Source: an uncultured Methanomicrobiales archaeon (GTDB taxonomy: Archaea > Halobacteriota > Methanomicrobia > Methanomicrobiales > Methanospirillaceae). Taken from it: a stretch of DNA of 61,371 bases. The notes below the pieces were generated by a model. It saw nothing but the letters and a program-made list of their open reading frames with translations, made no database searches and was not told where the DNA came from. Position 1 is the first letter of the stretch; every line of letters starts with the position of its first letter. Both the position numbers and the translations under genes were made by a program. Below are positions 1 to 61,371 of the stretch, in pieces. The stretch is from contig CAIYHQ010000069.1 of NCBI GenBank assembly GCA_903926075.1, positions 1-61,371 on the forward strand. The letters are read 5' to 3'.

Positions 1-603
1 GAGATACTTCCTGCCTGCTACCTCCCGCCTGCAGCACGCGGTGATATTCCCCATATCGTTGCAAATGGCGGGGTGAGAGTTATCTGTCTCATCGACGGAG
101 TCTTCTTCCAGGAGTGTGCCGTAGGTCACAGAGAGATCCTTGCCGCGATTAAAAACGGAGTAACAGTATTCGGGTCTTCAAGTATGGGAGCTCTCCGGGC
201 TTCGGAACTTGACACACTCGGCATGAAGGGGATAGGGGAGATCTACAGGAGGTATAAAACCGGTGAAATTATATCAGACGATGAAGTGGCACTCGTATAT
301 GACCCTGAAACATGGATTTCACTCTCTGTCCCGCTTGTTAATATCAGGTATACAATTGAAGAAGGAATAAAGGAAAAGGTCATATCTGAAGAATCGGGTA
401 TTATAATCCTTAAAGCCTCGCAGTCACTTTATTACCCTGAAAGGACGTATCAGCGGGTTCTTTCATTGATACAGGGGAAAATACCTCTGCCAGAGTTGGG
501 TAGGTTTCGCGAGTATACAAAAAAAGGTGGAAAAGACCTGAAAAGGATGGATGCAATCATGGCGATAAAAGCCGTCCGTGATTATCACCAGTCATTAGTT
601 TAA
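1..603 (+). CDS. tfuA: TfuA-family protein, 5' partial
   Basis: The frame is open from base 1 and its first residues (EILPACYLPPAARGDIPHIV) are typical TfuA core sequence. The GTG at 73 is therefore internal and the true start lies upstream of the window. The core continues with LIDGVFFQ and a GSSSMGALRASEL segment, the TfuA hallmark. In methanogens TfuA works with YcaO to convert a glycine of McrA, the methyl-coenzyme M reductase alpha subunit, to thioglycine; ycaO is usually the upstream neighbour and may lie just outside. Its stop overlaps by 4 nt the end of the convergent Ncs6/TtuA-like gene, head of a sulfur-carrier operon. Family assignment is firm; the McrA role is inferred from family knowledge. 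Confidence 0.85.
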   Translation, partial: EILPACYLPPAARGDIPHIVANGGVRVICLIDGVFFQECAVGHREILAAIKNGVTVFGSSSMGALRASELDTLGMKGIGEIYRRYKTGEIISDDEVALVYDPETWISLSVPLVNIRYTIEEGIKEKVISEESGIIILKASQSLYYPERTYQRVLSLIQGKIPLPELGRFREYTKKGGKDLKRMDAIMAIKAVRDYHQSLV

Positions 604-1415
604 TTCTTAATTCTGTTTGACCAGAGCGATTCCTGAAACCGGATTAATCTCAGGAGTGATCCAGGGTGTTTATATTCAAGACTGTTTAATAGAGACCTTA
701 CCTCATTTCTGACAGCAGAGGCTGCGTAAGGACATGGCGGGAGTATTGAATAAGAACCTGTGAGCATGGCGTATAATGTTACTTCCCTTTCATGGAGAAG
801 ACGAAGTGGTTTAACCCGTGGAATAAGCCCTTCACGTTTTTTTTCCGGGTTTCTCATGAGTTTTTGGCCGTCACCACGCAATATATTCATTAAGATTGAC
901 TGGGCTTCATCATCGAGACAGTGGCCGGTTGCAACAGAGTCTGCACCCAGTAAACCCGCCCCCTCTTCTAGTGCTTTTCTCCGCATGGGCCCGCATATTG
1001 CACATGCCCTGCCACAATTATTTTTCACTGCGTCATCAAGGGTCTTAGAAAAAAGGTTCGAGAAGGAGAGAATTGTATGTTCAAATGCATGCTTATTAGC
1101 GAGTGTGACCGCCGCTTCAATGCATGCATCACGGTAACCCATAATTCCTTCATCGATAGTGAGAGCCGTAATAGAGAATACTGGATTTATTTTCTGGTAC
1201 CTTGCAAACAACTCGAGGAGGGCAGAACTGTCTTTACCGCCCGAGAAAGCGATTATGACTCTTTTGTATCCGGCAACAGACAGGCGTGAAAACTCATTAA
1301 AGACCCGGGATTCAATATCAGAGATGAAATGCGAGCTGCAGAGATGTCTCTTATTGTCATGTGAAGTGAAGACATGGGCGAGTCCACATACATCGCAATG
1401 GTGAAAAGCACACAC
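600..1415 (-). CDS. Ncs6/TtuA-type tRNA 2-thiolation-like ATP pyrophosphatase
   Basis: A 271-residue member of the TtuA/Ncs6 (NcsA) family, which adenylates a substrate uridine and inserts sulfur from a thiocarboxylated ubiquitin-like carrier. An N-terminal zinc finger is visible (C7, C10, C26, H29), then the PP-loop SGGKDS at 58-63. Cys138, Cys141 and Cys228 sit at the spacing of the three [4Fe-4S] ligands of TtuA. It ends about 40 residues after Cys228 and lacks the C-terminal zinc finger of full-length family members. The GTG start at 1415 directly follows the stop of the ubiquitin-like gene, so the two are translationally coupled. The target may be tRNA, or the gene may serve the convergent tfuA. 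Confidence 0.82.
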   Translation of the reverse strand: MCAFHHCDVCGLAHVFTSHDNKRHLCSSHFISDIESRVFNEFSRLSVAGYKRVIIAFSGGKDSSALLELFARYQKINPVFSITALTIDEGIMGYRDACIEAAVTLANKHAFEHTILSFSNLFSKTLDDAVKNNCGRACAICGPMRRKALEEGAGLLGADSVATGHCLDDEAQSILMNILRGDGQKLMRNPEKKREGLIPRVKPLRLLHEREVTLYAMLTGSYSILPPCPYAASAVRNEVRSLLNSLEYKHPGSLLRLIRFQESLWSNRIKN

Positions 1416-1613
1416 TTATCCACCGTGTACTACATCAATGACCCGGATACAGTCCTCTCCCGCGACCTCAAGATCATCAGGTACTATTTCTGAGTTTTTA
1501 GTGAGTATGACCTCATATGGGTTTATTGAATTCTCTATGAGGAGGTCACGCAGGCGGGACGGCCCGGGTCCGGTATCAATTATTGTCAAGTCTGGAAGAG
1601 AGAGGTGGACCAT
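1416..1613 (-). CDS. Ubiquitin-like MoaD/ThiS/SAMP sulfur carrier
   Basis: A 65-residue protein ending in Gly-Gly, the C-terminal signature of beta-grasp sulfur carriers (MoaD, ThiS, SAMP, TtuB). The glycine carboxylate is adenylated by an E1-like enzyme, converted to a thiocarboxylate and used as sulfur donor, or joined to lysines. The ATG at 1613 abuts the TAA of the preceding gene, and its own TAA abuts the GTG of the Ncs6/TtuA-like gene, so the three are one operon. No E1-like gene is visible nearby. Carrier assignment is strong from size, GG end and context; the client pathway is inferred. Confidence 0.8.
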   Translation of the reverse strand: MVHLSLPDLTIIDTGPGPSRLRDLLIENSINPYEVILTKNSEIVPDDLEVAGEDCIRVIDVVHGG

Positions 1614-1958
1614 TTAATCACATTCTACCTGTGCAGCATATATCCGTCCGACCCTCTTTGCTTCAACATCACCAAGTCTTGTGCGTATTACAGAGATGAG
1701 GGCATCGGCATATTCAGGGTTAAGGCAGTGAAGACTTTCAGACCCATCTTCGATAAGAGAGAACAGATATATGAGTTCATCATCTGAAAGCGTAGATATC
1801 CGGGATTTAAAGTCAATGCAGTCAGATGAGTAATGATTCGCAACAGGAGGAAGAATTGAGCGGTATGAAACTCCGGATGAACTGCAGGACTCTCCTTTGA
1901 ACTCTGGTGCTGCGCGGATTAAAATTTCAATATCTTTTTCTGAGAGAGCCCTAACCAT
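1614..1958 (-). CDS. Uncharacterized protein of the sulfur-carrier operon
   Basis: I do not recognise this 114-residue acidic protein. I chose the ATG at 1958 because a GGAGAG Shine-Dalgarno lies 7 nt upstream, and because this start overlaps the upstream regulator's stop by only 8 nt; longer versions would run further back into that gene. It has two predicted helical parts (LSEKDIEILIRAAPEF and TLSDDELIYLFSLIEDG) and a C-terminal arginine-containing helix. There is no membrane segment and no metal motif. It sits between an HTH regulator and the ubiquitin-like carrier with no spacing, so it most likely takes part in the same process, perhaps as an adaptor or substrate. Confidence 0.6.
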   Translation of the reverse strand: MVRALSEKDIEILIRAAPEFKGESCSSSGVSYRSILPPVANHYSSDCIDFKSRISTLSDDELIYLFSLIEDGSESLHCLNPEYADALISVIRTRLGDVEAKRVGRIYAAQVECD

Positions 1959-2310
1959 TTTGTATCTCTCCATCTGTCTCAAAACATGTTTTATTATCAT
2001 TATCCGGAGAACAAGCGCCGGTTCCACCCCTTATCATCCTGCATATCTCGCAGATCCGTGGTGCCGGGTCCAGAACCCTGCCCTCCTTCATATCTTTTGC
2101 AAGTTTTCTTGTGGCGACCATTATCTCATCATCAAATACTACCCGGTATCCACGCTTCTTTGAGCGATACTGGGAAACTGCCGAAGGTGCAATACCCAGT
2201 AACTTCGCTGAATCCAGTTGAGATACGTCGAGATTTATCAGTTCAAGTGCAAGTGCCGAACGGATGGCAGGTAAAATTTCCCAGACTACCTCCTGACAGG
2301 GAAGCTTCAT
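1951..2310 (-). CDS. HTH transcriptional regulator (COG2522-like)
   Basis: A 119-residue protein with a helix-turn-helix near residues 28-55 (SQLDSAKLLGIAPSAVSQY), followed by a basic stretch and a Cys-rich C-terminus (CEICRMIRGGTGAC plus one further Cys) that could bind metal or an FeS cluster. This matches a small archaeal regulator family with an XRE-like fold. It is the first gene of the four-gene sulfur-transfer operon and is divergent from nadA, so it may regulate either from the 2311-2434 intergenic region. The ligand is unknown. Confidence 0.72.
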   Translation of the reverse strand: MKLPCQEVVWEILPAIRSALALELINLDVSQLDSAKLLGIAPSAVSQYRSKKRGYRVVFDDEIMVATRKLAKDMKEGRVLDPAPRICEICRMIRGGTGACSPDNDNKTCFETDGEIQNG

Positions 2311-2434
2311 TCTGTATATTCTTTCTCCTTTCAGGGTTATCTAATATGATATTCAAACTGCAAAAAATCTGAAAAGTACAGATTGAAAGGTTTATGAGAG
2401 ACAAGAGATCAAAGAATGTGATAAGTAGAAAGGC
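2311..2434. promoter_or_regulatory. Divergent promoter region, HTH operon / nadA
   Basis: This 124-nt AT-rich gap separates the HTH-led operon (minus) from nadA (plus). An AAAGGTTTATGAG element near 2385-2397 is a plausible BRE/TATA for nadA, about 40 nt ahead of its ATG. The regulator probably binds here, but no clear operator palindrome is visible. Confidence 0.35.
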
Positions 2435-3313
2435 ATGGCAACTATGAAGGACTGTACTATCCTAGCACACAATTACGTAAACTATGATGTCCAGATGATG
2501 GCATCATTTACAGGCGACAGTCTTGAACTCGCAAAAGCTGCAATAGCTGCAGAGAGTGACTGCATCGTCCTTGCCGGAGTTGATTTCATGGCAGAGGTCG
2601 CAGCTATACTGAACCCTGATAAAGTTATCATCTCTCCTGACCGAGCTTCCCTATGTGCAATGGCGCTTAGGGTTTCACCAGAAGCAATATTAAACGCGAG
2701 AAAGGAATACCCCGGCGCTGCAGTTGTCACATATATCAATTCATCAGCTACAGTGAAAGCAGTTTCAGATATAATTTGCACATCCTCAAATGCAGTAAAG
2801 GTTGTTGAAAGCCTGGATGAAGAAGAAGTCATATTTGTACCTGACCGGAACCTTGCAGCATTTGTTGCAAAACATACTGAAAAAAAAATTATTCCCATCC
2901 CTGTAGACGGTTGCTGCCCGGTTCATCATGCAATCTCGCCCGCGGATATCCTTTTTCAAAAAATGAGGTTTCCTGAATCAATTGTCATAGTCCATCCCGA
3001 GACAACACCTGAAGTCCAGAAACTTGCTGATTATGTAGGATCAACATCGCAGATTCTTAGATGGGTAAACGAACTTCCTGATACAATGATGATAATTGGT
3101 ACTGAGATCGGTATTATCGAAAGGATGCAGAAAGACCACCCAGAGAAGATGATTGTGCCTGGAGCCAGACATTCATTCTGTCCTGACATGAAGATGATCA
3201 CAGTTGAGAAGGTGCAAAAAGCACTTAAATCAAAGTCTCCGGTAGTTTCAGTCCCTCCTGGTGTAAGGGAAGGTGCAAAAAGAGCACTTGAAAGAATGCT
3301 TGAAGTAAGTTAA
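2435..3313 (+). CDS. nadA: Quinolinate synthase NadA
   Basis: Quinolinate synthase condenses iminoaspartate with dihydroxyacetone phosphate to form quinolinate in NAD biosynthesis. The 292-residue protein shows AHNYVNYDVQ near the N-terminus, the GDSLELAKAA segment, GVDFMAE, and three cysteines at the spacing of the family's [4Fe-4S] ligands: Cys74, Cys160 or Cys161 (within GCCPVHH) and Cys249 (HSFCPDMKM). The length is normal for an archaeal NadA. Its usual partners nadB (or aspartate dehydrogenase) and nadC are not in the window, so the gene stands alone, divergent from the sulfur-transfer operon. Confidence 0.93.
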   Translation: MATMKDCTILAHNYVNYDVQMMASFTGDSLELAKAAIAAESDCIVLAGVDFMAEVAAILNPDKVIISPDRASLCAMALRVSPEAILNARKEYPGAAVVTYINSSATVKAVSDIICTSSNAVKVVESLDEEEVIFVPDRNLAAFVAKHTEKKIIPIPVDGCCPVHHAISPADILFQKMRFPESIVIVHPETTPEVQKLADYVGSTSQILRWVNELPDTMMIIGTEIGIIERMQKDHPEKMIVPGARHSFCPDMKMITVEKVQKALKSKSPVVSVPPGVREGAKRALERMLEVS

Positions 3314-3446
3314 ATATTATATTTTTACCTATTGAATTTGGAAAGATCAAGTTCGGATTTTAATCCCCGGATACTCGCAAATCGGCATTACATAATAAGA
3401 TAAGATCTTATTGTAGCGCTCTCGTTTCAAATAAGACAAAAATATC

Positions 3447-4136
3447 TTAAAATTGATGTTGAAAATAACCAGAACCAGAAAACAAGCTTTGCGAAATTGG
3501 CTGTATATGGAACTGGTCCTGCGGGGCCTGACCTAACAATGCAGCCTGAACTGATACTGTGGGCTCATTTATAATAGCGGTAGATACTCCTGAACCAGTT
3601 CCAACAGCATTATTTAGAAGATAAGGGGGACTTAAAATTAAATTGGTAGCAGTAACCTGAATTTGGGGAGTACTCCCAATTAATATTTGGGGATTATTTC
3701 CGGTTAATCCAGATGACCCTGAGTTCGTGGAAGTGATTGTTTCCCATAAATTGTTAGGTGTTTCAGATTTTGTTCCGGTGTTTTCGGGACTATTTAACTT
3801 TAAGTCTGTTTCCTGACTTTTTTGAGTTGAAGAAGTTGACTGGATTTTTTGGGTCGTCGTTGGAGTTGTAGTAATTTTCAATCGTGTCCCTGGACTTGTT
3901 GTGTTGTGGACAGTAATATAGCCGGAAATTGATTGATTTGATGTAAATTTGGAAAGATTATCTGATCTGTTTTGAATGCCCTTAATGGAACTGTTCGCAC
4001 ATTGAGTATTTTTTTGCTTAATTATCGTAATATTGTGTTGATTTAGAGATGCAGTGCAAACCATTGAAAAAAGTTGAATAAAAATAATCAAGATTAGAAT
4101 CGTTTTGATTAAATGGGATAGGTTTCTAATCCTCAT
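3447..4136 (-). CDS. Secreted Ser/Thr/Asn/Gln-rich protein with SGSGY C-terminus
   Basis: A 229-residue protein of no recognised family. Residues 9-30 form a hydrophobic signal peptide or anchor, followed by a low-complexity region rich in Thr, Ser, Asn and Gln with several N-glycosylation sequons. It ends in SGSGYFQHQF. A second window protein, ending near 44700 on the minus strand, has the same layout and a GSGYISHFTF segment, so the tail appears conserved. The upstream sequence holds a TATA-like CTTATATATC about 30 nt before the ATG, suggesting a nearly leaderless transcript. Probably a cell-surface or matrix protein. Confidence 0.6.
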   Translation of the reverse strand: MRIRNLSHLIKTILILIIFIQLFSMVCTASLNQHNITIIKQKNTQCANSSIKGIQNRSDNLSKFTSNQSISGYITVHNTTSPGTRLKITTTPTTTQKIQSTSSTQKSQETDLKLNSPENTGTKSETPNNLWETITSTNSGSSGLTGNNPQILIGSTPQIQVTATNLILSPPYLLNNAVGTGSGVSTAIINEPTVSVQAALLGQAPQDQFHIQPISQSLFSGSGYFQHQF

Positions 4137-4518
4137 ATATTTGTAATCGCATACGTATTAATATGATATATAAGTATCCATATAGGTATGCATAATCGAT
4201 GTAGAAGTAAAAATTTTTATAATATTCACTGCACAATTAAATTGGACCCTATTTTTCACTTGGTACATGTTTCCCTCCATTTGTAACATAAACTGCTGAC
4301 AGATCGGTTTTATCCGAGGAGATAGTTCTATTGTACTCGGTTGCTTTTATTTTGCATTATAACTTCACTTTCTGGTTTGTATTACAGAGTTAAATGTCTG
4401 AATGTAAAAAGTTTTTGACATAATGTCATCCGTATACCTATATTGGTTTACCAGGAATGGTTTTCGCTCGTAATTACTGCAAACGGTTAAATCCAATAGA
4501 AGAGAAGAATTAAGAGAG
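4137..4518. other. Intergenic region without a recognised gene
   Basis: These 382 nt between the divergent secreted protein and tRNA-Val hold no plausible ORF. The left end carries the TATA-like element of the minus-strand gene. A GGTTAAATCC element near 4483-4492 is a possible promoter for the tRNA. Nothing else stands out. Confidence 0.4.
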
Positions 4519-4591
4519 GGGCTCGTGGTCTAGTGGCTATGACGTCGCCCTTACACGGCGAAGACCGCCGGTTCGAATCCGGCCGGGCCCA
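4519..4591 (+). tRNA. tRNA-Val (anticodon TAC)
   Basis: The sequence folds as a full cloverleaf. The acceptor strand GGGCTCG (4519-4525) pairs with CGGGCCC (4584-4590) with one G-U. The anticodon stem TCGCC/GGCGA encloses loop CTTACAC, giving anticodon TAC. The T arm is GCCGG-TTCGAAT-CCGGC. The discriminator is A4591, CCA is not encoded, and there is no intron. Confidence 0.95.
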
Positions 4592-4700
4592 TTATTTTCT
4601 TTTAAACAGAAATATAATTAAAATATCAGTTATTTGTCGGTCTGCATAAGTCAGGTCTATCCTTTTATACAGAATCGAATCGAATAGGAGATGAATAATT

Positions 4701-5705
4701 ATGGATTCTTCTTACTCTGACGATATAATCAAAATCGAGCATCTGACAAAGATCTTTTCAAATAAAAAAATTGTAAAGGCCGTTGATGACATCAGCCTGT
4801 CAGTAAGACACGGTGAAATCTTCGGGCTGCTTGGCCCCAATGGGGCTGGAAAAAGTACTATTATCAGGATTCTAACCACTCTCCTCAAACCGACATCAGG
4901 AAAGGCTTACTTAAAAGAATATGATGTTACAAAGGAACCTGAAAAGATACGTTCACTAATAGGTGTATGTCCTCAAAATGGGACACTTGATATTGAACTC
5001 ACTGCATATGACAACCTTGAGTTCTATGGAAAACTATTGAATGTCGATGATTTATCCCTTGAACCCAGAATATGGGAGTTACTGGAGATGTCCAACCTGA
5101 AAGACAGGGCTCATCAACAGGTAAGAACTTTTTCGGGTGGGATGAAAAGAAAACTTGAGATAGTCAGGGCATTTATTCACAAACCACTGATCCTGTTCCT
5201 TGATGAGCCTACAATCGGACTTGACCCTGAATCCAGAAGGGAAGTTTGGGAACAGGTTTTAAACCTGAATACCCACAATACAACCATCATTCTTACTACC
5301 CATTATATGGATGAAGCTGAACGGTTATGCGACCGGATTGCTTTTGTAGACCAGGGGCGTCTCATCTCGCTCGACACCCCTGATAACCTGAAAAAAGCAC
5401 TTCCGTCAGGTGATCGTATTGAGATTGGCTTTACTGATTTAAGACCTGATCTCATTGCATCATTGCAGAATAATCCTTTAATCAGTTCAGTTGAAGTTAA
5501 AGGGAAGACATTGTGCATATTTTCAAAAAGTGGAAATAAAGTTCTCCCATCTCTCCTTACAACATTTGAACAGTATTCACACGAGATGCTTTCAATCACT
5601 ATCAGGTCACCAACTATTGAAGATGTTTTTATCTACCTTACCGGGAATAATCTTAGTAATTCGGGTGATAATTCTGGAATTAACGCTATAAGGGGTGCAA
5701 AATGA
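4701..5705 (+). CDS. ABC-2 type transporter ATP-binding protein (DrrA/CcmA-like)
   Basis: A 334-residue ATPase of the drug/polysaccharide export type. It has Walker A GPNGAGKST near residue 50, Q-loop CPQNG, signature FSGGMKRK, Walker B LILFLDEPTIGLDP and switch HYMDEAERLCD. A C-terminal region of about 90 residues follows, as in DrrA-like proteins. A GGAG ribosome site precedes the ATG by about 10 nt. Its last codons overlap the start of the permease by 4 nt (ATGA), so the two form one transporter. The substrate (drug, lipid or glycan) is not shown by sequence. Confidence 0.92.
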   Translation: MDSSYSDDIIKIEHLTKIFSNKKIVKAVDDISLSVRHGEIFGLLGPNGAGKSTIIRILTTLLKPTSGKAYLKEYDVTKEPEKIRSLIGVCPQNGTLDIELTAYDNLEFYGKLLNVDDLSLEPRIWELLEMSNLKDRAHQQVRTFSGGMKRKLEIVRAFIHKPLILFLDEPTIGLDPESRREVWEQVLNLNTHNTTIILTTHYMDEAERLCDRIAFVDQGRLISLDTPDNLKKALPSGDRIEIGFTDLRPDLIASLQNNPLISSVEVKGKTLCIFSKSGNKVLPSLLTTFEQYSHEMLSITIRSPTIEDVFIYLTGNNLSNSGDNSGINAIRGAK

Positions 5706-6793
5706 TAGGCAGAAGTGCAGTCGCAATTTTCAGACGCGACTTTAAAAAATTTCTTAGTAACCCGTATGTCATACTGATGACGCTTTTTATGCCAATCATG
5801 TACCTTGTTATCTTTGGAAATGCCATGGGAGGTACAATTACACACATCCCAATAGGAGTTTTACAGGAAGACCCTTACAACCTCGAAACCCCTCTTTTCA
5901 CCTCATCGCTTGAGGCGCTAAATTCTCTTCATAATAGTGATGACCCGGACCTCTTTACTATCACGACATATACCGATGAAAAAAGCGCGAAGAGTGATCT
6001 TTCCCAGGGACAGATAATGGGTGTTGTCGTATTCCCTTCAGTCCTTACCCCGGAACGGGTGGTCCGTCTCTATATTGATAGTTCAGAGTACGTGGTTCCT
6101 TCTTTGATCGAATCCGGAGTTCGCGGGGCAATAGGAAAAACCGGTTATCAGAACCCAATCGAAGTTACGAATATTTATGGGAAATTAGTCTACATCCAGT
6201 TTTTTGGTGTGGGTGTAATTGTTATGGCAATATTTATGACAACCATGATGGGTGGCGGAATAGCGTTAATTAAAGACAGGGAGATGGGAATTATTGAAGG
6301 ATACCTTGTAACTCCTGTAAAGCGCTCAAGCATCATCCTTGGGACCATCGGTAGTGGGACCGTGAAAGCATTTCTTGCTGGTTGTATTGTATTTTTTGTT
6401 GACATTTTAATAGCAGGTATTACAATCAGAAACCCTGAGGACTATCTTCTAGTTTTCCTTGTTCTCTTTATCACGAGCATAGGAATAACAAGCCTTGTAG
6501 TCTCATTTGCCTCAAGGTTCTCAAACCAGCAGGAGTATGCATCTACCGTTGCATTCATGAATTTAATTCTCTTCATGACGAGCGGAGCTTTTTATCCGGT
6601 AATCGGAATGCCGTACTGGTTAAAGTGGATATCAGTTGTAAACCCAGAGGCATATGCTGTGCATGCCCTAAGGAGTATCATTTTACGAAGTCAGGGGGTT
6701 AGTGTAATTGGCATCGATCTTCTGGCCCTCACTCTGTTCTCTTCACTTGCAATTATTATCGGTATCGTAAGTTACAGGAGAACCCTTGAGTAA
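5702..6793 (+). CDS. ABC-2 type transporter permease
   Basis: A 363-residue membrane protein of the ABC-2 family: one N-terminal transmembrane segment near 25-45, an extracytoplasmic domain of about 130 residues, then five C-terminal membrane helices from about residue 165. The phrase DREMGIIEGYLVTPVKRSSIILG before the second helix is the conserved ABC-2 cytoplasmic loop. It is translationally coupled to the preceding ATPase. A run of ten or more T follows the stop codon and likely ends the transcript. Confidence 0.9.
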   Translation: MIGRSAVAIFRRDFKKFLSNPYVILMTLFMPIMYLVIFGNAMGGTITHIPIGVLQEDPYNLETPLFTSSLEALNSLHNSDDPDLFTITTYTDEKSAKSDLSQGQIMGVVVFPSVLTPERVVRLYIDSSEYVVPSLIESGVRGAIGKTGYQNPIEVTNIYGKLVYIQFFGVGVIVMAIFMTTMMGGGIALIKDREMGIIEGYLVTPVKRSSIILGTIGSGTVKAFLAGCIVFFVDILIAGITIRNPEDYLLVFLVLFITSIGITSLVVSFASRFSNQQEYASTVAFMNLILFMTSGAFYPVIGMPYWLKWISVVNPEAYAVHALRSIILRSQGVSVIGIDLLALTLFSSLAIIIGIVSYRRTLE

Positions 6794-6820
6794 CATTATT
6801 TTTTTTTTGTGAATTCTGAC
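6794..6820 (+). terminator. T-rich terminator after ABC-2 operon
   Basis: A long T tract immediately follows the permease stop codon, as expected of archaeal intrinsic termination. No stem-loop is needed or seen. Confidence 0.5.
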
Positions 6821-6907
6821 TGTTATTTTGTTTTCTTCCCTCTGTGCCAGTTAGAGGGAGGACTTCCCTGGTTCAGTGGTTGAATGGACAATTTCGCATT
6901 TTAAAAT

Positions 6908-7408
6908 TTACTTATTGCCAATTGCATCAAGATTTACAAGTTTCTCGATTATCTTCTGGACATCTATCCAGATCATCAGGTCCTTTTCTGCCCCGATGTC
7001 TTTTTGCTTTTTGTCGACATCGTCTTTTTTTAGTTTGATAATTCCTTTAATAAACTCATTTACATTTGCCATACCTGTATCCATCTGCTGGACGTCAGAG
7101 TTATCCACCTGGAGAACACTCTGGACATCATCAACAATAATTCCGAGATTCGATCCATTGGCTGCTTCCGGGACAAGTACAATAATATTCTTTCCTTTCT
7201 CTTCTGAATCCCTTCGGATACCAAGAAGGTTTGTTATATTGAGAATGGTCGTAATCTCGCCACGCAGATTTATGATTCCAGCTATATATTCCGGTGCCCT
7301 TGGGATAGGGGTTATTGGCATCATCTCGACTATCTCGCGGCTGAGTTGAATATCCATTGCGTAACGCTCCCCTCCAATTTCAAAAGCGACTACATCATTT
7401 GTTGCCAT
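6908..7408 (-). CDS. cheW: CheW-like chemotaxis coupling protein
   Basis: A 166-residue CheW-domain protein. It shows the opening VVAFEIGGERYAMDI, the IPRAPEYIAGIINLRGEI motif typical of CheW, and LGIIVDDVQSVLQV. CheW links methyl-accepting receptors to the CheA kinase. No cheA, cheY or receptor gene lies in the window, so this is a stand-alone copy. The C-terminal third after about residue 130 is Lys/Asp-rich and somewhat longer than a minimal CheW. Confidence 0.9.
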   Translation of the reverse strand: MATNDVVAFEIGGERYAMDIQLSREIVEMMPITPIPRAPEYIAGIINLRGEITTILNITNLLGIRRDSEEKGKNIIVLVPEAANGSNLGIIVDDVQSVLQVDNSDVQQMDTGMANVNEFIKGIIKLKKDDVDKKQKDIGAEKDLMIWIDVQKIIEKLVNLDAIGNK

Positions 7409-7522
7409 TTTTTCAGTCTCCTGTTTATATCTGATATACCATTTTACATCATGTTCATTTTAAAGTTATGCAGCTTTCAAGTACGTTTTTACAATTCAAT
7501 TGTTGATGCCGATAAAAATAAG

Positions 7523-8947
7523 TCATTCCTGGTTCAATATTAAAAGTTTGTATTCGGTCATCTCCTGAATTGCATATTTTGGACCTTCCCTCCCGGTTCC
7601 TGAGCATTTCACACCTCCATACGGCATTGAGTCTATTCTATAAGTAGGGACTTCGTTAATTAGAATACACCCGGCATTAATGGAAGCTGCCGCCATGTTG
7701 GCCCTTCTGATGTCCTGTGTGAATACTCCTGCCTGAAGTCCAAATTTTGAATTGTTAAGACGGTCTATTGCCTCCTCGAATGAATCATACGGTTCAACAG
7801 TTATTACGGGTCCAAATATCTCTTCGGAATTGACCCGCATATGAGGTTTAGTGCCTGTTAGAATAGTTGGGAATACAAGACAGCCGTCCCGTTCCCCCCC
7901 GGTAAGCAGACTTGCCCCCTCGCGTAAAGCTTCATTCACCTTCTCCATCACTAATAAAACTGCGTCTTCATTGATAAGTGGGCCTATATCTGTTATGGGT
8001 TTACGGGGGTCTCCGGTTGTAAGGAGTTTCGTTTTTGCGAGAAGATGTTCAAGAAATTCATTATAAACATCTTTTTCGACAAATACCCTCTGAACCGAGA
8101 TACAACTCTGACCTGCATTGGAAAATCCTGCAGCAACAATTTTTTCAGCGCAGTCCTTAATCCGTGTATCACTATGTACAATGACTCCGGCATTTCCTCC
8201 CAGTTCAAGTGAAACACGCTTTCGGCCTGCTACTGAGTGAAGGTACCAGCCTGTATCAGGGCTTCCGGTAAAGCTCAACAAATCAATATCTGGATCTTTC
8301 ACAAGCGAAAGTGCAATATCGGTTGAACAGGGGATAACACTTACACCTTCGGGAGGATAACCGGCTTCCAGAAGAAGAGAGCCCAGTATCAAAGCTGAAA
8401 GCGGGGTTACAGACGAAGGCTTGAGAATTATTGGGTTTCCACTGGCAACAGCCGGCCCTATTTTGTGACATGGAAGATTTAAAGGATAGTTAAAAGGAGA
8501 TATTGCAAGAACAATCCCGATAGGAACCCTTAAGAGAAAACCTGTGTGATTTACACCTGATTGGACCCGGTCCAGGAGAATTATTTCCCCGCCAAGGCGC
8601 GTTGCTTCTTCAGCAGAAACCCGGATTGTATCAATTGAGCGGGTCACTTCAGTATTAGCTACATTCCATGTCTTTCCGCCTTCAAGGATTAATACTTCAC
8701 GCAGGATTTCACGGTTTTTTTCGATAAGATCTGCAAGTTTCACTAGGATTTCATATCGCATCCCGGTCGTAAGTTTCTTTGTGAGATTGAATGCCTCACG
8801 CGCCTTCCTTACGGCATCATGGACATCTCTAATTGTTGCTCTGTATACGCTTCCTATCACTTCATCTGTATAAGGAAAATGTATGTTTGATATTTCATCT
8901 GAAGTGCGCCACTCACCGGCAATCAAAAATTTCTCAGGACCCTTCAT
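7523..8947 (-). CDS. NAD(P)-dependent aldehyde dehydrogenase, lactaldehyde/GapN type
   Basis: A 474-residue aldehyde dehydrogenase superfamily enzyme. The catalytic Cys282 lies in NAGQSCISVQR, the general-base Glu248 in SLELGGNAG, and the nucleotide-binding segment is ISPFNYPLN near 150. Methanogen homologues include CofA (lactaldehyde dehydrogenase, which supplies lactate for coenzyme F420) and non-phosphorylating glyceraldehyde-3-phosphate dehydrogenases. Sequence alone does not separate them; CofA is my preferred guess. It stands alone, divergent from the lipoprotein at 9041. Confidence 0.85.
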   Translation of the reverse strand: MKGPEKFLIAGEWRTSDEISNIHFPYTDEVIGSVYRATIRDVHDAVRKAREAFNLTKKLTTGMRYEILVKLADLIEKNREILREVLILEGGKTWNVANTEVTRSIDTIRVSAEEATRLGGEIILLDRVQSGVNHTGFLLRVPIGIVLAISPFNYPLNLPCHKIGPAVASGNPIILKPSSVTPLSALILGSLLLEAGYPPEGVSVIPCSTDIALSLVKDPDIDLLSFTGSPDTGWYLHSVAGRKRVSLELGGNAGVIVHSDTRIKDCAEKIVAAGFSNAGQSCISVQRVFVEKDVYNEFLEHLLAKTKLLTTGDPRKPITDIGPLINEDAVLLVMEKVNEALREGASLLTGGERDGCLVFPTILTGTKPHMRVNSEEIFGPVITVEPYDSFEEAIDRLNNSKFGLQAGVFTQDIRRANMAAASINAGCILINEVPTYRIDSMPYGGVKCSGTGREGPKYAIQEMTEYKLLILNQE

Positions 8948-9040
8948 CCTTACATTGTAGGTTTTTATAATCTAAAATTAATCCTGGACAGGTTATGATC
9001 TTTTTGAATTATCTTTTAAGGGCTCAGGTCCATATTAATA

Positions 9041-9619
9041 GTGAAGATACAAATGCAGAAAAATAACCTGATAATAGCCTTTACTGGCATTATACTAATT
9101 TTAGGAGTACTTTTCAGCGGATGCACGAACTCTCCCGGAACTCTAAATCCATCAAAAGAGATAGTTAATGCATCACTAAATAAGAATTTTTCATCTAACA
9201 GCGACAGGTTCAGCGTCAGTTACCCTGATGACTGGAACATAAGTTTAGCAAGACTTGGGAGTTTTAACCGCTCAACTATCAGGTTGAATGGTGATAACGA
9301 GACCAGAGTCACTGTAAATGTTAATTCATATGTCCCAAATAAGACATTATCTGGCTGGGTTAACTGGTGGATTACTGACTATAGCACGAATTTCCAAAAT
9401 TACCATGTGATTTCAGAAGAGAACACTACTCTTGACGGCAACCCGGCAGTTCAGATAATTTCTACTGAGAAACTGGTTCTCGATCTAAAGACAATGAAAG
9501 TAATTACTGTTGTAAACGGGACGATGTACGAAATTACTTATGCTGCACCACCTGAAAGATTTGATAATAATTCAGAAGTAGCGGCTGCAATAATAAAATC
9601 GATTAAACTGAGTAAGTAA
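9041..9619 (+). CDS. PsbP-like domain lipoprotein
   Basis: A 192-residue secreted protein with a signal peptide ending in lipobox LFSGC, followed by a linker and one domain beginning FSVSYPDDWNI, as in PsbP-like/DUF1795-type domains. The GTG at 9041 gives MKIQMQKNN; an ATG four codons later is equally possible. The domain holds several N-glycosylation sequons, consistent with exposure outside the membrane. Function unknown. Confidence 0.7.
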   Translation: MKIQMQKNNLIIAFTGIILILGVLFSGCTNSPGTLNPSKEIVNASLNKNFSSNSDRFSVSYPDDWNISLARLGSFNRSTIRLNGDNETRVTVNVNSYVPNKTLSGWVNWWITDYSTNFQNYHVISEENTTLDGNPAVQIISTEKLVLDLKTMKVITVVNGTMYEITYAAPPERFDNNSEVAAAIIKSIKLSK

Positions 9620-9689
9620 GATCAAAATAATCAGCAACAATAAAAAAGAGAATTTATTAAAGTTGAGAGATGTTTCTTGCGGAAGGGAC

Positions 9690-9703
9690 GAATATATTTT
9701 TAT
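9690..9703 (+). promoter_or_regulatory. TATA-like element before the coiled-coil gene
   Basis: AATATATTTTTAT lies about 20-28 nt ahead of the ATG at 9718, the spacing of an archaeal TATA box. It implies transcription begins at or near the start codon (leaderless) and argues against the longer ORF starting at 9670. Confidence 0.4.
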
Positions 9704-9717
9704 TCATATTTATGATC

Positions 9718-10116
9718 ATGGCACAGGAAGAAAAAAACAAGCAGGATCATTTTAGTGATGAAGTTTATGACGAAATAGGAAAAGCCCTAATCGGAGAATT
9801 GGACCGTCTTGATTTTGAACTTGAAAAGGCATTGAAGCAGATCAAGGAATGGAATAGGCAGGATGCAAAAGAACTGCAAAATCTTATTAAAAAGTTAAAT
9901 TCAATAATGGAAAAACTCGGATATGAAATGAATGAGTGGTTTGACCCTGCAAAAATTCCGACATACGACTTACCTGAAGATTTAAAAAAATATATAAAAA
10001 TCTGGGCTGTAGACAGTAAGGGAAACTGCCTTGTCGGCTCAAAGATGGATAAAGTCATTCCTGGAGATAAATTACGCAAGCTCGTGGCCAATAAATTAAA
10101 AGAGAAAAGCAAATAA
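9718..10116 (+). CDS. Uncharacterized coiled-coil protein with WAVDxxGxCL C-terminal module
   Basis: A 132-residue cytosolic protein, highly charged and helical (coiled-coil-like from about 15 to 75). It ends with a compact module: PEDLKKYIKIWAVDSKGNCL, then a short Asp/Val segment and a lysine-rich helix. The unknown protein at 49497 ends with a matching module (PDEVSKFPVYAIDRQGYCL). I start it at 9718 because of the TATA position; ATG 9712 is an alternative, and the ATG at 9670 would add an odd hydrophobic head inside the promoter. Function not recognised. Confidence 0.6.
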   Translation: MAQEEKNKQDHFSDEVYDEIGKALIGELDRLDFELEKALKQIKEWNRQDAKELQNLIKKLNSIMEKLGYEMNEWFDPAKIPTYDLPEDLKKYIKIWAVDSKGNCLVGSKMDKVIPGDKLRKLVANKLKEKSK

Positions 10117-10127
10117 AAAAAAGGGTA

Positions 10128-11597
10128 TCAGATAAATTTAAAGAGCAGGGATATATCGTCGTAATCGATAATTCCGTTTCCATTGATGTCAAAATATTTT
10201 ACAGGTTCATTCTGGGTTATCCATTGGAAATATTGGTAGAATAATTCAACATCGTGATAGTCTGTTATTCCATTACCATTCAGGTCCTCATAATATCCGT
10301 CTCCATCCGGGTCCCCTGGATAAGCGGTCTCGTTAGGAATCATCTTTATATTGTCAGGAATAGAATTATTCTGTTCTTTTCGGACAATTACCAATTCATA
10401 TCCTTCATTATTAAAACGGTTGCGTTCGTCAACTGTTAAGTCAGGATTTGCTTCTACAATAATGTAGTATGGTCCGGGAGGAATGTTATCTGGAATTGTC
10501 ACATTTACCGTGTGAAGATCAAAAGCGTTTTCATCCAGTCCGTCTAGAGAAGTATTTAAAAGGACCAGGTCATCAATAGATGATTTTGTATCATTTGAGA
10601 GTAAAATTTTAATTTGAAACTCACCATTTATACTAGATCCTGCGTTTTTTATAACAAAGTCAATTGAGAATGGTACGTTTCGTAATAGCGTTGTATTCGA
10701 TATGACTGAAGCTATACTTATATCTCCCTCGGTCTCGTTATTTTCAACCTGAGGTTCGGTGATGTTAATGTTCAGGCTACTGTTAATTAATCGCAGATTG
10801 ACATGAATTTTTGTATCTTTCCCGTCATAAATGAGGTAATGTCTGCTATATGTCTGATACTCAGGTAGTTTCCACCAGATCATATGAGTTCCAGGGATTG
10901 ATGGAATAATCAATGGCGTTGTCCCATAGTACTTTGTATCAATATAAACTTCAGCACCTGGTGGTGATGATATAAGGGTAAGGTTATAGATCGTATTCCC
11001 GTGTGAAACCTGCGGAGTAGGTTTTTTTGTGGGGGTTATCTTTCTTGTCGGCGTTTCAAGCCGCATATGTGCACGAATAGTTGTGTTTTGGTTATCATTT
11101 ACAAGATATTCATTACTATATACCTGGTAACCGTTCAGGTCCAGCCAAATAATATGCATGCCAGGATCACTTGGAATTGTAAGTGGAGTTTTCCCCCGTT
11201 CTATACTATCAATATAGACCTTTGCACCAGGGGGAAAGGAGATAATATTTGTCATATATATGTTCTTTTCATTACTCACTGTTGTTTCCGTTTTAAGCGT
11301 GACTGACCAGTTGGGTGTCTTTTCTTTAATCCTAAGATTAGCATTTATCAAAGTCTCATTTTTATCAAGTATATTATACTTATTTGAGTAGATTTGATAG
11401 CCATCAAGGCTCCAGTATATCATGTGAGATCCAATGGTATCAAGAACGGTTATGGGTGTAGTTCCTATATATTCTCCATCAATTGATACCCCGGCATCAG
11501 AAGGGTTGGACGTAATTTTTACTACATTTTGTGCGTATGTCCCCCACACTAGAATCATCAATGCGAGACAGACACAAATCAGGTTTTTCTTCAACAT
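10128..11597 (-). CDS. Secreted PEGA x3 / CARDB / dockerin-like surface protein
   Basis: About 489 residues from the ATG at 11597; an in-frame TTG at 11612 is less likely. A signal peptide (to about residue 22) precedes three PEGA domains with parallel wording (for example PSDAGVSIDGEYIGTTPITV, PPGAKVYIDSIERGKTPLTI, PPGAEVYIDTKYYGTTPLII), separated by a Thr/Pro/Lys linker after the second. A CARDB-like beta domain follows, with DNIPPGPYYIIVEANPD. The C-terminus has two EF-hand-like calcium loops (DPDGDGYYEDLNGNG and DINGNGIIDYDD) as in type I dockerins. Dockerins bind cohesins, but no cohesin protein is visible nearby. PEGA domains suggest contact with the S-layer. Confidence 0.85.
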   Translation of the reverse strand: MLKKNLICVCLALMILVWGTYAQNVVKITSNPSDAGVSIDGEYIGTTPITVLDTIGSHMIYWSLDGYQIYSNKYNILDKNETLINANLRIKEKTPNWSVTLKTETTVSNEKNIYMTNIISFPPGAKVYIDSIERGKTPLTIPSDPGMHIIWLDLNGYQVYSNEYLVNDNQNTTIRAHMRLETPTRKITPTKKPTPQVSHGNTIYNLTLISSPPGAEVYIDTKYYGTTPLIIPSIPGTHMIWWKLPEYQTYSRHYLIYDGKDTKIHVNLRLINSSLNINITEPQVENNETEGDISIASVISNTTLLRNVPFSIDFVIKNAGSSINGEFQIKILLSNDTKSSIDDLVLLNTSLDGLDENAFDLHTVNVTIPDNIPPGPYYIIVEANPDLTVDERNRFNNEGYELVIVRKEQNNSIPDNIKMIPNETAYPGDPDGDGYYEDLNGNGITDYHDVELFYQYFQWITQNEPVKYFDINGNGIIDYDDISLLFKFI

Positions 11598-11756
11598 TCT
11601 CTGTTCACACAAAAATAGCCGCAGTTAATCTTAATTATCATTATCATAGAGATGCATAAAGTTTATGTTAGTCACTATATCCTGCTGTTTCACTGTCATC
11701 CTTTTATGTGAGTAGCCCGTATCTTATCTTGCAGATCTATCTGCTTGAGTAATCAG

Positions 11757-11924
11757 ATGAATGAGAGAAGTTATGGTGGTCCACGGAACTTTGGACCCCG
11801 CGAAATGACAAAGACAGTCTGTTCCGACTGCGGCAAAGAATGCGAAGTCCCTTTTAAGCCCACTGAGGGTAGGCCTGTGTATTGCAGGGACTGCCTTCCA
11901 AAACATCGGAAACCACGTTATTAA
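11757..11924 (+). CDS. Small CxxC-x17-CxxC zinc-binding protein
   Basis: A 55-residue ORF, too short for most gene finders: MNERSYGGPRNFGPREM, then CSDC, exactly 17 residues, then CRDC, and a basic tail KHRKPRY. This matches the small zinc-ribbon family named CxxC-x17-CxxC, common in archaea and Chloroflexi. The Arg/Gly-rich head and basic tail suggest nucleic-acid binding. It stands alone on the plus strand between minus-strand genes. Confidence 0.75.
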   Translation: MNERSYGGPRNFGPREMTKTVCSDCGKECEVPFKPTEGRPVYCRDCLPKHRKPRY

Positions 11925-11993
11925 AAAGGAATTACCGAATACGGGTAGGTGAGAGGAAAAAGAAATTCCCTTCACAAACTTTGTTTACTTTTC

Positions 11994-12608
11994 TTATTGT
12001 TTCTTTCTTTGCCAGGTTATTGCATAAGGTACTAACAGGGCTGCAGCAAAAAGGAGCCAGAAATTTCCAAAGAGATAAAGGATGGTCTCTCTTGTTGAAT
12101 CATAAAATCTCGTCTCAAATTGGCGGGTTCGGGTAAAGTTCACATAAAGACCGTTTTCTGAAATATTGATCAATCCACCCTGACTGATCATCCCAATGAA
12201 AGGGTTTCTTACATCAAATCCTTTCGGAATTTCAACAGTAACATTATATGGCTCGTCAAAAATCCCCTGAAGATGGTTCTCCAAAATCCGGTTCTGATAA
12301 CTGATTGTATAATTACCTTTAACAAACCTGATAATTGTGGGATCAATCCATGTAAAATTGCAGGGTGAACAGTTCCCTGAAAGTTCCACCCCAGTTACTT
12401 CAATAGGCGTCCTCTCGCCGAGAATTCCTACTTCGGTAAACCGGTATTCATCAGCACTTCCTATTTCGATGAATGCCTTGTATCCACTTCCGTTAGGAAA
12501 TACCTTGTAGCTGGCATTAAGTCCCTGCGCGTTAACCACTATAACTATAACTGCAATACAGAAAGCAATGATGTAAGGTTTGCATCGACTTCGACTGGGG
12601 GCTTGCAT
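11994..12608 (-). CDS. DUF5803-like membrane-anchored protein
   Basis: A 204-residue protein with an N-terminal hydrophobic segment (residues 12-28), an extracytoplasmic beta-rich domain with several N-glycosylation sequons and a CSPC pair, and a C-terminal helix (about 178-197) followed by WQRKKQ. This layout resembles the archaeal DUF5803 family. Its ATG at 12608 lies inside the end of the threonine synthase gene, giving an unusually long 64-nt overlap. Function unknown. Confidence 0.65.
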   Translation of the reverse strand: MQAPSRSRCKPYIIAFCIAVIVIVVNAQGLNASYKVFPNGSGYKAFIEIGSADEYRFTEVGILGERTPIEVTGVELSGNCSPCNFTWIDPTIIRFVKGNYTISYQNRILENHLQGIFDEPYNVTVEIPKGFDVRNPFIGMISQGGLINISENGLYVNFTRTRQFETRFYDSTRETILYLFGNFWLLFAAALLVPYAITWQRKKQ

Positions 12609-13750
12609 TGTTTTATCACCGTTTCAGGATCTTTTAAGAGATGTCCGGTCACTACACATACGATAGTCTCATCTTTGTCAAGGGCTCCGTCTTCGACGAG
12701 GCGCTTGATGCCTGCTACAGATGCTGCTGATGCGGGTTCTACACCGATTCCTTCTTTCTGTGCAAGAGAGCACTGCATTGCCAGTATCTCAGCATCACTG
12801 ACCCTTATCGCAGTGCCACCTGTAGAACGTATTGCAGTAAGGGCTTTTTCGGCATTAACCGGCGCTCCGATCCTAATCGCAGTTGCAACTGTTTCAGGAG
12901 AAAGTTCAGGCACCACAGCAGGAAGGTTTTCCTCAATTGCCCGCACGACCGGGCTTGAACCTGCGGCTTGAATACCAGTCATTTTTGGGATTTTTTCAAT
13001 GAATCCAAGGTCCATAAGTTCTTTGTACCCTTTGTATACTGCAGAGATATTCCCTGCATTTCCTACTGGCAGAACAAAACGGTCAGGCATCCTTCCGAGT
13101 TGATCAAATACTTCAAACCCTATGGTCTTTTGGCCCTCAAGCCTGAATGGATTGACTGAATTGAGAAGATAAAGGCCGTGGGAAATGCATAGTTCATGGA
13201 CCATCTCAAGTGCACGGTCAAAGTTTCCGCGTACTGATATCACTCGGGCACCATGCATCAGTGCCTGCGCGACTTTTCCGAGTGCGACTTTTCCGGCAGG
13301 CAGTAAAACAACAGCTGGAATTCCGGCCTTTGCAGCATAAGCCGCAAGTGAGGCGGATGTATTACCTGTACTTGCACAGGCAACTACCTTTTTACCGAGT
13401 TCAAGGGCCATGCTTACCCCGACGGTCATCCCGCGGTCTTTAAAAGAACCTGACGGGTTCATACCCTCATGTTTTGCATAAAGGTGCGGGAGCCCTAGTT
13501 CCTCCCCAATCCGCTTCAGGTGATATAAGGGTGTACCTCCCTCCTGGAGTGTGACAGGAGCCCCTGAAACAGGGAGCAGCTCCCTATATCTCCAGACAGA
13601 TAAAGGCCGCTGCCTCCATTCCTCGAGACTTACCTGGATATTTTTAAGATCATATTCAACTGCAAGGAGATGACCGCATTCACGGCACTCATAAATTATC
13701 TCGTCCTTCCTGTAGGTGTAGCCGCAATTCACACAGATGAGCCGGTACAT
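12545..13750 (-). CDS. thrC: Threonine synthase
   Basis: A 401-residue PLP enzyme that converts O-phosphohomoserine to threonine. An N-terminal zinc ribbon is present (Cys6, Cys9, Cys22, Cys25), typical of the archaeal/plant type. The PLP lysine is in NPSGSFKDRG near residue 105. ASTGNTSASLAAYAAKAG and LPVGNAGN are the phosphate- and PLP-binding loops. The last 64 nt overlap the next gene on the same strand. Other threonine pathway genes are not adjacent. Confidence 0.93.
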   Translation of the reverse strand: MYRLICVNCGYTYRKDEIIYECRECGHLLAVEYDLKNIQVSLEEWRQRPLSVWRYRELLPVSGAPVTLQEGGTPLYHLKRIGEELGLPHLYAKHEGMNPSGSFKDRGMTVGVSMALELGKKVVACASTGNTSASLAAYAAKAGIPAVVLLPAGKVALGKVAQALMHGARVISVRGNFDRALEMVHELCISHGLYLLNSVNPFRLEGQKTIGFEVFDQLGRMPDRFVLPVGNAGNISAVYKGYKELMDLGFIEKIPKMTGIQAAGSSPVVRAIEENLPAVVPELSPETVATAIRIGAPVNAEKALTAIRSTGGTAIRVSDAEILAMQCSLAQKEGIGVEPASAASVAGIKRLVEDGALDKDETIVCVVTGHLLKDPETVIKQCKPPVEVDANLTSLLSVLQL

Positions 13751-13814
13751 GTACAGATTATCTGAGTTTTCAAGTGATTAATTCGAGGGTGTATTGAAGT
13801 GAAAAAGCATACAT

Positions 13815-14597
13815 TTACAAAACCGGATATAAATCCTCGCGGCGGTCATGGAAAGAAACCTCCATTTGCCATGTCCCTCCTGAAATTTTAGGTTCAATCT
13901 GTTTAAAAATAAGAGTTTCGTTTTCCTGGGCATCTGATATGACAGTTCCGTCAGGTGTTACTATCATTGAGTTACCATTATATTTTCCATATGGGGTCTC
14001 GCCAAGGGCATTCACACCTGCAACATATAATCCGAAATCAACAGACCTGCTTTGAATTAGAATTTTCCAATGTAAGATCCGTTCCTCCGGCCATGAAGCC
14101 GGTATTATTACCAGATCTACCCCCCTCTTTTCATACGCCAAAAAAAGTTCAGCAAACCTAAGATCGTAACAAATAGCGAGTCCAATTCGAACCCCTTTAA
14201 TTTCAAAGATAAGGAGTGAATCACCTCGTGTATAATACTCGTCTTCATGGAGTGGAGAAAAGAGGTGAATTTTCCGATAGACTCCTTTTATCATTCCATA
14301 TGAGTCAATTACGACAACAGAATTATAAGGCAGTCCTTTCTCGTTCTTCTCCCGAAATCCGCTTATAACTGTAATGCAATTCTCTCTTGCCGCTTTTTTT
14401 AATGCCGAAATTGTAAGGCCTGATATATCTTCAATGTTCAAATCCGGAACAGGATTCCATCCAGTAAGGAATTGTTCAGAAAAAGCAATTAGATCAGCTC
14501 CTCTTTGCGCAGCTTTGGCAATCAGTTTTTCGGCAAAAAAAAGATTATTTCCGGGATTTTCCCAGTAAGATTTAAATTGGGCACTACAGAACAGCAT
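13815..14597 (-). CDS. Carbon-nitrogen hydrolase (nitrilase family)
   Basis: A 260-residue nitrilase-superfamily amidase. The catalytic triad is visible: Glu41 (AFSEQFLTGW), Lys109 (GVYRKIHLF) and Cys143 (GLAICYDLRF). Overall form resembles omega-amidase or related carboxylic amide hydrolases. Its start abuts the ndk stop at 14597, so it may be co-transcribed with the ribosomal/ndk operon. The substrate is not predictable from sequence. Confidence 0.87.
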   Translation of the reverse strand: MLFCSAQFKSYWENPGNNLFFAEKLIAKAAQRGADLIAFSEQFLTGWNPVPDLNIEDISGLTISALKKAARENCITVISGFREKNEKGLPYNSVVVIDSYGMIKGVYRKIHLFSPLHEDEYYTRGDSLLIFEIKGVRIGLAICYDLRFAELFLAYEKRGVDLVIIPASWPEERILHWKILIQSRSVDFGLYVAGVNALGETPYGKYNGNSMIVTPDGTVISDAQENETLIFKQIEPKISGGTWQMEVSFHDRREDLYPVL

Positions 14598-15046
14598 TAC
14601 TCATAAAGCCAGGGGTCAGAGCAGCGTGGATATGAGGTCAGTTCTGTCTCTTTGAAATGAATTAATATCTCTTTATTCCCGCTTTCAGGGGAATCTGACG
14701 AATGCACCACATTTCGGCCAAGGTCAAGGGCATAATCACCACGGATTGTCCCGGGTGCGGCATCAACAGGATTTGTCTTACCTACAATAGTCCGGATGAT
14801 CCCGACTGCACCTCTTCCTTCCCAGACCATGAGAAAACATGGTCCACTCATTATATAGTTTCGTAAAGAAGGAAAGAACGGTTTGTTCAGGTGTTCTTCA
14901 TATTGAGAATTTACCCTTTCCGGAGTGAGTTTTTCAAGTCTTGCAGCAAGGAGTTTTAATCCCCTCTTCTCAAGTCTGCCGATAATTTCTCCAACTAATC
15001 CCCGTGACACTCCGTCCGGTTTTATCATTACGAAACTTCTTTCCAT
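14597..15046 (-). CDS. ndk: Nucleoside diphosphate kinase
   Basis: A 149-residue Ndk beginning [17 protein letters not shown] chose the ATG at 15046 because it gives the normal family start and follows a GAGGAA ribosome site; an upstream in-frame extension runs through the L24e gene. The active-site histidine is in [14 protein letters not shown]. It transfers the terminal phosphate between NTPs and NDPs. It is the last part of the archaeal L7Ae-S28e-L24e-Ndk block. Confidence 0.96.
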
Positions 15047-15050
15047 TTCC

Positions 15051-15242
15051 TCATACCTTGCCGTGTGATTTGCGTGATGCAGTTGTCCAGAGGACTTTTC
15101 TTGGAACTCTGCCAAGTTTATAATTATTTTCACACTTTGTACAGCAGAAATAAAAGATGCTGCCATCCTTCTTGACATACATCTTTCCTGTACCCGGTTC
15201 TACCTCGCCACCGCAGAAACTGCAGTTTCTTGCTTCGACCAT
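15051..15242 (-). CDS. rpl24e: Ribosomal protein L24e
   Basis: A 63-residue zinc-binding large-subunit protein: CSFCG at the N-terminus and [10 protein letters not shown], the L24e metal site and RNA-contact region. It lies between rps28e and ndk with gaps of 6 and 4 nt, as in many archaea. Confidence 0.96.
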
Positions 15243-15248
15243 CCTTCA

Positions 15249-15458
15249 TTACCTCCTTGAAAGTTTCTTGGCTTCCCTTTCTGTCTCAAGGAGCATAAGC
15301 ACATCGCCTTCACGGATAGGACCTACTGTATTCCTCGTTATTATGCGACCCTTGTTGATCCCGTCAAGGATACGGCATTTTACCTGCATTGCTTCGCCAT
15401 GCATCCCGGTTGAACCGATCACTTCGATCACCTCCGCCGGAGTTGCGTCGTCTGCCAT
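15249..15458 (-). CDS. rps28e: Ribosomal protein S28e
   Basis: A 69-residue small-subunit protein with the OB-fold signature [17 protein letters not shown] and the conserved C-terminal segment [16 protein letters not shown]. Part of the tightly packed L7Ae operon. Confidence 0.96.
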
Positions 15459-15465
15459 GTAATAC

Positions 15466-15834
15466 TCACGCTCTCAAATCGGTTATCTGCTTTGCAAGTT
15501 CATCGCAGAGTTCTTTTGCTTTTCCGGGTTTAACAACCGCTGCAGCTGTCGAACCTACATCGAGTCCACATGCAACACCAATCTCGTTCTGTTTGTTAAT
15601 GAAAAGGTATGGAATCTTCTTCTCATCACAGAGGAGTGGAAGGTGCATCACAATTTCTGCAGGTTCAACGTCTGCACCAATGAGGACTATCTGTGCTATA
15701 CTGCGTTCAATAGCTTTAGTGCATTCATTTGATCCCTTTTTTATTTTTCCGGTCTCGCGTGCGAGCTCCAACACTTCAAGGGCCTTGTTCTGGAGGTCCT
15801 CAGGAACAGTAAATTTTACGTAACTCTCAGCCAT
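15466..15834 (-). CDS. rpl7ae: Ribosomal protein L7Ae
   Basis: A 122-residue kink-turn RNA-binding protein shared by the 50S subunit, box C/D and H/ACA RNPs and archaeal RNase P. Visible motifs are [21 protein letters not shown] and [22 protein letters not shown] strong GAGGTGA site precedes the ATG by 4 nt. First gene of the rpl7ae-rps28e-rpl24e-ndk operon; a TATA-like TCTAATTTAAACT on the minus strand near 15900-15912 is a likely promoter. Confidence 0.96.
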
Positions 15835-15918
15835 TTGTTCACCTCATTCAGGAATTTATCCTTCATCACTCATCAGTTTCGATGCCATTGTGACCATACC
15901 AGTTTAAATTAGACCGGC

Positions 15919-15940
15919 ATAAAGGTTTGTAGACCTTTAT
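15919..15940 (-). terminator. Perfect hairpin at the end of the DUF2298 operon
   Basis: ATAAAGGT (15919-15926), a 6-nt loop and ACCTTTAT (15933-15940) form a perfect 8-bp stem. It straddles the stop codon of the DUF2298 gene and lies just upstream of the rpl7ae promoter. It may end or protect the upstream transcript; no U tract follows. Confidence 0.35.
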
Positions 15941-18033
15941 TGATTGCTCTGTATAGCGGGCCTCTGGTAAATTTCTACGTTATTACGGTTAAAAACGCGC
16001 ACAAGATCCGGATAGGCATCGCTGACATTGTATTTAGACCTTTCATTTTCACCTATAAAGAGGTGTGAAATCCCATATTTTTCCATGAGGAATGATGTCA
16101 TCGAAGGGTCTTCATACATAGTCTGGACATCGTTAAGACGTTCCCCGTACCAGTTGTTATCATCACCCCTCCATTGGACTTCGTGGCCTGACTCCCCAAG
16201 GATCGTGGGTATGCCTGTAAGTGAAGATACACGGGAGAAGTATGAGTAATCGTCCCCAATGGCCTCAGCTACGCCGGTTACATTATTTTGTGATTTAAGG
16301 AACAGAATCCCTTCATAATCTTCAGGATGGGTATATGACAGGTAATAGATCCCGTCCAGAGTCGGGTGACCGACCGAGGTCTTTTCTGGAGAAAATACTG
16401 GAGATATTATTAGTCCCAGGGCAACAATGCAGATGATTATTTTTACTATCCTGGGAGAGATGTTGAGAGGTTTTATACGATTTGAAAGCATCTCGCCAAT
16501 AAATATAAAACAGGATATTCCAAGGAGTACCCAGGCTGCATAATAAAACTTGAAAATCGTGTTCATCTTGTAATATGAATCTCCGAATGAATCTTTGAGA
16601 TAGAAAAACTCACAGAAAAGCAATACCGCGAGTCCAAAGAATGCAAGAAGTCCGGTAACGGTCCGACCTCTCTTCACCGGGAGGTAGAGAATAGGAAGGA
16701 GAATAATTGCTGCAGAGAACCTCTGAAGAAGTAAAAAGGGCAGAATAATAATAGCAATGTATGGGCGCCTGATTATGTCTTTTAACAGGTATATAACCAG
16801 AATTGCTATAAAAAATCCGTTTACGAGCAAAAATTGTTCTGGTGCGGTTGGGCTTTGTACAGGAAATACTCCTTTAAGTTCAATCCCTTCGATCTGGAGA
16901 TAGTAAGGGAAAAAGAGGAGTACTGCAGTAACTGGAACAATTATTCCCAATATCAGGAAGTCCTTCCAGTTTTCACGGATTTTTCGTGATATATTCCTTA
17001 TATGGCCCTTAACCTTTCCCTCATTATGCTGGGAATCATCAGGTTTAAGTTGTCTCCATGCTATCACTATGGCAGTGATAACTGTAATTGGGCCAAATAT
17101 GAGGGCGTCCCATGTATTCATGAGTCCCATTGTCCCAAGTGAAATGACTACCAGAAGTGAAATTATATATTTATCTCTTTTTATGCAATTTTCCCATTTG
17201 AGGTATGTGTAAACGAGTAGTGCTATCAGAAAAGTTGTATTAAACAGTCCTATAACATGGGGATGGACATCACCCCAGAGAAATGAAAAGAGAGGAAATT
17301 CATGGATAGTATCCGTAATGGTTCTCGTACTGTCCCACATAACTGATCCCCAGGGTTTACCCTTGATAATATTTACAATAAAAGCAGGATTTACGAGGAG
17401 AAGCGTGAGTATGGGTAAGTACCGAAACCGTTGTAGAAGAAAGTGACCAATTAAGAACAGGTTAACAGCTGTAAGGCCAAAGATAGTGGGAAGTGAAAGA
17501 TTAAAAACCACCTGGGATGGAACACCGCTAACGATACCCAGCATTCCGAGGAGCCAGTAACCAAGGTAATAATAGACATTCAGATGTCCCCCGATAAACC
17601 ATGGATCAACAGGAGGAGCGACCGGTGTTCTCATAATCGACGCAAGAAAAGCATGGTCCATAAACTTCTCTGCAAAGTCGATCGGAGGGTTTTCATATTT
17701 GAAGACAAGAAGTGCAGTAAAAAATACGAGGAATACAAAAATCCATTTACCATAACCAGCTATATCTTCCCTTTTGTATTCTCCTCTCAATATATTCAGG
17801 ATAAAAAGAATTACAAATGGAACCAGGGCCAAAATAACAGGATAACCTATTGTTCCAAGGTACCAGGAGATTATGGCAAAGATAAGGAGCGATGCAGAAC
17901 CTGAAACCGGGAAAGCATACTCCTTCATGGTCTTTTTTAACCATGGAGTGAGTGATATAGTAAGAAATCCAATTATTCCAAGCCACACTGCGGCCATTAC
18001 AACATAATCACTGACGATTGCCATCCTCACCAT
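15937..18033 (-). CDS. DUF2298 / YYY-family polytopic membrane protein
   Basis: A 698-residue membrane protein with roughly fourteen hydrophobic segments and a C-terminal soluble part from about residue 575. The NVYYYLGYWLLG motif near residue 150 is the triple-tyrosine signature of the Chlor_Arch_YYY/DUF2298 family, which resembles membrane glycosyltransferases that use lipid-linked sugars. An acidic stretch (PWFIGG, then HLNVYYY) precedes that segment. It is the last gene of a four-gene overlapping operon with a GT2 enzyme and a flippase-like protein, which supports a role in surface glycan or glycolipid assembly. Activity is inferred. Confidence 0.82.
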   Translation of the reverse strand: MVRMAIVSDYVVMAAVWLGIIGFLTISLTPWLKKTMKEYAFPVSGSASLLIFAIISWYLGTIGYPVILALVPFVILFILNILRGEYKREDIAGYGKWIFVFLVFFTALLVFKYENPPIDFAEKFMDHAFLASIMRTPVAPPVDPWFIGGHLNVYYYLGYWLLGMLGIVSGVPSQVVFNLSLPTIFGLTAVNLFLIGHFLLQRFRYLPILTLLLVNPAFIVNIIKGKPWGSVMWDSTRTITDTIHEFPLFSFLWGDVHPHVIGLFNTTFLIALLVYTYLKWENCIKRDKYIISLLVVISLGTMGLMNTWDALIFGPITVITAIVIAWRQLKPDDSQHNEGKVKGHIRNISRKIRENWKDFLILGIIVPVTAVLLFFPYYLQIEGIELKGVFPVQSPTAPEQFLLVNGFFIAILVIYLLKDIIRRPYIAIIILPFLLLQRFSAAIILLPILYLPVKRGRTVTGLLAFFGLAVLLFCEFFYLKDSFGDSYYKMNTIFKFYYAAWVLLGISCFIFIGEMLSNRIKPLNISPRIVKIIICIVALGLIISPVFSPEKTSVGHPTLDGIYYLSYTHPEDYEGILFLKSQNNVTGVAEAIGDDYSYFSRVSSLTGIPTILGESGHEVQWRGDDNNWYGERLNDVQTMYEDPSMTSFLMEKYGISHLFIGENERSKYNVSDAYPDLVRVFNRNNVEIYQRPAIQSNQ

Positions 18034-18982
18034 CCTCCATTTTACGGCTTATTGTGCTGCTTATCAGCTCCGGAATCCAGTCTCTGAAGAAATAAATTCC
18101 AATAATTCCACCCGCAGCGGTCACCAGGTTCTTAATGAGATGGTCTGTAACTGCAATAAGAGTTGCTGCAGCCGGGCTAATACCTGCAAGTCCGAATGTT
18201 GTGGATAGCATAAACTCATACGGGCCTATACCCCCGGGTGTTATCGGTATTGCTTTCACTAGGTTTGCAATAACAATACCGAGAAGAATCAACATGAATG
18301 GAATAGTGGTGTTAAACATAAAAACCACCATCTGACAGGCTAATGTTTCAAGAATCCAGATTATAATTGAGGAAACACCTAGAATGATAATTGCACGAAC
18401 TGACAGGGATGCTTCCCTGACTTCATTGAGGAGATTGAGGATTATTTTAAGGTATCTGTTTTCTGAAGACATTTTTCTTATAACGATAAGGAAAATAAAG
18501 AAAATTACTCCGGCTACAAGGGTGAAAGTAATCATTTCAATAAACCAGGCAGGGACATTCAACACATAAAAAAGTGAAACAAGCCCAAGAACCGCTATAC
18601 AAACGACATCAAATACCCTCTCTACCACAAGCGAGGACAGTCCCTCTGATATCGTTGCATTATATTCATGCTTGAGAATAAATACTCTTACGAGGTCTCC
18701 AAGACGTGCCGGAACTAAGAGGTTCACGGTCTGGCTGATGACAATACATGCCGTAGAGAAAGCGAGAGTAATTTTTATATCAAGACCCGAAAGAATATGC
18801 TGGTACCTGAATCCTCTCACCCACCATGATAGGATACAGAATATGAGAGCCGGAATAAGCCAGACTGGATCTGCTGTTTTGAGCCTCTCGATAAGCTCTC
18901 CCCATACAGGGACAAGCATATAGAGAAAAATTGCTAATGCTATAAGTACCGAGAGAATAATCCCGCTAATCTTTCGATACAT
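18008..18982 (-). CDS. UPF0104 / LPG-synthase-TM (AglD-like) flippase-type membrane protein
   Basis: A 324-residue protein with about eight membrane helices of the lysylphosphatidylglycerol synthase transmembrane family (PF03706). Recognisable segments are WWVRGFRYQHIL, VNLLVPARLGDLVRVFILK, ITPGGIGPYEFMLS and AVTDHLIKNLV. In archaea this domain forms the C-terminal half of AglD-type glycosyltransferases or stands alone beside them, probably helping move polyisoprenyl-linked sugars. It overlaps GT2 by 17 nt and DUF2298 by 26 nt. Confidence 0.85.
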   Translation of the reverse strand: MYRKISGIILSVLIALAIFLYMLVPVWGELIERLKTADPVWLIPALIFCILSWWVRGFRYQHILSGLDIKITLAFSTACIVISQTVNLLVPARLGDLVRVFILKHEYNATISEGLSSLVVERVFDVVCIAVLGLVSLFYVLNVPAWFIEMITFTLVAGVIFFIFLIVIRKMSSENRYLKIILNLLNEVREASLSVRAIIILGVSSIIIWILETLACQMVVFMFNTTIPFMLILLGIVIANLVKAIPITPGGIGPYEFMLSTTFGLAGISPAAATLIAVTDHLIKNLVTAAGGIIGIYFFRDWIPELISSTISRKMEDGEDGNRQ

Positions 18983-19691
18983 TCAGCTGCCACCATAATC
19001 TGAAAACAGATCTACCCATTGAGAGAACATCGTTTCTACGGACAGTTGTCCCAGCCCCCTGTCGCCAGAGAACGGGAAATTCTTTTATTTTATATGAGTT
19101 TTTAACACCTCTCACAAGAACCTCAGTGTCCCAGAACCAGTGTGTTGCCCTGATCTTTGGAATTAGTGCGAGAATTTTCTCCCGGTTAAATCCTTTAAAT
19201 CCACATTGATGGTCAAAAAGAGGACTTCCGAGGACTGTTCTCACTAGAAAGTTATAACCTCTGCTTGCGATTTCACGGCTTAAACCCCGCTCAATGTCAC
19301 TTGAAGGCATGAGCCGTGAGCCGGTAGACATATCAAAACCTTCTTCAATAGAATTAATAAGTTCAGGAAGATGCTTTAGATCAGTAGCCAGGTCAACATC
19401 ATAATAACATACAGTTGACCCTTTTGCATATGCAAAAGCTCGGTTTAAAGCCTTTCCTCGTCCCAGACGTTCATCGCTGTGAAACAGAATGACCCTTGAA
19501 TCTTTTTTTGAGTACTCTCTTACGAACTCAGCACTGCCATCTGTACTGCCGTCTTCAGCTATTATCAGTTCAAAACCCGGGGTTATTGCATTTAATGCGT
19601 CAATTGAACGCGGGATTGCTGCGGCAAGACCGTTCTTATCATTATAAACCGGAATAACGGCTGAAACCCTGATTTCACTCAAATTTTTCAC
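18966..19691 (-). CDS. Family 2 glycosyltransferase (dolichyl-phosphate sugar synthase-like)
   Basis: About 241 residues from the GTG at 19691 (an in-frame TTG lies one codon earlier). GT-A fold motifs: VSAVIPVYNDKNGL, IIAEDGSTDGS, the DXD-type metal site in CYYDVDLATDL, and a C-terminal H..FWDTEVLVR segment. This is the polyprenyl-phosphate hexose synthase (DPM1/AglD) type. With the flippase-like protein next to it, it reconstitutes as two genes what AglD encodes as one. Cytosolic, probably membrane-associated. Confidence 0.88.
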   Translation of the reverse strand: MKNLSEIRVSAVIPVYNDKNGLAAAIPRSIDALNAITPGFELIIAEDGSTDGSAEFVREYSKKDSRVILFHSDERLGRGKALNRAFAYAKGSTVCYYDVDLATDLKHLPELINSIEEGFDMSTGSRLMPSSDIERGLSREIASRGYNFLVRTVLGSPLFDHQCGFKGFNREKILALIPKIRATHWFWDTEVLVRGVKNSYKIKEFPVLWRQGAGTTVRRNDVLSMGRSVFRLWWQLNVSKD

Positions 19692-20913
19692 CAAAACACT
19701 TCATCTTTTCTGCAACTTCCTGCCCTGCAACAATGGAACCTTCCATACTTCGCTCAGGATAATTCGGGGGGCTGAACATTCCTGCAATAAAATACCCTTT
19801 CTGTTCGTACTTTGGTATAAGTTCCCTGTAACGGACAGTATAAACAGGTCCGGCCCAGGGGTCTACTGCCATTTTATCCCACAGAATTGCGTCTGAAGGA
19901 AGTTTGAACCTTTTCAAAAGATCACGTTTCATATCCTCTCTCTTGTCTTTTGGTGTCTGGCCTGAGAAATATGATGCGAGATACACGATATGTTCTCCAT
20001 ATCTTTTAAAAGGTACAAAATTAGTATGTGCGATTAGAGCACCGTAAGGTGCCTTATCTGCCATATTCACCCAATATATCCCATTTGCAATATCCCTGTC
20101 AAGTCCAAGGGTCATGCAGGCAGCACCCTGGTACGGTGTATCAGGAAGTGCTTCACCACTTAACCTCGTAAATTCCCGGGGTGGGATTGTTGAGAGGATA
20201 GTATCATATAAAGTCCCATTAACCTCCCAACTGGAACCTGATCGTTTTATTGTTGAAACCGGACTTGATAATTTAATTTCACATCCGCTTTTACGGAGTT
20301 CACCCTCCATTCCATCAATTAATTTTGAAAAACCGCCTTTGATATAACCTAGCCGTTCTCCTTCCAGACCTCTGTCTGAACGTATTGCTATTCTGCTCAT
20401 GAGCCAGGCAGCAGAGACCGAGTCTTTGTTCTCTCCAAATTTACTCGTTAACAGAGGCAGAAAAAAGTCATTGTATGCCCTTTCACCCACCTTGTTAATA
20501 ATATAGTCCCTTGCACTTATCCCATCCAGTCTCACAGTATCTACTTTTTTTGAACGGAATGAGAGAAGTCCGATTCGCAGTTTATCAAAAAAAGTCAGGT
20601 AGGGATATTTAAGTATTTCTGGAGGAGACGTTAATGGAAATGTAACACCGTTTTTATGATAGCCGGTTGTCCCTTTAAGCCATTCAAGATCTTTTGTAAG
20701 ATCTAATTTTGAAAGTAAGGAAAATAAATTATTATCCCCCTGAAAACAATGGTGATAAAATCGTTCTATTGTTGTACCTTTACTTAGTGTGTATGATGAA
20801 AGGCAACCCCCTGAAAATGGGAGCTTTTCGTATATATCCACATCGTGGGCACGTGTAAGTTCGAGTGCGGCACTGAGCCCTGTAAGACCACCGCCTGCAA
20901 TACAAATCTTCAT
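19675..20913 (-). CDS. FAD-dependent oxidoreductase (protoporphyrinogen oxidase/amine oxidase-like)
   Basis: A 412-residue flavoprotein. The N-terminal dinucleotide-binding motif is MKICIAGGGLTGLSAALEL with the acidic strand end VDIYEK; a C-terminal FAD-contact segment reads YFIAGMFSPPNYPERSMEGS. The fold is that of the protoporphyrinogen oxidase/phytoene desaturase group. It leads the four-gene operon, so it may reduce or oxidise a polyisoprenoid or sugar precursor there. The substrate is unknown; haem synthesis is unlikely by context. Confidence 0.85.
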   Translation of the reverse strand: MKICIAGGGLTGLSAALELTRAHDVDIYEKLPFSGGCLSSYTLSKGTTIERFYHHCFQGDNNLFSLLSKLDLTKDLEWLKGTTGYHKNGVTFPLTSPPEILKYPYLTFFDKLRIGLLSFRSKKVDTVRLDGISARDYIINKVGERAYNDFFLPLLTSKFGENKDSVSAAWLMSRIAIRSDRGLEGERLGYIKGGFSKLIDGMEGELRKSGCEIKLSSPVSTIKRSGSSWEVNGTLYDTILSTIPPREFTRLSGEALPDTPYQGAACMTLGLDRDIANGIYWVNMADKAPYGALIAHTNFVPFKRYGEHIVYLASYFSGQTPKDKREDMKRDLLKRFKLPSDAILWDKMAVDPWAGPVYTVRYRELIPKYEQKGYFIAGMFSPPNYPERSMEGSIVAGQEVAEKMKCFGEKFE

Positions 20914-21135
20914 AAAGAAATCTTCTGTACTTTGGGGTGCATATTCTGAAAAACCCTTTCATAGCTAAACACGCGGGGTTAAGTTTTTGCCTTCAATTTG
21001 GTATTTGTTCTCTTTCAAAAATTTTGTTCAGATGTTTTTTCAACAGTATAAGAAGGTATTTGAATCCATGAAAGAGAACTTAGTATTCAATATTGCACCC
21101 CCTCTCTATAGGACCGGTGCTTAGGGTGTCACCAG

Positions 21136-22299
21136 ATGAAGGTATTTTTCATAGGGTTTGGACAGGCTGGCGGGAAAGTCGTGGACCTTTTTGTTGGCGA
21201 TGACCTGAAGCGTGAGACTCATCACTTCAGAGCATTAGCAGTGAATACTGCACGCACTGATCTTATGGGATTGTCGCACATTGCGATGAAAAACCGTATC
21301 CTGATCGGACAGACAGTTGTGAAAGGGCACGGTGTTGGAACAGATAACGAAACGGGTGCAAGGATTACGGCGGAAGAGATCGATAGCATCATGAGCGCTA
21401 TTGATCATATAGGGACTCATGAAATTGAGGCGTTTGTAGTCATTGCAGGCCTTGGAGGAGGTACTGGTTCAGGAGGAACACCTGTTCTTGTCAGGCATCT
21501 CAAACAGACCTATAAAGAGCCTGTTTATGTGCTTGGAATTGTTCCGGCACCTGAGGAGGGCAGACTTTATTCATATAACGCAGCCCGAAGCCTTGCAACT
21601 ATCGTAAAAGAAGCAGATAATACATTTCTTTTTGATAATAGTGCATGGAAAGCCGAAGGAGAAAGTATTCAGGCTGCATTCCAGAGGCTCAATCTGGAAC
21701 TTGTAAGGCGATTTAATATTCTCTTTCGGTCAGGAGAAGGCAGAGGGCGCGGAGTTGGAGAGATGGTCGTTGACTCCAGTGAGATAATTAACACTCTTAA
21801 GACCGGAGGAATTTCGTCGGTAGGATACGCAAAAAGTGAACTGCCTTTTGAAGAAAAAGGTGTTTTTGGCAACCTGTTTGACCGGTTTTCACAAAAGAAA
21901 GAGAATGATGAAGAACACCTTGTTGGCGAAGACAAGAGTGCCCGGATTATCTCGCTTGTCAGACGTGCTGTTCTTGGAAGGCTGACTCTTCCCTGTGATA
22001 TCACTACTACTGAAAGAGCTCTCGTTCTTATTGCAGGTCCTCCACAGGAACTTGACAGGAAAGGTATTGAGAAGGCAAAAAGCTGGGTAAGTGAAACAAT
22101 TAACGGTGTAGAGGTCCGTGGAGGGGATTATCCTGTCCAAAGTCGCTTTATTGCTGCCGTGGTTCTCCTTGCAAGTGTCAGAAATGCACCACGTATTGAC
22201 GAACTGATTGCAATCGCAAAAGAGATCAAGGAGATGAAAGAAAAGAGAAAAGATGAAGTGGGCATGCTCCTCTCTGACGATGTGGAGCCGCTCTTTTAA
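21136..22299 (+). CDS. cetZ: CetZ-type tubulin/FtsZ superfamily GTPase
   Basis: A 387-residue cytoskeletal GTPase. It has the N-terminal IGFGQAGGKVVD, the tubulin signature loop GLGGGTGSGG (105-114) and VNTARTDL. The T7 catalytic loop reads VVDSSEIINTL (211-221): Asp213 is conserved, while the second acidic position is Glu216 rather than the Asp of FtsZ, as in alpha-tubulin. A charged linker (about 240-260) and a short C-terminal tail follow. CetZ proteins control cell shape in haloarchaea. The next gene, 17 nt downstream, encodes a single-pass surface protein. Confidence 0.9.
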   Translation: MKVFFIGFGQAGGKVVDLFVGDDLKRETHHFRALAVNTARTDLMGLSHIAMKNRILIGQTVVKGHGVGTDNETGARITAEEIDSIMSAIDHIGTHEIEAFVVIAGLGGGTGSGGTPVLVRHLKQTYKEPVYVLGIVPAPEEGRLYSYNAARSLATIVKEADNTFLFDNSAWKAEGESIQAAFQRLNLELVRRFNILFRSGEGRGRGVGEMVVDSSEIINTLKTGGISSVGYAKSELPFEEKGVFGNLFDRFSQKKENDEEHLVGEDKSARIISLVRRAVLGRLTLPCDITTTERALVLIAGPPQELDRKGIEKAKSWVSETINGVEVRGGDYPVQSRFIAAVVLLASVRNAPRIDELIAIAKEIKEMKEKRKDEVGMLLSDDVEPLF

Positions 22300-22316
22300 C
22301 AAAATGAGGTTAATAC

Positions 22317-23489
22317 ATGAAGACTAATTTTAAATTTTTTTTATTGTTCGTGCTTCTTGCAGCTCTCGTAATGTGCGCAGAAGGAACTATAAGTGTCGGG
22401 ACAGTTTCAATAGATCCATCGTCGGGTGATCTGGTCTCGGGTCAGACTCCTGTTTCAGCCTCATTTACTATAAAATGTATTCCGGCAAATGGTGTCACCT
22501 TTCCAAGTGATGATACAATTAAACTTCAGACAGAGATGGCTCAACCCAAATGGTCAATTGTAATTGTCAAAGATGGAATTGCAAACCCTGCAAAAGAAGA
22601 AATAGGTTCGATTGTGCATATAAGTGGATGGGAACTCTCATATCCCGCACGTACGTCAATAGAATTGCAGATCAAGCTTAATGCTGTTGCACCGCAAGTG
22701 ACAGAGGCAGGGAATAAGGTTGTATTCTCAGTCCAGGAGGTTGGCGGAGATGATTCTGGTTCTTCGGGTGAGCCGGTTACAAAGGAAGCTTATGTTGTCA
22801 GTGCTGCCGCAATGGATAAGTCAATTGCAGACTTGAAGGTAAACCTAACTAAGTTCCAGGACGCAATAGACCAGAAGATGAGCCAGGGCTTTGATGTCAC
22901 AGAAGCAAAAAAATCATTCAATCTTGCAAAGACTGCAATTGATAATGCAGACAAATCAGATTCGTTCTCAGTGAAAAAGACAGGGGTCACAACTGCACTT
23001 AAGTACATAAGCGATGGACAGGCTTCGCTTTCAAAAGCTGGATCACTTAAGGATTTGACCGCAGCCCAGAACTCAATAGATAGTCTTGATGCATTAATTG
23101 CAACATTAAAACAGAATAAAAACCTTGCAAATGACGAGAGGCTTGCATCAATTATCGCAACACGTGAAGCTGCAGCTCAGGCACTTACCGCGGCAAAAGA
23201 CGCAAATCAGCAGGGAAATGGTTCAGAATCAGCAAATCAGTTAAAAATAGCCTCTTCGAAAGCTGGAGACGGAATAACCGCAGCAAATGCTTTAAAGAAC
23301 CAGCAGTCACAGGGAGGACCTGTCCTCCCTTCAGTTCCTGCAGACACAGGGAGGATTATCGGACTTATAGTAATGGTTATCATTATTATTGGTGTCGTAA
23401 TATGTGTCGTGGTTGTTATTGCCCTCGCCTACAATAAATTCCGGAGAGGTGGAGGACGGAGAGGTAGGTATTATGACGAACTTGGGTAA
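22317..23489 (+). CDS. Single-pass surface protein coupled to cetZ
   Basis: A 390-residue type I membrane protein of no recognised family. Signal peptide 1-21; a beta-rich ectodomain with cohesin- or Ig-like spacing (about 22-155); an Ala/Lys/Asp-rich helical, probably coiled-coil, region (about 165-325); a Pro-containing linker; a strongly hydrophobic helix (about 347-372); and a short tail FRRGGGRRGRYYDELG facing the cytosol. It starts 17 nt after cetZ with a possible GAGG site, so they are likely one transcript. Context suggests it ties the envelope to CetZ filaments. That role is inference. Confidence 0.7.
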   Translation: MKTNFKFFLLFVLLAALVMCAEGTISVGTVSIDPSSGDLVSGQTPVSASFTIKCIPANGVTFPSDDTIKLQTEMAQPKWSIVIVKDGIANPAKEEIGSIVHISGWELSYPARTSIELQIKLNAVAPQVTEAGNKVVFSVQEVGGDDSGSSGEPVTKEAYVVSAAAMDKSIADLKVNLTKFQDAIDQKMSQGFDVTEAKKSFNLAKTAIDNADKSDSFSVKKTGVTTALKYISDGQASLSKAGSLKDLTAAQNSIDSLDALIATLKQNKNLANDERLASIIATREAAAQALTAAKDANQQGNGSESANQLKIASSKAGDGITAANALKNQQSQGGPVLPSVPADTGRIIGLIVMVIIIIGVVICVVVVIALAYNKFRRGGGRRGRYYDELG

Positions 23490-23613
23490 ATAAAGGCATT
23501 ATAATTTTTTGATACTTTAATATTATCGCGAGAATAGAATTCTTTGTTGTATTTTAAAAATTAATTTATTTGAAAGGAAATTAAAGCTTAACTATTAAAT
23601 TGACAAATTTACC

Positions 23614-24987
23614 ATGGAACTTATTGAGAAAGTTACAATTCCTAAAAAAGAATTATTATTAATATTTTTAATAATTTTTTGCTCTTACAACCTCGTTACG
23701 ATTACATTATTAAGTGGCGATACACAACCTGCAGGACTATTACCTTTCTCTATTCTTTTCGAACAGTCTGTAGTTTTTAATAAATTTGTTAATTTTTATC
23801 CAATTGAAGGAAGTGCAAATTTTGTTGAGAGAAATGGTCAATATGTCTCATTCTTTCCAATTGTAACCCCAGTGCTAGTGGTTCCTCTATATGTTCCTGA
23901 AGCGCTTCTTATGGGTTTTGGTTATGTTCCGTTTGCACCTCCTTTTATTGGATTTATGAATAAATACTGTGCCGGATTTATAACCGCATTAGGAGCTACA
24001 ATTCTTTATTATACTTTATTTCATTTATTTGGGCGTAAAGTCTCCCTGATTCTTCTATTTATATACGCTTTTTGTACTTCGGCATGGTCAATATTCAGCC
24101 AGGCATTATGGCAACATGGTACTGGTGCTTTATTATTATCTGGGATAATCGCACTAATTTTCCTTAACGAACGTGAAAATAAAAGATATTACATCATAAT
24201 ATTAGGTTGCTTTTCTGGATTATTCATAATGAACCGAATTTCCGATTCGATTCTTTTAATTCCCTGTATTATTTTTATTTTAAAATATTATAGGAAGCAG
24301 ATATTGTACTATGTAATTCCTTTAATTCTAACCGCCTCACCGTTTTTAGTATATAACTATACATTTTTTAATTCTATTTTAGGAGGTTATAACAGTGAGT
24401 TACAGTTGTTTACTATAAATCAAAACATTTTAATACATTTTTTTGGACTATTATTCTCTCCAAATCGAGGACTTTTTGTTTACACCCCCATTCTCTTTTT
24501 TTCAATAATTGGTTATTATTTTCTATGGAAAGAAAAAAATAAAAAATTCGATAATTTTCTTCTTTGGTTTGGTCCTGTAATAATTTTGGATATATTGATC
24601 TATAGTTCATTTACAGATTGGATAGGGGGTTGGAGTTACGGGCCCAGGTATCTTTCAGGTTTTTTACCTGTATTTGTGATATACCTGGGAATATCTATTA
24701 ATAAGATATTAAAATCAAAAACGAATTTGTTGTATTTTCTCATAATGGTCCTCCTCGGAATTACCATAGTATTATCTTTTTTTATTCATCTTACGGGAGC
24801 ATTTTTCTATCCATATAGTGACTGGAACAACAGTGGTTATGATGCCTGGTCATTTGGAATTGAAAAATCCCAGATAATTACATCTTTTATAGAAGGATCA
24901 CAGCGAGTTGATTCATTAGGCCTTTTTATTTATCCTCCATTTAGTATATTATTCTATGATAAAAATTTCCATAAGATTCCCCCTTAA
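23614..24987 (+). CDS. Polytopic membrane protein, possible GT-C/ArnT-like enzyme
   Basis: A 457-residue protein with about ten to twelve hydrophobic helices. Its long first extracytoplasmic loop (about 30-95) is followed by closely spaced helices, as in GT-C mannosyl/arabinosyl transferases. Segments such as NRISDSILLIPC and FSPNRGLFVYTPILF recall undefined bacterial and archaeal glycosyltransferase-like membrane proteins. The gene is clearly more AT-rich than cetZ upstream, with many ATT/TTA codons and an AT-rich leader, which suggests transfer or weak codon selection. Function is not proven. Confidence 0.6.
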   Translation: MELIEKVTIPKKELLLIFLIIFCSYNLVTITLLSGDTQPAGLLPFSILFEQSVVFNKFVNFYPIEGSANFVERNGQYVSFFPIVTPVLVVPLYVPEALLMGFGYVPFAPPFIGFMNKYCAGFITALGATILYYTLFHLFGRKVSLILLFIYAFCTSAWSIFSQALWQHGTGALLLSGIIALIFLNERENKRYYIIILGCFSGLFIMNRISDSILLIPCIIFILKYYRKQILYYVIPLILTASPFLVYNYTFFNSILGGYNSELQLFTINQNILIHFFGLLFSPNRGLFVYTPILFFSIIGYYFLWKEKNKKFDNFLLWFGPVIILDILIYSSFTDWIGGWSYGPRYLSGFLPVFVIYLGISINKILKSKTNLLYFLIMVLLGITIVLSFFIHLTGAFFYPYSDWNNSGYDAWSFGIEKSQIITSFIEGSQRVDSLGLFIYPPFSILFYDKNFHKIPP

Positions 24988-25014
24988 TTTGGATATTTAT
25001 ACGACGAATTTTAA

Positions 25015-25062
25015 ATTAAATAATAATTAAATTAAAATAAAAAAAAGGAAGGTGCTCACTTT
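25015..25062 (-). terminator. T-rich terminator after tandem rubredoxin
   Basis: On the minus strand a run of about eight T followed by further T-rich sequence lies some 15-40 nt past the rubredoxin stop, consistent with archaeal termination. Confidence 0.45.
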
Positions 25063-25446
25063 TTAAACCATCAAAGGTTCAAACCCTGCCTTTGTTACCT
25101 TCCCAAATTCAAGGTTAATTTTTGGGTCGATGCGGCAAACCGGGCAGATGTAATCATCAGGCAGGTCCTCGAAAGCGGTTCCTGCTTTTATTCCTCTGTG
25201 TGGTTCTCCGCGTACCTTGTCATAAACATATCCACAGACTGAACAGATATATCTTGTAGGCACCCATTCTTCAAATCCCCATTTTCCTATCTTGCCTTTA
25301 CCCTCCATACCGCAAATCGGGCAGATATATGTTTCAGGCAGGTCTTCAAATTCGGTTCCTGCTGGAATTCCATTGTGGGGTTCACCCCTTAAAGGAGAAT
25401 AGATATATCCGCAGATTTTACATCGGAAACGGTTTACGTTTGTCAT
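25063..25446 (-). CDS. Tandem two-domain rubredoxin
   Basis: About 127 residues from the ATG at 25446, preceded by an AGGGA site; the TTG-initiated longer frame is unlikely. It contains two complete rubredoxin domains: [19 protein letters not shown] with CPICG, then [19 protein letters not shown] with CPVC. Both keep [18 protein letters not shown] before the second Cys pair. Each binds one Fe(Cys)4 and carries single electrons, often to oxygen- or superoxide-detoxifying enzymes. No partner oxidase is adjacent. Confidence 0.93.
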
Positions 25447-25539
25447 GTTCAACAAGTCCCTGCAAAATAATGATTTACGTTAACTTGGATAAAGATATTG
25501 ATAGGTGCATAAAATTCTGCCTAATGTTTTCTAAACAAG

Positions 25540-25911
25540 ATGAGAATAATCAGATCTACCCAAAATAAAGTGTGTGTTGACGGTTCACGGATGAAGGAGT
25601 TCATGCTTGACGAACCACTTGCAAATGAATTTCTAAATTTCTTAAAACAATTTGGCACAGTCAGAATTCTTAATGAGACGGAGTTACCTTTTTTTTCATT
25701 TGAAAAAGAAAATTTCATCTCAATTAAGGGATTTATTGGAGAAAGAAGTGTTGAAGTCAGATATAAAAAAGAGTTCTCTGACCTTGTTGCGGACTATTTC
25801 CATCTACTTCTCTTCTATTATCGCGAAGGGGATAAGGGGGCTGCAAAATTAAAAAGGGTTGAGAATTCAATCTGGAAAATGATGCGGGTCAGAATGGGCC
25901 TTTCTGAATAA
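25540..25911 (+). CDS. Uncharacterized conserved-looking protein
   Basis: I do not recognise this 123-residue soluble protein. It is divergent from the tandem rubredoxin. Features are a central FFSFEKENFISIKGFIGERSVEVRYKK beta-rich segment and a helical C-terminal half with aromatic residues (DYFHLLLFYYREGD) and a basic end (KMMRVRMGLSE). There is one cysteine and no metal or nucleotide motif. The ORF has normal codon use for the region, so I think it is real. Confidence 0.5.
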   Translation: MRIIRSTQNKVCVDGSRMKEFMLDEPLANEFLNFLKQFGTVRILNETELPFFSFEKENFISIKGFIGERSVEVRYKKEFSDLVADYFHLLLFYYREGDKGAAKLKRVENSIWKMMRVRMGLSE

Positions 25912-26119
25912 TTGATCTTTTAACAGTACCAGAGTATCAGCGCGAAATTGACATGATGGGAATGATGCCAATTTTCTCTATTATAGTACAGTGAAATAAT
26001 CATTTAATGATTAAACGAGATCGCCGAAAGTATAAATTATTATATAATAGTTGATATTTATACTTTATTAATGATCAACAGTTAACATGATATTTAAACT
26101 GTTGTAAAATATAAGAGAT

Positions 26120-26182
26120 ATGGTACGGCTGATCTGGATCGTTTTACTATCTGTAATAATAGGTTTAATTCATATTTTATGA
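26120..26182 (+). CDS. Candidate 20-residue hydrophobic microprotein
   Basis: The ATG at 26120 opens MVRLIWIVLLSVIIGLIHIL, a single predicted membrane helix with one Arg near the N-terminus, closed by TGA. A GATATTTAAACTG element about 30 nt upstream could be a TATA box. No clear ribosome site is seen and there is no homologue I can name, so this is a speculative call. Confidence 0.2.
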   Translation: MVRLIWIVLLSVIIGLIHIL

Positions 26183-26235
26183 GCAAAATGAACTCTGAAC
26201 TAATTAATTTATCAATAAAAATGCCGCTATGATCT

Positions 26236-26277
26236 CATTTAAATTCATAAATATTCTGGTTTTGTGCCTAACTTTTT
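26236..26277 (+). promoter_or_regulatory. fwd operon promoter with shared GTGCCTAACTTTTT motif
   Basis: CATTTAAATTCATAAATA (26237-26254) is TATA-like. About 20 nt downstream, at 26264-26277, is GTGCCTAACTTTTT, which recurs exactly at 31499-31512 ahead of the double-cubane gene. In both cases the motif falls where transcription should start, so it may be an operator or 5' leader element. Confidence 0.4.
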
Positions 26278-26354
26278 GGAAGTTAAAGTGAATACCATTG
26301 TTTTAATAAATCTAATTGTAGTATCTAATAAGTACATGAATTCAATGTGATATC

Positions 26355-26615
26355 ATGGCTTTTGCATTACATGTAAATCCCGAACGGTGTACAGGCTGCA
26401 ATAATTGCGTAGTTGCATGCCCGGTTAACGCCCTCGAGCTTTTCACGCTCGATCCTGTGACAAGCGAAAAAATATTCCAGGTCCAGGACGGTATAGCGGT
26501 TAGTATTGATTTTAAGGCAGAATTATGTGCAGGCTGCGGAGTATGCGTTGAAGCATGTCCATATGATGTCATCTCCCTCCGTGGGGGATCACCCGGGGAA
26601 ATTGCCCAGACTTGA
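26355..26615 (+). CDS. fwdG: Formylmethanofuran dehydrogenase ferredoxin subunit (FwdG-like)
   Basis: An 86-residue protein with two [4Fe-4S] motifs, CTGCNNCVVACP and CAGCGVCVEACP. It carries electrons to the Mo/W-dependent formylmethanofuran dehydrogenase, which reduces CO2 to formylmethanofuran in the first step of methanogenesis. It is the first gene of fwdGDBAC, 59 nt before fwdD. The polyferredoxin fwdF and fwdH are absent from this cluster. Confidence 0.85.
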   Translation: MAFALHVNPERCTGCNNCVVACPVNALELFTLDPVTSEKIFQVQDGIAVSIDFKAELCAGCGVCVEACPYDVISLRGGSPGEIAQT

Positions 26616-26674
26616 TTCGGCCTGAGATATTGTCTTTTATCTTATACTTATGATTCAAAAAACAAGGAGATACC

Positions 26675-27082
26675 ATGGAGAAAAAAATTAAACTAAACCT
26701 GATCACATGCAGAACTATCCAGCAGGGTGTCGGCATGGAGGCCGGAAAGACTTCCCAGAAGTACTTTGATGCCTGTACGATCATCCAGATGCATCCTGAT
26801 GACTTTAAAAGACTTGGTGCATGGAAGAATACCAATGTCCGTGTTTCGAGCTCGGTAGGGAGTGTTATCGTAAAGGCAGTTGAGACGAGAGAAGATCTTG
26901 TCCCAGGCCTCGCCCATATTCCTATGGGACCCTGGGCAAACAGAATTGTCCCGGCTTATACATACTCAACCGGGGAGCCGTGCTTCAAAGGGATCCCAAT
27001 AGAAGTTGAAGTAGCCATGAATGAGCCTATCATGAGTTCTATTGATGTTTTAAAGGATGCCTGTGGGCTCTCGAGGAAGTGA
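26675..27082 (+). CDS. fwdD: Formylmethanofuran dehydrogenase subunit D
   Basis: A 135-residue molybdopterin-dinucleotide-binding subunit (the C-terminal domain of DMSO-reductase-type enzymes as a separate protein). Signature segments are TCRTIQQGVGMEAGK, MHPDDFKRLG and GLAHIPMGPWANRIV. A GGAG ribosome site lies just before the ATG. With FwdB it forms the formate dehydrogenase-like half of the complex. Confidence 0.95.
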   Translation: MEKKIKLNLITCRTIQQGVGMEAGKTSQKYFDACTIIQMHPDDFKRLGAWKNTNVRVSSSVGSVIVKAVETREDLVPGLAHIPMGPWANRIVPAYTYSTGEPCFKGIPIEVEVAMNEPIMSSIDVLKDACGLSRK

Positions 27083-27085
27083 AAC

Positions 27086-28411
27086 ATGCCTAAAGTTGTA
27101 ACTGATATTATTTGCCCATTCTGTGGCACACTTTGCGACGATATTGAATGCACAGTATCTGACGACAATAAGACAATCCTTTCAGTGAAAAATGCATGTG
27201 CAATCGGTGCGGAAAAGTTCAACCACCAGAAACTCCCGGGAAGGGTTACCCGCCCAAGGATGCGTCAGGCTGATGGAAGTTTCAAGGAAGTATCGTATGA
27301 TGAGGCAATTGACTGGACTGCAAAAATGCTCGTTGCATCAAAGAAGACTTTGATGTACGGCTGGGCCTCAACAAGCTGTCAGGCTATGAGCATTGGTCAC
27401 GAGATTGCAGAGAAAGTTGGGGGGATAGTTGATAACTGCGCAACAGTCTGCCATGGGTCATCACTTATTGCAATCGAGGACGTAGGAGTCCCGAGCTGCA
27501 CACTTGGTGAAGTAAAGAACAGGGCAGACAGGGTTATTTTCTGGGGTTGCAACCCGGCACATGCCCACCCGAGGCACATGTCAAGGTATTCAATCTTCCC
27601 TAGAGGATTTTTCACAGTAAAAGGCCACAAAGGGAGAAAAATCTATGTCGTTGACTGCAGGTATACGGATACCGCAAAATGTGCGGACACGTTCATTCAG
27701 GTCCAGCAGGGCTATGACTATGAACTTCTGAATGCATTCCGCACTGCAGCTCGAGGCGAGTCCCTCCCGGACACTGTTGGAGGTGTTCCGAAAGAGAAGA
27801 TCTATGAAGTTGTTGCAGAACTCAAAGAGGGTCGTTTCGGTATTATCTTCTTCGGGATGGGACTGACCCACACAATGGGAAGAAATCACAATATCGATAT
27901 CGCAATCAATCTTACACGCGATATGAATGATTTCACAAAATTCAGCATCATGGCCATGCGTGGGCACTGGAATGTTACAGGCTCCGGGCAGGTACTAGGC
28001 TGGCAGTATGGGTTCCCATATGCGGTAGACCTCTCCCGTCGTGACCAGGCACGTCACCAGACCGGGGAGACGACATCTGTTGACCTTTTGGTCAGGAACG
28101 AAGTAGAAGCCTGCTTCTATATAGCAACTGATCCAGGAGCACATTTCCCTGTCGATGCAATGATAAGCAGTTCGAAAAAACCCACTGTGACCGTTGACCC
28201 ACATATCAACTGCACGACTGAGATATCAGATATACATATACCTGTAGCCATGGTCGGGGTTGAGACAGGCGGCTGTGCATATCGTATGGATAATGTCCCG
28301 ATTGAAACGAGAAAGGTTGTCGATGCTCCGGAAGGAATGCTTACCGATGAAGAACTTCTCACCAGGATCAACAAGCGTGTTGATGAACTGATGGCTGCCG
28401 GAGGTGCGTAA
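27086..28411 (+). CDS. fwdB: Formylmethanofuran dehydrogenase catalytic subunit B
   Basis: A 441-residue subunit holding the Mo/W bis-pyranopterin site that reduces CO2 to formate. The [4Fe-4S] ligands Cys10, Cys13, Cys17 and Cys38 are visible. Cys118 in DNCATVCHGSS is at the position known to bind the metal, so this is the cysteine rather than the selenocysteine form. Whether Mo or W is used cannot be told. It lies 3 nt after fwdD and ends adjacent to fwdA. Confidence 0.96.
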   Translation: MPKVVTDIICPFCGTLCDDIECTVSDDNKTILSVKNACAIGAEKFNHQKLPGRVTRPRMRQADGSFKEVSYDEAIDWTAKMLVASKKTLMYGWASTSCQAMSIGHEIAEKVGGIVDNCATVCHGSSLIAIEDVGVPSCTLGEVKNRADRVIFWGCNPAHAHPRHMSRYSIFPRGFFTVKGHKGRKIYVVDCRYTDTAKCADTFIQVQQGYDYELLNAFRTAARGESLPDTVGGVPKEKIYEVVAELKEGRFGIIFFGMGLTHTMGRNHNIDIAINLTRDMNDFTKFSIMAMRGHWNVTGSGQVLGWQYGFPYAVDLSRRDQARHQTGETTSVDLLVRNEVEACFYIATDPGAHFPVDAMISSSKKPTVTVDPHINCTTEISDIHIPVAMVGVETGGCAYRMDNVPIETRKVVDAPEGMLTDEELLTRINKRVDELMAAGGA

Positions 28412-30121
28412 ATGTCTGAATATATAATAAAAAACGGCCATGTCTTTGACCCTGTTCAGGGATTAAAAGGAGACAAGGCTGATATATCTGTAAAAGACGG
28501 TAAAATCGTTGACAAGGCAGGCTCAGGAGCAAAAGTAATCGACGCAAAGGGAAAGACCGTAATGGCGGGGGCCCTCGAAGTCCATGCTCACGTTGCTGGC
28601 CCTAAGGTAAATGCCGGCCGTTGGTACCGCCCTGAAGACAAACACTTTGACTCGCATAAAAAACCAGGGATTACAAGGATTGAAGGTGGAAAATCAATAC
28701 CGACTGTCTTTAAGACTGGTTACGAATATGCGAGGATGGGCTTTACATTTGCCATGGAAGCAGCAATGCCTCCACTATATGCACGCCATGTCCATGAAGA
28801 GATACATGATACTCCAATAATTGATGAGGCAGCTTTACCTGTATTTGGAAATAACTGGTTTGTCTTTGAGTACCTGAAAAATAAAGAGATAGAAAACGCT
28901 GCTGCGTACATCTCATGGGTTATGAGGCAGACAAAGGGATATGGAATCAAGGTTGTAAACCCGGGCGGTACTGAAGCCTGGGCATGGGGACTCAATTGTC
29001 TCACTATCAATGACCCAGTGCCATATTTCGATATCACTCCTGCAGAGATAATGAATGGACTCATGGCAGCAAATGAGTATCTTGGTCTTCCCCACTCCAT
29101 GCATGTTCACCAGAACAGTCTTGGAAACCCTGGCAATTATGAAGTAACACTCGACACATTGAAACTTGCAGAAGGTGTCAAACCAAAGAATAATTTTGGC
29201 CGCGAACAGGTGATGCACTCTACACATCTTCAATTTCACTCTTATGGTGGTGATAATTGGGGTAATTTTGAATCTAAGGCAAAAGAGGTTATGGATTACG
29301 TCAATAAACAGGATAACATCACCATCGATACGGGCAATGTAACACTGGACGAAACTACCACGATGACAGCCGATGGACCTTTTGAACATCACCTACATGG
29401 TCTTAACCACCTAAAATGGATTAATGTCGATGTGGAGCTTGAGACTGCAGCCGGCGTTGTTCCATACATCTATGACCCGAACATCAAGGTCTGTGCAATC
29501 CAGTGGTGCATAGGTCTTGAACTTGCATTGTATGCAAAGGATCCAATGAGATGTTTCATCACAACTGATCACCCGAATGCTGGGCCTTTCACCCGTTACC
29601 CACGTGTTTATTCGTGGCTGATGAGTAAAAAGGTCCGTGATGAGAGATTAAACACATTCAAGAACGCAGACAAAGTAATAAGCGCAACTAATCTTGCAGA
29701 GTTAGACCGGGAGATAACTCTTTACGAGCTTGCAGCAATGACACGTGCAGGGCCTGCAAAAGCTCTTGGACTCTCAAAAGATTATGGTGGGCTTAAGCCA
29801 GGAATGAATGCAGATATTGCAATATACGATATCAACCCAGACAAGTTCCCGTCAAGCGGGCCAGAGATAGAGAAGGCATTCGGAAACGCTGCTTATCTCT
29901 TCAAGGACGGAAAAATATGTGTGCAGGACGGTAAAATCGTCGACTTTGGCAATAAGCACACCTTCTGGGTTGACGCAAAAGTGAAAGAAAACAAGCTTGT
30001 TGTGCGTGATATCAGGGAAAAGTTCCTACGCTATTATAGTGTGAATGAGGCTAATTACCCTGTTCCGGAGAGTTATGCACCGCACCAGCACATCATAACG
30101 GTGGATGCAACACAAGCGTGA
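28412..30121 (+). CDS. fwdA: Formylmethanofuran dehydrogenase subunit A
   Basis: A 569-residue amidohydrolase-fold subunit that condenses formate, delivered by an internal tunnel from FwdB, with methanofuran. The binuclear zinc ligands are recognisable: His58 and His60 (EVHAHVAGP), the carboxylated lysine Lys180 (KGYGIKVVNPGG) and the Asp of TTDHPNAGP near 385. It starts directly after the fwdB stop. Confidence 0.96.
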   Translation: MSEYIIKNGHVFDPVQGLKGDKADISVKDGKIVDKAGSGAKVIDAKGKTVMAGALEVHAHVAGPKVNAGRWYRPEDKHFDSHKKPGITRIEGGKSIPTVFKTGYEYARMGFTFAMEAAMPPLYARHVHEEIHDTPIIDEAALPVFGNNWFVFEYLKNKEIENAAAYISWVMRQTKGYGIKVVNPGGTEAWAWGLNCLTINDPVPYFDITPAEIMNGLMAANEYLGLPHSMHVHQNSLGNPGNYEVTLDTLKLAEGVKPKNNFGREQVMHSTHLQFHSYGGDNWGNFESKAKEVMDYVNKQDNITIDTGNVTLDETTTMTADGPFEHHLHGLNHLKWINVDVELETAAGVVPYIYDPNIKVCAIQWCIGLELALYAKDPMRCFITTDHPNAGPFTRYPRVYSWLMSKKVRDERLNTFKNADKVISATNLAELDREITLYELAAMTRAGPAKALGLSKDYGGLKPGMNADIAIYDINPDKFPSSGPEIEKAFGNAAYLFKDGKICVQDGKIVDFGNKHTFWVDAKVKENKLVVRDIREKFLRYYSVNEANYPVPESYAPHQHIITVDATQA

Positions 30122-30134
30122 GGTGAAAAAAGAA

Positions 30135-30935
30135 ATGAACACTGTCACAATGAACGTAAATAAAATACCGGAACTCTACTTTGAATGCGAAAATGTAAAT
30201 CCTGACACATTCGCAGGAAAGAAAGCCGCAGAGATAGCAGCCCTCAAGGGTTACCAGGGGAAAAAGATTTCAACTCTCGGTGAATATTTCACAATTACCG
30301 GAGATGCGGGAGCTACAGCAGCAGATACCAAGATAGTAATCAACGGTGACTGCACAAAGATGAAGTATATCGGCGCCAAGATGTCTGCCGGAGAGGTAGT
30401 AGTTAACTCATCAACCGATATGTACACTGGCAGCTGGATGACTGGCGGGAAACTCCTTATTAAAGGAAACGTCCACTCATTTTGCGGCCTTGCTATGAAA
30501 GGTGGCGAATTTACAGTCGAAGGAAATGCAGGAAATTATCTGGGAGCTGCATACCGTGGCGACTGGAGAGGGATGTCTGGAGGAGTTCTCAGAGTAAAAG
30601 GGAATGCAGGGTCTGATGTAGCGACCTTCATGATTGGTGGTGAACTTATTGTTGAAGGTGATGTCGACATCCATATCGGCACTCATATGGAAGGCGGTAA
30701 GATCATTGTCAAGGGCAATGCAAACCGGCGTGTCGGAGGCCAGATGGTCAAGGGTGAGATCTACGTTTTCGGGAATATCAACGTAATGATGCCAGGATAT
30801 AAGTATAAAGATGAAGTAGATCTTGAAGTAGATGGAACAAAGGCAAAGTTCATAGAGTATATCGGAGACCTGGGCGAAAGGCACCCGAAAAAAAAGGGTG
30901 AGATGGTCTATGGCAAGCTTTACATGAAGAAATAA
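30135..30935 (+). CDS. fwdC: Formylmethanofuran dehydrogenase subunit C
   Basis: A 266-residue subunit built of a GltS-C-terminal-like beta-helix with repeats of the form GGxhhVxGNxG (for example MKGGEFTVEGNAGNYLG and MEGGKIIVKGNANRRVG). I use the ATG at 30135, which follows an AGGTGA site after the fwdA stop; the ATG at 30105 lies inside fwdA. It scaffolds the FwdA/B assembly. Confidence 0.94.
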   Translation: MNTVTMNVNKIPELYFECENVNPDTFAGKKAAEIAALKGYQGKKISTLGEYFTITGDAGATAADTKIVINGDCTKMKYIGAKMSAGEVVVNSSTDMYTGSWMTGGKLLIKGNVHSFCGLAMKGGEFTVEGNAGNYLGAAYRGDWRGMSGGVLRVKGNAGSDVATFMIGGELIVEGDVDIHIGTHMEGGKIIVKGNANRRVGGQMVKGEIYVFGNINVMMPGYKYKDEVDLEVDGTKAKFIEYIGDLGERHPKKKGEMVYGKLYMKK

Positions 30936-30960
30936 TAGAAGGAAGGATGAGGTGATATAA

Positions 30961-31227
30961 ATGGACAAATACAGGTGTATGATGTGCGGTCACGTCTATA
31001 ACGCGTCAAAAGGAGAGGTCAAGGGTTTTGATGTGATTCTATGTAACTCTGCTACAATGAAACTTGAATGCACGACGAGCGAGAATGCGAAGCCTTATAC
31101 TGCAGCAGGGACTGATTTTTCTTCTTTACCTAGTGACTGGAAATGCCCGACATGCGGGTACCCGAAGTCATATTACCGTAAGCTTGAAACAGACAATCTG
31201 AGTGCAATGAGGACAATTTCCTTTTAA
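30961..31227 (+). CDS. Rubredoxin-like protein with inserted Cys-containing loop
   Basis: An 88-residue protein with the rubredoxin pairs CMMCG (Cys6, Cys9) and CPTCG (Cys62, Cys65). The gap between the pairs is about 23 residues longer than in standard rubredoxins, and the insert holds Cys28 and Cys37. GTDFSSLPSDWKCP is the usual rubredoxin run-in to the second pair. A strong GAGGTGA site sits before the ATG. It follows fwdC by 25 nt, so it is probably the last gene of the fwd operon and a candidate electron carrier for it. Confidence 0.82.
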   Translation: MDKYRCMMCGHVYNASKGEVKGFDVILCNSATMKLECTTSENAKPYTAAGTDFSSLPSDWKCPTCGYPKSYYRKLETDNLSAMRTISF

Positions 31228-31262
31228 TAATAGAAATATCTGTTTTTTATTTTTTTCAAGAG
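31228..31262 (+). terminator. T-rich terminator of the fwd operon
   Basis: Two close T tracts (TGTTTTTTATTTTTTTC) follow the rubredoxin-like stop by about 15 nt, as expected for archaeal termination. Confidence 0.5.
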
Positions 31263-31560
31263 AAATCTGTTTTAATTTAATCTCAGATTTATTCTCATCA
31301 AAATCGTTTTATTTGAAAGACGGCCTAATTTTATCAGTTATCCTCAAATTGCTAGAAGTAATTACCTAACCAAATGTTTCTTCAAATCTGCGAATGGAAA
31401 ATATTTCTATAATTTGGGAAATAGCCCTAATCTATTTCAAGACGTATTTGAGTTTTAATTGCCTTAATTCCTTTTTATTTTTAAATAATTTCGATTTAGT
31501 GCCTAACTTTTTTTAAAATGTACTGCCTTTATCTATCACCTCTTCAAGACATTTGTAATA
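31263..31560. other. Intergenic leader of the double-cubane gene
   Basis: An AT-rich region of about 300 nt without an ORF. It contains the promoter and shared motif at 31478-31512, and nothing else that I can identify. Confidence 0.4.
31478..31512 (+). promoter_or_regulatory. Promoter with second GTGCCTAACTTTTT copy
   Basis: ATTTTTAAATAATTT (31478-31490) is TATA-like, followed at 31499-31512 by the same 14-bp sequence found before fwdG. The start codon is at 31561, leaving a leader of roughly 50 nt. Confidence 0.4.
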
Positions 31561-32712
31561 ATGAGACCTGAAAAAATGACCTGGTTTGATTCGGTCATTC
31601 CGAATGCATCGGCATCAATTAAAAGTGTGAGGGATGAGGGTAAAAAATTCGTTGGTTTCTACTGCGTATTTGCACCCCAGGAACTTGTGCTTGCTGCAGG
31701 TGCAGTACCGGTTGCACTTTGTGCAACAAAGGAAGAGCCTATTGCAGACGGTGAAAAATACCTCCCGCGAAACTTCTGTCCGTTAATTAAGTCAAGTTAC
31801 GGATTTGTAATAACTGAAAAATGCGCCTTTTTCAACAATTCAGAGTTCATCATAGGAGAGACGACATGTGATGGAAAGAAAAAAATGTTCGAGATGATGG
31901 AGACATTTAAGCCGCTTGTTGTGCTTGAAGTCCCCCAGAGTGCAAAGGGAATGGTACAGAAACAGTACTGGCGTTCTGAGGTAAGCCGTTGCAAAGACGA
32001 GATAGAGAAACGTCTCAATGTTACAATCACGGATGAAAAGATGAAAGAAGCCATCCGTGTGATGAACGAGCAAAGGGCGCTAATGAGGGAGCTCGTTGCA
32101 CTGAACAAGGCTGACCCAGTCCCGCTCTCGGGACAGGACCTCCTGAAAGTGATGTGGGCGAGGAACTTCTATTTCGACCATGAGGGGTTCAATGAACATC
32201 TCAGAGAACTGATAAAAGCGACAAAAGCAATGGTTGCTAAAGGAGAAGGTGCGTTCCCTGCAAAGACCAAACGTATAATCGTGACCGGTGTCCCAACCGG
32301 CATAGGTGCAGAGAAGGTTATTAAAATTATCGAAGAGTCTGGTGCAGATGTTGTCTATATTGAGAACTGCTCTGGGATGAAGCAGTATTTATTTGATGTC
32401 GCAACAGATGGCTCACCCCTTGATTCAATCGCGGATAAATACCTTGCCACCCCGTGTTCATGCATGAGCCCGAACATGGGACGACTTGAACTACTCGCAG
32501 ATCTAGCAAAAGATTACAATGCGGGAGGTGTCATCGACATAACATGGGTAGGCTGTCACACCTACAATGTTGAGTCCCGCGTACTGAAAGATTACCTAAC
32601 AAAACATGGAAATGTCCCGCTACTCCAGATTGAGACCGATTACTCACAGGGTGACACAGGTCAGGTAAAGACCCGGGTCGAGGCATTTCTTGAAATGATT
32701 AAAAAACCCTGA
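31561..32712 (+). CDS. Double-cubane cluster protein / 2-hydroxyacyl-CoA dehydratase D-component-like
   Basis: A 383-residue HgdB/BcrC/DCCP-family protein. Recognisable elements are GKKFVGFYCVFAPQELVLAAGAVPVAL, conserved cysteines in NFCPLIKSSYG, GETTCDGKKKMFE and ATPCSCMSPN, and the C-terminal GVIDITWVGCHTYNVES. Standalone members with an activator but no second dehydratase subunit form the double-cubane [8Fe-9S] group, low-potential reductases of small molecules. Its activator lies convergently only 2 nt away. The natural substrate is unknown. Confidence 0.85.
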   Translation: MRPEKMTWFDSVIPNASASIKSVRDEGKKFVGFYCVFAPQELVLAAGAVPVALCATKEEPIADGEKYLPRNFCPLIKSSYGFVITEKCAFFNNSEFIIGETTCDGKKKMFEMMETFKPLVVLEVPQSAKGMVQKQYWRSEVSRCKDEIEKRLNVTITDEKMKEAIRVMNEQRALMRELVALNKADPVPLSGQDLLKVMWARNFYFDHEGFNEHLRELIKATKAMVAKGEGAFPAKTKRIIVTGVPTGIGAEKVIKIIEESGADVVYIENCSGMKQYLFDVATDGSPLDSIADKYLATPCSCMSPNMGRLELLADLAKDYNAGGVIDITWVGCHTYNVESRVLKDYLTKHGNVPLLQIETDYSQGDTGQVKTRVEAFLEMIKKP

Positions 32713-32714
32713 AA

Positions 32715-33530
32715 TTATTTTTCCCGGTTTTCCCTCTTCCAGTCCCATGCCAGAAGAGCCGCACCAAGAGCTCCTGTATATATTGAATCATCCGGGACAA
32801 TAACCGGGAAACCCATCTCCTCCCCGATTTTTATTGCGATATCATGATTCTGCGAAACACCACCCGTAAAAACAACCGGGGGTTCAGGATGAAGGGACGC
32901 AGCCATTGATGCAGTCCGGCGGGCGATTGATGCATGAAGGCCTGCAATGATTGCATGTCTCGAGACACCCTGGTTAATCAGGCTGATAACCTCGGATTCT
33001 GCAAAGACTGTACACATCGCATTTATCCGGTGAGGTGTTGCAGCTTCAGCATAGGTTGATAACTTGTCTACTGGCACACTCAATGCTTGTGCCATTGCAG
33101 AAAGAAACCTTCCTGTTCCTGCTGCACACTTGTCATTCATGACAAAGTCCTTAAATCCCCCGTCTTCGGACAATCTGATAGCTTTTGCATCCTGTCCACC
33201 TATATCAATTACGAACCGGCAGCCTGGAATAAGAAACGATGCTCCCTTTGCATGGCAGGAGATCTCTGTCGGTGAGAGTACCGCTTTATCCATGCTATGT
33301 CGGCCATAACCTGTCGCTGCTGTGACTTTTGGTATTTTGTGAAGGTTACTTCTGCAGCAGAGCAGAAACAGGAGATCAGTTGCAATTTTATTTGGGTCCC
33401 ATCCGGCAGGACTCATTGCCTTCCTATATTCATTTCCGTTATAGAGTACTGCCTTTACCATTGTCGAGCCGATATCAAGCCCAGCTACCCATTGATCTGG
33501 ATTTTTCGTCTGGATTCCCAGGGAAGTCAT
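32715..33530 (-). CDS. ATP-dependent activator of the double-cubane protein (HgdC/BadF family)
   Basis: About 271 residues from the ATG at 33530; the longer frame begins at a non-ATG codon. ASKHA ATPase motifs are LDIGSTMVKAVLYNG, ATGYGR and IDIGGQDAKAI. NDKCAAGTGRF contains one cysteine of the [4Fe-4S] cluster shared by the homodimer, with a second in NAMCTVFAESEV. It injects a low-potential electron into its partner at the cost of ATP. It is convergent with its partner, so the two have separate promoters. Confidence 0.88.
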   Translation of the reverse strand: MTSLGIQTKNPDQWVAGLDIGSTMVKAVLYNGNEYRKAMSPAGWDPNKIATDLLFLLCCRSNLHKIPKVTAATGYGRHSMDKAVLSPTEISCHAKGASFLIPGCRFVIDIGGQDAKAIRLSEDGGFKDFVMNDKCAAGTGRFLSAMAQALSVPVDKLSTYAEAATPHRINAMCTVFAESEVISLINQGVSRHAIIAGLHASIARRTASMAASLHPEPPVVFTGGVSQNHDIAIKIGEEMGFPVIVPDDSIYTGALGAALLAWDWKRENREK

Positions 33531-33704
33531 AATTGATATTCCTATGGATATTGGGAAAATATTATTTCGAACCAATATTTGGAGATAACGCCTATTTTCA
33601 GTTTCCTGTATACGAATTTATGCAAGTTTGGTCTATAATAAAAAAACAGAATATATGCGAATCAGGAAACCCATTCTATTGTTAAATTCAAATCATATAT
33701 GAAA

Positions 33705-34340
33705 TTATGATTTAACTTCATTCATGATTCCTGCACGAATGAGAGCAGAACGCATCTCTCTAAGATCTTCGCGCATTTCAATTATCTCCCTATTCAGAAT
33801 TTTATCCAGATCAGATCTCGTCCCCTTGATTTCATTTAGAGTCTCCTTCTGGAGCACAAACGTTTCTTTCTGGAGTTCTATAGTCTCTTTCTGGAGCACA
33901 AGCGTTTCTTTCTGGAGTCCGATGGTATCTCTCTCTAGTGAAATTGATTCTTTATGCATTTCCAGTGCATTATCCTGCTTTAGTTCCATCCTTGAAAATA
34001 TGGCAATTGCAGAATCAAACCTCTCAGCAAGCTCATCTTCTGGTGAACCCCTGATAACTTCAAAATATGAATATTCTCCGGTATGTTTCTCTTCAGTACT
34101 CTCAATAAAATCGACGTATACAGGAAATTCACAATTTTTTATAGCTATTTTAAATGATTTAAGGTCTTCAGGACTACCCTCAGCAATCACCTGAACATCA
34201 TATCCTTCCAGGTTTTTAATAGAACCTGTTATATTGTGTTTTCGCGCTATATTCTGGACCAGATGTCGGTATCCTACTCTTTGAACAGTCCCTGATATGT
34301 GCATATTCAGCCGGGTTAACCGGGCATTATCCATATGCAT
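33705..34340 (-). CDS. Acylphosphatase domain fused to heptad coiled coil
   Basis: A 211-residue protein. Residues 8-95 are an acylphosphatase with catalytic Arg25 (GTVQRVGYRHL) and Asn43 (GSIKNLEGYDVQV). From about 110 to 200 it is a long helix with near-exact heptads (LQKETLV, LQKETIE, LQKETFV, LQKETLN). Single acylphosphatases are about 90 residues, so the extension more than doubles the protein. The fusion suggests a multimeric or partner-tethered enzyme hydrolysing carboxyl phosphates such as acetyl phosphate. It may begin at the second ATG (MDNAR). Confidence 0.85.
   Translation of the reverse strand: MHMDNARLTRLNMHISGTVQRVGYRHLVQNIARKHNITGSIKNLEGYDVQVIAEGSPEDLKSFKIAIKNCEFPVYVDFIESTEEKHTGEYSYFEVIRGSPEDELAERFDSAIAIFSRMELKQDNALEMHKESISLERDTIGLQKETLVLQKETIELQKETFVLQKETLNEIKGTRSDLDKILNREIIEMREDLREMRSALIRAGIMNEVKS
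33848..33932 (-). repeat. 21-bp tandem repeats encoding coiled-coil heptads
   Basis: On the plus strand CTGGAG recurs at 33849, 33870, 33891 and 33912, exactly 21 bp apart, within near-identical units. Each unit encodes one LQKETxx heptad of the acylphosphatase fusion. Confidence 0.85.
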
Positions 34341-34423
34341 AATAGGTGTTTAAACTAAAAAAGTTCTCTTCTATTTCGTATAATCACTAATACAACTAAG
34401 AGAATTTTGAGTCTAATCTTTCA

Positions 34424-37360
34424 TTATTCTATTAATGAAGGGCTATATATTGCAGTTGGATGATAAAGATAGGGAGTTGGTTTCCATACCGGTGTTGGCA
34501 TGCCCTCTATTAAGGTGACAATGGGAAAGGCTCTTTTATGAGTCACAACAGGTGACATGAAGGGATCGACCAATTCTGGATTCTTATTAAATGACTCGGT
34601 TTTCTTTGAATTTGAAGAAACATCGGTATATATGTTAATTATATCACCAAAGAACGTCGCTACTGGATTCCCGTTTTTGGAAGGAGTGAGGAAGAAAGTT
34701 CTGAACTGGAGGTTATAAGTGCCATCAGTTTGAGGCGCTATAAGAGTAACAGGGAAGCTGAATTCCTGTCCTGGTTCTACGGTCGTACCTGGTGGAATCA
34801 TGATGTTACTAATACCGAATTTGAGTGCATCACCAAATGCCCTCAAGCCGAATTGTATTCCTTCAGAAGTCCATGCAGTGGTGCCAGTGTTCTTAATAGT
34901 AATAATTCCGGTAAATGTCTGGCCAGGGTTTAACACGACAGGTATTGTAGAACTGACATATTGCATGTCATATGGGTGGTGGGTTTCGCCGTTTGTTTCT
35001 TCCTGATTTGATGGACTGGACCTGACATTATTCCATGTATGTGGCATTGTAAATGAAGAGGAAGTGGGGGTTCCTGTTGGCTTGGGAGTCGCGTTGCAAT
35101 AATTTATGTCGACCGGGATAAAACTAGAGTCTATCCAGACGTAACATCCTTTGTTTTGAGTAAATGTGTTCGAATTGGACTTGTTGACATAGTATCCTAT
35201 GTCTTGTCCGGTTGCATCATTACCGGAGATTGTGTTATTATTTGAATTCCTGAAATAAAACCCACTCTTTTCATTGCTTGAAGCATTGTTGTCAATAAGT
35301 GTGTTGTTCGATCCAAAGAGATAGAACCCTTTTTCATTCTCTATGGCGGTATTGTCTGTAAGGTTGTTACCAGAGCCAACGATGATATATCCATCATCCC
35401 GATTATCTTTTGCTTTATTATCGGTGAGAGTGTTATTAGAATCGAGATAGAATCCGTCCCCTCCGTTTTTGATGGCATCGTTATCGATGAGAGTGTTGTT
35501 GTAATAGAGGTCGAACCCATCACCCCAGTTCTTTATAGCATCGTTATCGATGAGAGTATTGTTGTAATCGAGATAGAATCCGTCCCCTCCGTTTTTGATG
35601 GCATCGTTATCGATGAGGGTGTTGTTGGACAAAAGGTCGAACCCATCACCCCAGTTTTTTATAGCATCGTTATAAATGAGAGTGTTGTTGGAATCGAGAT
35701 AGAATCCATCCCCTCTGTTTTTGATGGCATCATTATCGATGAGGGTGTTGTTTGACTCAAGTTCAAATCCATCCTCTCCATTCCTGATTGCTTTGTTACC
35801 GGTCAATAAATTACCGGAACTTGTACCTGGTTCACCATACTCAGTATATGAACTCAGATTAAATCCATTACGGTTATTCCTTGCTGCAATGTTATGGTTT
35901 AGGGTGTTGTTATCACCAGTCAAGTAAAACCCATCCTGGTTGTTATTTGCTGCAATGTTATGGTTTAGGGTGTTGTTATCACCGATCAAATCAAACCCAC
36001 TCCAGTTGTTTTTTGTTGCAATGTTAAGGTTTAGGGTGTTGTTATTACCTATCAGGTAAAACCCACTCAGGTTGTTATTTGCTGCAATGTCATGGTTTAG
36101 GGTGTTGTTATCGCCTACAATAGCAAACCCTAATCCATAATTATTGATTGCTTGATTATCGGTTAGGTTATTGTTGTGACCAGAAAGAAAAAATCCCGCC
36201 GTATACTCACCACTTTGTAGACACTTTCCAGTTTCAGTGTTGTTTATAATAGTGTCATTTGAATTTTCTACAAACCAATACCCAAACATATCTCTGGTTG
36301 CATTGTTGCTAATAAAAAGATTATCACTTGACTTATTTGAGAATATACCTCTCAAATGGTTGTCGTTTACGATATTATTGTTCACTTCAATCCCATTAGA
36401 GTTCTGAATTTCGATACCATTAAGATTATAACTTGCATTCAGATCTGTTATGCTTGATGGAAGCGAACTAGCACTATTAAGCGATCCAATCACGTTATTA
36501 AAGAAAATCCCAGTTTCTCCAAAATTGATGAAAGTGATATTTTTAATGTTAATTCCGGTAAGAGAATTCGTTGAGTCGGATGAAAAGGTATCATAGCTTC
36601 CGGTACTCTGATTGTTAACGAGAATACCATAATTAGTGTACGAACCACCGTCAAAAATTGCACCCATACCATCAAAAATGACATCAGAAGAATTGATAAG
36701 TATAGCAAATTCTTTTCCGAAATTTGAAAATGTCTTGTTAAATGAGTCGAATTGAACTCCAGTCCCTGAATAATGGCTGGGATCAAGGTCCAGAACCCAG
36801 TCATGGCCGGATTCATTTATAACCCAGCCCTTGTGGTTATAATAATAAGGGTTGTCTGATGAGGTGTTCAACGGAGGGTCAGACCTGGTCTGAACTTCTG
36901 TTACCTGGCTTGTAATTGTCTCTTCAGCACTATTTATAGAAAAAGTACTTTCATTGACTTTAAGAGTTGTTTCAGAATTTTCACCCGGGCCATGAGTTTC
37001 AGTTGGTGTGTCAGAGACCTGGGGTTCTGTTGTTATTGTGGGTATTATAGTTGTCTGAACCGTTTCAATTGCGGTTGTGGTGGTTTGTTCCAAAGATCCA
37101 GTGATTTCCGGTTTTAGAACATTTTGATCCGGGGTAGTTGTTGTTGGACCCACTAAATCTGTTGTAATTTGTACAACAGGTTCGTTTGTAGGAATGACGG
37201 TAGTATCAGGCGTTGAAGATAACGCGGTGTTGGAGGATGAGGTATCCGTTGGGTCAAATGTGAATCCGGTCGGGTCGGCTGTAACCCATGACCCTGCAAT
37301 TATTAGCAATATGAGAAAGTAAAGCAGGAAAAATTGAAATTTACTTATGTTAGCAAACAT
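34424..37360 (-). CDS. Secreted right-handed beta-helix surface protein with NBR1/Ig-like domain
   Basis: A 978-residue secreted protein. Signal peptide 1-28; a Thr/Pro-rich region (about 30-170); an NosD/periplasmic-copper-binding-type parallel beta-helix (about 220-720) with repeats of about 21-22 residues such as NNTLIDNDAIKNGGDGFYLD; then an NBR1/FW-like Ig domain (about 800-910) with PGQTFTGIITIKNTGTTAW and IPPGTTVEPGQEFSFPV; and a Pro-rich tail. Asn-rich with many sequons, so probably glycosylated. Likely an envelope or adhesive protein. The repeat number could vary between strains. Confidence 0.85.
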   Translation of the reverse strand: MFANISKFQFFLLYFLILLIIAGSWVTADPTGFTFDPTDTSSSNTALSSTPDTTVIPTNEPVVQITTDLVGPTTTTPDQNVLKPEITGSLEQTTTTAIETVQTTIIPTITTEPQVSDTPTETHGPGENSETTLKVNESTFSINSAEETITSQVTEVQTRSDPPLNTSSDNPYYYNHKGWVINESGHDWVLDLDPSHYSGTGVQFDSFNKTFSNFGKEFAILINSSDVIFDGMGAIFDGGSYTNYGILVNNQSTGSYDTFSSDSTNSLTGINIKNITFINFGETGIFFNNVIGSLNSASSLPSSITDLNASYNLNGIEIQNSNGIEVNNNIVNDNHLRGIFSNKSSDNLFISNNATRDMFGYWFVENSNDTIINNTETGKCLQSGEYTAGFFLSGHNNNLTDNQAINNYGLGFAIVGDNNTLNHDIAANNNLSGFYLIGNNNTLNLNIATKNNWSGFDLIGDNNTLNHNIAANNNQDGFYLTGDNNTLNHNIAARNNRNGFNLSSYTEYGEPGTSSGNLLTGNKAIRNGEDGFELESNNTLIDNDAIKNRGDGFYLDSNNTLIYNDAIKNWGDGFDLLSNNTLIDNDAIKNGGDGFYLDYNNTLIDNDAIKNWGDGFDLYYNNTLIDNDAIKNGGDGFYLDSNNTLTDNKAKDNRDDGYIIVGSGNNLTDNTAIENEKGFYLFGSNNTLIDNNASSNEKSGFYFRNSNNNTISGNDATGQDIGYYVNKSNSNTFTQNKGCYVWIDSSFIPVDINYCNATPKPTGTPTSSSFTMPHTWNNVRSSPSNQEETNGETHHPYDMQYVSSTIPVVLNPGQTFTGIITIKNTGTTAWTSEGIQFGLRAFGDALKFGISNIMIPPGTTVEPGQEFSFPVTLIAPQTDGTYNLQFRTFFLTPSKNGNPVATFFGDIINIYTDVSSNSKKTESFNKNPELVDPFMSPVVTHKRAFPIVTLIEGMPTPVWKPTPYLYHPTAIYSPSLIE
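35400..35790 (-). repeat. 63-bp in-frame tandem repeats of the beta-helix gene
   Basis: ATCGATGA or close variants recur at 35420, 35483, 35546, 35609, 35672 and 35735, spacing exactly 63 bp. Each unit encodes one 21-residue coil. Alternate units are the most alike (GGDGFYLD versus WGDGFDL), suggesting duplication of a two-unit, 126-bp block. Confidence 0.85.
35885..36150 (-). repeat. 66-bp in-frame tandem repeats of the beta-helix gene
   Basis: GGTTTAGGGTGTTGTTAT recurs with GG at 35896, 35962, 36028 and 36094, spacing exactly 66 bp, encoding 22-residue coils (NHNIAANNN..GFYLTGDNNTL). The period differs by one codon from the adjacent 63-bp block. Confidence 0.85.
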
Positions 37361-37483
37361 TTACCACCAATTATACTTAAGAGTATTTTGATTTGTTATT
37401 CTATATTATAAATTCAATAGATTTGTTTTTTAAAAAATTCAATTAACCATATATCCATTTCGCAGGTATCTATAACTGATAAA

Positions 37484-37783
37484 ATGCAACCACAAATCTC
37501 AATTATTTCTCTGGGTGTATCCGACCTTGATGTTGCACTCAAGTTCTACCGTGACGGACTTGGCTGGAATCCTTCAAGTGCCAGTGCCGGAGACTTTGTC
37601 ATTTTTAACCTCATGACCGGTACAGCTCTCGCTCTGTATCCTAGGGACCTACTTGCAGAAGACGCCTGCCTGAAAGACAGTGGTGGTTTTGGTGGCATTA
37701 CTCTTGCACAGGTTGTGGAATCGAAGCAGGAGGTCGACAGGATATTGTCAGGTGCAGAAATAGCCGGGGGCAAAATAATAAAA
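37484..37783 (+). pseudogene. VOC/glyoxalase-family gene, truncated at 3' end
   Basis: The first about 99 codons encode a normal vicinal-oxygen-chelate domain (SIISLGVSDLDVALKFYRDG, then FNLMTGTALALYPRDLLAED and IAGGKIIKS). The expected C-terminal GGYxGYFxDPDGHxW segment is missing. Instead the frame runs on to 38035 through the antisense of the tannase-like gene, whose stop is at 37784. The 3' end was lost when the two genes were joined. The 183-residue read-through could be made but would be Cys-rich and unlike the family. Confidence 0.7.
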
Positions 37784-39637
37784 TCATTTCTTCCCAACGC
37801 ACTTGTTGACCCAGGCAATGAAGTTATCAGTACTGTTACCGGTCTGTTCAGCTGTAGTATGTCCCAGTCCCCAGATAGTTTCGAAATCAACATCCTTGAC
37901 ACCAGCATAATTCTCCAGAGCCTGTGCCAGATTTGCCTCAACAGTTATGGCTGTATCACCCTGCTCTATTCCGGTCCGGATTCTCCAGTGGGGTGCCGGC
38001 ATGGAAGTATTGAAACCCTCGTAGTAATTCAATAAATAATACATTGGATTGTACATATTTCCGCGGTATTGTATACTGTTACCGAATTTGTCAACAGATT
38101 TCAGATCGGTTGAATAAGCTCCTACAATGGAAGAGTTCCAATCACTGTATGCAGAGTAATTGACTTTATTTTTCACTAAAAGGTTTGCAACCACTCCATC
38201 GAAATGAAGTGCATCGTAGGTATCGTTTCCAAAGACATCATTTTCAGCCTGGTTCCTTGTTAAACTATCGAAGGCAGGTACAGATTTAGAAGCATTTTTA
38301 CAGTGTTTTACAAATGCTTCGATGCTCGTAATTTTTGCTGTATTGGTTTTTGGGTCATATTTTACCCATTCTATATCAGAGTTCAGTGAATCGATATAAT
38401 CCTGCGCAGTTTTATAGGTTGCTGAAGTAGCTTGGGAGGGCTGACCAATATTCCCACCTGGAGCATTGTTACCTGGCACATTTCCATCTGGTGGCATGCC
38501 GTTTGGAGCACCTCTTCCAATTCCTCCTTCTGGCATAAAACCACCAGATGTTTTTGTATATGGGAATGTTGTATAGCTAAGGAAATTGTTTAAAGAACCT
38601 TCAATTATTGAAAGGATATAATCATAGTAAGTGCCTGATGCATAGATGCCGTTTGTTGAATTGTTGAGGGTTAGAATCTTGCCTTTTTTATCTTTAAGGT
38701 CGAGTTTGTTGATATAAGATGCGTAAGCTTTAGCCAGGTCAATGGACAATAAAGAGGTCCAGGTGTTGTTTCCTCTGGAACCTGTGGAAAAATACTGTCC
38801 CATATTCCATTCATAGGCTTCGTCAGCATAATCCAGGCTCGTTATCGGACACCAGCACATGGCCCCGTAAATAGCATCGCTGATGTATTTACCATTCTTA
38901 TCGAGCATGGCAGCACCAATGGATTCAAGGTACGGATAAAAAAGCTTACTGTCACCGGAGGCACCCATTATCGCACTCTGAGCACCGCCTCCACTCATAC
39001 CAAAACTAAATATACGGTCTGTATTGCCAGGAAGAACATTTTGATTAAACCTATAATAACGGACGGCTGCTTTTAGATCTGTTACTCCCCATGGTGCACC
39101 GCCGCTGTAAATAAGTGTGCCGTTTTTATCATAACCATTGTTACGGCCCCGCATACCGGCATATACATAGATAAATCCAGCCTTAATGTAACTTGATATG
39201 CTGTTGTAATCATAGGTGGTAGCAGATGCCTGTCCTGAGTAGCCGGGTGTGTTTACAGGAAACACAACCGGAGCGGTTTTAACTGAGTATCCATTGACCT
39301 CCCGGTTTGCATTAAGAGTACATGTATACGTCCCATCTCCATTGGCGACAGCAGTCAGATATTCTCCCGGGACATAGATTGCCATTGTTTCATATTCAGT
39401 GGTTTCCGGTTTTGTACAATATTGAACCCCGATTTGCCAGTATACATTGTTTACCTGATCGTAGTGCCACGCACTGTTATTAAAAGCCAGGTGTGCAATG
39501 TCTTCCTGATAATTGCTCAGGAGAGGCGTAGTTGAACTATTGGAAGACGATTTCGGGGAAGAATTTCCAAAACTGCAAAGGGATACAGCCATAATTATTA
39601 TAACGAGAATTAATAATGTTTTTCTTAATGGTTTCAT
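37784..39637 (-). CDS. Secreted tannase-like alpha/beta hydrolase
   Basis: About 617 residues from the ATG at 39637 after a GAGGG site. A signal peptide ends near SLCSFG, and a Ser-rich linker follows. The nucleophile is in FSFGMSGGGAQSAIMG, near residue 220. Later landmarks are APHWRIRTGIEQGDTA, which holds the probable acid, and IWGLGHTTAEQ, with the probable histidine. This pattern fits bacterial subtype tannase/feruloyl esterase-like hydrolases. A Gly/Pro/Asn-rich insert (about 370-400) separates the two halves. An unusual activity for a methanogen; the substrate could be any aromatic or short ester. Confidence 0.7.
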   Translation of the reverse strand: MKPLRKTLLILVIIIMAVSLCSFGNSSPKSSSNSSTTPLLSNYQEDIAHLAFNNSAWHYDQVNNVYWQIGVQYCTKPETTEYETMAIYVPGEYLTAVANGDGTYTCTLNANREVNGYSVKTAPVVFPVNTPGYSGQASATTYDYNSISSYIKAGFIYVYAGMRGRNNGYDKNGTLIYSGGAPWGVTDLKAAVRYYRFNQNVLPGNTDRIFSFGMSGGGAQSAIMGASGDSKLFYPYLESIGAAMLDKNGKYISDAIYGAMCWCPITSLDYADEAYEWNMGQYFSTGSRGNNTWTSLLSIDLAKAYASYINKLDLKDKKGKILTLNNSTNGIYASGTYYDYILSIIEGSLNNFLSYTTFPYTKTSGGFMPEGGIGRGAPNGMPPDGNVPGNNAPGGNIGQPSQATSATYKTAQDYIDSLNSDIEWVKYDPKTNTAKITSIEAFVKHCKNASKSVPAFDSLTRNQAENDVFGNDTYDALHFDGVVANLLVKNKVNYSAYSDWNSSIVGAYSTDLKSVDKFGNSIQYRGNMYNPMYYLLNYYEGFNTSMPAPHWRIRTGIEQGDTAITVEANLAQALENYAGVKDVDFETIWGLGHTTAEQTGNSTDNFIAWVNKCVGKK

Positions 39638-39732
39638 TTTACCCTCAATCAAAGTTTTTATTAATAATAATTCACTACTTGACCATATTTAACTGACGTC
39701 TGAATGCTATAAAAAAGATCTATTTTTTAATA

Positions 39733-41547
39733 TTAGCCAATAGGTTTTAAATTTTCAATAACCTTTCCTCTGAACTGACTCATGTACAGGCGGTAATAAG
39801 ACCCTTTCGAAGCCATCAATTCATCATGAGTTCCCTGTTCTGCTATCTCCCCTTTATTAATATAAAGGATGCAATCAGCATGCTTTATAGTGGATAACCT
39901 ATGAGCTATTATAAACGATGTTTTACCCTCCTGCAAGTGAAGAAGCCCGGCCTGGATCAGTTTTTCGGTCCTTGTATCAACATTGCTCGTTGCCTCATCA
40001 AGGATCAGGAGCCTGGGTTTGGCAACCATGGCCCTTGCAATAGTAATCATCTGCCGCTGCCCCTGCGAAAGGTTTACACCGCCATCGTTAAGGCATGCAT
40101 TGAACCCATCTGGTTGGGCCATGATAAAATTATACGCCCCTGCCCGCCTTGCTGCATCCATACATTCCATATCGGTGGCCCCTTCCCTGGCATATCGAAG
40201 GTTTTCAATGATAGTTCCTGAAAATAGGAACGGTTCCTGAAGTACCTGGGCTATTTGTGACCGCAGGCTGTCCTGCTGTACTTCCCTGATATTGTCGTCA
40301 TCGATAGTAATTTTTCCACCATCGATATCGTAATACCTTGTCAGGATATTGATGATCGTACTCTTACCTGCACCTGTAGGGCCACAGAGACCAAATACAC
40401 GACCGGGAAGGGCACGAAATGAATTTTTCCTGAGAACTGTTCTGCCTGGGATATACGAGAAATCGACGTTCTCAAACCTGACATCCCCGGTAATTTGAGG
40501 CATTAGTTTTGCATCTGGCCTATCAGCAACTTCCGGCTTTTCATCGAGTATCTGAAATACCCGCGATGCTCCTGCAATAGCACCAATAATAAGTTCATAT
40601 ACAGAAAATATCTGTGAAAGCGGAGAAGAGATACTTGCAGAAAGACCGAGAAATGCAACCAGTTCTCCTAATTGTATATCCCCTTCGATTACCATTATTC
40701 CACCCACAATAAGAAGGAGAACTATCTGCAGATTTGCGATAATTGTAGCTGCTGGCATTGATATGAGAGCTACAAACTCAGCTTTTCCACCAATTGAAGC
40801 CACCTTTTCAGAAAGTTCTGAAAATCTCTTACTAGTGCTGTTCTCCTGGCGGTAAGCTATCGTCACTTTATGGCCGTAAAGCCGTTCTTCTACAAATCCA
40901 TTTAATTCTCCGAGATTTTCCTGCATCTTTTCGAAAGCTGGTCCGGAGATCCTTGCTATGGTTGCTGACAGTGCTATCATTCCAAAAACAGCAATATAAA
41001 TAAGCATTGTTAGGAACGGGTTCAATAAAATCATGACTGTAGTCAGAACTATTATTGTAGTTACGGACTGGAGAACCTGCTGGATACCGTTTGAATAGAA
41101 CTGATCTATCACATCTGTATCGCTTGAGACACGGCTCATCAGCTCTCCTATCGGTTGGCGGTCAAAAAAACTAAGCGACAAAGACTGCATATGGTTGAAA
41201 AGATCTGTTCTGAGATTTTTTAACGCATCCTGTGAAATATCGGAGAGAAGTTTCTGGGCAGTGAACCCGCATATCCATAGAACAGCAGCATCTATAACAA
41301 ACCAAAAAATAACCAGTTGCAGATTTGCTATCTGACCATGTGAAGTAATTGTATCTGTTGCCATTCCCATAAGGACTGGAAGCATTCCCAATGCAATAGA
41401 AAACCCTATCATCATAATGACGGCTATCGTTAACCTTAACCGGTATATCATCAGATATGACAATAATCTTCGTGTAGTTGTGATCATTGTGGGGCTCTCT
41501 CTTTTTTCTTTAGATTCTTTTTCTGACCCTACTGATACATCGGTCAT
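39733..41547 (-). CDS. Heterodimeric ABC exporter subunit (canonical NBD)
   Basis: A 604-residue fused membrane/ATPase half-transporter: six helices (about 30-330), then an NBD with Walker A GPTGAGKST, signature LSQGQRQ, Walker B LLILDEATSNVD and switch AHRLST. It pairs with the gene at 41544, overlapping by 4 nt. The type is that of bacterial multidrug or lipid exporters. The substrate is unknown; neighbours are secreted proteins. Confidence 0.93.
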   Translation of the reverse strand: MTDVSVGSEKESKEKRESPTMITTTRRLLSYLMIYRLRLTIAVIMMIGFSIALGMLPVLMGMATDTITSHGQIANLQLVIFWFVIDAAVLWICGFTAQKLLSDISQDALKNLRTDLFNHMQSLSLSFFDRQPIGELMSRVSSDTDVIDQFYSNGIQQVLQSVTTIIVLTTVMILLNPFLTMLIYIAVFGMIALSATIARISGPAFEKMQENLGELNGFVEERLYGHKVTIAYRQENSTSKRFSELSEKVASIGGKAEFVALISMPAATIIANLQIVLLLIVGGIMVIEGDIQLGELVAFLGLSASISSPLSQIFSVYELIIGAIAGASRVFQILDEKPEVADRPDAKLMPQITGDVRFENVDFSYIPGRTVLRKNSFRALPGRVFGLCGPTGAGKSTIINILTRYYDIDGGKITIDDDNIREVQQDSLRSQIAQVLQEPFLFSGTIIENLRYAREGATDMECMDAARRAGAYNFIMAQPDGFNACLNDGGVNLSQGQRQMITIARAMVAKPRLLILDEATSNVDTRTEKLIQAGLLHLQEGKTSFIIAHRLSTIKHADCILYINKGEIAEQGTHDELMASKGSYYRLYMSQFRGKVIENLKPIG

Positions 41548-43322
41548 GAGTTATCTCCTCCTCGTTTAAGGCCCTCTCCAAGTTGTGACTCATATATCTC
41601 CCGGTATAATGAATTTGAGGCCAATAACTCAGAATGAGTCCCTGTTGCGACAATTGTTGCATTATCGAGGAGGATAATTTTATCAGCCGTTAAGACTGAA
41701 CTTATCCGCTGGGCCACGATAAATTTTGTTGTAGTGGCCATTATTTTTACAATTTCATCCTGAATTTGTGCTTCTGTTGCTACATCACAGGCACTGGTGC
41801 TGTCATCAAGGATAAGAATTTTTGGTTTCTGTGCGAGGGCACGCGAAATAGCCAGTCTCTGTTTCTGACCTCCTGAAAAATTTGAGCCTCTTCGAGCAAT
41901 TTTTCCATCATATTCTTCAGGGATGTTTTTTACAAAATTATCGGCGTCAGCTGCAATTGATGCAGCTAACATATCATCATCAGTCAAATCCGGAGTTCCG
42001 AACTTGATATTATCTCGTATAGTGCCTGAAAAGAGAACTGATTCCTGAAGACATACACTAACAATAGATCGTAATACATCAAGTGGAATAGACCTGACAT
42101 CCGTTCCATCGATTGTCACCCGGCCACGTGTCACATCATAAAAACGGGGAATTAAAGATATAAGAGAGGTTTTTCCTGATCCTGTTGCACCCAGAAGACC
42201 TATTGTTTCTCCCGGTTCTGCCACAAGATTAATATTTTTCAGGACTTCACCCTCCAGATCTCCTCGTGCGTTCCGGTAGTTCAATGAGACATTCTCAAAT
42301 ACGACTCTCCCTTTCAAACGTGAAGGATCTAACTGGGCCGGATTTACTGGGTTAGAAATTTCTGGAACCGAGTCAAGAATTTCAAAAATTCGGGTTAGGG
42401 ATGAATTTGCCTGAGTGATAAAAGGAAGAACAATGGCTATAATGAGAAGAGGCATCATCAGTATGAGAATATATTGTGCAACTGATGTGACATCACCAAT
42501 TGAAAGGCCAGTTCCTTCGAGAACCTGGACACCTCCAGTATAATAGATGGCTGCAAATCCAAGAATTGTAATGGCAAACATAGTTGGTATCAGGTATGCC
42601 ATAACGTTTTGTGGGACACATGCCGCAATCCTGAGATCTTCTGTCGCGTTCTCAAATTTAGCAATCTCGAATTTCTGCCTCACAAATGCTTTTACAACCC
42701 TAATACCTGTAAGTGTCTCCTTGAGAGCTTTGTTTACTCTATCGATCTGTTGCTGTTTTCGGCTAAATGCCGGTTCAACGATACGAAAATAAATTATAAG
42801 AAGAATAAAGAAAAAGAGAAGTATCACTATCATAATCCATGTCAGACTCGGAGCCATAAAGTGCGTGATAATTATCGATCCAATAAGGAGGAGGGGGGCC
42901 TGAAGGAGATAATTCACAGATTGCAACATTGCAGTCTTTACATTCTGAGCATCTGTTGTTAACCTGACCTGAAGATCACTAGATCTAAACCTGTCAATAT
43001 TTCCAGATGAAAGAGACTGAATTTTTGCAAATAATTGTGTACGTAGATAGTGAGATGTTATTTCTGCCGCCCATACTGCTATCGCCGAGTTTGCTACCTG
43101 GCAAATTCCTGCAATAAGTGCTGCAATCAGCATAAAAAATCCAATATTTGTACAATATTCAAAATTTTTGGCAATGATTCCATTATTGATTAATTCAGCA
43201 CTTAAGGCAGGTATTGCAAGAGTTGCAGATGCAACAACGACATTGAGGCCCAGTGACAGAATTAACCATCGTCTTTCTCCCGGATATAATTTAAAAAGGC
43301 GGCTGTAATTTGATACTTGCAT
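41544..43322 (-). CDS. Heterodimeric ABC exporter subunit (degenerate NBD)
   Basis: A 592-residue partner subunit with six N-terminal helices. Walker A is GATGSGKTS and the signature FSGGQKQR. The residue after Walker B is Asp rather than the catalytic Glu (LILDDSTSACD), and the switch histidine is replaced by Gln (AQRISS). Loss of Glu and His in one subunit is the known hallmark of asymmetric heterodimeric exporters. It is the first gene of the pair. Confidence 0.93.
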   Translation of the reverse strand: MQVSNYSRLFKLYPGERRWLILSLGLNVVVASATLAIPALSAELINNGIIAKNFEYCTNIGFFMLIAALIAGICQVANSAIAVWAAEITSHYLRTQLFAKIQSLSSGNIDRFRSSDLQVRLTTDAQNVKTAMLQSVNYLLQAPLLLIGSIIITHFMAPSLTWIMIVILLFFFILLIIYFRIVEPAFSRKQQQIDRVNKALKETLTGIRVVKAFVRQKFEIAKFENATEDLRIAACVPQNVMAYLIPTMFAITILGFAAIYYTGGVQVLEGTGLSIGDVTSVAQYILILMMPLLIIAIVLPFITQANSSLTRIFEILDSVPEISNPVNPAQLDPSRLKGRVVFENVSLNYRNARGDLEGEVLKNINLVAEPGETIGLLGATGSGKTSLISLIPRFYDVTRGRVTIDGTDVRSIPLDVLRSIVSVCLQESVLFSGTIRDNIKFGTPDLTDDDMLAASIAADADNFVKNIPEEYDGKIARRGSNFSGGQKQRLAISRALAQKPKILILDDSTSACDVATEAQIQDEIVKIMATTTKFIVAQRISSVLTADKIILLDNATIVATGTHSELLASNSLYREIYESQLGEGLKRGGDNS

Positions 43323-43552
43323 AAAAACATAGCTCCATTTTGAATCTTACATATTTTTTTCTTATTTTCACTGTAATATACTTAATGGGACCAAATAATG
43401 GACATCAGATAAATAAAGAAATAATTAGCAAAATTGTCTATTTCTCCCAGAACATTGATAATATGATTCAAATGAGAAAAATTCTTGATCAATATTTGCC
43501 TATCTATCCTCTTTACAGGGGCTGATTGTGAAACCAACATTGTTATATATTA
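43323..43552. promoter_or_regulatory. Divergent region between exporter and metallophosphatase
   Basis: A 230-nt AT-rich gap. TGTTATATATTAG near 43540-43552 is a likely TATA box for the metallophosphatase, pointing to initiation at about 43570-43575. A 61-codon ORF in this gap has no recognisable features. Confidence 0.35.
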
Positions 43553-43573
43553 GTGGATAGTAAAAAAGAATTT

Positions 43574-44683
43574 ATGAGATTGTCTCATATTTCGATTTTT
43601 TTGATTGTTCTAATTGTAACATTGGTTGTTGGTTGCATAAACGAGCAACCATCAATGCCAAAGTCCGAACAGGTCATGACTAATACGACTCATCAAATCT
43701 CTCAGTCTTCCACTGGGACCTGGACTTTTGCAGTCTTTGGAGATTCACGGGATAACACTAAGGATACAACAACCGGGGTCAGTCAGTATCTGAATATTAT
43801 TGCAGTTGCAGTTGCTGCCGAGAAACCTGATCTTGTTATGTATAATGGGGACCTTGTGAGTGGGTGGATTATCTCAAATTCGTCTCCTGTTGCAACAGAT
43901 TACACAGCACAATTCAGGAACTGGATGAATGAGGTTGAACCGATTCACAATTACACCTCAGGGAGAGGCATCCCTCTATATGTAATAAGAGGTAACCATG
44001 AGGACGGTCCCAACGCGACAGTAATACCGCTTCTTAATGCATATCTCACCACCGTTGCTATGGACATGCCACTTAACGGCCCCCTGGGTGAAGAGAAGCT
44101 TACATATTCATTTACCTGGAAGGGTGCAAAATTCATCGCTATAGATGACTATTTCCCCCACGATGGCCTGAAGGAGACTGTAAATCAGAGTTGGGTTGAC
44201 AAAGAACTTATGTCCGGTACAAAACCGTTTATCTTTGTATTTGGCCATACTCCTGCGTATCTCGTAGATTCGGACACTGATGACAAGGGATATGACCTCG
44301 CAGTTCACCCTCAACAGCGTGATGCGTTCTGGAACAGTCTTGCGAAAAATAACGCATCTGCATATTTCAGCGGGCATGCCCATTTGTACGTCAGGGGAGA
44401 GATACAGGGAGTCCAACAGGTGGTAAGTGGTAACGGTGGTGCTATGGGACATTCCTTCAACTCATCAGAGGCCGACCCCGCACTTAAAATTGAGTACCCC
44501 ATAACAGAGGCAGATAAAAAAGGAAACAATGTCGGTTATGTTATCATTACTGTGAATGAAACAGCAAGGACAATGAATGCAGTTCAGAAGGTCTATGATC
44601 CAGATACAAAGGTTTGGAGAATTGGTGACAAGTTCTCACTTACAAGTTCTGGTGCGGTTATTACTAACAAAACGGTGCAATGA
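43574..44683 (+). CDS. Metallophosphoesterase lipoprotein
   Basis: About 369 residues from the ATG at 43574; the GTG at 43553 would add seven residues and sits on the TATA box. Signal peptide with lipobox LVVGC. Calcineurin-like motifs in order: FAVFGDSRDN, YNGDLVSG, VIRGNHEDGP, FVFGHTPAY and FSGHAHLYVRG, giving the two-metal site. Extracytoplasmic phosphatase or phosphodiesterase, perhaps releasing phosphate from organic esters. Confidence 0.88.
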   Translation: MRLSHISIFLIVLIVTLVVGCINEQPSMPKSEQVMTNTTHQISQSSTGTWTFAVFGDSRDNTKDTTTGVSQYLNIIAVAVAAEKPDLVMYNGDLVSGWIISNSSPVATDYTAQFRNWMNEVEPIHNYTSGRGIPLYVIRGNHEDGPNATVIPLLNAYLTTVAMDMPLNGPLGEEKLTYSFTWKGAKFIAIDDYFPHDGLKETVNQSWVDKELMSGTKPFIFVFGHTPAYLVDSDTDDKGYDLAVHPQQRDAFWNSLAKNNASAYFSGHAHLYVRGEIQGVQQVVSGNGGAMGHSFNSSEADPALKIEYPITEADKKGNNVGYVIITVNETARTMNAVQKVYDPDTKVWRIGDKFSLTSSGAVITNKTVQ

Positions 44684-45442
44684 ATTTATATGTCGCCATT
44701 CGGGAAAGGTTAATAAAAAAGTGAAATGGGATATATACCCTGAACCTGAAGAACTGGTCGTTGTCAGGGCCTCTTCTGGTGGAAGGGAAGGTGGAATGCC
44801 CGATGGGAGTGTATTAGTGTTAGGGACAACCGGCTGGTTCTGAGCTAATTGACCAAGCGTCTGATGTGAGGAAGGCGAATTTAAACTCCATTGATTTATA
44901 GAGTTCAAAGAACCAGAATTAATATTACCACTCGATGATCCTGATTCTGATGGGGATTCCGATGGCTGAGTTACGGTTAAGTGTGGTGAATTACTGTCTG
45001 TTGTAGAAGTACCTGGTTCCTGTGACTGAATTGTAGTTGCCAGGCTCTGTGTATTTCCTCCATTTCCTGAAGATTCTTGCATCCTCTCCGAAACGGTGGT
45101 ACCGGTTCCCCTTGTAGATAAGAGTGTCTTTTCAGTTGTCATTATAGTATTATATGTCATATTCCGATGAGACCTTGTGGTTGTTCGGGTGGTGTTTGGA
45201 GAACGGCAGTCTTGTATGCCTGTGATATTTGAAAGGGTAGTCTTGTTGACAGTCATATTCTTATTGTGCACTGAATTTATTTTGTCAACTTTAGTTCCGG
45301 AAATGTTTATAGTATTATAAGAACCCAATGCGCTTACTGTCATTAAGATTATAATAATAAAAATAAATCCAAATAACAAAATAACTCGATGTGAGGGAAA
45401 TATATCTGAACGGAACCACATACAAACAAACCCTATAAACAT
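44636..45442 (-). CDS. Secreted Ser/Thr-rich protein with GSGYISHF segment, possible 3' frameshift
   Basis: A 268-residue ORF with an N-terminal membrane segment (about 20-38) and a long Ser/Thr/Asn-rich region with sequons. Around residue 225 comes SSSGSGYISHFTF, matching the end of the secreted protein at 3447-4136. Here about 30 further residues follow and the ORF overlaps the metallophosphatase by 48 nt. Removing one T from the T6 run near 44717-44722 would end the protein two codons after HFT, as in its relative. The true C-terminus is thus doubtful. Confidence 0.5.
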   Translation of the reverse strand: MFIGFVCMWFRSDIFPSHRVILLFGFIFIIIILMTVSALGSYNTINISGTKVDKINSVHNKNMTVNKTTLSNITGIQDCRSPNTTRTTTRSHRNMTYNTIMTTEKTLLSTRGTGTTVSERMQESSGNGGNTQSLATTIQSQEPGTSTTDSNSPHLTVTQPSESPSESGSSSGNINSGSLNSINQWSLNSPSSHQTLGQLAQNQPVVPNTNTLPSGIPPSLPPEEALTTTSSSGSGYISHFTFLLTFPEWRHINSLHRFVSNNRTRTCK

Positions 45443-45708
45443 TGATTAACTTTTCATAGCATATACTTTTCTCTTACAAAAAGGAAGTTTAATATAAAAT
45501 TATAGTTCATCAATCGTGATAAGCTAAAAGCATGTGAGGCAAGATCTTCTCTACACTAAAATTTGCTATAGTTTTCTTAATATTCCGTGTGCATCTCTTT
45601 ACATTACTTCATTAAGAAATCAGGTAGTCATTACGTCAAATAAATTATTTTTTACTTACAAAAGACTAATTTCTAGTTAAATTATAATCAATTCAGGAAG
45701 TGTAATAA

Positions 45709-46200
45709 ATGGACTTAAACATTCTATGGTTGGTACCTGTTGCATATTTTATACATATTCTTGAGGAAACACCAAGGTTTGTCCCATGGGCAAAGAGATA
45801 TTTTTCTGCACCCTCCTCATTCGGTCAATTTATTTTGGGAAATATTATTTTCATGGTTTATGTTCTTATATCCGTATTTCTTGCAACATTTTATCCACGT
45901 GAATGGACACTTGTTCTTGGATTATCTACCGTTGCATGGGTATTTTCAAATTTTTTAATCCATGCATTCTTCACCCTCTATACGGGAGAATATTCTCCAG
46001 GTGTTGTAACTGCAAGTGCAATATATGCCCCTGTTACAGTGTATATTTACTCAAACTTTTTGGAATTGGGATTAATAAACCAATTAGATTTTATATTGTC
46101 GATTGTCATTGGTTTTGCAGTTATGTATGTTCCAACGCTAATACAGGTATGGAGAGGGAAAAGGAACCACCTTTTTGATAATGCCCTCTCAAAAGGCTAA
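45709..46200 (+). CDS. HXXEE-domain membrane protein
   Basis: A 163-residue membrane protein with four predicted helices. The first holds the family motif as HILEETPRFVPWAKR. A GGAAGTG site precedes the ATG. HXXEE proteins are widespread and of unknown function; the His/Glu/Glu in the membrane could bind metal. It sits alone upstream of the modA lipoprotein, on the same strand, with an 89-nt gap. Confidence 0.75.
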   Translation: MDLNILWLVPVAYFIHILEETPRFVPWAKRYFSAPSSFGQFILGNIIFMVYVLISVFLATFYPREWTLVLGLSTVAWVFSNFLIHAFFTLYTGEYSPGVVTASAIYAPVTVYIYSNFLELGLINQLDFILSIVIGFAVMYVPTLIQVWRGKRNHLFDNALSKG

Positions 46201-46289
46201 TTGGGATTATGTGAACTACTTCAAAGTAAACAATAAGTTCTATATAATTTATAGTGCGTAAATAATTAACACTTAACATAGGGTGTGCC

Positions 46290-47162
46290 ATGAAAATAGT
46301 TGGATCAAAAATTTTTGTTGCAATAATACTCATTGCCTTAATTTGTATTGGAATTGCTATATCAGGTTGCACGAATTCGCAAGTGCATTCAACGCCGAAA
46401 AGTGAAGTAAACACCATTGTTTCACAGCCATTCGGTCAAACCTCTGATACTCTGGTTGTCTTTGCAGCTTCATCCTTAAAAGGCGTCTCGACGAAATTGA
46501 ACGAGGACTTTACATCTAAACATCCTGGAACTGAAATTAAATTCAACATAGAGGGAACACAAGTGTTGAAACAGCAGGTAGAGAATGGAGCCCAGGCAGA
46601 CATTTTTATATCGGCCGGCCGCGGTTACATGGATGCACTTCAGGGAGAAGGATTTACAATTAATGAGAGCATAAAGCCACTTGCCTCGAATAACCTTATA
46701 CTTATCCTCCCATCTTCAAACCCTGGAAATATTACAAGTCTTGCAGACCTTGGAAAACCAGGAAAAAAGATTGCCATGGGAACTGCAAAAGACCCGGCAG
46801 GCAATATTACACGCCTGGTTATTGATAACCTCGCAAATTCAACATATAATGAAACTTGGAAGAGTAATTTGTTTAATAACGTCAAATCATATGAAACCGG
46901 TGAATCAGGTGTCACAACAAAGGTCTCGCTTGGAGAGGTCGATGCCGGTTTTGTCTATGAATCCTCTTACAAAGCAGCAAAAAACGGTTCGCTAATCGCA
47001 ATTGAGATACCTATAAAAGACAATATAATCCAAAAATATGCTATAAGTACACTTATGGGGACAAGAAACCAGTCATTGGCACAGGATTTTGAAGTATTCA
47101 TGCTCTCCCAGGAAGGGCAACAAATTCTTAAAGATTTCGGTTTCAGGGAGATCCAGTCCTGA
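46290..47162 (+). CDS. modA: Molybdate ABC transporter substrate-binding lipoprotein ModA
   Basis: A 290-residue lipoprotein (lipobox AISGC) of the ModA family: TLVVFAASSLKGVSTKLNEDF, GAQADIFISAG, LASNNLILI and ESGVTTKVSLGEVDAGFVYESS. It captures molybdate, or possibly tungstate, outside the membrane. The permease gene follows 29 nt later. Supply of Mo/W is needed for formylmethanofuran and formate dehydrogenases. Confidence 0.9.
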   Translation: MKIVGSKIFVAIILIALICIGIAISGCTNSQVHSTPKSEVNTIVSQPFGQTSDTLVVFAASSLKGVSTKLNEDFTSKHPGTEIKFNIEGTQVLKQQVENGAQADIFISAGRGYMDALQGEGFTINESIKPLASNNLILILPSSNPGNITSLADLGKPGKKIAMGTAKDPAGNITRLVIDNLANSTYNETWKSNLFNNVKSYETGESGVTTKVSLGEVDAGFVYESSYKAAKNGSLIAIEIPIKDNIIQKYAISTLMGTRNQSLAQDFEVFMLSQEGQQILKDFGFREIQS

Positions 47163-47191
47163 AACTTTTTATTTATAATTGAAAAAACAGG

Positions 47192-48010
47192 GTGGAATGG
47201 GTGGAGGCTGGTTTCAGGAGCATAATCTCAAAAAATTCCCTCGTTTTTTCCGTATGTATAGTTATTTTCACCGCTTTTCTCGCTCTTCCGATAATAGCCC
47301 TATTTCTTCATACAAATCCGTCTTCTTTTTTTTCAACACTCACAGATAAAACGGTGACAAATGCAATTATTTTGAGCCTCGGCACGTCATGCATATCTTT
47401 GATATTTATAGTTCTCTTCGGAACTCCCGCTGCCTATTATCACGCGAGAACAGCATATCCAGGCAGAAGCATAGTAGAAATATTTATAGACCTTCCGATA
47501 GTCCTGCCACCAGCTGTAGCCGGTCTGGCGCTCCTTCTCCTTTATGGCCGGATGGGTTTAATCGGCAGATATTTCAACATGTTCGGAATTGATATCGCCT
47601 TTACAACTGTTGCGGTAATTTTAGCTCAGATATTTGTCTCATCTCCTTTCTATGTAAGACAGGCGAAAGGACTTTTTGAGCAGCTTGACCCTTCATATGA
47701 GTTGACCGCCCGGACTCTTGGTGCTTCCCCTCTGTATCTCTTTAAAACGGTCGTCCTGCCCCTGACATTCGGGGGGCTCCTGTCAGGCGCTGTCATGACT
47801 TTTGCACGGGCACTGGGTGAATTTGGCGCAACAATCATGGTTGCTGGAAATATTCCCGGGATTACTCAGACAATGCCGCTTGCAATATATGGTGCTATGG
47901 AGGGCGACTTTAATGTTGCAATAACTCTATCTGTCCTTCTTGTTATCATTTCATTTGTAATTATGGCAGTTATCAGGGTTATTACGCTTTACCGGAGCAG
48001 AAATGCCTGA
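47192..48010 (+). CDS. modB: Molybdate ABC transporter permease ModB
   Basis: A 272-residue permease with about six helices. IDLPIVLPPAVAGLALLLLYGRMG and the cytoplasmic EAA-like loop ELTARTLGASPLYLFKTVVLPL are characteristic of ModB. GTG start at 47192, with another GTG three codons in. No modC ATPase follows; only decayed sequence is found downstream, so the ATPase must be elsewhere or lost. Confidence 0.9.
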   Translation: MEWVEAGFRSIISKNSLVFSVCIVIFTAFLALPIIALFLHTNPSSFFSTLTDKTVTNAIILSLGTSCISLIFIVLFGTPAAYYHARTAYPGRSIVEIFIDLPIVLPPAVAGLALLLLYGRMGLIGRYFNMFGIDIAFTTVAVILAQIFVSSPFYVRQAKGLFEQLDPSYELTARTLGASPLYLFKTVVLPLTFGGLLSGAVMTFARALGEFGATIMVAGNIPGITQTMPLAIYGAMEGDFNVAITLSVLLVIISFVIMAVIRVITLYRSRNA

Positions 48011-48048
48011 AAGTAATATGGAAAATTGAAATTCAATCGAGAATTCCA

Positions 48049-48264
48049 TCATCGGTTTTTTAATCTTATTATTGATCTGTAGATTCGAGTCTCTTTGATG
48101 ATTTCATCGATAACCAGAATATCTGTACCAGTTTGAATCAGGGGATCTAGGAGGGTTCTATATCCAAAAGATAGGCCTTCTGCTCTAAAATAAAATCTTC
48201 CGTGTTTTTCAGAGCCAGGAGTTGAGATAGATGAGCAGAGTTTTTTACCATTAAAACATGTCAT
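48049..48264 (-). pseudogene. Remnant resembling a THEP1/P-loop NTPase C-terminal part
   Basis: A 71-codon ORF containing GRFYFRAEGLSFGYRTLLDP and TDILVIDEI, the pattern of the Walker B region of THEP1-like nucleoside triphosphatases. The P-loop half is missing, and in-frame stops lie about 50 nt upstream of its only ATG. I take it as a gene fragment. Small NTPases of this type sometimes accompany molybdate loci, but this is a guess. Confidence 0.35.
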
Positions 48265-48321
48265 CCGGAGATCATGTGGACAGTTTGATGAGAACCTAAT
48301 ATCTGAAAGAATTGGTGTTTA

Positions 48322-48558
48322 TCACAAACTTTTTTTCAGGCTCTTCCCTGCACTCCATGCATTTCCGGCATACTTTCCAAGTTTCCAGTACCGGTTATCC
48401 GGCATCGTCAGGAAGAGAGGATCCACTTTATCGAAGTCCGGTTTATTGTCTGTAATAATTTCTGCATCCGCATAGGCTCCTACAATTTCACCAATGAAAA
48501 GCGAGTTTGTAGGAAGAAATTTAGTCCTATCTTGTGCTTCTCCATATATTATCCCTCC
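48322..48558 (-). pseudogene. C-terminal remnant of a flavin reductase / flavoredoxin
   Basis: An open minus-strand frame without a start codon translates to NSLFIGEIVGAYADAEIITD, PLFLTMPDNRYWKLGKYAGN and AWSAGKSLKKSL, then TGA at 48322. This is the characteristic C-terminal end of flavoredoxin/flavin-reductase-like FMN proteins. The N-terminal FMN-binding part is absent; the sulfite-reductase-like gene occupies that position and its end overlaps the remnant. Evidence of a deletion. Confidence 0.6.
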
Positions 48559-49424
48559 ACCATCTCGACAATTGTCTTTTTAAATTCGTCAAACTCGAGC
48601 TCATCAAGTTGTTCTGGGAGGAGACTCCCTGACGATGCCTGCCTGTAGATCCAATAGATAATTCTGTCTACAACTCTGATTACATCATCAGGTGTATCGA
48701 CAGTAACAAGATGGCGGCCGATTATAGGATGACGTCCACGGTGACCACCTACAGTAATCCTGTATTGTGGATTTTCTCCCCTGATTATCTGAAAAGGACA
48801 TGGCATGATACAGAAACCACATTCCATGCATTTTCCCTTGTCAAGGACGATAATGCCATTCTCGACTGTGATTGCCTTCTCCCTGCAGTAACAGGTACAC
48901 GTCCCGCAGCCTGTACAAAGTCCGGGGTCCCTAATTGGCCTCTGAATACCTGTGATCCCAATCTCATTAAGCCGCTCACTTTCGCACCCGTTCGGGCAGG
49001 CTGATATTGCGATACGCACCTTCACCGGCAGTTCTTTTGCAAAGAAACGTCGGTCTATCTCTTTAGCGAGTGCAACAGAATCGATTGTTGCAAATTTGCA
49101 GTGCCGGGTACCAAGACATGCAGTTACATTAACAACTTCCTCACGCTCTGCACCCAATGGTGTCCCGTTCGCTTCCAGTTCTGCAAGCAGACCCGAAAGC
49201 TCTGCAGGGTCTATGTGAGGAAACTCTATAGTCTGGCGTGTAGTAAGGTGGATATCCTTGACGCCATGCCTTTTAGCTATGGCTCCAAGTTCAGTTATCT
49301 GGTCCGGTGTTATCATTCCGGCCGGCATTCTCAGCCTGACAATACAGAAGTCCGGGTTACGCTCTGTTATTATTCCGCCTTTTGTATAAAGCCCCTGGTC
49401 AATCGGCCTTCGCTGAAGTTTCAT
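48549..49424 (-). CDS. Small sulfite/nitrite reductase-like siroheme protein with ferredoxin domain
   Basis: A 291-residue protein of the single-subunit archaeal sulfite-reductase-like group. Siroheme-[4Fe-4S] ligands are Cys103 and Cys109 (CLGTRHC) and Cys143 and Cys147 (CPNGC). A double ferredoxin insert carries Cys170, 173, 176 and 180 and Cys199, 202, 205 and 209. The N-terminal GGIITERNPDFCIVRLRMPAG belongs to the half-domain of this family. It may reduce sulfite to sulfide for assimilation or detoxification. No F420 domain is attached. Confidence 0.88.
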   Translation of the reverse strand: MKLQRRPIDQGLYTKGGIITERNPDFCIVRLRMPAGMITPDQITELGAIAKRHGVKDIHLTTRQTIEFPHIDPAELSGLLAELEANGTPLGAEREEVVNVTACLGTRHCKFATIDSVALAKEIDRRFFAKELPVKVRIAISACPNGCESERLNEIGITGIQRPIRDPGLCTGCGTCTCYCREKAITVENGIIVLDKGKCMECGFCIMPCPFQIIRGENPQYRITVGGHRGRHPIIGRHLVTVDTPDDVIRVVDRIIYWIYRQASSGSLLPEQLDELEFDEFKKTIVEMVEG

Positions 49425-49496
49425 TGGTGGTACGATTTGGCGGTTTTATTTGATAGATGTTACTACCCTTTCATTATTAAATAAAAAAGTAAATCA

Positions 49497-50081
49497 ATGT
49501 ACAATATGACAAAACCATCTGAATACATGGAAGCTTTTTTCGGTGTTGAACTTAACCAGAAATTTGAGGATATGATAAACGACCTTCATGAAATAGAGGA
49601 CGGATTGAAAAAGTTTTCTACCGAACTTGATAAACTGGAACAGGAGATGGACCCCTCTGAATTCAGGGAGATGAGGAGGGAGGGAAAGGCGCTTATTTTT
49701 GAATACGGCCAGGAGATCAAGGATGCCTGGCAGTTCCTCGACTTTTACCTGAAATCAGATAAAAATACAAATCAGATCACTCTTGAAAGGGACGCTTATA
49801 TGAAGATCTACCAGATCTACAAGTGGGACGGGGCAGATGTCCGCGATCTGAATACATGGATAAAGGAATTGAAGGAAATATGTGAAAAAGTAGGATTAAA
49901 TGCCCGTGATCTGCTCAATTTCAAAAAACTTACTGCACATCCGGTTCCTGATGAAGTTTCAAAGTTTCCGGTCTATGCAATTGACCGCCAGGGTTATTGC
50001 CTCACCAGTTCCGGGTTTGATGTAGTCATGCATATAGACGAGGTCCATGAAGCAATGGAAGAGAGAAAAGGGCAGCATTAA
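49497..50081 (+). CDS. Uncharacterized helical protein with YAIDxxGxCL C-terminal module
   Basis: A 194-residue soluble, mostly helical, acidic protein of no known family. A coiled-coil-like region (about 20-60) precedes a middle part (YKWDGADVRDLNTWIKELK). The end reads PDEVSKFPVYAIDRQGYCL followed by a short helix, resembling the end of the unknown protein at 9718. Start ATG at 49497 or 49506. A TATA-like TTATTAAATAAA lies about 20 nt upstream. Confidence 0.6.
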   Translation: MYNMTKPSEYMEAFFGVELNQKFEDMINDLHEIEDGLKKFSTELDKLEQEMDPSEFREMRREGKALIFEYGQEIKDAWQFLDFYLKSDKNTNQITLERDAYMKIYQIYKWDGADVRDLNTWIKELKEICEKVGLNARDLLNFKKLTAHPVPDEVSKFPVYAIDRQGYCLTSSGFDVVMHIDEVHEAMEERKGQH

Positions 50082-50109
50082 AAAAAAATGAAAAAAACCT
50101 GAATAAAAT

Positions 50110-50634
50110 TTACTTAACAATTTTAAGTTCAGCTTTTAGCGGAATTGCATGTTTTATGGTATACATACCCATGCAGACTTTCAGAGCATGATCTTTTAGT
50201 GTCTCAATTGTTGATTCATGACTATCGCTTTTTACTTCAAGAATTAACCTGTACTCGCTAATAAGTGGGTCTTCATTGATATCGAACTGCTGGAGGTAAT
50301 TCAGATCTGCTTCAACTTTTGCCTTCACAGAGTCCAGTTTTACACCCTTCATCGATGCATCAGTAACAAAAGTGCTCGTAAAACAGGCTGCAAACCAGAA
50401 GAGGCCGAATGCCATGGGGCTCGGGTATTTACCTGGTCCTGCAAAGTTTGGGTGGGTCATCTCGAGGGCCACTGTGCCGTCCCTGATCTTCACGATGGAC
50501 CTGAACTGTGGTCCCCCCTCCTCAAAAAGCCATTCTCCTTCGATCTTTGCAGTTACTTTTGCTTCTTTTGGATCTTTTATAATTAAATCGCGGAACTCAG
50601 CGACCTGTTTCGTATCAATATTATTAAGTGGCAT
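50110..50634 (-). CDS. OsmC/Ohr-family protein
   Basis: A 174-residue OsmC-fold protein. The two reactive cysteines are Cys84 (FAACFTSTF, after PSPMAFGLFW) and Cys153 (LKVCMGMYTI). Such proteins reduce organic hydroperoxides or act in sulfur-compound redox. The N-terminal 25 residues are an extra helix. Convergent with the preceding unknown gene. Confidence 0.82.
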   Translation of the reverse strand: MPLNNIDTKQVAEFRDLIIKDPKEAKVTAKIEGEWLFEEGGPQFRSIVKIRDGTVALEMTHPNFAGPGKYPSPMAFGLFWFAACFTSTFVTDASMKGVKLDSVKAKVEADLNYLQQFDINEDPLISEYRLILEVKSDSHESTIETLKDHALKVCMGMYTIKHAIPLKAELKIVK

Positions 50635-50707
50635 ACCTCTATAAATTTAATAATATATTTTTATTAATTTTATGATTTGGTTAACGCAAATTCGGTTTTA
50701 GCAAGGG

Positions 50708-50725
50708 AGTATATTTAAATAATAG
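50708..50725 (+). promoter_or_regulatory. TATA box of the molbindin gene
   Basis: AGTATATTTAAATAATA lies about 30 nt before the GTG/ATG start region and reads as a good archaeal TATA element. Confidence 0.45.
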
Positions 50726-50752
50726 GAATCCTAAGTACGCGTGGTGAAAAAC

Positions 50753-50962
50753 ATGAAAATAAGTGCAAGAAACCAAATTCCAGGAACCGTGAAAGCTATA
50801 AAGAAAGGACCGGTAAGTACTGAAGTAATAATCTCCATAGCCGGAGGGAATGAGATGGTCTCAAGCATAACCACGCATTCAGCAGAAAAAATGAATCTGG
50901 CTGAAGGTTCTAAAGTCTATGCCATCGTAAAAGCGTCAGAAGTTATAATAGGGACCGATTAA
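50753..50962 (+). CDS. Molbindin (single TOBE/Mop domain)
   Basis: A 69-residue TOBE-domain protein beginning MKISARNQIPGTVKAIKKGP and containing TTHSAEKMNLAEGSKVYAIVKASEVIIGTD, the classic Mop signature. I start it at the ATG 50753, which follows GGTGA; an in-frame GTG lies at 50741. Molbindins store or buffer molybdate/tungstate in the cytosol as oligomers. It lies near fmdE and about 2.7 kb from modAB. Confidence 0.9.
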   Translation: MKISARNQIPGTVKAIKKGPVSTEVIISIAGGNEMVSSITTHSAEKMNLAEGSKVYAIVKASEVIIGTD

Positions 50963-50974
50963 ATCCCTTATTTT

Positions 50975-51535
50975 TTACTTTACCGGGTTATAATAAGATT
51001 CATTTGCGCAATTTTTACAGACCTCCTTTCCATCAACAACTACTTCCCGATGGTCCATTATCTGTTCTCCACATAGGCTGCACCAGGTCTTATAACTTGG
51101 GAAACCAGGAATATCATTTTCGCTGACAGGGACCGTCACCTGCTGAACCGTGAGTATTTCATCTTCCGGGATTTCGCTAAGTAGTGAAATAACGTCACTC
51201 CTTCCTAACTTATCATGTTTTGTGCGGTCCTTTTCGTTCACTGCAACACGGACAGCTTTTTTTGTTTTCAGGTCCACAAAGGTTGCTGCAAATTTCCCGT
51301 AATCACGGAACTTTAGGCTTCGGTGACCAAGGGAACAGCTGGTTATTGCCTGCACTGCATCGGTGCCACATCGGTCTATCTCCATGAAAACTATTAGATC
51401 TTTATTATTTTCGAAGGGATTGAGACCTATCTCACGGAGACCTGCTATGGTCAACCGAGTCCCGAGGACAATTCCTGGGCAGACATGGCCGTGAAACTCT
51501 GCGGCCTTTTTAAATAATTCATCAAATTCACTCAT
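50975..51535 (-). CDS. fmdE: FmdE-family protein
   Basis: About 186 residues from the ATG at 51535 (an 8-nt overlap with the preceding methyltransferase). AAEFHGHVCPGIVLGTRL and DRCGTDAVQAITSCSLGHRSL are the FmdE core metal/cysteine motifs. The C-terminus carries a zinc ribbon (CSLCG, CKNC). FmdE co-purifies with some molybdenum formylmethanofuran dehydrogenases but is not part of the catalytic core. Here it is 20 kb from fwd. Confidence 0.88.
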   Translation of the reverse strand: MSEFDELFKKAAEFHGHVCPGIVLGTRLTIAGLREIGLNPFENNKDLIVFMEIDRCGTDAVQAITSCSLGHRSLKFRDYGKFAATFVDLKTKKAVRVAVNEKDRTKHDKLGRSDVISLLSEIPEDEILTVQQVTVPVSENDIPGFPSYKTWCSLCGEQIMDHREVVVDGKEVCKNCANESYYNPVK

Positions 51536-52379
51536 TTTTCCACCAGATGTGTGCTCCAAGGGTTTCATCGCCCAACACGTACTCGGTTCCATATTGCCTG
51601 AGAATAGAACTGAAGTAATTTTTCACAATTGCCTCCTGCTCAGGTGTCGTACAATTCAGCCTGTTAAGATATTCATTTGTAGCTTCGTCTATGCTTGTAT
51701 AACTCGATTTATGAAACTTAGTCTCAACAGCAAGATTAGCATATATTCCCATTTCATACAGTACAAGCCAGAGCCAGTCTGCCATGGGCTCACCTGGAAA
51801 TTCCCCGCCATGGAGCAGGGGCCAGAGGTCTCTGTTTACCCTTACCCATGCAGGCGGGGTAAGGAACCAGAAGAGATGCACAGTCCCTCTACAGAACTTC
51901 TGCATCTTTTCTATGGCTTCAGCTATATCCATCATTGTCAGGGAATAAGATGCAATTACGACATCATATTTTGCTCCCAGTTCTTCAGGTGCAACGTCCT
52001 CCCATCGTTTGGGAATAATGGTAACATTGGATATGCCCTCTTCCTGTATCCGCTGAATAAGAACCTCCCGCATGACAGGCGAAGGTTCAACTGCAGTGAG
52101 ATGACAGCCTTTTTTTGCGAGAGGTATTGTTAATGGTCCGGGTCCTGAGCCAATGTCAAGTACGCGGGAACCATCCGGAATTGCCATGTATGAGAGCCGG
52201 GTATCAGTCTCCTGCTGATAATTTTCTCTCCGCTTTAAATATACAGTCTGGACATTTTTTTTGTCACTCCAGAACTCTTTTGAATTTCCATAGTTTGGGA
52301 TAGCACAATGTGCAAGTTTCAGCTGGCGCCAGCGTTCCCTGTATGATATTTGAGTGATTTTTTCCATATTTTCCCACAT
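51528..52379 (-). CDS. Class I SAM-dependent methyltransferase
   Basis: A 283-residue methyltransferase. Motif I is SRVLDIGSGPGPLTIPLAKKG, with acidic loop TAVEPSP and post-motif YDVVIASYSLTMMD. An N-terminal helical region (about 1-60) precedes the Rossmann fold. It is translationally coupled to fmdE. The substrate is unknown; the pairing suggests a metal-cofactor or corrinoid-related reaction. Confidence 0.82.
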   Translation of the reverse strand: MWENMEKITQISYRERWRQLKLAHCAIPNYGNSKEFWSDKKNVQTVYLKRRENYQQETDTRLSYMAIPDGSRVLDIGSGPGPLTIPLAKKGCHLTAVEPSPVMREVLIQRIQEEGISNVTIIPKRWEDVAPEELGAKYDVVIASYSLTMMDIAEAIEKMQKFCRGTVHLFWFLTPPAWVRVNRDLWPLLHGGEFPGEPMADWLWLVLYEMGIYANLAVETKFHKSSYTSIDEATNEYLNRLNCTTPEQEAIVKNYFSSILRQYGTEYVLGDETLGAHIWWKNE

Positions 52380-52491
52380 CCGTGACTTTAGCTCGGGAAT
52401 GTTATAATTATATTAGTCGTTAATTATCTTATGTTTATTTATATTAAAATTAAATTGTTTTAAGTATTTTAAAGCAAAAGAAAATGAAGTC

Positions 52492-53199
52492 ATGATAACC
52501 CGACATCATGTCTGTCTCGCATGTGGAGGCACGCTCATCCTGTACCTGCCACTCGTTTTTGCAAATCCATCAATACTCCCGATAATTGTTGCAGGAGTCT
52601 TTATCGGCGTTGTATTGCCTGATATTCAGATGACGAGGCCTCGTCATTTTACTGCATTATCCCCAGTCTGGTTCATAATCCAGATCTTCAGGTGGATCGT
52701 TTTGCGGTTTTATATTTTAATCTACAATAATATTTTTGGTTTAAGGCCTGCTGCTGAAGATAAGAGACTGACTCATTCCCTCCCTGGTCTTTTTTTTATA
52801 ACCTGGATTATTATTTTAATCTTTTTTCTTATTACAGGTGTATTTCCTTCTAACCCGGGACTTAATTATATTAGAGTTTTTTTAACCTGCATAATTATCG
52901 GACTTCTCTTCCATTTCCTTGAAGATACCTGTACAAAAAAAGGATTATGTCCATTGTATCCACTTAATGAAACTTACCGGATAGCAGGCAGTATCAGGCC
53001 CTGCAATCGAGATGATCTTCGTATCCGTAAATTCCACATCATGACAGGTGTTGGGATAGTGGCAATCGGCCTGCTTTTTTACACCGGTATCTGCCCGGAA
53101 TACCTACATTGGCTGATGAGTATCGGTACACTTGTTGTATGTACGGTCATAATGCTGTATTATTCAGAGGTTAAATTGACCTCAAATATGTTAGGGTAA
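52492..53199 (+). CDS. YdjM/LexA-binding inner-membrane metal-dependent hydrolase-like protein
   Basis: A 235-residue membrane protein with about five helices. Conserved His/Asp clusters sit at the membrane: MITRHHVC near the start, VVLPDIQMTRPRH, KRLTHSLPG and FHFLEDTCTKKG. These match the PF04307/DUF457 family (probable zinc phospholipase C-like fold). Alone in its region, before the HEPN remnant. Confidence 0.78.
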   Translation: MITRHHVCLACGGTLILYLPLVFANPSILPIIVAGVFIGVVLPDIQMTRPRHFTALSPVWFIIQIFRWIVLRFYILIYNNIFGLRPAAEDKRLTHSLPGLFFITWIIILIFFLITGVFPSNPGLNYIRVFLTCIIIGLLFHFLEDTCTKKGLCPLYPLNETYRIAGSIRPCNRDDLRIRKFHIMTGVGIVAIGLLFYTGICPEYLHWLMSIGTLVVCTVIMLYYSEVKLTSNMLG

Positions 53200-53266
53200 G
53201 TTTATCTAGAGGATTGAGCCTTCTCCCCAATAATAGGGAAACAAAAAATTTACATTCTTAAAGGTC

Positions 53267-53282
53267 TAAGCGATACCGCTTA
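53267..53282. terminator. Short hairpin between convergent genes
   Basis: TAAGCG, a 4-nt loop and CGCTTA form a 6-bp stem between the YdjM-like gene and the HEPN remnant; a possible bidirectional terminator. Confidence 0.3.
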
Positions 53283-53700
53283 TTATTTGAGCGTTTTAGG
53301 ATCATCCCGAATAATAATATTTTTTACAACGTGAATAAAGGAAGAGGCAGTTATCAGAGTGGCTTCTGCTTCACTTTTATTAATATTTTTATCAGACCCA
53401 TAATCTGCTTCTTCCCGAATATGTTCTCCTCTGCTGAGCATGCGGCCATAAATCTTATCGATATGCCCTTTTTGAATAAACTCCTCACCAAAAGCTGAAA
53501 CGAAGACCGGTATGTGTTTTCACCTGAATATTTCGTGTAAGAAGAGCCGCACGTGTTAATGCAAACATGGCATAATATGCCCTACTGACAGTCCCATTCT
53601 AAAAACCACTATCAAAGAGTAACTTAGCTTCGTTTAGTCGTTCTTCTGCAAGATGGAGTTGGTAATCTATCTCTGCATAATCAGGCAACCCGAATCCCAT
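53283..53700 (-). pseudogene. HEPN-domain toxin-like gene with stop and frameshift
   Basis: From the ATG at 53700, which overlaps the end of the MNT gene by 20 nt, the frame reads AEERLNEAKLLFDSGF, then TAG, then NGTVSRAYYAMFALTRAALL, QVKTHTGLR and a second stop. A one-base shift restores VSAFGEEFIQKGHIDK, EADYGSDKNINKSEAEA, ending at 53283. The whole is an almost complete HEPN (HI0074-like) domain with two lesions. The amber stands where family members often have Tyr. HEPN proteins are ribonuclease toxins neutralised by MNT enzymes. Confidence 0.75.
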
Positions 53701-54028
53701 CCTGAATAATATTTTGGTGGAAAGAAAATAACTGATTGTCATCAAATTGTTTTCGGGTGCGATATTTTGGAGAAATGTCTATTCCAGTTTCCAATAAGAC
53801 ATCAAAACTCAATCCAAGTATGTCAAATTCTACTTCTGTATCATCAATTTTTCCAATAACCAGGAGATCAACATCAGATTCTTCATCATTTTCAGATCGT
53901 GCTACAGAACCATAGAGTATTACCTCCTCTATCTGATTTTTATATCTTTCCCGGATCAGAGCAATATACCGGTCTATAGCATGTCGGATTTTTGCGTCTA
54001 GGAATGGAAGATCCTGAAGCATTTTCAT
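53681..54028 (-). CDS. MNT-family nucleotidyltransferase (HEPN antitoxin)
   Basis: A 115-residue minimal nucleotidyltransferase with LYGSVARSENDEESDVDLLVIG, the GSx(10)DxD catalytic motif. In HEPN/MNT modules it adenylylates the HEPN partner and blocks toxicity. It appears intact, while the HEPN gene downstream is broken. ATG at 54028 or 54022. Confidence 0.88.
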   Translation of the reverse strand: MKMLQDLPFLDAKIRHAIDRYIALIRERYKNQIEEVILYGSVARSENDEESDVDLLVIGKIDDTEVEFDILGLSFDVLLETGIDISPKYRTRKQFDDNQLFSFHQNIIQDGIRVA

Positions 54029-54180
54029 AAGGATAAATTATTATCTTTTAGGTATTAATGTAATGTCCTCTATGTAAATACATCTATATTCCTATCCCTA
54101 GGTTTTGTAGGGTTGACTTTGTGAGAATTGAACTAAAATTAATCATCTAAAAAAAAGGTGTTTTAGGCTAAATAGTTACA

Positions 54181-54226
54181 AAAAAGAAAATTATAAAAGA
54201 GAATAATAAACACGAATAAGTCGTGT
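54181..54226 (-). terminator. Hairpin plus U-tract terminator of the pilin operon
   Basis: ACACGA (54210-54215), loop ATAAG and TCGTGT (54221-54226) form a 6-bp stem. On the minus strand it is followed by a T-rich stretch, some 50 nt after the pilin stop. Resembles an intrinsic terminator. Confidence 0.5.
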
Positions 54227-54276
54227 CTTCCCTCCTATTTCATCAGGTAATATATAGTCAGATCCTTAAACTTCCA

Positions 54277-54921
54277 TTAAGCTCCGATTTGTATCACTGC
54301 ACGTGAGATAAGGGCCCCATTTCTCTTGTCACTTACATCAAGATAGAAACTTTTCCCTATATTCGCCGGGTTCACAAAGTCAAGTGCCCAGAAACTATCC
54401 GGCGGCGCTGTGGGGTCATTTTGAGCGAATGACCATCTGCTGCTTACCTTGTCAAATGTATAGATTCCATGACTTGAAGCCACAGTAGGTTGTAGTGCCG
54501 ATGGATTACAATAGGGATTATTATCTACATGCCATGTATCACCCGGGTTAAACGATGTGATATTGTAACCGTCTACATTTCCAGCATTTGTAAACAAAAC
54601 AGGAATATAGGCCGAGTTACTTACGTTTGACAGATTCAGGACATTAGTCGACATTGCTTCAAGTCCTGAACCAAATGTCGGTCCGTTTTTGACAGTTATC
54701 ATCATATCAGCTGAAGGGATAGGATCGCCTCCTGCGTGTGTAAATTGAAGGCCAGATGTGACACTAAATTTGCCCTGGATTGTTGCCTGTGGTGTTTTAA
54801 CCTGGCCTTTCATAAATCCACCTGCAAATCCGCTGACTACTGCTGCGATTATTATTGTCACTACAATCATCAGGATGACACCGACAACCGGTGATATAGC
54901 ATCTTCATTATTCCGGTTCAT
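54277..54921 (-). CDS. Archaeal type IV pilin-like protein
   Basis: A 214-residue pilin with the archaeal DUF1628/PF07790 N-terminus EDAISPVVGVILMIVVTIIIAAVVSGFAGGF, which is processed before or near the hydrophobic helix by an EppA-type prepilin peptidase. The rest is a beta-rich exposed domain. It lies 4 nt after a second pilin gene, so they are co-transcribed and may form one heteropolymeric filament. Confidence 0.88.
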   Translation of the reverse strand: MNRNNEDAISPVVGVILMIVVTIIIAAVVSGFAGGFMKGQVKTPQATIQGKFSVTSGLQFTHAGGDPIPSADMMITVKNGPTFGSGLEAMSTNVLNLSNVSNSAYIPVLFTNAGNVDGYNITSFNPGDTWHVDNNPYCNPSALQPTVASSHGIYTFDKVSSRWSFAQNDPTAPPDSFWALDFVNPANIGKSFYLDVSDKRNGALISRAVIQIGA

Positions 54922-54925
54922 GCCC

Positions 54926-55750
54926 TTATCCCTCCACTATGACATCTTTGCTGAAAATTGCAGCACCGGTTGGCACATAGATAACCTTTACACTTACAGT
55001 GTCCCCTGCCCGAAGCTGTTCCCACCCGGTTCCAAGGACTGCTGCTGTAGGATCAATCATTCCATTCACAAAGTTACCAGAGCCGATATATCTATACGGA
55101 GTTGCACCATTGTATCCGCTTGCAGAAGCATACCCGGGTGCCCCTCCAATTGCCATACCAGAATCACTTCCATATAGATATGCAAAGAGCCCTACTCCCT
55201 GCACAAGGGCATATTGTCCGAACCAGCCCAGTTTTTGATATGCACTTGCACTCTTACCAATGGGATCTGTTGGGTTCGTCTGGCTGATACCAGGCCCCAT
55301 TCCAAACGGTGCGGTCGCCCAGTTTGTAAACCCTTTTGTCTGCATTCCCTGCCAACAATATACATTCACAATGTTCCCAAGCGAGGTATTTCCACCGTTA
55401 AAAATCGCCCCATTTGCATAAGATTGCTGAGTTGAACTCAGGTCTGCACTAGTGGGGTCTTTCATCGTGGTAGTCCATGTAGTGACAATTTTAAGGTCTT
55501 TTGTATTTATCGGCTGGCTTACTCCAAGCACATTAGCTGTGAAACCACTTCCTATATAACTTCCCGAATTGGATATCTTCACATCCATAGATAGAGTAGG
55601 TGACTTTTGCTGCCCGTTTATCAGGCCTCCTGCAAATCCGCTCACTATAGCAGCGACGATGATGGTAACAACAAGCATCAGCATGACCCCAATGACTGGT
55701 GACACCGCCGATTCTCTGTTTCCTTTCGATAATTTTTTCAAATAATCCAT
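54926..55750 (-). CDS. Archaeal type IV pilin-like protein (first of tandem pair)
   Basis: A 274-residue pilin with the N-terminal motif ESAVSPVIGVMLMLVVTIIVAAIVSGFAGG, nearly the same as its neighbour over about 35 residues, with a different, Gly/Ala/Thr-rich exposed domain (several aromatic residues). A GGAG site precedes the ATG. A TATA-like element (AATTTATACT, minus strand) lies about 45-55 nt upstream. No assembly ATPase or peptidase is nearby. Confidence 0.88.
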   Translation of the reverse strand: MDYLKKLSKGNRESAVSPVIGVMLMLVVTIIVAAIVSGFAGGLINGQQKSPTLSMDVKISNSGSYIGSGFTANVLGVSQPINTKDLKIVTTWTTTMKDPTSADLSSTQQSYANGAIFNGGNTSLGNIVNVYCWQGMQTKGFTNWATAPFGMGPGISQTNPTDPIGKSASAYQKLGWFGQYALVQGVGLFAYLYGSDSGMAIGGAPGYASASGYNGATPYRYIGSGNFVNGMIDPTAAVLGTGWEQLRAGDTVSVKVIYVPTGAAIFSKDVIVEG

Positions 55751-56143
55751 AGATTTCTCCTTTGTCCTAATACTTCAGAATATTTCATGGCGAGTATAAA
55801 TTGTCTACAAGCCTGTACCACCATGTACGTATTTGTTTTTAACTGTTATTATTTAACAATTACTTATTATTAATAAAAATCCATGAGCAGTGGTTGATTA
55901 ATGTTTGACTATAATAATTAATTGTCCCAATTAATTCACAGTTTTCTGTGAACTTTAATAATTTGAAGAAGCTATTATTCAGCCCGTTTTTCTCTTTTGT
56001 TTCATCGTTGCTGAATCAAATTTTTTATTTATACAATAACCTCTGCAGAGAGGTAATATTAACAATTAGTGAGTAATACTCTCCTGAAACGGATAGAACT
56101 GCCTTGAGGCGGGTGGAACATAGAAAGGAGGGGTTCACAAAAA
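55751..56143. other. Intergenic region with a 9-bp inverted repeat
   Basis: These 393 nt contain the pilin promoter on the right-hand strand near 55790-55806 and the palindrome at 55916-55936. I see no ORF and no other structure. Confidence 0.45.
55916..55936. promoter_or_regulatory. Perfect 9-bp inverted repeat, possible operator
   Basis: AATTAATTG, spacer TCC and CAATTAATT form a perfect inverted repeat with a 3-nt centre, 166 nt upstream of the first pilin start. A 21-bp symmetric site suits a dimeric regulator. Confidence 0.35.
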
Positions 56144-56719
56144 TTATTTTTTAGAAATATTCTGATCATATTCTTTTAATGTATGATCGATTTTTGATAT
56201 TTCTATGGCGTTGAAATAATCAATGTACATAGAAATGTATGTTAATCTGATAATGTTTTGATCATTTTTTGCCGTTTTAAATCCATATTTTCGATAAAAA
56301 TCAATGGTACCAGGTTTTGAATCAACTGTAATAATCCTGCAACCAATATACTTTGATATATTCACTGCAATTTCGAATATCTTTCCTAACATAATCTCAC
56401 CTACTCCTTTCCGTTGAAAGGAAGAAGCGGTTGCTAATCGTGCAATTTTCAAAGCAGGATATTTTCTATAACTAATCTCTTGTATCTGATCTCTTTTTAT
56501 AAAATCTTCTTTATTTATGCAATCTGTTGTTAACGTAAAAAATCCCACAAGATAATTATGATGAAACACAACTCTTGTGACTGAAAAACGAATCAATTGA
56601 TTTTTAAATGCATCATTTATTAAAAAATCATCAAGATCTTCATCCCCGCATGTAAACGAAGAGAGATTATGTTCGTTGGTTAAAATTTGGATGGATAACT
56701 CGTCATAGGGGATATTCAT
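56144..56719 (-). CDS. GNAT N-acetyltransferase, toxin-like arrangement
   Basis: A 191-residue GNAT protein. The acetyl-CoA site is SFQRKGVGEIMLGKIF; other parts are ARLATAS and YRKYGFKTAK. The first 45 residues (FTCGDEDLDDFLIND) match the opening of TacT-like and RimI-like acetyltransferases. It overlaps by 4 nt (ATGA) the small upstream gene, the arrangement of GNAT toxin modules. AT-rich relative to neighbours. It could instead be an ordinary protein acetyltransferase. Confidence 0.82.
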   Translation of the reverse strand: MNIPYDELSIQILTNEHNLSSFTCGDEDLDDFLINDAFKNQLIRFSVTRVVFHHNYLVGFFTLTTDCINKEDFIKRDQIQEISYRKYPALKIARLATASSFQRKGVGEIMLGKIFEIAVNISKYIGCRIITVDSKPGTIDFYRKYGFKTAKNDQNIIRLTYISMYIDYFNAIEISKIDHTLKEYDQNISKK

Positions 56720-56865
56720 TCAATTTTTGTTCGATTTGCACGTTCTGCTGCACTCCTGATAAGTTTAAGTCCCCTCTCGGTATAATCAGGATTTTCCATA
56801 TATTTGTCGAACCTTCTGGCATCTTCACCTTCTAATACCAGTCCGAGTTCAATTGGCTTTGCCAT
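56716..56865 (-). CDS. 49-residue antitoxin-like partner of the GNAT enzyme
   Basis: A small ORF from the ATG at 56865: MAKPIELGLVLEGEDARRFD, then KYMENPDYTERGLKLIRSAA and ERANRTKIE. It is charged and helical. Its TGA overlaps the GNAT start codon. Similar tiny proteins often sit just ahead of toxin-type genes in methanogens, and I infer an antitoxin role. The sequence lacks a clear RHH or other DNA-binding motif. Confidence 0.6.
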   Translation of the reverse strand: MAKPIELGLVLEGEDARRFDKYMENPDYTERGLKLIRSAAERANRTKIE

Positions 56866-57125
56866 GATTATCAACTCTCAACAATATATAATACATTCTC
56901 ATTACTTCTAATTATTTATTTTCACCTTCACACTGGAGCTCAGCGCTTTCTCCTTCCTTCATGTCCATCATATTCAATCCTTTATTCAATTCAATGCTTT
57001 TTTCATCGTTTTTTATATACTGATAGCAACCGGGATTATCTGGATGACTGTTATTGCGATAGAAGGAATTTAAAAACACCACCCTCTTTCTTAAAAAACC
57101 TAATATTCATTTCTTATTTACATTT

Positions 57126-57653
57126 TTAACTTTCATTCACTCTTACCATGACAGGCAGGTTCTTTTGCTTTGGTGGGAATCCTGCTTTTGCAAATGCCAT
57201 ATCTGCCTCCTCGGTCCGTCCGATATCGTATAGAATAAGCCCTTTATCTCCCCACGCAATGGCATTTGTAGGATCAATTGCGATTGCTTTGTCATATGTA
57301 TCTAACGCTTCATTATAACGGTCCAGGTTATTGAGAGCAACCCCTTTATTAATCCAGGCAGTGGTATCCTTCGGATTTAGCTGTGTAGTTATGTTAAAAA
57401 CTTTTAAGGCCTCCTCCCAACGACCCTGGATAATGAGAACTTTCCCTTTACTGACCCATGTAGCCTCATCCTTTGGATCAATTGAAATTGCCTTATCATA
57501 TGCATTTAATGCCTCATCGAATTGACCTTGCTTGCTAAGAATAGATCCTTTAATTATCCAATATGCAGAAGTATCCGGTCCTGGTGAGGTACATCCTACC
57601 ATCAATATCGCCATGACAAGTGATATTAAAATGAGAAAAGGCAGACCTCGCAT
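57126..57653 (-). CDS. TPR-repeat lipoprotein
   Basis: A 175-residue lipoprotein (signal peptide, lipobox LMVGC) with four tetratricopeptide repeats of 34 residues, for example AYWIIKGSILSKQGQFDEAL and AWINKGVALNNLDRYNEALD. An extracytoplasmic protein-protein interaction module. Nothing nearby hints at its partner. Methanogens carry many such TPR proteins. Confidence 0.88.
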   Translation of the reverse strand: MRGLPFLILISLVMAILMVGCTSPGPDTSAYWIIKGSILSKQGQFDEALNAYDKAISIDPKDEATWVSKGKVLIIQGRWEEALKVFNITTQLNPKDTTAWINKGVALNNLDRYNEALDTYDKAIAIDPTNAIAWGDKGLILYDIGRTEEADMAFAKAGFPPKQKNLPVMVRVNES

Positions 57654-57748
57654 TATTTTAACACCTCTAAAATAATTTTAGGGAACATAGTTCTCCGGAC
57701 TTTTTTTCTGTAATTCATTTCTTCCAGGGTCCTTCCACAGAATAATGT

Positions 57749-57964
57749 TTATTTAAGCAGAGTATTTTCAGAAACACTCAGTAAAGCACCTAATGAAAAA
57801 CCCGATAATGACGCTGCTCTAAATGCTGAAGCAGTTTCCATTTCTATGGCATTACAACCCAGGCTGATTATTTCATCAGTTGGCACACCAATTTCAAGCT
57901 CAAACATATCGTCTATTGTTGAGCCAAAACATTCTATTCCCTCAATAAAATCTGTATACTTCAT
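57749..57964 (-). pseudogene. Fragment of a nucleoside phosphorylase family gene
   Basis: A 71-codon ORF ending GCNAIEMETASAFRAASLSG and ALLSVSENTLLK. The EMETA segment and VSxN are landmarks near the end of PNP/UDP phosphorylases, where they complete the nucleoside site. The N-terminal two thirds, about 170 residues, and the last about 30 residues are missing. A gene remnant. Confidence 0.5.
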
Positions 57965-58054
57965 ATAAAACCTATTTTATAGTTATTTGATATAGTTTTG
58001 TTACACTTGTGACCTAACTCAGGTCAGCATTTAACACGGACGATTATCCACTTA

Positions 58055-58843
58055 TCAGATTCCCTTTCCGAACCAGGCCTCCCCTTCAATTTCTGCGTCA
58101 ATAAGTTGCCGGGTATAAGGGTGCCCAGGGGAGGCAAATAGATCGGATGTTCTTTGGATCTCAAGGATAACTCCTTCTTTCATAACCGCTATACAGTCTG
58201 CCATATTCCGGATAACCTGGAGATCATGGGAGATGAAAAGAAGCGTAATGCCCTTTTTTTCCCGAATACCCTGGAATAAACTGAGAACCTGGGCCTGTAC
58301 TGAAAGGTCAAGTGCTGAAGTCGGTTCATCTGCAACTATAAACTCAGGGTCTAGTGCGAGAGCTCTTGCGAGGGCCACACGTTGTTTCTGTCCCCCGCTG
58401 AGCTCAAAAGGGTATCTGGATATAAGATCTGGCTGAAGTCCGACTATGTCCAGCATCTCAAGAACTTTTTCATTAGTTTCATGACGGCCTGACCGCTCCC
58501 AGATTTTAAAGGGTTCGGCAATGGAATCTCTTATTGTCATCCTCGGGTCCAGGGCTGTATCCGGGTCCTGGAAGATTATCTGCATCCTGGGTCGCATCTT
58601 TCGCATGGATGACTTAGACAATGCCGTAATCTCAACACCATCGAACCATATCTCTCCAAGAGTGGGTTCGGTAAGCCTTAGTGCTATCCTGCCAAGGGTC
58701 GTTTTACCGCATCCGCTCTCGCCGACAATGCCAAGAGTTTCACCTTTCTTTATGCTGAAAGATACATCTGATACGACCGTCTTTTTATGTTTTGAAATTA
58801 TCCCTGAAAGATATTCTTTTGTGATACCTTTGAGTTCAATCAT
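58055..58843 (-). CDS. Oligopeptide/nickel-type ABC transporter ATPase (OppF/DppF/NikE)
   Basis: A 262-residue ATPase: Walker A GESGCGKTT, signature LSGGQKQR, Walker B FIVADEPTSALD, and the family segment PRMQIIFQDPDTALDPRMTI. It overlaps the OppD-like gene by 8 nt and energises the same transporter. C-terminal HPYTRQLIDAE is typical of Opp/Dpp ATPases. The substrate may be peptides or nickel chelates. Confidence 0.92.
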   Translation of the reverse strand: MIELKGITKEYLSGIISKHKKTVVSDVSFSIKKGETLGIVGESGCGKTTLGRIALRLTEPTLGEIWFDGVEITALSKSSMRKMRPRMQIIFQDPDTALDPRMTIRDSIAEPFKIWERSGRHETNEKVLEMLDIVGLQPDLISRYPFELSGGQKQRVALARALALDPEFIVADEPTSALDLSVQAQVLSLFQGIREKKGITLLFISHDLQVIRNMADCIAVMKEGVILEIQRTSDLFASPGHPYTRQLIDAEIEGEAWFGKGI

Positions 58844-59771
58844 ATCTCAGGCACCGGACCTTTCGCATTTTGCCAGTTTCTTTTAAAGATGGATGTTCTT
58901 TCGTGCAGAGGTCCTGAACAGAACTGCACCGTGTATAAAATCTGCATCCTTCCGGAAAACTGCCTGGGTTTGGACTCATTCCCGGGATAGGATGAAGTCC
59001 GGCAGAAGGATGTGATGTGAGGAGCCCCTGAGTGTATGGGTGCATAGGCATGGAGAGTACTTCCCGTGTATTTCCGGATTCAACAATCTCACCTGCATAC
59101 ATGACAACAATTCGTGAACATAGTTCATGTGCTGTTCCGAGGTCGTGAGTTATAAGCAGAAATGTTTTATCGCGGGAATGTTCCATGAGAAGTTCTATTG
59201 TCTGTTTTCTGACGAGAATATCAAGGCCGGCTGTAGGCTCATCAGCAATAATAAGGGTAGGCTCGCATGCAAGAACGATGGCTATTAGGATCCTTTCCCT
59301 CATTCCTCCTGAAAATTCATGCGGGTATTGGCTGAGAGCATAATGAGGGTCAGGAATATCCATTCGTTTAAGAAGATAAATTGCTTTTTCATCAGCAGTT
59401 TTACTGGAAATGCCTTCGTGAAGCACAAGGGATTCAGTAATCTGGCGTCCAATTGTCATGACCGGGTTGAGAACCATGGCAGAGTTCTGCGGTATCATTC
59501 CTATCTCTTTTCCCAGTATCTGGAGCATATCGTGACTATTTAATTCCAGGAGGTTGGTCTCCCTGTACCTTATTGAGCCTTCGATTTGAGCATTTGAAGG
59601 AAGAAGTCTCATTACCGCCATACCAAGAACGGTTTTTCCGCAACCGGATTCACCTACAAGAGCACACGATTCATGGGCTTCCAATGTCAAGTTAACAGAA
59701 TCAATAACATGGATAATTTCCCTGTCTTTTATGAAGCTGACCTGAAGGCCTGTTATCTCAAGGAGTTGCAT
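58836..59771 (-). CDS. Oligopeptide/nickel-type ABC transporter ATPase (OppD/DppD/NikD)
   Basis: A 311-residue ATPase with Walker A GESGCGKTV, signature EFSGGMRERI and Walker B TLIIADEPTAGLD. The C-terminal Cys cluster CRFYTRCSSVQDLC (family oligopeptide C-terminal domain) often binds FeS or zinc. It follows the permease by 39 nt. Confidence 0.92.
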   Translation of the reverse strand: MQLLEITGLQVSFIKDREIIHVIDSVNLTLEAHESCALVGESGCGKTVLGMAVMRLLPSNAQIEGSIRYRETNLLELNSHDMLQILGKEIGMIPQNSAMVLNPVMTIGRQITESLVLHEGISSKTADEKAIYLLKRMDIPDPHYALSQYPHEFSGGMRERILIAIVLACEPTLIIADEPTAGLDILVRKQTIELLMEHSRDKTFLLITHDLGTAHELCSRIVVMYAGEIVESGNTREVLSMPMHPYTQGLLTSHPSAGLHPIPGMSPNPGSFPEGCRFYTRCSSVQDLCTKEHPSLKETGKMRKVRCLRYD

Positions 59772-59810
59772 AAACCAGGATCTCCAATATGTTTGTAAAA
59801 CGCATCATTC

Positions 59811-60638
59811 TCAATACCTGTTCTTCTCAAGTCGCGGATTGTAGAATTCTTCACTACTGTATCCAAGGTGTGCAAGTGCAAGAGAAAGTCCGACAACGGC
59901 AAGACCTGGAGGAATGAGCCACCACCAGAGCCCCAGGGCAAACCCTCCCGATGAGTACGCCTGCTCTATCATCTGCCCCCAGTCAATGACCATTGGGTCC
60001 CCAAGGCCCAGGAAACTCAGACCTACTCCTAAGAGGATGTAATGCTGGACCGATGACACAAACCTGACTGTTACAATGGGTATTAGATTAGGCAGGATGT
60101 GGTGGGACATGATTCGCATGTCCCGTGAACCGATGGCTCTCGCACCTTCGATGAAACTGGCATTCCGGATACCCATAACCTGGGAGCGAAAGACACGGAC
60201 ACTGTGGGTGCTCCCGAGTACACCCATGAGGATTGCCACGAGGAATATTCCTGGAGTGAAGAAGAGGGTAAGCACGAGTAGGAGTGGAAAAAGGGGGATT
60301 GTCATGAAAATATCGATTCCACGCATGACTATCCCATCAAATGCACCTCCGTAATATCCAGTCAGGATACCAAGACTGACACTTATTGAACACGAGATAA
60401 GAGCTGCCCCAAGTCCGATTATAAGCGTTATCCGTGTTCCGAAAATGAGTTGACTCAGGATATCCTGCCCGGTTGCATTTGTCCCTAGCGGGTGCATTGA
60501 ATCAGGTTGCCTTAGTGGAGGCCCGGAAACGGTATAAGGGTCATAAGGGGCAATCAATGGTGCAAAAACTGCAACAGCAACATACGCGAAAAATATTAGG
60601 CACGAGAACCAGAACAGTTTTTTTCTACTCATCAGCAC
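59811..60638 (-). CDS. Oligopeptide/nickel-type ABC transporter permease (OppC/DppC/NikC)
   Basis: A 275-residue permease with six helices. It opens with MSRKKLFWFSCLIFFAYVAV and LIAPYDPYTVSGPPLRQPDS, keeps the GTNATGQDILSQLIFGTR motif and has the EAA loop ARAIGSRDMRIMSHHILPN. It overlaps the preceding permease by 14 nt. Confidence 0.92.
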   Translation of the reverse strand: MLMSRKKLFWFSCLIFFAYVAVAVFAPLIAPYDPYTVSGPPLRQPDSMHPLGTNATGQDILSQLIFGTRITLIIGLGAALISCSISVSLGILTGYYGGAFDGIVMRGIDIFMTIPLFPLLLVLTLFFTPGIFLVAILMGVLGSTHSVRVFRSQVMGIRNASFIEGARAIGSRDMRIMSHHILPNLIPIVTVRFVSSVQHYILLGVGLSFLGLGDPMVIDWGQMIEQAYSSGGFALGLWWWLIPPGLAVVGLSLALAHLGYSSEEFYNPRLEKNRY

Positions 60639-61371
60639 CCGTCCTTATCCTCGGGTCAAGTAGAGGGTAAAGCAGATCAGCGACAAGGTTTGCAATTATT
60701 ACAAGAAGCGTGTCAAGAAGAAAGATCCCTTCAAGCAGTGGAAGGTCACGGGCACGCAGAGCTTCAGTTGTTAGTAAACCCAGCCCTGGCCACGAAAAAA
60801 CAGTTTCGACAAAGATGCTTCCGGTAATTATCGAAGCAAACTGCAGGGTCGCTATTGTTACTATCGGCAGTATGGTATTTTTCATTGCATGGCGCCATAA
60901 AATATAATTTTCTGGTAATCCTTTTGCACGGGCTGTTGTGATATAATCCTCTTCTACCACTGATAACATCGAGTTGCGCATCATATAATAATTTCCAGCA
61001 GTTATACTCAGGATAAGCACACAGACAGGGAGAAATGCATGGTAGAGGACATCAATAACACCGATGCCGGAATAAAGAATGTTAATTCCGGTGTATCCAC
61101 CTATTGGAAATAGTTTAAGATAATAACTAAACAAATAGACAGCCACAATTGCCCACCAGTAGTCAGGAACTGCACGGATCATTATCATGATATTAAAGGT
61201 TGTAAGGTCCTGTTTTGAACCTGATTTCCACCCGGAATATGCACCAGTTACCATACCGAAGAATATACCTAAAATAGTAGATGGCAAAAGGATGATGAGG
61301 GTCCAAAAGAGTTTGTTGAGTATAAGCGGAAGAACCGGGAGAGAATACTGGTAAGAATATCCCCATTCTCC
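60625..61371 (-). CDS. Oligopeptide/nickel-type ABC transporter permease (OppB/DppB/NikB), 5' partial
   Basis: The frame is open to the edge of the window (upstream residues LPVLPLILNKLFWTLIILL precede the first in-frame start candidate), so the real N-terminus, about 90 residues, lies beyond it. EAA loop ITTARAKGLPENYILWRHAMKNTILP and SIFVETVFSWPGLGLLTTEAL are typical. The substrate-binding protein gene is probably the next one upstream. Confidence 0.9.
   Translation of the reverse strand, partial: GEWGYSYQYSLPVLPLILNKLFWTLIILLPSTILGIFFGMVTGAYSGWKSGSKQDLTTFNIMIMIRAVPDYWWAIVAVYLFSYYLKLFPIGGYTGINILYSGIGVIDVLYHAFLPVCVLILSITAGNYYMMRNSMLSVVEEDYITTARAKGLPENYILWRHAMKNTILPIVTIATLQFASIITGSIFVETVFSWPGLGLLTTEALRARDLPLLEGIFLLDTLLVIIANLVADLLYPLLDPRIRTGADE

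Follow-up and report, generated by a model that had tools for sequence, protein, structure and literature searches.

A conserved single-pass surface protein encoded directly after cetZ, candidate membrane partner of CetZ in Methanomicrobiales and related archaea

Introduction

CetZ filaments control the shape and motility of archaeal cells. The closest described systems are found among proteins that act with FtsZ or MreB. SepF is a cytosolic protein that combines an amphipathic membrane-binding helix with a beta fold binding the C-terminus of FtsZ. RodZ and ZipA bind their filaments through a folded domain located in the cytosol, and RodZ also has a domain outside. In EzrA, the helices are cytosolic and follow an N-terminal membrane helix.

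In the extracellular vesicles of H. volcanii, no protein is more abundant than CetZ1, which is described as envelope-associated, its anchor being left unnamed (PMC10927574). The CetZ passages of a review that gives SepF as the anchor of FtsZ name no CetZ anchor (PMC7617429). Genes conserved beside cetZ were surveyed by Brown and Duggin in 2023 (PMC9856176), whose main text describes nolA upstream of cetZ1 together with cof and pur genes, and pili loci beside cetZ2 and the cetZ of Thermococcales. Outside Halobacteria, this text covers only cetZ genes that fall outside the Halobacteria-like branch, and it notes few neighbourhood similarities in Methanomicrobiales and Archaeoglobales. It names no membrane partner 3′ of cetZ1, although an uncharacterised arCOG may stand in the figures or supplement. 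An earlier note on the DNA studied here, written from the sequence, had stated that no archaeal CetZ receptor of the kind described below was known to its author. The searchable literature agrees: neither a CetZ membrane partner nor an account of HVO_2203 or HVO_2205 was found in a search of mainly open-access journal papers, and the family appears to be previously undescribed there.

The cetZ gene and its neighbour

The window analysed is a stretch of 61,371 nucleotides from an uncultured Methanomicrobiales archaeon. Its cetZ gene (21136..22299, forward strand) encodes a tubulin-superfamily GTPase of 387 aa that Pfam assigns to the CetZ family, with CetZ_C (PF21011) matched at 4.4e-70 over the model from end to end and the tubulin GTPase domain (PF00091) at 5.9e-31, the GGGTGSG signature being present as GLGGGTGSGG. 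Against the ftsZ equivalog of NCBIfam, the protein scores 73.9 bits, below the cut-off of 295.2 bits. It is 60–72% identical to the orthologue of each genome of the order; pairwise identities between CetZ of the order and haloarchaeal CetZ1 are 50–54%, versus about 29% with the second CetZ of the same genome. The C-terminal peptide reads ...DDVEPLF. Across Methanomicrobiales this peptide is conserved as approximately D-x-[IV]-[ED]-P-L-F-E, the window copy being devoid of the final E; variants of the same form occur in Archaeoglobi, and DELxxLF is found in Halobacteria.

The next gene on the same strand (22317..23489) begins 17 nt after cetZ, so that the pair stands as the earlier note had described it (21136-22299 followed by 22317-23489). 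It encodes a type I single-pass surface protein of 390 aa that belongs to no named family and is called here the partner. A putative Shine-Dalgarno-like site, GAGGT (22306..22310, forward strand), lies 6 nt before the ATG. A scan for sigma-70-style promoters and terminators was discarded as uninformative for an archaeon.

Hydropathy delimits two hydrophobic segments in the partner, whose features all lie on the forward strand. One is the signal peptide (residues ~1-23, 22317..22385), the conserved A at position 23 indicating the probable cleavage site; the other is the membrane helix (residues about 350-368, 23364..23420), with a hydropathy of 3.84 over 19 residues. Such N-terminal and C-terminal hydrophobic segments occur in 56/56 complete partners of the order, including those of genomes missed by BLAST. 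The tail of the window partner reads ...KFRRGGGRRGRYYDELG and comprises a basic juxtamembrane segment, KFRRGGGRRGRY (residues 374-385, 23436..23471), recognised by its charge, and the C-terminal cytosolic motif YDELG (residues 386-390, 23472..23486), for which the consensus of the order is WDELG.

Family searches were essentially negative. The window partner reaches the cut-off of no Pfam or NCBIfam family, and 58 relatives of it give only scattered weak Pfam matches, mostly to helical families. SepF is matched neither by the window partner (Pfam and NCBIfam, E<=1) nor by the 58 relatives (Pfam, E<=0.01). PGF-CTERM (PF18204) and EzrA are likewise without a match in the window partner (E<=1; Pfam in the case of EzrA). 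A weak Pfam match to EzrA (3.1e-06) appears in one of the 58 relatives, within the extracellular helices and short of the curated cut-off, and likely reflects a shared helical composition.

Predicted structure of the partner

An AlphaFold2 model of the window partner, built on an alignment of 58 sequences, has a mean pLDDT of 90.2. The extracellular part begins with a beta sandwich resembling Ig-like domains of pilins and adhesins (residues ~24-161, 22386..22799; modelled from about residue 25 with pLDDT mostly >95). It is followed by a helical stalk or bundle (residues 163-332, 22803..23312) made of five main helices, with block pLDDT values of 94-98, then by a flexible linker, a membrane helix modelled at 346-377 and a disordered tail, whose pLDDT is 48 when the protein is folded alone. 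Structural matches of the sandwich are Gram-positive pilin and adhesin Ig-like domains with Z of 7-9, the best at 8-9, and identities of 2-12%, a close relative being absent. A sequence-profile search with the partner returned mainly helical or membrane-helix matches.

Hydropathy, model and sequence together bear out the layout given in the earlier note, namely signal peptide, beta ectodomain, membrane helix and YDELG end. The extracellular coiled coil that it also proposed is retained in part: the helices are extracellular, but the model gives several consecutive ones in place of one long coiled coil, and the region is predicted to be more like a bundle or stalk.

Pairing across Methanomicrobiales

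A common set of 61 genomes of the order was searched for CetZ and for the partner, and 60 loci were retrieved. CetZ is found in 61/61 genomes and an orthologue of the partner in 58/61 by single-sequence search. Wherever the contig runs on beyond cetZ, the criterion for an evaluable genome, the partner gene comes next and is co-oriented with cetZ (59/59 genomes, that of the window counted), usually with a gap of -32 to +17 nt. The earlier note had suggested examining conservation of the pair across the order and had regarded a neighbour varying at random between species as contrary to its idea; such variation was not seen, and the pairing, constant in all evaluable genomes, is not a matter of chance.

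As a control for synteny, the neighbouring genes were grouped into clusters. Upstream of cetZ and outside the pair, a gene for a FAD amine-oxidoreductase of PRK07233 type (19675..20913, reverse strand) heads a divergent operon (15937-20913, reverse strand) that also encodes a GT2 protein, a flippase of LPG_synthase_TM type and a DUF2298 protein, possibly a pathway for surface glycans or lipids. Throughout the order, the first three genes of this operon remain upstream of cetZ, and synteny alone is therefore partly general in these genomes. Downstream of the pair, one family (f2) and several further genomes, among them that of the window, have different genes, while no case of an interrupted pair occurs. 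At this place, the window has a gene (23614-24987) for a multi-pass membrane protein of 457 aa without Pfam match, which in most relatives is not located here.

Certain other tubulin-like loci are devoid of the partner. The deep second CetZ and the two FtsZ-like loci of the window's own genome have no partner-like neighbour, and a second close copy of cetZ in Methanocalculus (L264, L265, L266), whose product is 67-68% identical to the window CetZ, has no adjacent partner.

The C-terminal motif

The YDELG end remarked upon in the earlier note turns out to be the conserved C-terminal motif of the family. All 56 complete Methanomicrobiales partners end in [WY]DEL[GFAY], distributed as 47 WDELG, 4 YDELF, 3 WDELA, 1 WDELY and 1 YDELG. 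Overall identity among these partners is about 30% and the mean column identity of their alignment 36%; the D, E and L of the motif are three of only six invariant columns. The 56 tails are written in 32 different 15-nt sequences that yield 5 peptides, and the constraint therefore acts on the peptide. The 10 residues preceding the motif have a mean net charge of +3.7 (range +1 to +6).

At the DNA level, the pattern [WL]DELG-stop occurs at a single site in each of 48 of the 61 genomes, every time at the end of a partner gene, while the reversed pattern, used as a control, gives 2 sites in total over the 61 genomes. In one genome (G019), the WDELG site lies on a different contig from cetZ and corresponds to the missing C-terminus of a partner cut by the contig end. 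Additional WDEL-stop matches in the window's own genome (contig C91) and in another (G006, contig C56) were dismissed as chance occurrences, their open stretches spanning 9-13 codons.

The ectodomain, in some cases together with nearly all of the stalk, also occurs in further proteins of many genomes. Sixteen of them, encoded away from cetZ, were compared: the WDEL-type motif occurs in 0/16, and their C-termini lack a membrane helix, consist of polytopic membrane domains or are ordinary stop-transfer ends. In family f2 (loci L288-L293), near-full-length paralogues retain the signal peptide, sandwich and stalk of the partner but have neither the C-terminal membrane helix nor the WDEL tail; they are apparently secreted, and several genera of one family have kept paralogues of this type.

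Relatives in Halobacteria, Archaeoglobi and ANME-1

To look beyond the order, the CetZ alignment was used to scan named genomes. In Halobacteria (Haloferax, Halobacterium, Haloarcula, Halobaculum and others), cetZ1 is followed by a gene, often sharing 26-32 nt with it, for a protein of about 260 aa that has the same architecture as the window partner. Its homology to the family of the window partner is detected by hhalign at 99.4% (E 7e-22). The tails are YDKLG, YDKLR or a looser ..KLQ, amounting to a degenerate xKL ending. A full-length partner is present in 60/116 genomes, and cetZ1 immediately precedes 60 of 61 copies. In the loci examined, the genes beyond the pair (cofC) differ from those of Methanomicrobiales, and cetZ1 is followed by cofC in haloarchaea devoid of the partner. 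Roughly half of the haloarchaeal genomes sampled have CetZ1 and no partner; most belong to one large family or to genera of the Halorubrum type, and CetZ1 can therefore work without the partner there. This distribution shows a partner apparently lost in some haloarchaeal lineages and not universally required. Conversely, the partner is absent from 4/4 haloarchaeal genomes in which no strong CetZ1 match was found, and all partner-bearing genomes have CetZ (60/60 in haloarchaea and 14/14 in Archaeoglobi).

In Archaeoglobi, the partner measures about 400 aa and is related to the window family at 99.9% (E 2.7e-32) by profile comparison. A homologue directly follows cetZ in part of this group and in ANME-1. 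Both genes are present in 14/14 Archaeoglobi genomes, and in at least 10 of them they are far apart or on different contigs. Linked or not, all complete Archaeoglobi partners end in [WF]DEL[KR], as WDELR, WDELK or FDELR. The ANME-1 partner (257-293 aa) is recognised by profile comparison at 97% (E 7e-11), and its tails read RGIY or similar, not WDEL.

Several loci show other arrangements. The unlinked partner of some Archaeoglobi lies beside a surface protein of about 900 aa of the PGF-CTERM type (L270, 1588-5827; L272, 1753-6839), and these neighbouring proteins match the PGF-CTERM family PF18204; in L272, a second partner-like gene, with a product ending in RRRDKW, comes after the gene of the ~900-aa protein. 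A cluster of three in L271 (4812-8305) comprises a second tubulin-like gene, cetZ and a partner ending in WDELR. In genomes of Hydrothermarchaeota type (L209, L236 and L238, from 5001 onward), a second tubulin-like gene lies 8-9 nt after cetZ, and its product has a DIxPL-type end similar to that of CetZ. A 602-aa CetZ-partner open reading frame (L219, 4764-6569) was rejected as a Rosetta-stone fusion, since most of the signal peptide is missing and the CetZ part lacks its C-terminus; it most likely arose by a frameshift (indel) in the metagenome assembly of overlapping genes.

Possible role of the partner and alternative explanations

The earlier note had seen in this protein a natural candidate for a link between a tubulin-like filament and the envelope. 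A functional association of the partner with CetZ is well supported by the genome comparisons, since the pair, fixed in Methanomicrobiales, is found again in Halobacteria, Archaeoglobi and ANME-1, but docking of the tail on CetZ receives no signal from structure prediction. For this prediction, CetZ and the partner of a Methanoculleus, separated by an in-frame gap, were joined by reading the stop codon as a residue and folded as a single AlphaFold2 chain with an alignment of 47 rows, 10 of them paired; no docking was seen under these conditions, and the tail had a pLDDT of 38, against 48 in the window partner alone, an outcome that counts as null and does not disprove docking. The looser Halobacterial motif and the different ANME-1 tail imply that docking, if it exists, changed between groups. 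Haloarchaeal CetZ1 proteins with and without partner differ at a handful of positions, for example E128, A170 and a charge swap at R184. This comparison was set aside as evidence for an interface because the losses concern few lineages and the acidic bias of halophiles confounds charges.

We lean slightly towards the partner being a dedicated membrane partner or anchor of CetZ filaments of the CetZ1 (Halobacteria-like) type, docking through its C-terminal peptide. This reading is suggested by the nature of the most constrained feature, a cytosolic peptide, together with gene order and co-occurrence with a filament-forming GTPase. The Ig-like sandwich on its helical stalk would be positioned to touch the S-layer, the sheath or surface glycans, while a single membrane-crossing helix and a short basic stretch would present an acidic and aromatic peptide, [WYF]DEL[GKRFAY], to the cytosol. 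We infer that the tail binds CetZ directly and the ectodomain binds the envelope. Docking of the peptide would hold the filaments at the membrane and couple them to the envelope, avidity coming from many weak contacts between tails and filament along the polymer. The envelope association of CetZ1 in H. volcanii fits this reading; the haloarchaea that have CetZ1 alone, the degenerate Halobacterial and divergent ANME-1 tails and the second cetZ copies of Methanocalculus weigh against it.

Other explanations of the same data have to be weighed. That the pair has been kept by chance within a locus syntenic as a whole would agree with the conservation of the divergent upstream operon, but the downstream genes change where the pair does not, in Halobacteria the pair stands among different genes, and separated Archaeoglobi genes retain the tail; frozen order without function thus has hardly any credibility and is largely refuted. 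The persistence of the tail in unlinked Archaeoglobi and its absence from unlinked ectodomain relatives argue for a functional motif. Its function could be unrelated to CetZ, as a topogenic, sorting or turnover signal such as a protease recognition tail, in which case the pair would simply be a conserved operon. Short conserved C-terminal motifs can act as degrons. LonB is reported to control the turnover of CetZ1 (PMC9263693), which is compatible with this explanation, yet a motif missing from the 16 membrane or secreted relatives of the same organisms and unique in each genome is unlike a general sorting signal, and the window partner has no PGF-CTERM signal; this explanation is very improbable.

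Two further explanations keep the partner in the CetZ pathway. The tail could bind another cytosolic protein, be it an adaptor, a relative of MinD or SepF, or a regulator of CetZ, since its conservation and the linkage to cetZ leave the binding partner unnamed. The AlphaFold2 fusion is consistent with such an indirect contact, as is the reported regulation of CetZ1 localisation by MinD proteins in Haloferax (PMC11621097). It is, however, CetZ that adjoins the partner in Methanomicrobiales, Halobacteria and linked Archaeoglobi, and no third gene is found there in all three. We consider indirect contact rather unlikely. The dependence could also run in the reverse direction, with CetZ positioning or assembling the surface protein, a client involved in adhesion, sheath or S-layer, and the tail serving as an address label. 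The adhesin- and pilin-like sandwich, the PGF-CTERM neighbours of some unlinked Archaeoglobi partners and the asymmetry of occurrence (CetZ persists without partner, and no partner without CetZ was seen in the haloarchaeal and Archaeoglobi genomes examined) all fit a cargo; against this, a single copy per genome and a tail more constrained than the ectodomain are equally expected of an anchor and favour neither direction. We consider the cargo explanation distinctly unlikely.

Should direct binding of the tail to CetZ prove true, the partner would define an undescribed family of cytoskeleton-envelope linkers common to major groups of Halobacteriota. The accessible literature searched offers no answer as to how CetZ filaments attach to the envelope, and the partner is a strong candidate for this link, one that lends itself readily to testing. 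In the genetically tractable Haloferax, the question comes down to one gene directly after cetZ1 and one five-residue peptide, and the natural losses in some haloarchaea provide a ready comparison.

Comparison with known systems

The partner shares features with each of the described systems and coincides with none. EzrA, a regulator of FtsZ with spectrin-like helices, has helical repeats as the partner does, but those of the partner are extracellular. RodZ and ZipA, bacterial linkers of MreB and FtsZ, associate a single-pass protein with a cytoskeletal polymer as proposed here; the partner differs from them in having a short peptide as its only cytosolic part, and no sequence match to them was found. 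SepF, the archaeal membrane anchor of FtsZ (PMC8178401, PMC8187382), resembles the partner in its proposed role, that of tying a polymer of the tubulin superfamily to the membrane, while the partner, a type I membrane protein, possesses an ectodomain and has no SepF family match. A more ambitious proposal, to which we give somewhat less than an even chance, is that of an ancient, dedicated transmembrane receptor in which an Ig-like ectodomain would be coupled to CetZ polymers by a five-residue docking peptide, and which would have existed alongside CetZ1 before Methanomicrobiales, Archaeoglobi, Halobacteria and ANME-1 diverged. Such a receptor would be comparable in outline to an integrin.
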